31,061 nucleotides of DNA, taken from the IMG/VR virus record IMGVR_UViG_3300047462_000281, positions 1 to 31,061 of that record; one strand, written 5' to 3'. The translations under genes were made by a program, and so were the position numbers. This document shows positions 1-31,061 of the stretch, piece by piece. Position 1 is the stretch's first letter. Each line of letters opens with the position of its first letter. The stretch comes from a virus. The notes beneath the pieces were generated by a model, which worked only from the letters and a program-made list of their open reading frames with translations, searched no databases and was not told the DNA's origin.

Positions 1-44
1 CCTGCTAGAAGATTACTAGTTCCAAGTCCTCATCGCTCCAAAAT

Positions 45-70
45 CGGGCAGCCATTAACGTGGCTGTCCG
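45..70. other. Inverted repeat / hairpin left of the lipoprotein gene
   Basis: A 10-bp stem (45-54 with 61-70, one G-U pair) closes a 6-nt loop. No T-run follows on the plus strand; on the minus strand the hairpin is followed by a short ATTTT. It could be a weak terminator for leftward transcription or an mRNA hairpin ahead of the lipoprotein gene. Apart from this the first 130 bases show nothing recognisable. Confidence 0.35.
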
Positions 71-130
71 GGATTAGGGCGTCCCATAACATTCAGGCGA
101 ACTGTAAAAGTCTTAACGATAGGTGCCCAA

Positions 131-748
131 ATGAAAGCAATCGCTCTCTACGCAAAGACCTCGGCGCTGGCGGTGTTGTCGTCGTGCCTGATCATGCTCC
201 CGATCCTGGGTTGCTCGCCGACGAACGTCGACGCGACGCTGGCGAAGATCCAGGCGAACCTGCCTGTGGCGGAAAACGTGTTGAACACGCTCTCGCCGAT
301 CATCGAGACGCTCGATCCGAGCTCCGCGGCGGTCATCAAGCCGCTGGTCGCGCAGATCGACGCCGACATTCCGCTGGTCAGCCAGGCGATCACCGCCTAT
401 CTGGCCAATCCGAGCGCCGACCAGCTGGCGAAGATCCAAACCTCGATCAATGCGATCGTGAGCAATGGCAGCGCGTCGCTGCTGGCCGCGACGCATATCA
501 GCGACCCGGCGTCGCAGCAGAAAGCGGTCGCCGCGTTCTCGCTGTTGCAGACTTCGCTCGTCATCGTCGACGGCTTGATCCAGAACATCGAATCGCCTTC
601 GGTCGTCAAGGCGAACGCCGAGACACGCACGGTCAAGCTGGCCACGCTCGATCCGTATCTGGACCATGGGAAGCTCGATCAGTTCGCCGTCGCGAACGGC
701 ACGACTTACCGCGCCTTCTATCAGCTTGAACAGCGCTCCGGTTATTGA
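131..748 (+). CDS. Putative prophage lipoprotein, helical, unknown function
   Basis: A 205-residue protein. The N-terminus has a positive start, a hydrophobic stretch (residues 11-26) and a lipobox ending ILGC, so lipidation at Cys28 is predicted and the mature protein should be membrane-anchored outside the cytoplasm. The rest is rich in Ala, Leu, Ile and Ser and reads as amphipathic helices with no enzymatic motif. The start ATG has a weak AGGTG-like ribosome site about 8 bases upstream. The stop abuts the GTG of the HNH gene, so it belongs to the late transcription unit. Lipoproteins in this position may be spanin-like lysis proteins or superinfection-exclusion morons; the sequence does not decide between these. 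The family is not recognised. The reading frame and lipobox are clear; the role is inference. Confidence 0.8.
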   Translation: MKAIALYAKTSALAVLSSCLIMLPILGCSPTNVDATLAKIQANLPVAENVLNTLSPIIETLDPSSAAVIKPLVAQIDADIPLVSQAITAYLANPSADQLAKIQTSINAIVSNGSASLLAATHISDPASQQKAVAAFSLLQTSLVIVDGLIQNIESPSVVKANAETRTVKLATLDPYLDHGKLDQFAVANGTTYRAFYQLEQRSGY

Positions 749-1168
749 GTGCCGACCGCCGCGAAGCGTCCATGTCGGACGGTTGGGTGTGGACGCTTGG
801 TTGCGGAGGGTTATTGCGAAGGCTGCCAGGCGAAGGGCAAAGGCAAGGAGGTCCGACTCACCTCGACGCAGCGCGGTTACGGTTATCGGTGGCAGAAGAC
901 GAGCAAGGCATACCTCGCGGCGCATCCGTTGTGCGCCGACCCTTACCGTGTGCATGACGAGCTGGTTGTCCCCGCGACGCAGACCGATCACGTCACGCCG
1001 CACAAGGGCGACATGAAGCTCTTCTGGGATCCTCACAACTGGCAGGGACTCTGCGATGGCTGCCACTCGCGGAAGACGGCCAGCGAAGATGGCGGATTCG
1101 GTCGAGTTATCGAGGGTCGTCTGGTCGGACGGGGCCGGGGGCGAATCCCTAGGCGACCTGTGCCCTAG
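749..1168 (+). CDS. HNH endonuclease next to the terminase genes
   Basis: A 139-residue phage HNH nuclease. An N-terminal zinc ribbon is suggested by C9, C14, C23 and C26. The HNH core runs from about residue 75 to 110: D80-H81 starts the motif, N97 lies in a DPHNW segment, and C102/C105-H106 (CDGCHSRKT) supplies the final His and probable structural zinc ligands. Small HNH proteins beside the terminase are known in cos-type phages such as HK97 (gp74), where they support genome cutting during packaging; that role is inferred here from position. The GTG start immediately follows the stop of the lipoprotein gene. The C-terminus is Arg/Gly-rich and probably binds DNA. Confidence 0.9.
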   Translation: MPTAAKRPCRTVGCGRLVAEGYCEGCQAKGKGKEVRLTSTQRGYGYRWQKTSKAYLAAHPLCADPYRVHDELVVPATQTDHVTPHKGDMKLFWDPHNWQGLCDGCHSRKTASEDGGFGRVIEGRLVGRGRGRIPRRPVP

Positions 1169-1217
1169 ACCGTACCAGCGTCAATTTTTTGTATCTCCAA
1201 AATCCAAGTTTTGAGCC

Positions 1218-1245
1218 GAAACAAATGCGATAAGCCATTTGTTTC
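1218..1245. other. Perfect 10-bp inverted repeat in the HNH-terminase gap
   Basis: GAAACAAATG at 1218-1227 is repeated inverted as CATTTGTTTC at 1236-1245 with an 8-base spacer. It lies in the 163-base, relatively AT-rich gap between the HNH and small terminase genes, where many HK97-like phages carry cos. A TATAGA hexamer at 1265-1270 follows, so an operator/promoter is the alternative reading. A weak GC hairpin (GGCGC/GCGCC, about 1281-1296) precedes the small terminase ribosome site. Confidence 0.5.
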
Positions 1246-1331
1246 ATGAGCTTTGTGGGGTCGCTATAGACGGCCCTACAAGGCGCGATGGAGCGCCGTT
1301 TTAGGTCGGCGTCGACGCGAAAAGGTAGAAA

Positions 1332-1790
1332 ATGGCTGGACGCCCGCGCAAGCCGACCGCACTCCTTGAGCTGAGCGGAGCCTTCGAGAAGCACCCGGAG
1401 CGCAAGGCCGAGCGCGCTAACGAGCCGAAGCCGGAAGGCCCCCTGGGGCCGCCTCCAGAACGGTTCCTTCGCGCAGAGTCGGGAACGGCCAGGCATGAAC
1501 TAGAGGCTTGGCGGGAGCTGCTAGCGATGGTGCCTCCGGGCGTCTTGACCTCCGCGGATCGCTGGTGGGCCGAGCGGGCGGCGCGCCTTATGGCAAAGAG
1601 TCGTTACGGGACGCTGAAAGCCTCCGAGGAGACGCAGCTCGCCAATTACCTGAGCCGGATGGCTTGCAATCCGGCCGACCGCTCCAAGGTGAACGTCGTA
1701 CCGACCGGAGCAGCCGCGAAGCCGCATGATGAAACGCGCAACAGGTTCAAAGGCCTTGCCGCGGAGGTCCACGCCGCGCGACCAAATTGA
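1332..1790 (+). CDS. terS: Terminase small subunit (P27 family)
   Basis: A 152-residue protein that should recognise phage DNA and recruit the large terminase. It opens with MAGRPRKPT, the basic start typical of P27-type small terminases, followed by a Pro/Glu-rich linker and a helical domain (residues about 55-130) containing W-containing helices around ADRWWAERAARL. An AAAAGG ribosome site lies about 8 bases before the ATG. Its 3' end overlaps the large terminase start by 65 bases, which supports translational coupling. Position between an HNH nuclease and the large subunit is the classic arrangement. The family call rests on the N-terminal signature, length and position. Confidence 0.88.
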   Translation: MAGRPRKPTALLELSGAFEKHPERKAERANEPKPEGPLGPPPERFLRAESGTARHELEAWRELLAMVPPGVLTSADRWWAERAARLMAKSRYGTLKASEETQLANYLSRMACNPADRSKVNVVPTGAAAKPHDETRNRFKGLAAEVHAARPN

Positions 1791-3492
1791 GCTCGGCTAT
1801 TCGGAACGCGCTCATCGGTACGCGCGCGCCGTCGTATCCGGGAGGGTCCTGGCCTGCGAGCTGATTCGACTCGCCTGCCGGCGGCATCTCGACGATCTGA
1901 AGGCTTCCAGGCGAAAGGAGTATCGCTGGAAGTTCGACCCGGTTCTGGCCGACCGCTTCTGCACTTTTTTCGAGGGCCTGCCGCACGTCAAAGACGACTT
2001 CCACGGCAACGCCAGCCGCGGGCAGCTGTTCGTCCTCGGCGACTGGCAGCTGTTCATCTTCTGCTCGATCTTCGGGTGGGTCGACAAGAAAACCCGCAAC
2101 CGGCGGTTCAGCGAGGCGTACGTCTCGATCGCCCGCAAGAATGGCAAGACCCCCATGGCCGCGGGCGTCGGCCTATTCATGCTGGCGGCCGACGGCGAAT
2201 ACGGCGCCGAGGTGTACACCGGAGCCAGCTCGAAGTCGCAGGCGCTCGAGGGACTGTTCGACGCCGCGCTCAAAATGGCGAAGGCCACGCCGGAGCTGCT
2301 CGAAGCCTTCGGCATCTTTTGCAACACGGCGAGCCTGGTCATCGCCGAAAAGAACAGCGTCTTCCGGCCGCTGATCGCCGCCCCGAAGGACGGTCCCGCG
2401 CCGCATTGCGTGATCGCGGACGAGTACCACGAGTACAATAGCGACCGATTGATCGCGTGGGCCCGCAATGGCATGGTCTCGCGCCGGCAGCCGCTGCTCT
2501 TTGAGATCACCACGGCGGGCAGCGACCTGGGGTCGCCCTGCCATATGAAGCATCTGGAGGTCATCGAGGTCCTGCGCGGTCTGCGGGTGAACGACCGGCT
2601 GTTCGGCGCGATCTTCACCCCGGACCAGGGAGTCGACTGGAAGTCGGAGACGGCCATGCTGATGGCCAACCCGAACTACGGGGTTAGCGTCAACCCCGAG
2701 ACGCTCCAGCACGAGATCCAGCAGGCGGCGCAGAGCGCCAGGCTGCAGAACGAAACGAAAACCAAGAACCTCAACATCTGGGTCAACGCCGACGTGGCCT
2801 GGATGAACCTGGAGAAGTGGAACGCCTGCGCGGATCCGGAAATGCGCGAAGAGGACTTCCGCGGCGAGGATTGCTTCGAGGGCGTCGACCTGGCCTCGCG
2901 AACGGACACGGTCACCAAGGGCAAGCTTTTCGTCCGCCGGCTTGACGACGGTTTGGACCACTACTATTGGTTCCCGAAAATCTATCTCAACGCCGAGGCC
3001 GTTCAGGACAAAAAGAACACGCACTTCCAGGAATGGAAGGCCAAAGGATTCCTGATAGAGACGCCGGGCAACGTGACCGACTACCTCCAGGTGATCGACG
3101 ACCTGATCGGGGACTCGATGGAGTTCAACCTGCGCGAGCTCGTCTTCGATCCGTTTCACTCGGCCGGCCTCATCCAGTTCCTTCAGGCGGGCGAGGGCTG
3201 GAATCAAAGCGTCGAGTGCGTCGACATCAAGCAGTCGGTCGAGAACATGTCGCCGCCGATGAAGGACCTCGAGGCCCTGGTGCTCACCAGACAGTTCCAC
3301 CATGACGGCAACCCGGTCATGACCTGGATGATCTCGAACACGGTCTGCCATCGCGACCGCAAAGAGAACATCTATCCGGTCCGCAACAGCGTCGCCAACA
3401 AGATCGACGGCACGATCGCCGTGATCCTGGCGCTCAAGCGGGCGCTAGCGCAAACCCAGCAGTACACGGACACCGAGGTCCTCGTAGCATGA
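1726..3492 (+). CDS. terL: Terminase large subunit (HK97-type)
   Basis: A 588-residue packaging motor with ATPase and nuclease domains. The N-terminal block after residue 30 (YARAVVSGRV then a basic helix) is characteristic of Terminase_1 proteins. The Walker A variant is SIARKNGKT (134-142) and the Walker B is VIADEYHEY (229-237) with D232 and catalytic E233. The RNase H-like nuclease starts at EGVDLASRTD (385-394) with metal ligands D388 and D394, followed by FDPF near 474-477 and a late conserved Asp in KIDGTIAV. The start overlaps the small subunit by 65 bases; two adjacent ATGs (1726, 1729) are possible. The stop overlaps the next ATG (ATGA). Full length, no damage seen. Confidence 0.96.
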   Translation: MMKRATGSKALPRRSTPRDQIELGYSERAHRYARAVVSGRVLACELIRLACRRHLDDLKASRRKEYRWKFDPVLADRFCTFFEGLPHVKDDFHGNASRGQLFVLGDWQLFIFCSIFGWVDKKTRNRRFSEAYVSIARKNGKTPMAAGVGLFMLAADGEYGAEVYTGASSKSQALEGLFDAALKMAKATPELLEAFGIFCNTASLVIAEKNSVFRPLIAAPKDGPAPHCVIADEYHEYNSDRLIAWARNGMVSRRQPLLFEITTAGSDLGSPCHMKHLEVIEVLRGLRVNDRLFGAIFTPDQGVDWKSETAMLMANPNYGVSVNPETLQHEIQQAAQSARLQNETKTKNLNIWVNADVAWMNLEKWNACADPEMREEDFRGEDCFEGVDLASRTDTVTKGKLFVRRLDDGLDHYYWFPKIYLNAEAVQDKKNTHFQEWKAKGFLIETPGNVTDYLQVIDDLIGDSMEFNLRELVFDPFHSAGLIQFLQAGEGWNQSVECVDIKQSVENMSPPMKDLEALVLTRQFHHDGNPVMTWMISNTVCHRDRKENIYPVRNSVANKIDGTIAVILALKRALAQTQQYTDTEVLVA

Positions 3493-3665
3493 GAATGCCC
3501 GTTTCAGCGTGGAGGAGTGTTTCCGACGTCGGCGCGGTCGCCGGGTGCGGCGTGCTCGACTATGGGGCGTGGCTGGCCTGGCGCCCGCTCGGGTTCGTCC
3601 TGCTCGGCGCGCAGCTGATCTTTGCGAGCGTCTTCATTTCGCACTCGCTCAAGGGCCGCGACTAG
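3489..3665 (+). CDS. Small membrane-like protein between terminase and portal
   Basis: A 58-residue frame, starting in an ATGA overlap with the large terminase stop and ending in a TAG that abuts the portal GTG. The tight packing on both sides argues that it is translated. The second half (about residues 28-52) is hydrophobic, reading WLAWRPLGFVLLGAQL then FASVF, and ends in a short basic tail, so one membrane segment is likely. No family recognised. Tiny proteins between terL and portal occur in other siphoviruses, but their roles are mostly unknown. It could alternatively serve only as a translational coupler. Confidence reflects context and not homology. Confidence 0.7.
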   Translation: MRMPVSAWRSVSDVGAVAGCGVLDYGAWLAWRPLGFVLLGAQLIFASVFISHSLKGRD

Positions 3666-5279
3666 GTGGGCCTCATCGAAAGCATCACCCGCGGAGCCGC
3701 CAACTTCCGCGCCGACATCAGCGGCACGCCCGCGCCGTGGGACGACTACTGGTACAACCCGCTCGGCACGGGCTCCGCCGCCGGCGTGCGCATCAGCGCC
3801 GAGACGGTCAAGGGCCTCGCCTCGGTGCTGGCCTGCGTCAACATCATCAGCCGCAACGTCGCGATGATGCCGTGCAAGATCTTTACGTACGTCGCCAGCG
3901 GCGGCAAAAAGGTCGTTCCGCACCACCCGATCTACGATCTGCTTCTCTCGCGGCCCAACCCGCGGCACACGGCCTTCGAGTGGTTCCAGATCATGCAGGG
4001 CTGGTACGAGCTTCGCGGCAACGCCTATTCCGAGATCGTTCCCGGCAAGCGCGGCGCGGTCGACCAGCTGCTGCCGATGCATCCGGACCGGGTCAAGGTC
4101 GAGAAGCTGTCGAACGGGCGCCTGCGTTATGTCTACGACGATCCGCTGACCAGCCGGACGCGAAACCTGGTCGAAGAGGAAGTCTTCCACCTGCGCAACT
4201 GGTCCGACGACGGGGCCGTCGGCCAGTCGACCATCGCCATGGCCAAGGACGTCTTCGGCGTAGGCCTGGCGCAGCAGGACTACTCGGCGCGGTTTCTCAA
4301 GAACGACGCCACGTCGCGCCTCGTGCTCACCGGCACGAACCTCAAGAACAAGCAGGACCAGGAGCTCCTTCGCGAAAGCTGGCAGTCCGCGCAGACCGGA
4401 GCCAACCGGCACAAAACCGCCATCCTGCCCGTCGGCGTCGACGTCAAGACGATCAGCGTGAGCCCGAAGGACGCGCTGCTGCTGGACAGCCGTAAGTTCT
4501 CGCGAATCGAGATTTGCTCCATTTTCGGCGTGCCGCCGCACCTGATCGGCGAGACGGAGAAGACGGCGACCTACGCGAGCGTCGAGCAATTCAACATCAT
4601 GTTCGCGGTGCAGTGCATTCTGCCGCGCCTGGTCAACTGGGAGCAAACGATCCAGCGCGACCTGATCCTCGACGACCGCTACTTCGCCAAGTTCTCGATG
4701 GCGGCGCTGATGCGCGGCGACAACGCCACGCGGGCCAACTTCTACACGGCCGGCTTCAACAACGGGTGGTTCAACCAGGACGATATCCGCGAGATGGAGG
4801 ACCTCAACCCAACCGACTCGCCGGGGGCGCAGACCTACTTCCGCTCGGCGAACATCGTGCCGTTGGAGCAGGTCACCGCGCCCGCTCCGGTGCTTCCCGA
4901 GGACGAGGACGATGAGGAGTCGGAGACCGCCGATCCGGAGACCGATCCAAGCGCCGACGATGGCGAACAGCCGGAGGCTGCCGCGAGACTTCGCCTGATG
5001 GCGTCTTCCGCTGCTGACCGGTGTGTGCGCAAAGAAATTGCAGCTCTTAGGCGACTGGGGCGCGATTGCGCCCGTGCCGAGGAAATCTCAGCGTTTTACG
5101 ATCAGCATTCTCGATTCGTCGCGGAAGTTATGAAGCTCGATGTTGCCGCTGTGCGAAAGCATCTTGAGTTTTATGAGCGCGGCTTCAATGCGACAAAGTC
5201 ACCTATCGAATTTCTGAATGGCGTGGCGCTGACCGCGCCCGCCGCTCTGCTCGACCTCGCCATGAAAGGAAGCAAATGA
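3666..5279 (+). CDS. Portal protein (HK97 family)
   Basis: A 537-residue portal, forming the dodecameric DNA-entry ring at one capsid vertex. Typical features are the helical start with SVLACVNIISRNVAMMPC, the segment HPIYDLLLSRPNP, and the FGVPPHLIG clip-region motif followed by VEQFNIMF. After about residue 400 there is an acidic linker (EDEDDEESE) and then a helical C-terminal domain of about 100 residues. That last part (about 4990-5279) uses visibly more A/T-ending codons than the rest, suggesting a separate origin, though similar C-terminal domains occur in other HK97-type portals. The start is GTG directly after the stop of the 58-aa gene; the stop overlaps the protease ATG by four bases. 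Confidence 0.95.
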   Translation: MGLIESITRGAANFRADISGTPAPWDDYWYNPLGTGSAAGVRISAETVKGLASVLACVNIISRNVAMMPCKIFTYVASGGKKVVPHHPIYDLLLSRPNPRHTAFEWFQIMQGWYELRGNAYSEIVPGKRGAVDQLLPMHPDRVKVEKLSNGRLRYVYDDPLTSRTRNLVEEEVFHLRNWSDDGAVGQSTIAMAKDVFGVGLAQQDYSARFLKNDATSRLVLTGTNLKNKQDQELLRESWQSAQTGANRHKTAILPVGVDVKTISVSPKDALLLDSRKFSRIEICSIFGVPPHLIGETEKTATYASVEQFNIMFAVQCILPRLVNWEQTIQRDLILDDRYFAKFSMAALMRGDNATRANFYTAGFNNGWFNQDDIREMEDLNPTDSPGAQTYFRSANIVPLEQVTAPAPVLPEDEDDEESETADPETDPSADDGEQPEAAARLRLMASSAADRCVRKEIAALRRLGRDCARAEEISAFYDQHSRFVAEVMKLDVAAVRKHLEFYERGFNATKSPIEFLNGVALTAPAALLDLAMKGSK

Positions 5280-6427
5280 AGAGCTACAACCGCATCTGCC
5301 GTGCCGTGTATTCGATGCCGTGGGCGATGCAGCCCGAGAAGCTCGAGGCGATGCTGGCCTTCCTCGAGCTCAAGATGCGGGGCGTCGCGCCGAGCGCGGA
5401 GACGCTGGCGCAGATCCAGGCGGCCGCCTCCGTCGCGGCGGCCCGCGGCAGCTCGGTCGCGGCCTCGGGCGGGGGCAGCGTGGCCGTGCTTCCGCTCTAC
5501 GGGCTGATCATGCATCGCGCCAACCTGATGGGCGATATCTCGGGCCCGTCGGGCACGTCGACCGAGCAATTCACCCAGATGTTCCGCGGAGCGCTCGCCG
5601 ATCCGAACGTCAAGGCGATCGTGATCGACGTCGACTCGCCCGGCGGCTCGGTGGAGGGGGTTGACGAACTGGCGAGCGAGATCCGCGACGGCCGCAAGAA
5701 AAAGCCGGTCACCGCGGTCTCGAACTGCCTCATGGCCTCGGCGGCCTACTATATCGCGTCGGCCTGCAGCGAGGTGGTCGCCGCGCCCAGTTCGCTCACC
5801 GGCTCGATCGGCGTCTACAGCGCCCACGAGGACGACTCGCAATACCTCGAAAACCGGGGCGTGAAGATCACGCTCATCTCCTACGGGGCCAACAAGACCG
5901 AGGGGAACGCCTATGAGCCGCTCGGCGACAATGCCCGCGCCCACATGCAGCACCTGGTCGACACCTACGGCCTGATGTTCGAGAAGGCCGTCGCCAAGGG
6001 CCGCGGCGTGCCGCTCGAAACGGTGCAGAGGAAGTTCGGCCAGGGCCGCGTCTTTCCCGCGCAGCAGGCGGTCAAGGTCGGCATGGCCGACCGCGTCGGC
6101 ACGCTCGACGATGTGCTGCAGAAATACGGCGCCAGCCGGGGCGGCGGCGCGACCTCCAACGCGTCCGTGTTCGCCCCCGAGCTTGCGGCGATGTCGGAAT
6201 CGACGGCGGCGCACACCGTTCCCCGCGTCCCGCGCGCCGACGCAGAGCCGGAGTCCGACGGCGTGAGCTGCGAGTGCGAGTGCGACTCCTGCACGGACGG
6301 CGATTGCGAGGGCTGCACCCACGCCGACTGCGCCTGCAAGGGATGCCGATGCCAGGGGGCGGTCGGCTGCGCGGCGGCGGCCCGACATGCCGCGCGGCGC
6401 CGCCAGATGGAGATCGCCTCGGCTTAG
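5276..6427 (+). CDS. Head maturation protease, S49/SppA-like, with Cys-rich tail
   Basis: A 383-residue ClpP-fold serine protease that should cleave the capsid delta domain and scaffold during head assembly. IVIDVDSPGG (115-124) forms the oxyanion region, S155 in CLMASAAYYIA is the probable nucleophile, and K207 in GANKTEGNAYEPLGD matches the SppA catalytic Lys, giving a Ser-Lys dyad. Position between portal and capsid fits. The unusual part is the C-terminus: between residues 332 and 365 there are 11 cysteines spaced in CxC and CxxC patterns with a His and acidic residues, then a basic Ala/Arg tail. This looks like a metal-binding knob. Similar Cys-rich tails may occur in other phage proteases from memory, not checked. 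Start by ATGA overlap with the portal. Confidence 0.92.
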   Translation: MKSYNRICRAVYSMPWAMQPEKLEAMLAFLELKMRGVAPSAETLAQIQAAASVAAARGSSVAASGGGSVAVLPLYGLIMHRANLMGDISGPSGTSTEQFTQMFRGALADPNVKAIVIDVDSPGGSVEGVDELASEIRDGRKKKPVTAVSNCLMASAAYYIASACSEVVAAPSSLTGSIGVYSAHEDDSQYLENRGVKITLISYGANKTEGNAYEPLGDNARAHMQHLVDTYGLMFEKAVAKGRGVPLETVQRKFGQGRVFPAQQAVKVGMADRVGTLDDVLQKYGASRGGGATSNASVFAPELAAMSESTAAHTVPRVPRADAEPESDGVSCECECDSCTDGDCEGCTHADCACKGCRCQGAVGCAAAARHAARRRQMEIASA

Positions 6428-6553
6428 ATTTTCGGCGCAAGTTTTCAACGGGGCCGAAGTCCCGATCCGCAACACGTCGCCGATCCTGCCCGATGGCGGG
6501 GCGCCCGGCGGCGCGAGGGTCCACGTACGTCCACTTCAGGAAGGAATCCTATC

Positions 6554-7849
6554 ATGTTCAATATCAAGCAACTGCGGCAGCGGAAGGCGGACGCGCTGGC
6601 GAAGGCCGACGCGATCTCGAAGGCCGCCGCCGACGCCAATCGCGACCTTACCGACCAGGAGCGCCTCGACTACAAGTCGCACATGGCCTCGGTCGAAACC
6701 CTCAACGGAGACATCAAGCTCGCCGAGGCCCGCATGGACGAGGAGCGCAACGCGCCGGCAACCGGCGTAACCTCGGTCGCGCTGCCGGAGGGCAGCAAAA
6801 AGCCGTGGGCCAACAAGGGCGAGTTTCTGGTCGCGATCGCCCGCGGCCAGAAGCATGTCAACGACGGCCGCGCCTCGCTGGTCGATCCCCGTATCCTGGG
6901 CGCACTCGGCTCGAGCGAGTCGGTTCCGGCCGAGGGCGGCTTCACCGTTCCTCCGGAGTTCTCGAACGATTTGTTGCAGCGCGTCTACGATACGGGCGAG
7001 GTCGCCAAGCGCTGCCGCCAGCTCACCATGACGTCGAGCCGTCTCATCATCAACGCCATCGACGAAGACAGCCGCGGCGACGGCAGCCGGTACGGCGGCA
7101 TCCTCGCCTACTGGACCTACGAGGCCGCGCCCTACCAGGGCACGAAGCCGAAGTTCCGCGAGATCCAGCTCGCCGCGAACAAGCTCACGGGCCTCACGTA
7201 CGCGACCGAGGAGCTGCTGGAGGACTCGACGGCCTTCTCGACCTACATCGACGCCGTTTTCCCGCAGGAGTTCGCGTTCAAGCTGGACGCGGCGGTCTTC
7301 TCGGGACCCGGCGCCGGCGCTCCCCAGGGCTTCCAAAACTCGGGCGCCCTGATCGTGCAAGCCAAGGACGCCGGGCAGGCCACCGGAACCGTCTCGACCA
7401 ACAATATCCTGAACATGTGGTCGAGGGTATGGGCCCCGTCGCGCAAGACCGGCGTCTGGTATATCAACCAGGCCGTCGAGCCGGAGCTCTATCCGTTGAC
7501 CCTCGGTTCGCCGAGCCTCGGGCAGATCCTGCTCTATACGCCGCCCGGCATGTACGGCAACAACAGCGGCTACGGCCTGCTGATGGGCCGTCCGGTCGTC
7601 CCGATCGAGCAGGCGTCGAACCTCAGCACCCAGGGCGATATCACCTTCGCCGACGGCGATCAGTATCTGCTGGCCAAGCGCACGGACCTCACCCAGGACA
7701 GCTCGATGCATGTCGCCTTCCTCACCGGCGAGATGGCCTTCCGCTGGCAGATGCGGATCGACGGGCAGACCTGGTGGAAGAAGCCGCTGCAGCCGTACCA
7801 GTCGGCCGCTCCGACCCTCTCGCCCTTCGTCACGCTGCAAACCCGCTAA
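6554..7849 (+). CDS. Major capsid protein (HK97 fold)
   Basis: A 431-residue capsid precursor. Residues 1-75 are charged and helical and should act as the internal scaffolding delta domain. The mature shell protein probably begins near residues 115-128, just before the GGFTVPPEF motif (128-136) that marks many HK97-type capsids. The P-domain and A-domain follow, with GLTYATEELLEDS and a conserved YINQAVEPELYPL stretch. A strong ribosome site (AGGAAGG, about 10 bases before ATG) fits high expression. The 126-base gap before it holds no other gene that I can see. A 13-bp hairpin follows the stop. Confidence 0.96.
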   Translation: MFNIKQLRQRKADALAKADAISKAAADANRDLTDQERLDYKSHMASVETLNGDIKLAEARMDEERNAPATGVTSVALPEGSKKPWANKGEFLVAIARGQKHVNDGRASLVDPRILGALGSSESVPAEGGFTVPPEFSNDLLQRVYDTGEVAKRCRQLTMTSSRLIINAIDEDSRGDGSRYGGILAYWTYEAAPYQGTKPKFREIQLAANKLTGLTYATEELLEDSTAFSTYIDAVFPQEFAFKLDAAVFSGPGAGAPQGFQNSGALIVQAKDAGQATGTVSTNNILNMWSRVWAPSRKTGVWYINQAVEPELYPLTLGSPSLGQILLYTPPGMYGNNSGYGLLMGRPVVPIEQASNLSTQGDITFADGDQYLLAKRTDLTQDSSMHVAFLTGEMAFRWQMRIDGQTWWKKPLQPYQSAAPTLSPFVTLQTR

Positions 7850-7864
7850 AACGCGCCCGGATTC

Positions 7865-7895
7865 GCGCTATGGCGGCCATGCGCCGTCATAGCGT
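7865..7895 (+). other. Hairpin after the capsid gene
   Basis: A 13-bp stem (two G-U pairs) with a CATGC loop, 16 bases after the capsid stop. No T-run follows, so it is not a standard terminator. It may protect the capsid mRNA 3' end or lower expression of downstream genes. Confidence 0.5.
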
Positions 7896-7933
7896 CGGTC
7901 TCACCCTCGCCCGATCAAGAAAGGATCCTCGCA

Positions 7934-8440
7934 ATGAGCAGCGTAAAAGGTTTCTATCTGGCCCAAGAGGGCCATGTCGTCAACGCCCTGCCTCCGCAGT
8001 CGATCAGCGGCGGCAAGAGCGCCCTCGCCGTCAACATGGCGAACTACGCCCACCTCAGCCTGATCATCGCCGCAGGGGCGCTCGCCTCGGGCGCGACGGC
8101 GGTCGAGCTCTTCTCCTGCACGAACGAGGCCGGCGCCAACGCCGTGGCCCAGTCGTTCAACTACTGGTCCCAGGCCGCCGGGGGGGCCGGCAACGACGTC
8201 TTCCAGGCGGGGTCCGCCGCCAACAGCGGCCGCACCTTCGTCGCCTCGGGCAGCTTCGCGCCGGCGGCGGTGGCCAACGGGCTCATCGTCATCGAGCTCG
8301 ACGCCGCCGCGCTGCCGCAGGGCTCGCCCTACGTGCTGCTGACCCTCACCGACGGGGCCGACGCCGACTACTACTGCGTCATCGCGGAGCTCTCCGGCGG
8401 CCGTTTCACCGGAGACGAATCGCCCACCGTCACCGTCTAG
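7934..8440 (+). CDS. Probable capsid decoration / head protein
   Basis: A 168-residue protein directly after the major capsid gene, with an AAAGGA ribosome site 9 bases before ATG. The sequence is almost all predicted beta strand: a hydrophobic core around HLSLIIAAGAL, a segment ELFSCTNEAG, and a C-terminal strand set ending in SPTVTV. There are no catalytic motifs. Small beta-rich proteins in this position are commonly capsid decoration or head fibre proteins, and the general pattern resembles unnamed phage proteins found after HK97-type capsids. The role is inferred from position and secondary structure. High expression is suggested by the good ribosome site and by the terminator just after it. 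Confidence 0.8.
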   Translation: MSSVKGFYLAQEGHVVNALPPQSISGGKSALAVNMANYAHLSLIIAAGALASGATAVELFSCTNEAGANAVAQSFNYWSQAAGGAGNDVFQAGSAANSGRTFVASGSFAPAAVANGLIVIELDAAALPQGSPYVLLTLTDGADADYYCVIAELSGGRFTGDESPTVTV

Positions 8441-8465
8441 CCCGTTCTTTGCCGCGGTTGGGGAG

Positions 8466-8504
8466 ACAGGCTTCCCTGTTGCCGGGGGAGCCTGTTCTTT
8501 TTTT
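8466..8504 (+). terminator. Strong intrinsic terminator after the head module
   Basis: An 11-bp stem (8466-8476 with 8485-8495, one G-U) with an 8-base loop is followed by a T-rich tract (8496-8504) broken by a single C. It ends 12 bases before the next ATG, with that gene's AAGGGG ribosome site directly after the T-run. It should limit transcription from the head genes into the connector and tail genes unless antiterminated. Confidence 0.85.
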
Positions 8505-8516
8505 CAAGGGGATTCC

Positions 8517-8747
8517 ATGTTCGTTCGCATGAAAACCGGGCGCTCCGAGGGCGAGCTGCTCGACGTCGCTCCGGAGGCCGCCCGCGCCATGCTCGCCGAC
8601 GGCCGCGCGACGTATGCCTATGCCGATCAGAGGCCGCCCGCGGAGCCGGACTGCGAGATTCCGGCCGACGCGCGGGCGGCATTGGCTCCGATTGAGAAGC
8701 CGCACCACGGCGCGCTCCGCAAGCGTTTGAGGAAAGCCGTCAAGTGA
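8517..8747 (+). CDS. Small conserved-position head-tail region protein
   Basis: A 76-residue protein with an AAGGGG ribosome site just downstream of the terminator. The N-terminal half (MFVRMKTGRSEGEL then a helix with AARAMLADGRA) resembles the short proteins that many phages carry between capsid and connector genes, where a stretch of this kind precedes a flexible basic tail. The C-terminus is Lys/Arg-rich. The stop overlaps the next GTG (GTGA). The function is unknown and no enzymatic motif is visible; a minor capsid or connector accessory role is a guess from position. Confidence 0.75.
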   Translation: MFVRMKTGRSEGELLDVAPEAARAMLADGRATYAYADQRPPAEPDCEIPADARAALAPIEKPHHGALRKRLRKAVK

Positions 8748-9619
8748 AGGACGTCGTTCTCATCACGCCGCCGCCCGTCGAGCCGGTCAACCAGGGCGCG
8801 ATGCTCAACCAGCTCGGCATGTCCACGCCGACCGACACGGGCCTGGCGGCGACGTTGACCGCGCAGCTCAATGGCTACATCATGGCGGCGCGGGCCGACT
8901 GCGAGAACTATTGCCGCCGCGTCTTCATCACCCAGACGTGGCTGCTCAGGCGCGACTCGTTTCCCGGCCGAGACTTCCGCTACGAGGCGCTCGGCTACGC
9001 GCATATCGAACTGCCGAAGCCGCCCTTTCAGTCGGTCTACTTTTTGCAGTATGTCGACGTCTCCGGCACATTGCAGACGCTCTCGATCGACACGACCTAC
9101 GGCACCAACCCGGCCGACCCGCAGTACGGCTATCAGCTCGACCGGGGCAGCGAGACGCAGCCGGCGCGGCTGCTGCCGCCCTTCGCGCGGCCCTGGCCGC
9201 CGACCCGCATGGTGCCGAGCAACGTGCTCTGCCAGTTCCGCTGCGGCTATGGCGGCCCGCTCGCCGTCTCGATCGACACCGGGGGCGTGATCTCGGGCGC
9301 GAAGTTCAACAATGACGATCAGCCGCTGCTGCCGGGCGACACCGGCCTCGCGGTCTCGATCCCCAATGGCGGCGGCGCGAACGTGACGCTCAACACTTTC
9401 ATCGCCTCGGTCAACGGGAGCGGGGTCGCCACCCTGGCCACGCCGCCGGCGGCCGCGATCGTGAACACCTCCTGCTGGTTCGGCCAGCCGGTGCCGCAGC
9501 CGATCCTCCAGGCGATCCAGTTTCTGGCCGCATGGTATTACGAGCAGGGCAGCGTGGTCGACGTGCCGATGCCACGCGTGGTGCGGGCGCTGCTCGATCC
9601 GTACCGGGACCTCACGTAG
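8744..9619 (+). CDS. Head-tail connector (gp6-like)
   Basis: A 291-residue protein. The N-terminal part is a helical adaptor of the gp6/phiE125-gp8 type: a helix with AARADCENYCRR, then FITQTWLLRRDSFPG, then a strand motif ending in QYVDVSGTLQTL, which is the standard signature. The C-terminus returns to the family pattern with PQPILQAIQFLAAWYYEQ. Between them (residues about 175-245) lies an extra beta-rich Gly/Ala/Thr segment not expected in the roughly 190-residue family members, so an inserted surface domain is likely. The protein should form the ring under the portal. GTG start in a GTGA overlap; the stop abuts the next ATG. Confidence 0.87.
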   Translation: MKDVVLITPPPVEPVNQGAMLNQLGMSTPTDTGLAATLTAQLNGYIMAARADCENYCRRVFITQTWLLRRDSFPGRDFRYEALGYAHIELPKPPFQSVYFLQYVDVSGTLQTLSIDTTYGTNPADPQYGYQLDRGSETQPARLLPPFARPWPPTRMVPSNVLCQFRCGYGGPLAVSIDTGGVISGAKFNNDDQPLLPGDTGLAVSIPNGGGANVTLNTFIASVNGSGVATLATPPAAAIVNTSCWFGQPVPQPILQAIQFLAAWYYEQGSVVDVPMPRVVRALLDPYRDLT

Positions 9620-9997
9620 ATGTTCGGCTACCCGTGGTCGGGCGTCCGCGACCCGCTGGCGATCCCGGCCGGGGCGCTCCGCTCCGCCATCCAGATCCAG
9701 TCGCAGTCGGCCACGCAGGACGCCTATGGCCAGCCGGTGGCGACCTGGACGACCTTTTTGAGCGTCTTCGCGGCGATCGCGACAGTGTCGAGCCGCGAGG
9801 TATACCAGGCCTCACAGTTTGTTTCTCAGGTCACGCATCGGGTGACGATCCGCTGGCCCGGGACGAGTGTGGTCATCGAGGAAGGGCAGCGCGTGGTCTA
9901 TGGAACGCATACCTACCTCATCCAGGCGGTTGAGAACGTGCAGGAGCGCAACCGCGTGCTCAATCTGATGTGCCTTGAGATCGATGGGAGCCAGTAG
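9620..9997 (+). CDS. Head-tail joining / head closure protein
   Basis: A 125-residue protein of the SPP1 gp16 / HK97 head-tail adaptor type, sealing the connector after packaging. Typical signs are the start region PAGALRSAIQIQSQSATQD, the central WTTFLSVFAAI strand, the THRVTIRW segment and the C-terminal IQAVENVQERNRVLNLMCLE, which matches the closing pattern of this family. It starts directly at the stop of the connector gene. It is followed after two bases by a gene of different composition, which interrupts the usual joining protein, gp10-like, tail terminator order. Confidence 0.88.
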   Translation: MFGYPWSGVRDPLAIPAGALRSAIQIQSQSATQDAYGQPVATWTTFLSVFAAIATVSSREVYQASQFVSQVTHRVTIRWPGTSVVIEEGQRVVYGTHTYLIQAVENVQERNRVLNLMCLEIDGSQ

Positions 9998-9999
9998 TT

Positions 10000-10260
10000 A
10001 TGGGAAAAGTGAAAATCCTCCAGATATCTCCGGAGCTGCTGGTCGATCTGTTTAAGCCCGGCAAACGCAATTATGAAGTCGTCCAGGATGCAGTTCCCGC
10101 CGATGGGAAGCTAGTTCACGTCCACGTTTCGCAAGGCGGCCTGTTGTTAAACCTCACGGTCGAAAGCGAAAGTTTTGCGCCCATTTCGCTTGGCGACCAT
10201 ATTCCCGTTTTCAGTCCGACTGTCACCGTGAATCGTTTGCTCGGAAAGGTTGCGCTTTAA
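10000..10260 (+). CDS. Small hypothetical protein inserted in the connector module
   Basis: An 86-residue protein with a GGGAG ribosome site just before the start. It has a helix-rich start (KILQISPELLVDLFKPG) and then beta strands with VESESFAPISLGDHIP. Its codon use is noticeably more A/T-rich than its neighbours, and it occupies the slot where an HK97 gp10-like gene is commonly found; that gene is displaced to 11961. It may therefore be a moron. Similar short proteins with the ISPELL-type start occur in other phage genomes from memory, with no known function. It is probably translated, since it sits in the operon with 2-3 base gaps on both sides. Confidence 0.72.
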   Translation: MGKVKILQISPELLVDLFKPGKRNYEVVQDAVPADGKLVHVHVSQGGLLLNLTVESESFAPISLGDHIPVFSPTVTVNRLLGKVAL

Positions 10261-10263
10261 TTC

Positions 10264-10656
10264 GTGATCACCGAGGGGCTCTTCACGCTGATCACCGGAA
10301 ACGCCGCGCTGGCCGCGCTGATCGAGGAGCGGTGCTACCCGGTGGTGCTGCCGCCGGAGCCGACGCTGCCGGCGTTGACCTACCAGGTCGTCAGCCAGAT
10401 CGGCGTGGTCACGGGGTCGACCGAGGGCCCGCAGCGAATGCGGATCCAGTTCGACGCCTTCGGTGCGAGTTACGGCGACGCCGACTCGACGCGGGACGCG
10501 CTGCGGGCGCTCTTCCTGGGCATGCCCGTGCTGCTCTCCGACGGCACGGAGCTGCAGAACGCGATCCGCATCCAGTCGATCGACTACTTCGACGACGACC
10601 CGCGGCGGTACCGCTGCATGAGCGAGTTCTATCTCTGGTTCGACTACCCGTCATAG
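10264..10656 (+). CDS. Tail completion / tail terminator protein (DUF3168-like)
   Basis: A 130-residue protein starting with GTG three bases after the previous stop. The signatures are the N-terminal LFTLITGNAALAALI helix, the PTLPALTYQVVSQ strand, and the RMRIQFDAFGASYGDADSTRDALR segment that typifies DUF3168/gpU-like tail terminators. These form the hexameric ring at the head-proximal end of the tail and attach it to the connector. Length fits the family. The following 56 bases contain only the ribosome site of the tail tube gene. Confidence 0.88.
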   Translation: MITEGLFTLITGNAALAALIEERCYPVVLPPEPTLPALTYQVVSQIGVVTGSTEGPQRMRIQFDAFGASYGDADSTRDALRALFLGMPVLLSDGTELQNAIRIQSIDYFDDDPRRYRCMSEFYLWFDYPS

Positions 10657-10712
10657 CCCCGCGCTGACGGCCACCCGCAACGCACCACCAACCCAGCAAC
10701 AGGAGATCGATC

Positions 10713-11180
10713 ATGCCGTACACAACCAGCAAGGCGCAGTCGGGGCGGTTAATCAATTTGCTGATCGGCGGTGTCACCGGGGCTTCGGGCTCGGAAACCT
10801 TCACGATCGTCGGCGAGATCCGCGACCCCGGCCTGACCGGGCAGAAGTGGGACCTGGTCGAGGTCACCAACACGCAATCGACGGTGAAGGAGCGGAAGGC
10901 CTCGATTCTCGACCCCGGCAACTTCAAATGCGAGGGCAACCGCGTGCCGACCGACGCCGGGCAGCTCGTCGTCGAGACGGCCTTCGGCTCCGGCCTGCCC
11001 TACGACTTCAAGATCCAGTATCCGATCAACACCGCCGTCGGCCAGACCACCACCGGCGATCTTTATGTGTTCTCCGGCATCGTGGAATCGCGGGACCTGA
11101 TGAACAAGACCGAGGGCATCGCCGGATGGAACATCGGGATCCAGGTCGTCAGCCCGCCCGTCTACACCGCCGGCAGCTAA
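10713..11180 (+). CDS. Major tail tube protein
   Basis: A 155-residue beta-rich protein with an AGGAG ribosome site 8 bases before ATG, consistent with high output. Its place between the tail terminator and the assembly chaperone, its size, and strand patterns such as LYVFSGIVESRD near the C-terminus fit lambda gpV / HK97 tail tube proteins, which stack as hexameric rings. No Ig-like decoration domain is appended. The assignment is by position, length and strand pattern. Confidence 0.87.
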   Translation: MPYTTSKAQSGRLINLLIGGVTGASGSETFTIVGEIRDPGLTGQKWDLVEVTNTQSTVKERKASILDPGNFKCEGNRVPTDAGQLVVETAFGSGLPYDFKIQYPINTAVGQTTTGDLYVFSGIVESRDLMNKTEGIAGWNIGIQVVSPPVYTAGS

Positions 11181-11225
11181 CCTTTCCATCCCACCGTTCG
11201 CAGCTTATGAAAGGCAATTGCAGAC

Positions 11226-11618
11226 ATGGCAAAGAGAAGCATCGCCCGCTCTCCGAAGTTCGACCCGTCGATTCCCCGCGTCACCGTCGAGATCGACGGC
11301 GAGCCCTTCGACCTGTGCTTCGACTTTCGCGCCCTGGCGGCCGCCAAGGAGAAACTCCGCGAGCTCGATCCGCCGGTGGAGATCAACATCCTGAGGTCGC
11401 TCGACTTCCACGGGCTTGATGTCGACACGCTGCCCGCGCTCCTCTATGCCGCCGCGTTCCGCTACCAGCCGGATCTCTCCTGGGAGAGGGCGCAGGAACT
11501 GGTCAACCTCCGGACCGCCGGGGCCGTCTATGCCGCGCTGGCCGAGGCCTACATGCAGGCGCTCTCCGTGCCCGTGGATGCGGCAAACCCTCCGCAGGCG
11601 GCCCCGACGGCGACCTGA
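11226..11618 (+). CDS. Tail assembly chaperone, short (G-like) form
   Basis: A 130-residue protein produced by standard decoding. The sequence has PRVTVEIDGEPFDLCFDF, a helix with RALAAAKEKLREL, and a C-terminal helical part, matching GTA-gp10-like/gpG-type chaperones that bind the tape measure before tube polymerisation. AAGG lies 11 bases before ATG. Near its 3' end is the heptamer A_AAC_CCT in the correct frame, only 25 bases before the stop, so part of the ribosomes should shift to the -1 frame and make the extended form listed separately. Confidence 0.9.
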   Translation: MAKRSIARSPKFDPSIPRVTVEIDGEPFDLCFDFRALAAAKEKLRELDPPVEINILRSLDFHGLDVDTLPALLYAAAFRYQPDLSWERAQELVNLRTAGAVYAALAEAYMQALSVPVDAANPPQAAPTAT

Positions 11619-12016
11619 CCGAAGCCGAGCTTTGGCGGCATCTCTGGGGCGTCGCGCGGTATCGGCTGCGGCTGTCGACGGAGGAATTTCTCGATCTGAC
11701 GCCGGCGCAGCTCGAGCAGCTGATCCGCGAACACGCCCGCCACGAGGAGCACGCGGAGTTCATGCTGGCGCAACTGGCCAGCGTGACGGCCAACTTCGGC
11801 ATGCGCGGGCCGAAGACGCCGCTCGCGCCGAAGGACTTCATGCCTTCGCAGTGGGCGAAACAATCCAAGGGCATATCGAAAAAACGCCGGCGGGGCAAGC
11901 CGCGCAAGCAGGTCGGGCAAGAGATCCACGGCATCATGAGGCACTTCCAGAGGGTGTTCAATGGCGGACGCGATCCGAGTGGAGGGGGTGGAGCAGGTGA
12001 TGGCCAGCCTCGATAA
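11226..12016 (+). CDS. Tail assembly chaperone, frameshifted (G-T-like) form
   Basis: Join of 11226-11591 with 11591-12016 by a -1 shift, predicted 263 residues (122 from the first frame, 141 from the second). The downstream frame has no good start of its own before 11762, is open across the heptamer, and encodes a T-like segment: a helix with TEAELWRHLWGVARYRL, then LTPAQLEQLI, then a conserved-looking PKDFMPSQW and a very basic end. In lambda and many long-tailed phages, G and G-T are made in a fixed ratio and are both needed for tail assembly. The second frame overlaps the next gene by 56 bases. The shift is inferred from sequence and not shown. Confidence 0.8.
11585..11617 (+). promoter_or_regulatory. 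-1 ribosomal frameshift site
   Basis: The heptamer AAACCCT (11585-11591) fits X_XXY_YYZ in the zero frame (GCA AAC CCT). Three bases later a possible hairpin forms: CAGG with CCTG and GCC with GGC around a CCGAC loop (11595-11617), broken by a 2x2 internal loop. The zero-frame stop is at 11616-11618. Confidence 0.78.
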
Positions 12017-12443
12017 CATCGACGCAAAAGCGGCGAAGGCGGCCATGCGGGCCGGACTGCGCGCGGCCGGCGAGCTCGTGCGGGCCGAGGTCGCCTCGCG
12101 GGCTCCGGTGCGGACGATGGCCGGCGGCAACTCGCTGCCGGAGGGCGCGCTGGCCGCGGACATCACCCTGGAGGTCAAGCAGGCGTCGACTACCGGGCAG
12201 CAATATGCGGTGGTCCAGCCCGGCAGGCTTACCCGGCATGTGGCCCGCTGGGTCGAGTACGGCCATCGCATCGTGCGCGGCGGGCAGTTGAAGTTTCTCG
12301 CCAACGGCAAGACGCGCGGGCGCGGCGGATATAGCGGCGAGAATGTTCCGGCGCATCCGTTCATCCGCCCGGCCTTCGAGGCCACGCAGGCCTCCGTTGT
12401 AAAAACATTCGCGGAGAAGTTCATCGAGGCGCTCAAGAAATGA
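11961..12443 (+). CDS. HK97 gp10-like protein, displaced position
   Basis: A 160-residue protein with the HK97-gp10-like pattern: IRVEGVEQVMASLDNI, a long helix of Ala/Arg-rich heptads, VRAEVASRAPVRTM, and the C-terminal PAHPFIRPAFEAT motif that is highly typical of this family. Family members normally sit between the head-closure and tail terminator genes and take part in head-tail joining; here the gene lies between the tail chaperones and the tape measure. AGAGGG lies 9 bases before ATG, inside the chaperone frame. The stop overlaps the tape measure ATG. Confidence 0.88.
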   Translation: MADAIRVEGVEQVMASLDNIDAKAAKAAMRAGLRAAGELVRAEVASRAPVRTMAGGNSLPEGALAADITLEVKQASTTGQQYAVVQPGRLTRHVARWVEYGHRIVRGGQLKFLANGKTRGRGGYSGENVPAHPFIRPAFEATQASVVKTFAEKFIEALKK

Positions 12444-14791
12444 CCGACATCGTCGCAAACGCGGGCAACGTCAAGATCGTCATCACCGGCGACGGCTCCA
12501 ATTTCAGCCAGGTCGTCGCCGACGTCAACAAGAAGCTCGAGGCCCTCGGCGTCAAGGGCCGGGCAGCCGGGCACGGCATGGTTTCCAGCGTGCAGGCCGC
12601 CTCCGGGTCGATCCGGATCCTCGAGGGCAACGTCGAGAACAACGTGCGCGCCGTCGAGCGCTTCCTGGTCAGCTCGCTCAAGCTCGGCCCGATCCTCCAG
12701 GCGGCATTTCCCGTCGTGGGCGCCATCGCCTTCGGCGGCATCATCGCCAAGATAGGCGAAGAGGTCTACAGGTTCGCCAAGGCCGCGCAGGACGCGCCGC
12801 GCATCATCACGCAGAATTTCGCATCGTCGAATTCCGCGATGCGGCTCGCGAACGACCAACTCGCGCTGGCCAACCTGCGCCTTGAGAACGAAACGGCCAA
12901 GCTCGAAAAAAAACCGGAAAACCACCTCGCCGAGGCGTTGATCGCCTCGCAGATCGAGGCCGGCAAGCTGGTCGAGTCGCTCGAGCGCGTATCGAAGGCG
13001 CAGCAGGACGCCTTCAAGGGCCAGCATATTGGCTATCTACAGCAGCTGTTCGGCAAGGGCGGCACGCGGGACGTCGAACAAAACGTCGCCAATTTCGAGT
13101 CGCAGATCGTGGGCCGCGGCCAGGATCTGCAGATCGCGCTCGACGGCGGAGACAAATCGGGGGCGGCAACGGCCAGGGCCGAGCTTCAGCGGCTGCAGCA
13201 AAACTATATCGCATACCTGCGCGATCAGATCAAGCTGCGTACGAGCACGATTACCACGAATCCGTCGGGGCCGATCTCCTATGCCAGCGCGAATGGCGAC
13301 CAATCGGCGAACCTGGCCATCCTGCAGGGGGCGCTGAGCTCGACCCAGCTCTCAATTGCCCAACAGCGCCTGCAGGAGCAGAACGGCAGGGACCTGGCGG
13401 CAAACGACACCGCCAAGGGCAATCGCGACGCCGCTCGGGAGGCGCTCGAAGCGCAGCGCCAGCAGATGGAGGCGATGAAGCAATCGGCCGACGACCAGCT
13501 CGCCGATATCAAGCGCGATCATCAGGTGTCGATCACGGAGGAGATCGGTTACTGGCGATCGGTGCAGGCGGCGATCAAGGGGGGCGGCCAGGCGGCGATC
13601 AACTATCGCACCGAAGTCAACAAGAAGATCGGCGATCTCAGCGAGGAGCTGCGGAAGAAGTTGGAGCTCGCCCAGGGAAAGCGCGATGCTTTGAGCACCG
13701 ACGAAAGCGGCGTGCGCCAGCTGATCGAACAGCAGAAGGCGCAGTACGAGGCCGTGGAGCGCGCAATCGAGGCGGGGATCAAGCAGCGGGAAAAGATGCA
13801 GATCGGCACGGCCGAGCTGGCGCGCGGCGCGGGCAGCCTCACGGCCGCCGACTACCGCAGCGCCGTGGCCGACGCCCACACCCAGGCCTTCAACGCCCAG
13901 CGCGACGATCTGGAGCGCCAGCTCGCCCGGCTCGAAGGCTTGTCGGACCAGGCGGCGCAGCGCGAACGGCTGCAGGAGCAGCTGGACGAACTGCAGGGAA
14001 ATCGCCAGCTGCAGGTCGCGCAGGATGCGCAGGCGACCTCGGCCGCCTATGGGAATCCGTTCGTCGGCATCCGCGACGCGCTCGACGACCTGATCAATGC
14101 CTCGCACGACCTCGCCAATACCTGGCGCGAGATCGCGGGCAACGCGTTCGACACCGTCAACGGGCAGATTGTGCGGGCCATAAGCGGGCAGCGCACCGAC
14201 CTCGGCAACGCCGGCGCGAGCATCTTTCGCAGCGCCGGCGGAGCGTTGCTGAAGACGGCGGAGGGAACCCTCGGGGGCGAAGTGCTGAAACGGTTTGGCA
14301 TGGGCGGGAAGAAGACGGCTCCCACTGGCGCGGCAGGGGATGCCTTGCACGCCTGGGTTGATAATCTGAGCCAGCAGGGCGCGGGAAGTGTCGGCAATCT
14401 GCTCGATACTCTGGATGGTATGAAGGCGCTCGGGACCGAAGGGCAGGGCGCGGTTGGCGATGGATTACAGACGATTACTCCGTTGTTAACGGCAGCCATT
14501 CCCTTCCTGGCCGACGGCGGTCCGGTCGTTCGCAATATGCCGGCGATCGTCGGCGAGCGCGGGCCTGAGCTGTTCGTGCCCTCCGGATCCGGTCATATTG
14601 TCCCCAACCACAAGCTGGGCGGAACGACGCATCATCATCATTGGAATATCGACGCCAGGGGGGCGACGGATCCAGCCGCGGTAAAACGCATGGTCATGCA
14701 GGGAATCGCCGCCGCCGCGCCGCACCTGGTAAGGCTAAGCGTGGCGGCCGGCGTCGAGCGGCAAAGGAGATTGCCCAGCTCGAAACGGTGA
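12440..14791 (+). CDS. Tail tape measure protein
   Basis: A 783-residue protein. After a short N-terminal domain there is a hydrophobic stretch (residues about 80-105) that could cross a membrane during DNA injection. Residues about 110-560 are mostly long charged helices with heptad-like Gln/Glu/Arg/Ala repeats. The C-terminus has the family signature ADGGPVVRNMPAIVGERG then PELFVPSGSG, followed by a His-rich stretch. With about 1.5 angstrom of tail per residue, a tail of roughly 115-120 nm is expected. Start by ATGA overlap. This is the last gene of the main tail block before the hairpin-bounded cassette. Confidence 0.93.
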   Translation: MTDIVANAGNVKIVITGDGSNFSQVVADVNKKLEALGVKGRAAGHGMVSSVQAASGSIRILEGNVENNVRAVERFLVSSLKLGPILQAAFPVVGAIAFGGIIAKIGEEVYRFAKAAQDAPRIITQNFASSNSAMRLANDQLALANLRLENETAKLEKKPENHLAEALIASQIEAGKLVESLERVSKAQQDAFKGQHIGYLQQLFGKGGTRDVEQNVANFESQIVGRGQDLQIALDGGDKSGAATARAELQRLQQNYIAYLRDQIKLRTSTITTNPSGPISYASANGDQSANLAILQGALSSTQLSIAQQRLQEQNGRDLAANDTAKGNRDAAREALEAQRQQMEAMKQSADDQLADIKRDHQVSITEEIGYWRSVQAAIKGGGQAAINYRTEVNKKIGDLSEELRKKLELAQGKRDALSTDESGVRQLIEQQKAQYEAVERAIEAGIKQREKMQIGTAELARGAGSLTAADYRSAVADAHTQAFNAQRDDLERQLARLEGLSDQAAQRERLQEQLDELQGNRQLQVAQDAQATSAAYGNPFVGIRDALDDLINASHDLANTWREIAGNAFDTVNGQIVRAISGQRTDLGNAGASIFRSAGGALLKTAEGTLGGEVLKRFGMGGKKTAPTGAAGDALHAWVDNLSQQGAGSVGNLLDTLDGMKALGTEGQGAVGDGLQTITPLLTAAIPFLADGGPVVRNMPAIVGERGPELFVPSGSGHIVPNHKLGGTTHHHHWNIDARGATDPAAVKRMVMQGIAAAAPHLVRLSVAAGVERQRRLPSSKR

Positions 14792-14820
14792 TACAATCGG
14801 CGAGCAAGGAGTCGCTTTCC

Positions 14821-15354
14821 ATGAGACGCCTGATTTTTTGCCTAGCCTTGATGGTTCCCGCTGGATGCGTCGCCCAAACTATCTCGCCGACGGTGAGAAA
14901 CCTTGGCGCGAAAGAGTTTGCAGTTATCACAGCAAAGAGTAACTGGTCTTACATCGCCGATCATGGGTCGCCCGCCCCGGAGTTCAATGACGAGACTAAT
15001 CGCTTAGAGGCCCGGATTCGCGAGCAGCTTCGCATCGAGGGCAGTAAAGGGACCACCGACTGGTACTTGCTGGAATTGATCCAGATGTCTAAATTCACCA
15101 TTATTCACGACCTTGTAGCCGGGCACATCGAGGCTTTGAGTAGCGCGGCCGATCTGGCAGCTCCCCCGCCGACCGTAGTGCGCGGGCCATCATGCCTTGC
15201 TCTTTTGCATAAGAGTCTGGAGACGAGCAAGTTCCAAGGGTTTACAGTCGATGATCCAAGCTATCCAAACTGTCTCGATGTTCCGGCGACGGCAACGGTC
15301 AAGGAGGTAGAGGCCGCAGTGACCGGTTATCTTGGATCGTCGATCGATGAGTAG
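14821..15354 (+). CDS. Small exported protein, moron candidate
   Basis: A 177-residue protein; the frame is open further upstream but the ATG at 14821 is preceded by AAGGAG and begins a clear signal sequence (MRRLIFCLALMVPAGCVAQ). Cleavage after the VAQ region is likely; PAGC is a poor lipobox. The mature part is mixed helix with no catalytic motif, and has two cysteines near the C-terminus (SCLALL and NCLDV) that could form a disulfide. Codon use is more A/T-rich than in the flanking phage genes. It sits between the tape measure and fibre genes and ends just before a terminator hairpin. A host-altering moron is inferred; the family is unknown. Confidence 0.78.
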   Translation: MRRLIFCLALMVPAGCVAQTISPTVRNLGAKEFAVITAKSNWSYIADHGSPAPEFNDETNRLEARIREQLRIEGSKGTTDWYLLELIQMSKFTIIHDLVAGHIEALSSAADLAAPPPTVVRGPSCLALLHKSLETSKFQGFTVDDPSYPNCLDVPATATVKEVEAAVTGYLGSSIDE

Positions 15355-15382
15355 ATTTTTGATTTTTTGTAGTAAGAACCAT

Positions 15383-15407
15383 AAGGCCGCCTTTCCAGGC
15401 GGCCTTT
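15383..15407 (+). terminator. Terminator hairpin 1 of cassette
   Basis: A 9-bp stem AAGGCCGCC / GGCGGCCTT with a TTTCCA loop, followed by a T and then CCATTTGGAG, the ribosome site of the next gene. The T-run is short, so termination may be partial. Confidence 0.65.
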
Positions 15408-15429
15408 CCATTTGGAGATTAAAACCGCT

Positions 15430-15651
15430 ATGAGCGACGTGAGTCAGCACCCCGCGGCCAAGATTGTTGAGCAGCTGCATTCGGTAGAAGTCAAACTAAG
15501 GCAGGGGGAGGCGCTGATGGCGGCGTTGGGGATCCGGCTTTCTGATACCTACCTCGAAATGTTCAGGCTTATGGGAGAAGCGGCGGCTCTGGGACTTGAA
15601 AAAAGATTGCTGCAGATCCAGCTGAACGCTCTAGGCGTAAACCAAACCTAG
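15430..15651 (+). CDS. Small helical protein in the hairpin-bounded cassette
   Basis: A 73-residue protein. An upstream TTG is in frame, but the ATG at 15430 with GGAG 13 bases upstream is the better start. The product is predicted to be nearly all helix: HPAAKIVEQLHSVEVKLRQG and a second amphipathic helix with MFRLMGEAAALGLEKRL, so a helical hairpin or coiled coil is likely. No family recognised. Codon use is closer to the preceding exported protein than to the virion genes. Terminator-like hairpins lie on both sides. It might be a chaperone for the fibre or a partner of the exported protein; neither is shown. Confidence 0.7.
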   Translation: MSDVSQHPAAKIVEQLHSVEVKLRQGEALMAALGIRLSDTYLEMFRLMGEAAALGLEKRLLQIQLNALGVNQT

Positions 15652-15657
15652 CTTAGC

Positions 15658-15682
15658 AGGGCCGCCCCCGCCGGGCGGCCTT
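15658..15682 (+). terminator. Terminator hairpin 2 of cassette
   Basis: An 8-bp perfect GC stem GGCCGCCC / GGGCGGCC, extendable by a G-U and an A-T pair, with a CCGCC loop. It is followed by TTTCCGTT. It lies seven bases after the stop of the 73-aa gene and resembles hairpin 1 in stem and in the trailing TTTCC. Confidence 0.65.
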
Positions 15683-15701
15683 TCCGTTGTCACCGCAACC
15701 C

Positions 15702-15727
15702 AAAGCCCGGCCCCGCGCCGGGCTTTT
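15702..15727 (+). terminator. Terminator hairpin 3, directly upstream of the giant fibre gene
   Basis: A 9-bp perfect stem AAAGCCCGG / CCGGGCTTT with a 7-base loop, then TTTT and CCGTTTGGAG, which holds the fibre gene ribosome site. The GGAG (15734-15737) can also pair with CTCC (15741-15744), a possible weak sequestering hairpin. Confidence 0.65.
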
Positions 15728-15747
15728 CCGTTTGGAGCGACTCCCCG

Positions 15748-18700
15748 ATGAAACAGTATCTCTCGCTGGCCCGTGCGGCCATGTTGCTGGCCGTCTGCGC
15801 GTTGCTGCGCGGCTGCGTCGACCCCCAGCCCGCCTTCGCCCTGGCCGCCGCCGGCTACGTCACGGTGAGCGCCACCTATACGGGCGGCGTCGACAACCTG
15901 GTCGCCAGCGGCACGATCTGCTTCGCGCCGGCGACCAGCTCGGGGCAGGCGGCGAGCTTCCGCGCGGCCTACAGCGGCCAGATCATGACCACGCCCGTCT
16001 GCGCCACGGTGACCAACGGCGTGTTTACCGTCGACCTGCCCGACACCGCCATCAGCTCCCCGGCGAACGTCTGCTACAACGTCACGGTCACCGACAACGT
16101 CACCGGCAACAGCCTGCTCGGCCCGGGCTACGGCTGCGTGCAGCCGCAGGCCCAGGCGATCAACTACTGGTGCAACCCGGCGACCAAGGTCTGCAATTTC
16201 GACCAGTACAACCCCAACCTGCAACCCAATGTCACCGTCCAGACGGGGCCGACCGGGCCCGGCTTCACCTACCGCGGCGCGTGGGCGCCCAACACCTACT
16301 ACAGCGCGATGGACGTGTTCACCTATAGCGGGAACACCTATGAGGTTCCGGAGCCCTTCACCTCCGGCTCGACCTTCTCGAGCGCCAACGTCTACCTGTG
16401 GGCGGCCGGCGGCGGCGTGCAGGTCAACCAGGCCAACACCTGGACCGGCGTGCAGACCTTCAACGACGCGCTCGGCTTCACCAACGTCTCGACCGAGGCC
16501 TTCACCACCAAGTACGTCGACGCGGGCGACTACGGGCAGGTCGTCATCCAGCCGAACGGCGTCGACAACTTCCTCGGCATCACCGCCTCCGGCACGGGCA
16601 GCGTCTCCGCGCCCGAGATCGAGATCACCTCGCCCGTGATCATCCTCAACGCGCCGCAGGTGTTGCCGGGCGTGGGTGGCACGCTCGGCACCGGCGTCAG
16701 CCCTTTCGCGGCGGCCTATGTCACCGCGCTCGGGGCCCCGATCTACCCGGTCGGGAGCGCCTATATCACCGCGCTCACCGTCGGCAGCTGCAGCGGCTGC
16801 GGAGGCGGAGGCGGGGGCGGCTCGGGCACCGGCACCGTCGCCTCGCCGATCGCCGCCGTCTGGGTGTCGAACTCGGGCAACCTGGGCGTGCTCGCCAAAT
16901 ACACCGACTCGAGCGACTACAGCGCGCTGGACATCACCGCCAGCGGCATCAGCGGCGTCGTCAGCTTCACCGGCACGCATACCGGATCGGTGACCCAGCA
17001 GCCCCTGTTCTACTTCGACGCCAGCAACTACACCTGGGCCGTGGGCGGCACGGCGAAGCTCACCTTCACCGGGCTGGCGCTCGACCCGGAGGTGGCCGGC
17101 GGCGTCAACCTGGGCGCGAACGGCGCGGAGTACGGGTACGGCTTCTTCCAGAACCTCGGCACCTACCCGGACCCGATCACGACCGAGTTCGTCAACACGC
17201 TCTATATCGAGGGCGGCCTGAGCGCCCCGGCGGCCAACCCGACCTTTAACAGCGTGACCTCGAGCAACGCCGTCAACGCGGTCAACGGCAACTTCACCAA
17301 CATCACCGTGACCGGCACGGCGACCATTCCCCTGACGTCGCCCGGCGGCGACGGCTCGCATCTCTACACGGGCCTCGCCAGCGGCACGCAGACCACGCCG
17401 AACGTCGACGCCTTCGGCGACTCGTTCATGGCCGGCACCGGCGCGTCCGGCGCGGGCACGAAGTTCATCGCCGTCGCGACGGCCGCGCAGGGCTGGACCT
17501 ACACCGACCATGCGGTCGGCGGCGCCGGCATCTTCGACCAAACCCCGCAGTCCTATGCGACGGCCGTCAACCCCGGCAGCTACAGCGTCTTCTACATGGG
17601 CGACAACGGCATCGGCTCGATCACCTCGGGCTGGTACACGAGCTACCAGGAGGCGTATCTCGCCGTCCTCGCCTACCGCGCCATCCCCGACACCGGCTAC
17701 TACACCGCGACCGGCCAGACGGGCGTGCCGAGCAAGGTCCACGCCGACAACACGGCCTATGTCACCCAGGGCTCGGGCAACGCCTGGACGTCGAACAGCG
17801 ATAGCAATATCGGCTTCGGCCTCAAGACGACCGAGGCCAACGACACGCTGAGCTACACAGCGATCGGCAGCTCGCTGCTGCTCGGCCTGCGCCAGACGAC
17901 CACCTCGACCTACGTCGTCTGTGCGACCGTCAACGGGGCGAGCTACGGTTGCTACAGCTCGGAGATGCAGTACGCCGACGGGGCCGACAACGACGGCTAC
18001 GCGGCGACCGAGGCCGGGGCGGCCTTCGTCATCCCGGTCGGCAACACGGCCCGCGAGATGAACGTGGTGCTCACCTGCCAGACGCCGGGCGCGACCGGCT
18101 GCCTGGTCGACTGGCTGGCCGCCAACGGCAACGCCGCCTTGCGCCAGGGCCCGTATGTGTGGGTGATGGGGCCGACGGGGAGCGCCAGCACCTTCCAGAA
18201 TTCCACCGGCATCAACCCCCCGCTCAACGATATCGTGCGCCACAACGCCGAGCTGCTCGAGGGCATGCACCTCAACGTCGACTATGTCGACGTGCTGCCT
18301 TATCTCGATTTCAACCTGATGCCGCAGCTGATCAACACGAGCGACGGGCACCCGAACGACGCCGGCCACGCGCTCATGGCCCAGGCGCTCACCGACTCGT
18401 GGTCCTCGCTGGTCGGGCCGCGCGACCGCAGCGCGAGCTGGCTCGCCGCCTCGATGGCCAACCAGGCGTCTTTCGGCGTAGGCGCGCCCACCTCGACCTG
18501 CGGCCCGGCGCAGTCGGGGTCGCTCTACAAGCGGACCGACGTCTTCGGGGAATATCTGTGCAACGGCGTCGCCTGGACGGCCCTTCCCGGCCCGACCGGC
18601 GGCTCGAGCTCCACCAACGGTATCGCCAAGTTCACCGCCGGCGTGCTGGGCACCGCGACCCCCGGCACCGACTATCTCTCGCCCTCGAGCACGATCGCCG

Positions 18701-21700
18701 CGGCCAATCTCTCCGGCATTCTGCCTGCCGCGAACGCCCCGGCCCTCACCGGGGACGTGACGACCACGGCCGGGAGCGTGGCCACCACCGTCAAAGGCGT
18801 CAACGGGACGCTCTTGTCCGGCTTGCCCACCGGCCTGCTCAAGAACACCACCGGCACGGGCGCGCCGTCGATCGCGACCGACTCCGATCTTTCCTCCACG
18901 GCCTACGCGGTGGACACCGGCGCCGCCAACGCCTACGTGGTCGCGCTCTCGCCCGCGCCGACGCTCTCCGCCGGACTCTCGGTCAAGGTGGCGATCGCCA
19001 ACAGCTCCACCGGCGCGTCGACGCTCAACGTCAACGGCCTGGGCGCGGTTTCGGTCGAAAAGAAGACCGTCTCGGGGCTTCAAGGCATTGCCGCCAACGA
19101 CCTGATCGCCGGGCAGGTCTACGGCTTCGACTACAACGCCGCCTGCACTTGCTTTCAGACCTCGGCGACGGCCGCGCAGGCGACCGGCACCGTGACGCAC
19201 ACGACGGGCAATCTGACCGCGACCGAGCTGGCGGTCGGCAACGGGAGCGCCGATCTCACCGTCGACCCGAACACCACCGTGGTGCCGATCACGAGTCCGG
19301 TGACCGGCAACCCCATCTCGGAGATCTTCGCGCAGGCGGCCTTCACCGCCAGCGTCGTGGCGCTCGAGATCAATCCGGAGCCGTACCTCGCGCAGGAGGG
19401 CGGCAACTATGCCCTGGCCTCGCTCGACGCCCATCTCGCGGCCGGATACTCGACGCAATCGGGCAGCGCGCCGAACTACACCTACAGCGGGGTCTGCACC
19501 AAGACGTCCACGAGCTGCTACTGGCCCTACGACTACAGCTTCCGCTGCGGGCAGGGGCCGAAGAACATCGACCGTCCCATCATCTTCCACGGCACGGAGC
19601 ATCTGAACGGCACCTGCCACTTCAACCTGGTGCCCTCGGCGGCCGGATTGGCGGCTGGCTCCAGCTGGGGGACCTCTCCCGTGACGGCGATGGGAGTCTT
19701 TACCCAGGGATCGACCACTGTGACCGTTCCCGCGGGATTGACGGCCGCCGTGTCGAACACCCCCGCCGGAATGCCCTCGACCGGTCTATGGGCCGGGCCG
19801 TTCTACCTGGGCGGCTCGACCACCTGCGGCATCGGCAACATCTATGCCGGAACTTACGGCTCGGGGACCACCTACGGCCTTGACAACGTGGTCACCTACT
19901 CCGGCGTGAAATACATCTCGCTGCAGGCAGGGAACGTCGGCAACGAGCCGGACATCTCCCCGGCCTATTGGTCCACAAACAACGCGCTGCCCGCCGGCGT
20001 CAACCTCCGCGTCCGTTACTCGAACCTGCTGGATGTCCCGGTGGTCTGGCCCCCGGCGATCTTCACCTCGACGCCGACTACGGGCTGCAACCCGACTTTC
20101 GCCAGCGGCTATACGCCGACCATTACCGGCGCGACCACCCAGCCGACCATCACGCTCACCGTGACGCCCTTCGCGGCGAACCAGCGCTTCGGCGCGGGCA
20201 ACGCGTCGCCTGCCGGGAACTACGTCAAGAACGTCATCCCCGCCACGGCGACGCTCGGCCAGGTGACCGGAACCGTCTCCGGAGGGTCGGTTGCGTCGTA
20301 CACGATCACCACCGCTGGAGCGGGCCTGCCCAACGGCGTCTACGGCATCGTCGCCGACGGCAGCCAGTCTTCGCTGCTCTCGGAGCCGATCGCCGAGATT
20401 ACGGTGAGCGGCGGGGCCATCACCTCGGTGGCGACGGCCAACGCGGGAAGCGGTCTGACCTCGAACGTCACTTTCACCTTGACGCCCGGAACCTTCGTCT
20501 CGTCGATGCCGGTCGGGGTGCGCTTCCACGGCAAGGCGCAGGGCTCCGGCACGGGCTCGAACGCCCATAACTGGGTGTGCGGCGTCGACCGCCTGGACTA
20601 CCTCGCGCCCTACCAGGTGTTGAGCGAGGGCCACCTCACCTCGGGCAGCTACATCGTCGCCACGGCCGGGCAGTATATGGGCGCCTACAACGCCGGAACC
20701 ACCTATGCGCAATATCAGGTGGTCACCAACGGCGGCGCGACGTTCATCTCGCTGCAGAACGGCAACGTGGGCAACACGCCCGCGGCCGCCCAGAACTACT
20801 GGTCGACCTTCTGCGCCAGCGGCACGGGCCAGGGGCTGCTGCTTGCCGCTCCGGGCGCGCCCACCGGGACGACCTTCTCGGGAACCATCGCATCGACCGG
20901 CTCGAACACCATCACCGCAGCGGCCAGCGCCTTCCTGCTCTCGCCCTCGTATGCGGCGATGGCCGTCGGCGAGGACCTGGTGCAGGCGACGCTGCTGACC
21001 GGAACCAACGCGATCTCCGCGATCAGCTGCTCGAGCGGCACCTGGCCGGGAACGTGCTCCGGCACGGTGACCATCACCTACACCGGCACCGCGCCGCTGA
21101 CGACCGGCACGGGCACCTTCATCATCGCGAACCCGGTCGGCGCGACCACCGGCACCGACTCCGTGCCGCAGCTCTTCACGCTGACGATCGGCCAGCAGTT
21201 CTCGGCCGCGATCGGCGCGATCACCGCGCAGGCCGCCGTGCAGGCGCCCTTGAGCAACAACGACCGCGAGAACACCGAGGGCCTGCAGTTCGGGCTCACA
21301 TGGGACCACCTGATCATCGAAGATCCGCTATTCCGGTGGGCGACGGGCGTCGGCGGCGTACAGCTCGGCGGTCACGATTCCACTTCGGGCCGGGGACTCG
21401 ACTTACGCAACATTCTGGGCATCGGCCAGTCGGAGGGCGGTACGCCGATCACCGACCCTTTCGCGACCGGGATGGACCCGGAGCAGGCGCTTTCGGCGCG
21501 CGACTCCAATTTCTACGACTGGACGGTGTCCTACGCCGGGGACGCGCTCACCGGCCAGCCGTGCATGGAATTCTCGCCGGGATGGGAGGACTATTCCTCA
21601 ACCCAGGACAACAACAACATGGACCACTACAAAATGGGCCATGTCAATTTCTGCCAGTGGACGGCATGGGAGTTCGGGACGCACAACATCGTGCAGTGGA

Positions 21701-24483
21701 ACCTGGGTTCGTCGCTATCGGGCAACCGGACGCACGACTTCGACGGCATCCAGTCGGAGCAAGGCAACAACGGCCATCGCTTCATGCAGCCGGGCACCTG
21801 GAACATCCAAACCTCCGGAGCGCCGACGGTGCGCTTCGACTCTTCGAGCGACATACATTTCACCAACGCCTTCATCTCGACCCCCGGTTCGGGGGCGGAG
21901 ACGATCCAGCAGAATAACTCCGGCACGCTTACCTACTCGGGCGGCATCCTTGTGGCGGGCGGCAAGACCACCACCTTCGTGGCGACGGCCAGCGGCAACA
22001 CGCTGACGTATGTGAGCGGCGGGGGCACCTTCAGCAACTCGGCGACCTGGGCCGGGTTCGACCCGACTCCGCGCTTCATGGACAACATGGATGTAACCTG
22101 CACCGAGTCCACCACGGGCGCGACGGTCTACTACAACTACTCCGCGCCCTTCGCGGCGGTCGGCGGCAACGGCTCGACCCTGACCCTTACCGGGCCTTAC
22201 ACCGGGCCGAACACCGGAACCATCACCTGCACCGTGGGCCACGGCGGCTATTACTATTCCAACAACTCGAACCACACCGCGACGGCGATCTTCGACAGGA
22301 CGACCAGTTACACCGACAACGACGGGGCCGGTCGCGCGGCGATGGGCCAGGTCAACCTCATCGAGCAGTTCGGGATGCTCAACGGCGTCGGCGCCGTCAT
22401 GAACTACAACGGCACCGACACCACCTACTACGGTACGGCCGGCGGAGGCACCACGCTCTACTCGAACGCGGCATCCTCGACCGGATCGTCGATCCTCAAC
22501 ATCGCCGGAAAGACGACGAACGGCGACTGGTTCGGCATGAGCTTCGGTCCGCAGGCCTCGACCAACGTCAACGGCCCGACGAACGTCCAGTCGTTCCTCT
22601 GGGGCGAAGTGCCGGGCACGAACTACAACGCCTGCGGCGGCTTCTCGCAAAGCGCGGGCATCCAGTGCAATTTCATGATGGACCCGACCGGGGACATCGT
22701 GGAGCAACAACAGGTCAACACCGGCTCGGCCTATACCTTCACCGGTTCGACAACCTCGGGGCAGAACACCATCACCGGCATCACGTCGCTAAGCTCCTCC
22801 GTCCAGGTGGGGTGGCCGGTCAACAGCGTGGTGTCCGCCGGCAACGGCTGGCCGATCCCGACCGACACCGCGACGATCACCGCGATCGCCTGCACCACCG
22901 GCACCTGGCCGCTGACCTGCGGGGGAACCACCGGCCAGCCCTTCACCGTGACGTTCAGCGGAACGGCCTCGGCGATCACCGGGTCTTCGGAGTCGTTCTT
23001 TATTCCGGAGGAAACCGTCAAATCGAACGCGGTCTCGATCCAGGGAGCGCTGGCGGTGGGCGGCGCGACAACGCACAACGCCGGCCTGACGATGGTGAGC
23101 GCCACGCCGCCGACGGCGACCGCGCCCTCGACGGCCCCGACCATCGCCAGCGAGAGCCAGTATCTCGACTTCAACTCCGCGACGCAGGCCGACAAGGACC
23201 TCTTCGCCAACAGCTGCGGGCTTGGGGACGACCCCTTCTGCCCGCTGACCTTCGGGCACTCGAGCACGGGCACGACGGGCGTCTCGACCGGCGGCATCTC
23301 GCTGGGCAACTATCCGCTCCAGGGGGCCTCGCAGATCTCCGGCGGCAACGGCGGCAAGTTCACCGGCAACATCCTCGGCCCGGCGACGCTGGGGGCGTAC
23401 AGTTTCAGCGGCGGGGACGTCTCGATCACCACGAGCGCCCAGGCCTGGATCGTCGGCGATACCTTCTACGGCACCTGCGCGGCCGCCGGGGTCGCCAGCT
23501 CGACGGCCTATACGCTGCTCGCCGGGACGAACTCGACGACGGCCGTCTTCGCGCTGTCGGGCTCCGGCACGGGCACTTGCGCGGGAGGCAGCGTCGGCGG
23601 CGACGGCTCGATCTCGGGCATCTCGATCACCAGCGGCGCGGTGGCGCAGGGCGAGTATGTCACCGGCACGGAGATCGCCACCGGCTCCGCGAAGCTCTCG
23701 ACCTACACCGGGGGCACGACGGCGGTGATGAGCGGCCCGGCGACGGCCACGGTGACCGGCGAGAGCTTCACCGTTCCGGCGGCCACGCTGGGCGCGACCG
23801 ACAACTTCACCACTCCGGTGCTGGTCGACAACCAGTTGCAGATATCCACGTCGTCGAGCGGCGGCACCTATGGCAAGGGGCTGCTGGTCACCGACACCAA
23901 CACGGCAGGGCAGTCCGCCTTCGTCTTTCCTGACCTGGCCACCAATTCACCCGGCTGCATCCTGATCGGCTACGACACGGCGACCGACGGCGACTATGGG
24001 CAGCTGTGCCTGCTATGGTCCGGCACGAGCGGTTCGGCGGCCAACCTCCTCACCCTCGGCACCAAGAACTCGACCGACCTGACGATGAGCAATTCGGGCC
24101 TGGTCGCGGTGCCGCACGCGTTGCAGGCGGGCACGATCGCCGGAACTTCGACCACGTTGACCTTCAGCGCCGGAGGGTCCTCGCAAGTGGGCACCGGCGC
24201 GACCACGCCGGCCTGCGCGACGAACGTCGTCTGCGATGAGTTCTCGGGCACGGCGACCTTCACCACGGGCACCGGAACCCTGACGGCGGGCGTGCTGCTC
24301 ACCGTCAACTTCGGCACGACGCGAACCAATTATCCGAGCTGCTCGACGCGCATCTTCGGGCCTTCCGGCGTGGTCACCACGGAGACCGCGCCGACCACCA
24401 ACACCAACCAGCTGAAGTTCAACGGAACCCTGGCGGCGTCGACGGCTTACACGTTGATCTGGTCGGGCTGCGGAGGCAACTAG
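15748..24483 (+). CDS. Giant tail fibre with SGNH esterase and CBM5/12-like modules
   Basis: A 2911-residue beta-rich protein, probably the receptor-binding fibre. In order: an export-like N-terminus (hydrophobic residues 8-20, then RGC at 21-23); a beta domain; a TGPTGPG mini-collagen; CBM5/12-like modules at about 175-225, 1367-1412 and 1643-1690 (each with spaced Tyr, D-x-V-x-Y-x-G and a closing Trp); a Gly linker near 351-361; an SGNH/GDSL esterase at about 550-885 with GDS (S559), GGAG, GDN (N620) and DGHP (D866, H868); typical fibre repeats (about 925-1150, including ALTGDVTTTAGS); a probable beta-helix around 1850-2050; a repeated beta domain (about 1710-1795, 2332-2421, weaker 2618-2681); and a Cys-containing C-terminal domain. 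The esterase probably deacylates surface polysaccharide. It lies between the tape measure and tail-tip genes. Confidence 0.87.
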   Translation: MKQYLSLARAAMLLAVCALLRGCVDPQPAFALAAAGYVTVSATYTGGVDNLVASGTICFAPATSSGQAASFRAAYSGQIMTTPVCATVTNGVFTVDLPDTAISSPANVCYNVTVTDNVTGNSLLGPGYGCVQPQAQAINYWCNPATKVCNFDQYNPNLQPNVTVQTGPTGPGFTYRGAWAPNTYYSAMDVFTYSGNTYEVPEPFTSGSTFSSANVYLWAAGGGVQVNQANTWTGVQTFNDALGFTNVSTEAFTTKYVDAGDYGQVVIQPNGVDNFLGITASGTGSVSAPEIEITSPVIILNAPQVLPGVGGTLGTGVSPFAAAYVTALGAPIYPVGSAYITALTVGSCSGCGGGGGGGSGTGTVASPIAAVWVSNSGNLGVLAKYTDSSDYSALDITASGISGVVSFTGTHTGSVTQQPLFYFDASNYTWAVGGTAKLTFTGLALDPEVAGGVNLGANGAEYGYGFFQNLGTYPDPITTEFVNTLYIEGGLSAPAANPTFNSVTSSNAVNAVNGNFTNITVTGTATIPLTSPGGDGSHLYTGLASGTQTTPNVDAFGDSFMAGTGASGAGTKFIAVATAAQGWTYTDHAVGGAGIFDQTPQSYATAVNPGSYSVFYMGDNGIGSITSGWYTSYQEAYLAVLAYRAIPDTGYYTATGQTGVPSKVHADNTAYVTQGSGNAWTSNSDSNIGFGLKTTEANDTLSYTAIGSSLLLGLRQTTTSTYVVCATVNGASYGCYSSEMQYADGADNDGYAATEAGAAFVIPVGNTAREMNVVLTCQTPGATGCLVDWLAANGNAALRQGPYVWVMGPTGSASTFQNSTGINPPLNDIVRHNAELLEGMHLNVDYVDVLPYLDFNLMPQLINTSDGHPNDAGHALMAQALTDSWSSLVGPRDRSASWLAASMANQASFGVGAPTSTCGPAQSGSLYKRTDVFGEYLCNGVAWTALPGPTGGSSSTNGIAKFTAGVLGTATPGTDYLSPSSTIAAANLSGILPAANAPALTGDVTTTAGSVATTVKGVNGTLLSGLPTGLLKNTTGTGAPSIATDSDLSSTAYAVDTGAANAYVVALSPAPTLSAGLSVKVAIANSSTGASTLNVNGLGAVSVEKKTVSGLQGIAANDLIAGQVYGFDYNAACTCFQTSATAAQATGTVTHTTGNLTATELAVGNGSADLTVDPNTTVVPITSPVTGNPISEIFAQAAFTASVVALEINPEPYLAQEGGNYALASLDAHLAAGYSTQSGSAPNYTYSGVCTKTSTSCYWPYDYSFRCGQGPKNIDRPIIFHGTEHLNGTCHFNLVPSAAGLAAGSSWGTSPVTAMGVFTQGSTTVTVPAGLTAAVSNTPAGMPSTGLWAGPFYLGGSTTCGIGNIYAGTYGSGTTYGLDNVVTYSGVKYISLQAGNVGNEPDISPAYWSTNNALPAGVNLRVRYSNLLDVPVVWPPAIFTSTPTTGCNPTFASGYTPTITGATTQPTITLTVTPFAANQRFGAGNASPAGNYVKNVIPATATLGQVTGTVSGGSVASYTITTAGAGLPNGVYGIVADGSQSSLLSEPIAEITVSGGAITSVATANAGSGLTSNVTFTLTPGTFVSSMPVGVRFHGKAQGSGTGSNAHNWVCGVDRLDYLAPYQVLSEGHLTSGSYIVATAGQYMGAYNAGTTYAQYQVVTNGGATFISLQNGNVGNTPAAAQNYWSTFCASGTGQGLLLAAPGAPTGTTFSGTIASTGSNTITAAASAFLLSPSYAAMAVGEDLVQATLLTGTNAISAISCSSGTWPGTCSGTVTITYTGTAPLTTGTGTFIIANPVGATTGTDSVPQLFTLTIGQQFSAAIGAITAQAAVQAPLSNNDRENTEGLQFGLTWDHLIIEDPLFRWATGVGGVQLGGHDSTSGRGLDLRNILGIGQSEGGTPITDPFATGMDPEQALSARDSNFYDWTVSYAGDALTGQPCMEFSPGWEDYSSTQDNNNMDHYKMGHVNFCQWTAWEFGTHNIVQWNLGSSLSGNRTHDFDGIQSEQGNNGHRFMQPGTWNIQTSGAPTVRFDSSSDIHFTNAFISTPGSGAETIQQNNSGTLTYSGGILVAGGKTTTFVATASGNTLTYVSGGGTFSNSATWAGFDPTPRFMDNMDVTCTESTTGATVYYNYSAPFAAVGGNGSTLTLTGPYTGPNTGTITCTVGHGGYYYSNNSNHTATAIFDRTTSYTDNDGAGRAAMGQVNLIEQFGMLNGVGAVMNYNGTDTTYYGTAGGGTTLYSNAASSTGSSILNIAGKTTNGDWFGMSFGPQASTNVNGPTNVQSFLWGEVPGTNYNACGGFSQSAGIQCNFMMDPTGDIVEQQQVNTGSAYTFTGSTTSGQNTITGITSLSSSVQVGWPVNSVVSAGNGWPIPTDTATITAIACTTGTWPLTCGGTTGQPFTVTFSGTASAITGSSESFFIPEETVKSNAVSIQGALAVGGATTHNAGLTMVSATPPTATAPSTAPTIASESQYLDFNSATQADKDLFANSCGLGDDPFCPLTFGHSSTGTTGVSTGGISLGNYPLQGASQISGGNGGKFTGNILGPATLGAYSFSGGDVSITTSAQAWIVGDTFYGTCAAAGVASSTAYTLLAGTNSTTAVFALSGSGTGTCAGGSVGGDGSISGISITSGAVAQGEYVTGTEIATGSAKLSTYTGGTTAVMSGPATATVTGESFTVPAATLGATDNFTTPVLVDNQLQISTSSSGGTYGKGLLVTDTNTAGQSAFVFPDLATNSPGCILIGYDTATDGDYGQLCLLWSGTSGSAANLLTLGTKNSTDLTMSNSGLVAVPHALQAGTIAGTSTTLTFSAGGSSQVGTGATTPACATNVVCDEFSGTATFTTGTGTLTAGVLLTVNFGTTRTNYPSCSTRIFGPSGVVTTETAPTTNTNQLKFNGTLAASTAYTLIWSGCGGN

Positions 24484-24816
24484 ATGGCGGACGGGGAGTT
24501 CGTGGACCGGCGCGACAGCTCCAACATTCTCGACAAGCTGGACGAAATCCTCGACAACCAGGGCGGCGCCCGCGAGGCTATCGGTCTGCTGCGCGAGGAG
24601 ATCGCGACGATCAAGGTGCAGATAGGGGAGCTCTTCGGCGACGGCGCGAAGCCCGGACGCATGAGGGACCTGGAGAACCGGGTCGACGTGCTCGAAAAGC
24701 ACCACGACATGCGCGAGAGCGCCAAGGTGACGCGGGCCGACATTATGAAGATCGTCAGCGCGCTGCTCGGGCTGCTGGGCATCAAGTGGCTCTCCCACCT
24801 ATGGACTGGAAAATAG
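24484..24816 (+). CDS. XhlA-like coiled-coil membrane protein
   Basis: A 110-residue protein starting directly at the fibre stop. Residues about 12-80 form a charged coiled coil (ILDKLDEILDNQ, then LENRVDVLEKHHD), and the C-terminus is a single membrane segment (about residues 87-107, including IVSALLGLLGIKWL) with a short basic end. This architecture matches XhlA-type proteins, which assist holins in some phages. No separate holin or endolysin is adjacent. It could instead be a fibre chaperone or anchor, given its position right after the fibre gene. Confidence 0.75.
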   Translation: MADGEFVDRRDSSNILDKLDEILDNQGGAREAIGLLREEIATIKVQIGELFGDGAKPGRMRDLENRVDVLEKHHDMRESAKVTRADIMKIVSALLGLLGIKWLSHLWTGK

Positions 24817-24817
24817 C

Positions 24818-25471
24818 GTGCAGACCATCGCCGTCGGCGCGAACACCTACACGCTGGTGGCCATGCCCGCCAAGCCCGGCTTCGCCGAGGTCGCCTTCGG
24901 CATGACCGACTCGGTGTCGGCCGTCACGTCGCCCTTCACCATGCAGACGCAGACGCAGGCGTGGCCGGGCGCCGACATGTGGACGGCGCAATTCACCCTG
25001 CCGCCCCTGACCTTCCAGGCCTCGCGCGCGTGGCTCGCCTTTCTCGCCGGGCTGCGCGGCCGCCTCAACGTCTTCCAGGCCGGAGATCCCTACGCCGCGA
25101 GGCCGCAGGGCACCGGCGCGGGCGCGCCCGTGGTCGACGGCTCCGTGGGAACCAACAACGCGGCCATGGCCACCACCCTCTACACGCGGGGCTGGCTGCC
25201 ATCGCGTTTCGGCGTGCTGCTGCCGGGCGACAACCTGCAGATCGGCTACCGGCTGCACATGGTCGCCGGCGACGCAAGGGTGAATTCGGACTCGACGGGC
25301 GCGGCGAACTTCCCGATCTTCCCGTCGCTGCGCGAGCAGCCGGCGGACGGCGCGGCGATCGTGCTCAGCAACCCCAAAGGACTATTCCGCCTGCCGCAGA
25401 ACAAGCGCGGCTGGCACAGTTCGCCCTCGATGCTCGTGCAGACCGGCTTCGACGGAGAGGAAGTGCGATGA
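24818..25471 (+). CDS. Distal tail / minor tail protein
   Basis: A 217-residue beta-rich protein with a GTG start two bases after the previous stop. Features are VTSPFTMQTQTQAWPG, then W-containing strands (MWTAQFTLPPL), WLAFLAGLRGRLNVFQAGDP, and LLPGDNLQIGYRL. This pattern is shared by unnamed minor tail proteins in other siphoviruses and fits a distal-tail ring that links the tube to the hub. It occupies the first slot of a four-gene module with the same order as the gene transfer agent tail tip. The stop overlaps the next ATG (ATGA). The role is inferred from order and general pattern. Confidence 0.72.
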   Translation: MQTIAVGANTYTLVAMPAKPGFAEVAFGMTDSVSAVTSPFTMQTQTQAWPGADMWTAQFTLPPLTFQASRAWLAFLAGLRGRLNVFQAGDPYAARPQGTGAGAPVVDGSVGTNNAAMATTLYTRGWLPSRFGVLLPGDNLQIGYRLHMVAGDARVNSDSTGAANFPIFPSLREQPADGAAIVLSNPKGLFRLPQNKRGWHSSPSMLVQTGFDGEEVR

Positions 25472-26025
25472 GCCGCGACCTCTCCACGCCCATGGTCGCG
25501 GCCATCACATCGGCCGCGATCGTTCCGGCGCTGCTCTTCTCGATCGCCTTCCGTTCGCAGACCAGCCATGTCTGGTCGGGCGTCGGACCGTTCGCCTATG
25601 GCGGCAACACCTACGTCGGCGCGGGATCCCTCGGCAAGGTCGGCATCGTCGGCGAGTCCACCGAGGTGCGCAGCGACGGCATGACGGTGACGCTGAGCGG
25701 CATCGACGCCACGCTGCTCGGCGAGTGCATGACCGACATCCAGATCGGCGCGCCGGCGGCGCTCTACCTCGCCTGCCTCGACCAGAACAACGAGGTGCTC
25801 GGCACGCCGTACAGGATCTTCGGGGGCACGGTCGACAAGCCGACCTTCGACATCGGCACGCCGACGATCTCGATCACGCTGGCGCTCGAGAACCGGCTGA
25901 GCGACCTGCAGCGCGCCTCGAACCGCCGCTATACGGCGGCCGACCAGCAGATCCAGCATTCGACCGACACGGCGTTCGCTTGGGTCGAGCAGCTCAACGA
26001 CGAGGCCTTGCGATGGGGCAATTGA
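25468..26025 (+). CDS. Tail hub protein (DUF2163/GTA gp13-like)
   Basis: A 185-residue protein chosen to start at the ATG overlapping the previous stop. The sequence MSRDLSTPMVAAITS, the hydrophobic strand PALLFSIAFRSQ, HVWSGVGPFAYGGNTYVG and the central strands with EVLGTPYRIFGGTVDKPTF fit the N-terminal hub domain of DUF2163-like minor tail proteins. The end ALENRLSDLQRASNRRYT followed by ADQQIQHSTDTAF is typical of these hubs (lambda gpL-like). It is shorter than full DUF2163 proteins, consistent with loss of the C-terminal domain. It overlaps the next gene by 13 bases. Confidence 0.8.
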   Translation: MSRDLSTPMVAAITSAAIVPALLFSIAFRSQTSHVWSGVGPFAYGGNTYVGAGSLGKVGIVGESTEVRSDGMTVTLSGIDATLLGECMTDIQIGAPAALYLACLDQNNEVLGTPYRIFGGTVDKPTFDIGTPTISITLALENRLSDLQRASNRRYTAADQQIQHSTDTAFAWVEQLNDEALRWGN

Positions 26026-26456
26026 GACGCACCGAGCATTGGGCCACGCGGGAGTACCACCAGTTCCTGGTCGGCCGCGCCAAGACGCCCTTCGCCTGGG
26101 GAGCGAACGACTGCGCCCTCTTCGCGGCCGACGGCATTCTCGCCATGACGGGCGTCGACATCGCCGCCGAGTTCCGCGGCAAGTACGACTCGGAGGCGAC
26201 GGCCCTCGCCGCGATCCAGGAGGTCTGCGGCGGCGCCACCGTGGCCGACGCGGCCGCGCACTGCGCGAGCGTCCACGGCCTGGTCGAGTGGACGTATCCC
26301 CTGATGGCGCGGCGCGGCGACCTGGTCGTGCTCGTCAACGGCGACCGCCTGATCTCGGGCCTCGTGCACCTCAACGGCCGCCATGCCGTCACGCCCGGCG
26401 ACCACGGGCTGGTGAGGATGCCGATCACGGCGGTGAGGCGGAGCTGGCATGTTTAG
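26013..26456 (+). CDS. NlpC/P60-like (DUF6950-type) tail-tip peptidase homologue
   Basis: A 147-residue protein. The start ATG lies within the hub gene. The signature FAWGANDCALFAADGILAMTG holds the usual Cys position (C43 in NDCALF) of NlpC/P60-like folds, and RGKYDSEATALAAI follows as in DUF6950 phage proteins. A His at about residue 128 (GRHAV) could serve as the second catalytic residue; a third is not obvious. In gene transfer agents and siphoviruses the enzyme at this position opens peptidoglycan during injection. Whether this one is active is not clear from sequence. Confidence 0.82.
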   Translation: MGQLRRTEHWATREYHQFLVGRAKTPFAWGANDCALFAADGILAMTGVDIAAEFRGKYDSEATALAAIQEVCGGATVADAAAHCASVHGLVEWTYPLMARRGDLVVLVNGDRLISGLVHLNGRHAVTPGDHGLVRMPITAVRRSWHV

Positions 26457-26488
26457 CTGTTCAATCCCAACGAAGAAAGTGAAGTCGC

Positions 26489-28609
26489 ATGAGTAAAGCC
26501 ATCGAGGGGCTGGCCATGGTCGGCGCGGCCGTGGGCCTCGGCGCGATCGCCTTCCTCGATCCCGCGCTGCTGCCCGCGCTGCTGCCGGTCATGACCGCCC
26601 TCGTGGCCGGCGGCGCGGCCATGGAGGCGGGCGCGATCGCGCAGGCGCTCACGCAGAACCGGGGCATGGGCATCACCGTCCGCCAGCCGGCCGCCTTCCG
26701 CCAGATCGTCTACGGCGAGCAGCGCGTCGGAGGCGTCTCGATCTACCAGTCGACCACCGGCGGCAAGCACGACCAGTACAACTACATCATCGTGCTGGCC
26801 ACGCACGAGATCGACTCGATCCTCAACCTCTACCTCGACGGCCGCCAGGTCTTCTGGGACACGACCAACTACGGCAACAGCACGCGCAACGGCGTGAACT
26901 TCGGCGGATCGGCCGACGGCAACGACCACATCGGCCCCGGCGGCAACCACTACAATTTCGGCACGCTGGTCTATTGCGAGGCGCGCTGGGGCGACCAGGC
27001 CGAGGGCGACGTGATCGGCGCGATGACCGCGAACGATCCCAACTGGGCCGCGACCGAGGCCGGCTCGCCGTGGGTCGGCGGCTGCGCGTATGTCTATCTC
27101 AAGGTCGAGTTCGACACCGCCATGTTCCCGCAGCAGCCCGAGATCCGCTTCACCGTCCGCGGCAAGAACAACGTCTTCGACCCGCGCACCGGCGGAACGG
27201 GATACACGACGAACGCCGCGCTGATCCAGGCCGACGTGCTCACCGACGCGACCTGGGGGCTGGGCGACAATAGCGTCAACCAGGCCCAGCTGATCGCGGC
27301 CGCGAACGTCTGCGACGAACAGGTCGCGCTCGCCGCCGGCGCGACCGCCAACAATCCGCTCGGAACCGAGGCGCGCTACGCCTGCCACTACCACTACGAC
27401 ACGTCGGTGGGGCCCGGCGACGTGCTGCAGCAGATGATGCCGGCGTGCGCGGGAAGGCTCTCGCGCATCGGCGGCGAATGGTTCATCTGGCCCGCCTACT
27501 GGCAGGGGCCGAGCTTCGAGTTCGACGAAAACGCGCTGGTCGACCGCATCCAGTGGACGCCGAACCGCAGCTACCGCGATCTCTGGAACTATGTCACCGG
27601 CACTTACATCGCGCCGAACTACCCCTACAACGCGGCCGGCAATCTCTACGACACCAACGGCTGGTACGAGGGCACCACGCAGGACAACTTCCCCTTCGCC
27701 TTCCAGCCGACCAACTACCCGCAATACGCGCAGGACGTGCTCCACGGCTACAGCTCGAACGCGCTGCTGGCGGCCGACGGCGGCGTCTACCTGCCCCACG
27801 AGGTGGTGCAGAACTGCGTGCTCTCGGTGGCCCAGGCGCAGCGCGTCGCCAAGATCATGCTGCTGCGCAACCGCCAGCAGGGCTCCGGCGTCTTCCCGAT
27901 GTCGCTCGCGGCCCTTCAGATGCAGCCGACCGACGTGATGCAGTTCACCTTCGCCGCCGCCGGGTGGACGGGGAAATACCTGGAGATCGACTCGATGCGC
28001 TTCAAGGCGGAGGCCCAGGACGCGATGGCCGACGATGGCGAGCACCCGCCCCGCATCTATGTCGAATGCTCGGTGATCGAAACGGCCGAGGCCGTCTACG
28101 AGTGGAGCACGAGCGAGGAACTCACCGTCTACGACGTGCCGGCGGCGCCGCCGCAATCGCCCTACATCGTCGACGCGCCGACCGGCTTTTCGGTGGTATC
28201 GAGCGACGCGACGGCGCTGATCGCCGAGGACGGCGTGGTCACGCCGAGGGCGCTGCTGAGCTGGACCGCGCCGACGGACATCCTGAGCCGCAGCATCCAG
28301 ATCCAGTTCCAGGCGGCGACCGACTCGGGCTGGACCGACGCGGGGACGGTCGACGCCGCCACGACCCAGGCCTATGTCGCCGGCGTCGTCAGCGGCGCGG
28401 AATACAACTTCCAGATCCGCAGCATCCGGAACAACGGGGCGCAGTCGGCGTGGGCGGGCTTCGACGCTGTGACGATCGGAGCGCCCAGCTCGGGGGTCGC
28501 GGCGACCTCCGCCCCGGCGACGGGCATCCTCATTCCGGACACCGTCAACGGCCACACCTACAAGATTCAGGTCACCGACGGGGCGGTGGCGCTCACGATG
28601 GTGAGTTAG
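26489..28609 (+). CDS. Large tail-tip / host-specificity protein (gpJ/GTA gp15-like)
   Basis: A 706-residue protein with GTGAAG ahead of the start. Residues 1-50 include a hydrophobic, probably membrane-active segment (AALLPVMTALVAGG-like). The next part, RQIVYGEQRVGGVSIYQ, is the family hallmark seen at the start of the tip-attachment domain, followed by YNYIIVLATHEIDSILNLYLDG. Central beta-rich domains include DRIQWTPNRSYRDLWNYV, and an FN3-like domain lies at about 558-655 (SWTAPTD, then EYNFQIRSIRNNG). The protein should close the tail tip and contact the envelope. It is shorter than most gpJ proteins, perhaps because receptor binding is done by the giant fibre. Ends in a G9 tract. Confidence 0.88.
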   Translation: MSKAIEGLAMVGAAVGLGAIAFLDPALLPALLPVMTALVAGGAAMEAGAIAQALTQNRGMGITVRQPAAFRQIVYGEQRVGGVSIYQSTTGGKHDQYNYIIVLATHEIDSILNLYLDGRQVFWDTTNYGNSTRNGVNFGGSADGNDHIGPGGNHYNFGTLVYCEARWGDQAEGDVIGAMTANDPNWAATEAGSPWVGGCAYVYLKVEFDTAMFPQQPEIRFTVRGKNNVFDPRTGGTGYTTNAALIQADVLTDATWGLGDNSVNQAQLIAAANVCDEQVALAAGATANNPLGTEARYACHYHYDTSVGPGDVLQQMMPACAGRLSRIGGEWFIWPAYWQGPSFEFDENALVDRIQWTPNRSYRDLWNYVTGTYIAPNYPYNAAGNLYDTNGWYEGTTQDNFPFAFQPTNYPQYAQDVLHGYSSNALLAADGGVYLPHEVVQNCVLSVAQAQRVAKIMLLRNRQQGSGVFPMSLAALQMQPTDVMQFTFAAAGWTGKYLEIDSMRFKAEAQDAMADDGEHPPRIYVECSVIETAEAVYEWSTSEELTVYDVPAAPPQSPYIVDAPTGFSVVSSDATALIAEDGVVTPRALLSWTAPTDILSRSIQIQFQAATDSGWTDAGTVDAATTQAYVAGVVSGAEYNFQIRSIRNNGAQSAWAGFDAVTIGAPSSGVAATSAPATGILIPDTVNGHTYKIQVTDGAVALTMVS

Positions 28610-28623
28610 GGGGGGGGCGGCCG

Positions 28624-28821
28624 TCACGCCGTGTTCCTCACCGGCGGATGCAGCCGCAGAAAGTCGGAGATCGCCAGCTGGATGAGGCTGCTGCGGTTGA
28701 CGCCCATCTCCTCGACCAGGGCGTCGAGTTGCTCGATGTGCTTCGGCTGCAGGCGCAGGCTGATGGTCGTCTTGCCGGGGGCCTTCGGGGCCGCGGCGGC
28801 CTTTTTGGCGGGCTTCGTCAT
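28624..28821 (-). CDS. Ribbon-helix-helix transcriptional regulator
   Basis: A 65-residue protein from the ATG at 28821; an in-frame GTG at 28839 would add six residues. The N-terminal Lys/Ala-rich arm (KPAKKAAAAPKAPGK) is followed by a beta strand TTISLRL, helix A (HIEQLDALVEEMG) and helix B (NRSSLIQLAISDFLRL), the complete RHH_1/CopG fold. It should act as a dimer, binding short direct repeats with the strand. It reads leftward and converges with the tail-tip gene. Upstream lie a perfect minus-strand TATAAT and three helically phased repeats, so autoregulation is likely. It may control the neighbouring integrase or late genes; that is inference. Confidence 0.87.
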   Translation of the reverse strand: MTKPAKKAAAAPKAPGKTTISLRLQPKHIEQLDALVEEMGVNRSSLIQLAISDFLRLHPPVRNTA

Positions 28822-28870
28822 GGCGCAAGTATCGGCCACCGGAACGCCCGTGGCAACTCTTTTTCTGGAA

Positions 28871-28916
28871 ATTATACCGAATAGGTGTCAAATGCATTGC
28901 AAATGATATCAAAGTG
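28871..28916 (-). promoter_or_regulatory. Promoter and phased-repeat operator of the RHH gene
   Basis: ATTATA at 28871-28876 reads TATAAT on the minus strand, about 50 bases before the ATG. No good -35 stands at 17 bases. Upstream, CAAATG begins at 28889 and 28900 and CAAAGTG at 28910, spaced 11 and 10 bases, i.e. one helical turn; TGATATCA lies inside. RHH proteins often bind such repeats. Confidence 0.55.
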
Positions 28917-28957
28917 TGGGATCGTGTCCTCACCGCGCCTTTGGAGGGCGCGCCGAC

Positions 28958-29128
28958 ATGACAAAAGCGATTGGGCGGTTTCTGCGTTGGTTCGCGGGTT
29001 TGTTCTACGACGTCTGGGTGCAGCGGAGCGGACGCTGCTGGCATTGCGACGCGCCGGTGGGTCCTGGCGAGCGCTTCTGCAACGACGAACACGAGGCCGC
29101 ATACGCGGGCGACCATGCCTGGGGCTGA
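28958..29128 (+). CDS. Small zinc-ribbon protein
   Basis: A 56-residue protein. The ATG at 28958 is chosen because GGAGGG lies about 10 bases upstream; a longer frame from an earlier GTG-like start lacks such a site. The N-terminus is an amphipathic or membrane-touching helix (AIGRFLRWFAGLFYDVW), followed by a Cys/His cluster: CWHCDAPVGPGERFC, with C32, C35, C47 and a downstream DEH. This resembles short half-zinc-ribbon proteins of the pattern C-x2-C-x11-C. It probably binds one metal or pairs with a partner. Function unknown; the position between the RHH regulator and the integrase suggests a role in lysogeny control or an accessory gene. Confidence 0.7.
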   Translation: MTKAIGRFLRWFAGLFYDVWVQRSGRCWHCDAPVGPGERFCNDEHEAAYAGDHAWG

Positions 29129-29222
29129 GACGACCGTCGGCGGTCTGCTGCTCAAGCTGGCGATGTACTTCGCGCCTCTTCGCGACCGTCTTCGCCTTCG
29201 GCTATTGGCTCGTCACGCTGTT

Positions 29223-30314
29223 CTAGCCCTTCCTGTCGACAAGCCGCAGGCCGTTGTGGCGCTCCGCCGACGGCCTCGGTCCCTTTCTGTCGAGCACGCT
29301 CAGCGCCGAGGCCTTCGCCTCGATGCGCGCGTGCGAATAGGTGCTGATCATGTTGCGGCTCACCCATCCGGCGATGGCCACCACGGTCTGCTCGGGCTGG
29401 CCGCTCTCGAGCAGCTCCGTCACGGCCAGGTGGCGGAAGGCGTGGGGGCGCAGATGCGCGACGCCGGTCGCCTTGCGCAGCTTGGCGGTCTGCTTGCGCA
29501 GCCAGGACTTCGACGCGGGCCTGGTCGGATCCCAGAGGGCGCGGTTCACGCGCAGTGGGAAAAGATAATGTTCGGGCCGGTGGGCTCCGAGGCGGTGCGC
29601 CCGCTCCATGGCCCGCGAGACGGCCTCGTAGGCGCCCTGGTTGAGCGGAATGACCCGCGGCCGGACGAGGTTCTTCACGGCGTCCGCGGGAATGCTGATG
29701 CGCGGCGGGTGGTGGTAAAGCTCGACGTTGCGAAGCCGCAGCCCGCGCAGCTCGCAGCCGCTGGCGGTCGTATTGCGGGTGATGGTGAAGACGATCTCGG
29801 CCAGCTCGACATTGGGATCGTGGGCGGCGGTGTCGAAGATGCGCTCCTGCTCGGCCATGGTGAAGGTCTTCGGGGGCTGCCACGCGGGCTCGGGCAGCGG
29901 AGCGTACCAGTCGGCGAGCGGCTGCCAGAGTCCGGCTTTCTTGAGGATCTGCGAGAGCACGTTGAGCTCGTGGTTGATCGCCGAGACGCCCGCGGCGCGG
30001 GCGCGGTCGTGCTGGTAGGCCTTGAGCGAGCCGGGATGGAAGTCGACCAGCGGCATCGGCCCGAAGAAGCGGACCAGGCTGCGCAGGTTGCCCTCGCAGC
30101 ACTCGATCGTCTTCGGCCGCAGACCTTTGCTTACCTTGCCGGCGAGCCAAACCTGGCCAGCCTCCACGAGGTTCATTGTTCGCAGCTTCCCGCCGGCGGT
30201 GGCTCCTTCGAGGGACCACTCGCACGCCGGGCAGTTTTTATGCCCGATCGTGTGCCGTCTTACAACCAAGGATTTGAGTGCAGACAGTGCTTCGCCGTCT
30301 TTGTTGTGTGTCAT
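29223..30314 (-). CDS. int: Tyrosine recombinase (prophage integrase)
   Basis: A 363-residue integrase from the ATG at 30314 (AAGG lies about 10 bases upstream; a longer open frame starts at 30437 without a convincing N-terminus). Residues 21-31 carry H, H, C and C in a possible zinc knuckle (GHKNCPAC). A SAM-like core-binding domain spans about 47-135. In the catalytic domain K214, H291, R294, W317 (His/Trp position) and the nucleophile Y326 (ISTYSH) are recognisable. The first catalytic Arg is expected near TTASGCEL, but S185 stands at the aligned position (codon AGC; CGC would give Arg). It lies 0.5 kb from the tRNA-derived attR, as expected for a prophage end. Confidence 0.92.
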   Translation of the reverse strand: MTHNKDGEALSALKSLVVRRHTIGHKNCPACEWSLEGATAGGKLRTMNLVEAGQVWLAGKVSKGLRPKTIECCEGNLRSLVRFFGPMPLVDFHPGSLKAYQHDRARAAGVSAINHELNVLSQILKKAGLWQPLADWYAPLPEPAWQPPKTFTMAEQERIFDTAAHDPNVELAEIVFTITRNTTASGCELRGLRLRNVELYHHPPRISIPADAVKNLVRPRVIPLNQGAYEAVSRAMERAHRLGAHRPEHYLFPLRVNRALWDPTRPASKSWLRKQTAKLRKATGVAHLRPHAFRHLAVTELLESGQPEQTVVAIAGWVSRNMISTYSHARIEAKASALSVLDRKGPRPSAERHNGLRLVDRKG

Positions 30315-30529
30315 CCATAAAACCTTCGTAATCGGAATGGGGGCACGGGTGGAGCGTGGACCGAGGCGGAGAGACGTTCGCCGGGCATTCCTAGTCGCGA
30401 TCTTGCGTCGCGCGCCCTGGCGGAAATGGATTACCACTTCAACAGCAGTATGCCCCGGAAGTTGGCGGTAGGTGGAAGTATCTCGTGCATTCCTTGGTGA
30501 AGGTCGGGAGTTACCACAAGATACAGAGG

Positions 30530-30543
30530 TTCACACGTGTGAA
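30530..30543. promoter_or_regulatory. 14-bp perfect palindrome, candidate operator
   Basis: TTCACACGTGTGAA reads the same on both strands. It lies 216 bases upstream of the integrase start. The centre resembles ParB parS sites (TTTCACGTGAAA) but has two extra bases between half-sites. It may bind a repressor, excisionase or partition-type protein. Confidence 0.5.
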
Positions 30544-30702
30544 TAGCCTACTTATGGCCCTCGCCCCCGCTCGACTTATTCAAAAGCGGCGACGCGGCGG
30601 TGGAAGGATCGGCGCGAATCTTTTTTCCGATGAAAAAAGCCCTCCCGATCCAGTTTTGGAACCAAGAGAGTAACTTTCCACAGTAATCGCCTGGTTTTCC
30701 TA

Positions 30703-30731
30703 TTGACAGGTTGCCCGCGCGGAGCTAGTTT
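30703..30731 (+). promoter_or_regulatory. Candidate sigma70 promoter facing attR
   Basis: A perfect TTGACA (30703-30708) is followed after 17 bases by TAGTTT (30726-30731), a weak -10. It would transcribe across the attachment site; in the excised circle this leads into the left end of the phage genome. Confidence 0.35.
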
Positions 30732-30840
30732 CGATTTCACGTTGTCAACGGTTTGAACGCTCCCAGCGAGCAATTTTGACCGGCGCGACGGAGCAAGGAA
30801 AGACCAATGGAACTCCTGCAGGAATGTTTGGGACTCCTCC

Positions 30841-30885
30841 CTTACAAGCAGGATGTCGGGGGTTCGAGTCCCTCACTGCCCACCA
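30841..30885 (+). tRNA. 3' half of tRNA-Val(UAC): prophage attR
   Basis: CTTACAA (30841-30847) is the anticodon loop with anticodon TAC, GCAGG (30848-30852) the 3' anticodon stem, 30853-30857 the variable loop, GGGGG-TTCGAGT-CCCTC (30858-30874) the T arm, ACTGCCC (30875-30881) the 3' acceptor strand, A the discriminator, and CCA is encoded (30883-30885). The 5' acceptor strand and D arm are absent: no GGGCAGT occurs upstream. The upstream bases CCTCC only nearly complete the anticodon stem (one mismatch). This is what a tRNA split by integration looks like; an intact copy should exist at attL, left of the window. Confidence 0.88.
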
Positions 30886-30914
30886 TACGCCTCCTTCGTA
30901 ACACCCCAGGACAT

Positions 30915-30955
30915 CCGACCCACCCGTTCGTGGCCCGGGGTCGGTCGCGTTTTCT
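30915..30955 (+). terminator. Possible terminator of the host tRNA
   Basis: CCGACCC (30915-30921) pairs with GGGTCGG (30938-30944) around a 16-base GC-rich loop, followed by TCGCGTTTTCTC. It is placed as expected for the end of a tRNA transcript. Confidence 0.5.
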
Positions 30956-30973
30956 CTTGCTCCTATTGTATTC

Positions 30974-31002
30974 CCATAGAAAGTCTGCCACCATACCTAT
31001 GG
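30974..31002. promoter_or_regulatory. Inverted repeat upstream of the host regulator gene
   Basis: CCATAG (30974-30979) and CTATGG (30997-31002) are inverted copies 17 bases apart, just before the ribosome site of the PadR-like gene. They could be an autoregulatory operator; the arms are short, so the support is weak. Confidence 0.3.
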
Positions 31003-31020
31003 CTAGACAAGAGGAGAGAC

Positions 31021-31061
31021 ATGGGCGATCGGGCGGATGTTTGGCAGGGGACTTTGGCGCT
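31021..31061 (+). CDS. Host PadR-family regulator, N-terminal fragment
   Basis: The frame runs off the window after 13 codons: MGDRADVWQGTLA. AGGAG lies 4-8 bases before the ATG. The LLQGTLxL / WQGTLAL start is the standard beginning of acidobacterial PadR-type repressors, which are numerous in those genomes and often sit beside ABC-type permease genes. The gene is outside the prophage and belongs to the host chromosome. Only the start is visible, so the call rests on a short signature. Confidence 0.6.
   Translation, partial: MGDRADVWQGTLA

Follow-up and report, generated by a model that had tools for sequence, protein, structure and literature searches.

A predicted Sec signal peptide on a fibre-like protein with a putative SGNH esterase head from the tail module of a siphophage

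The question raised by this locus is what a very large fibre-like protein with an esterase-like domain does for a phage when its gene lies among tail genes and its N-terminus resembles an export signal. The window analysed is the whole of virus record IMGVR_UViG_3300047462_000281 (31,061 bases), and it carries a siphophage gene set with terminase, portal, S49 protease, HK97-type capsid, major tail protein, distal tail protein (Dit) and a J-like protein. An HNH endonuclease gene (749-1168) lies upstream of the terminase genes. The single open reading frame of 2911 residues that an earlier note had described as a fibre was borne out at 15748-24483 (+). It is preceded by a probable tape measure protein (TMP; 12440..14791, +; 783 aa, helical, without cysteine), which was assigned from its position and helical sequence and whose homologues occupy the same place in relatives, and by a 177-aa ORF (14821..15354, +) that has a signal-peptide-like start of its own, MRRLIFCLALMVPAGCVAQ, and no match in PHROG. 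Directly after the fibre stop codon starts gp24484 (24484..24816, +), a 110-aa coiled-coil protein with a C-terminal hydrophobic segment and no PHROG match; it has an XhlA/holin-like look, a likeness that is an impression only. Dit follows at 24818..25471 (+; phrog_1302, E=9e-32) and the J-like central fibre at 26489..28609 (+; phrog_5616, E=2e-58; phrog_31, E=2e-30). The 2911-aa protein and J are the only large fibre candidates of this phage.

The SGNH-like esterase domain was placed at residues 545-893 (17380..18426, +), and its motif blocks were read in the translation. Block I is FGDSF with S559 (17422..17424, +) as the putative nucleophile, block II is GGAG at residues 591-594 (17518..17529, +; AVGGAG at 589-594), block III is GDNG with N620 (17605..17607, +) as the predicted oxyanion Asn, and block V, DGHPNDAGH, holds D866-G-H868 (18343..18351, +). 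The block I Ser, block II Gly, block III Asn and block V His that define the SGNH/GDSL superfamily are thus all present, at the residues and in the order given in the earlier note. The segments run VDAFGDS, AVGGAG, SVFYMGDNG and a helix-like YQEAYLAVLAYRA, then an insert, and after it YVWVMGP, a helix-like NPPLNDIVRHNAELLEG, VDYVDVLPYL and DGHPNDAGHALMAQAL, which, as read from the sequence, is the order of an SGNH core. PF13472 (Lipase_GDSL_2) matched in two collinear pieces, at 17410-17532 (profile 1-46) and 18205-18375 (profile 125-178). Searched alone, the domain again gave two collinear stretches, with E=0.0013 and 19.8 bits, below the cut-off of 32.9, and the NCBIfam GDSL lipase model matched its C-terminal part at E=0.004, also below cut-off. 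An HMM built from other SGNH proteins gave 18.2 bits as compared with at most 10.5 in 2000 shuffles, a comparison that is partly circular because some of the seeds had been fetched with the block V motif. A single-sequence AF2 model of residues 545-893 was of low confidence (pLDDT 34.7), and searches of viral contigs, GenBank phages and species genomes found no close homologue of the domain. The esterase domain is probably real.

Block III had been described in the earlier note as GDN and not GxND, with a possible change in oxyanion geometry. This was a misreading: the sequence is G-D-N-G, which keeps the Asn and differs only in having Gly for the Asp behind it. The oxyanion residue of the canonical GxND is the Asn, and because N620 holds that place, no special geometry is indicated and the claim of an altered one is unsupported. 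Another head in the fibre family (L057) has GVNG at block III. A departure that had gone unremarked lies in block V, where the Asp stands two residues before the His (DxH) and not the canonical three (DxxH), with a Ser at -3 from H868. The DxxH of the canonical GDSL subgroup is therefore absent, which lowers the fit to that subgroup and leaves the fit to the superfamily unharmed, because DxH is a documented variant within it. A review of SGNH enzymes reports a DXH block for AlgX/AlgJ and, for CE2, Ser-His dyads, and CE20 enzymes are described as having DxH, a water-mediated triad and an SGNH domain into which an ancillary domain is inserted. An identical DGHPNDAGH string occurs in seven cellular loci. 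The insert of the window domain (residues ~650-797, ~145 aa; 17695..18138, +) separates the two PF13472 pieces, appears beta-rich from its sequence, contains the cysteine pairs C725/C735 and C777/C785, and gave no family match. A CE2-like jelly roll was tried for it and rejected, with no signal and a score below those of shuffles.

Three CBM5/12-like modules had been proposed in the same protein, and here the evidence differs between them. Module 1 (residues 174-222; 16267..16413, +) matched PF02839 at E=7.7e-4 and 19.9 bits, below the cut-off of 26.2, which is passed by two relatives (L072, 29.4; L083, 30.3); the same stretch also matches actinophage minor tail proteins and a tail fibre of phage Tunturi_5. 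Module 2 (residues ~1382-1428; 19891..20031, +) and module 3 (residues ~1636-1690; 20653..20817, +) were recognised by eye from a W/Y pattern, the former overlapping a match to phrog_14646 (E=2.9e-11 over residues 1366-1425) and the latter matching fibre-like ORFs in L049 and L074. The acidobacterial target named in the earlier note is unsupported by any test of this analysis; an acidobacterial host was considered and not adopted, since a weak match to a Tunturiibacter phage is confined to the CBM-type module.

Relatives were collected with the J protein, which brought in 26, many of them with a large tail-module protein that shares the first ~200 residues of the fibre. A profile of this shared N-terminal region, followed by a second scan, yielded 47 distinct ORFs with the domain, which in the window protein spans residues 36-160 (15853..16227, +) and was delimited from an alignment of 37 sequences, AF2 and structural matches. 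Six cysteines lie in the domain of the window protein, four of which are conserved in the family. Where the flanks allow the place of the gene to be seen, it is mostly TMP-[protein]-Dit-J, and otherwise just before TMP or around J. The domain has no family in Pfam and PHROGs, where only the collagen or CBM part behind it matches; none was found in GenBank phages, plasmids or PDB sequences, and no fibre homologues were found in 23 records with related terminases. AF2 with the 37 sequences gave a pLDDT of ~90 over model residues 20-130. The best structural match was the tail fibre of cyanophage A-1(L) (residues 1-104; Z 9.4, rmsd 2.3, 94 aligned), followed by the Bxb1 tail tip (Z 7.7), the Ur-lambda tail tip (7.5), a Bacteroides adhesin (7.0) and the XM1 neck (6.5); four of these five come from phage tails or necks, and only the A-1(L) Z exceeds the range that common beta-sandwiches reach. 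The modelled domain looks like a virion-docking or fibre-attachment fold.

Behind this domain the family is variable. Among the tails of 44 other members, collagen-like repeats were found in 13, CBM5/12 in 5, pectate-lyase-like stretches in 4, GDSL_2 in 4 (PF13472 at E<=0.01, to which the GxNG-type head of L057 is to be added) and beta-propellers in 3, so the heads are interchangeable and SGNH is one kind among several. Two N-domain fibres occur in one phage in L084, L085, L090, L099, L057, L072, L074 and L105, as overlapping neighbours in several cases and some of them just before the TMP gene. The domain is split by an inserted module in L055, L057 (a 1103-aa ORF), L103 and L106, and the insert of L057 matches CBM4_9.

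The earlier note lacked the Sec-type signal peptide at the start of the fibre. Residues 1-31 (MKQYLSLARAAMLLAVCALLRGCVDPQPAFA|L; 15748..15840, +) have a K/R n-region, a hydrophobic core and A-F-A before the predicted cut, as expected of a substrate of signal peptidase I. A signal peptide is unexpected here, the normal site of tail fibre assembly being the cell interior. That the signal stems from a wrongly chosen start was considered for the window protein and rejected: the ATG has a Shine-Dalgarno-like GGAG upstream, and there is no Met between the core and the domain. Signal peptides were called by a crude rule (n-region, hydrophobic core and A-x-A-like site), by which 43 of the 47 family members, the window protein included, have one, their segments showing a K/R n-region, core and A-x-A/AQ end; 42 of these 43 start with ATG and 37 have a Shine-Dalgarno-like site. 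Applied to control homologues, the rule flagged none of 21 TMPs, 1 of 36 Dits and none of 22 homologues of g11226. It also flagged J homologues (15/17) and major tail proteins (3/16), and a hydrophobic N-terminus alone is therefore not decisive. The N-terminal stretch of J homologues is unusually hydrophobic (26489-26640 in the window). Among fibre-like ORFs of relatives that lack the N-domain, some have signal-like starts and others (L054, L063 and L067) plain fibre starts. The isolated phage Tunturi_5 has fibre proteins with the same CBM-type module, and no signal segment was found in them.

The cysteines are a stronger argument for export than hydrophobicity. The fibre has 46, and TMP, Dit and gp24484 have none. 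Each of the pairs C30/C57 and C114/C121 is present as both or neither in 37/37 aligned rows. In every one of the four members without a signal (L053, L060, L087 and L093), both C81 and the C114/C121 pair are missing, an association with Fisher p-values of 8e-5 for C81 and 2e-4 for C114/C121 over the 37 aligned rows, which are related, so that the p-values overstate independence. Proteins that form disulfides outside the cytoplasm would be expected to show such a pattern.

The surroundings of the gene bear on when the protein would be made. An integrase is encoded in the window at 29226-30437 on the minus strand, 12 of the 20 related virus records that carry an N-domain fibre have an integrase, and the phages that carry the fibre family are largely temperate. 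A tRNA 3' half (30834-30884; anticodon-arm and T-arm sequence, ending in ACTGCCCACCA) adjoins the integrase, which suggests that a tRNA 3' end is the integration site of this phage; ARAGORN found no whole tRNA there. Because the fibre stop codon directly precedes gp24484 and then Dit, late co-expression of the fibre with the tail genes is suggested. Terminator-like hairpins lie upstream of the fibre gene, and no promoter-like site was found there in a search limited to the sigma-70 consensus.

The reading favoured here, and held to be probable, is that the 2911-aa protein is a Sec-exported, presumably disulfide-bonded, fibre-like enzyme from the tail module of a temperate siphophage. It would be expressed late, the signal peptide (aa 1-31) would take it across the inner membrane, and disulfides would form after export; behind the signal would follow the fibre-attachment-type domain (aa 36-160) and then the CBM5/12-like modules, with which it would bind polysaccharide. 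In the SGNH head, S559 would serve as nucleophile, G591-594 and N620 would form the oxyanion hole, and H868 would act as base with help from D866 through the DxH arrangement. The head would take acyl groups, most likely acetyl groups, off a surface or extracellular polysaccharide, and would do so outside the cell, either as a free protein, at the host surface, or attached to virions once lysis has occurred. Because 43 of the 47 family members carry a signal peptide, the fibre may work as an enzyme after export, instead of or in addition to a role in a virion assembled in the cytoplasm. A more particular version, that these are side fibres with a docking domain which are exported by Sec, acquire their disulfides in the periplasm and attach to tails only once lysis lets virions and fibres meet, is put forward tentatively and judged rather unlikely; we know of no description of such docking after export as an assembly route in tailed phages.

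Two other accounts of the protein were weighed against export of a tail-module enzyme. It might be an ordinary virion fibre that bears an SGNH deacetylase head and is put together in the cytoplasm, its hydrophobic N-terminus being structural and not an export signal. Fibres with SGNH domains are common and have been tested (G7C gp63.1, Possum gp66 and Klebsiella prophage fibres), the N-domain resembles virion-attachment domains, the protein is the sole large fibre candidate besides J, four family members do without the signal, and J homologues also have hydrophobic N-termini. These points are opposed by the complete signal architecture in 43/47 members, by cysteines that covary with the signal and with each other, and by the Tunturi_5 fibre proteins, which share the CBM-type module and have no such N-terminal segment; we regard this account as unlikely. 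The signal and cysteine pattern would also suit a lysogenic-conversion protein that is exported by the lysogen, stays on its surface or in the matrix, alters the polysaccharide of that host (to ward off superinfection, for instance) and is never part of the virion, an account that could also draw on the temperate context, the precedent of lambda Lom and the terminator-like hairpins upstream. It has to contend with the run from the fibre stop directly into gp24484 and Dit, which suggests late co-expression with tail genes, with the lack of a promoter-like site upstream by the sigma-70 consensus, with an N-domain that has the look of a virion-docking fold, and with the fact that no surface-anchoring element was recognised, and it was given the same low standing as the ordinary fibre.

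A further alternative concerns the head and not the carrier. The SGNH-like motifs could be a degenerate or inactive remnant, or belong to a lectin-like domain without catalysis, and the sub-threshold profile score, the DxH spacing, the lost Asp of block III and the low-confidence model are all compatible with this. Yet the four name-giving residues are retained, AlgX/AlgJ and CE20 function with a DxH block, seven cellular proteins have the identical block V string, and another head of the family also has GxNG, and an inactive head was accordingly considered improbable. On the reading preferred here, that of an exported fibre-like enzyme, the earlier proposal of a virion that binds and deacylates a polysaccharide holds in part: a polysaccharide esterase in a fibre-like protein is the best reading, given the tested phage examples, whereas binding by the virion itself is unproven in view of the signal peptide in 43/47 members.

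An SGNH head on a phage fibre is ordinary in itself and already well known; the point of interest is the exported fibre family. No family of fibres that are encoded in tail modules and combine Sec signal peptides with matching cysteines was found in PHROGs, Pfam or a literature search. If these proteins are exported, either temperate phages use late tail genes to equip the host surface or the medium with enzymes that bind polysaccharide, or export can precede the fitting of fibres to tails.

The chemistry proposed is well precedented, since phage-fibre SGNH heads are described that are esterases by experiment, with deacetylation of O-polysaccharide also shown. The tailspike gp63.1 of E. coli phage G7C, the Klebsiella prophage receptor-binding proteins and Possum gp66 likewise have an SGNH domain within a long fibre or spike, with O-deacetylation of a surface polysaccharide as the likely task. 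In the accessible text they are treated as virion proteins and no signal peptide is mentioned, whereas the window protein has one; unlike them, it is also rich in cysteine, has a large insert in the SGNH domain and is encoded between TMP and Dit. The CE20 enzymes Fl8CE20_II and PpCE20_II resemble the window domain in having a DxH block V and an SGNH domain interrupted by an ancillary domain, but their block I is GQSNM, and because that of the window is GDSF the domain is not CE20. AlgX and AlgJ share the DxH block V as well, but in a circularly permuted H-S-G-N order and with Tyr for Asn, where the window has S-G-N-H with Asn. The N-terminal domains of the A-1(L) tail fibre (8kec) and of the Bxb1 and Ur-lambda tail tips are the best structural neighbours of residues 36-160; in the solved structures they begin at chain residue 1 or 2, whereas in the window protein the domain follows a signal peptide and has conserved cysteines. 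A parallel in gene arrangement is Lom of phage lambda, described as a signal-peptide protein that lysogens express and whose gene lies between those for tail spike and tail fibre. Like the window protein it is a signal-peptide protein among the tail genes of a temperate phage, but Lom is an outer-membrane beta-barrel and the window protein a fibre with an enzyme head.
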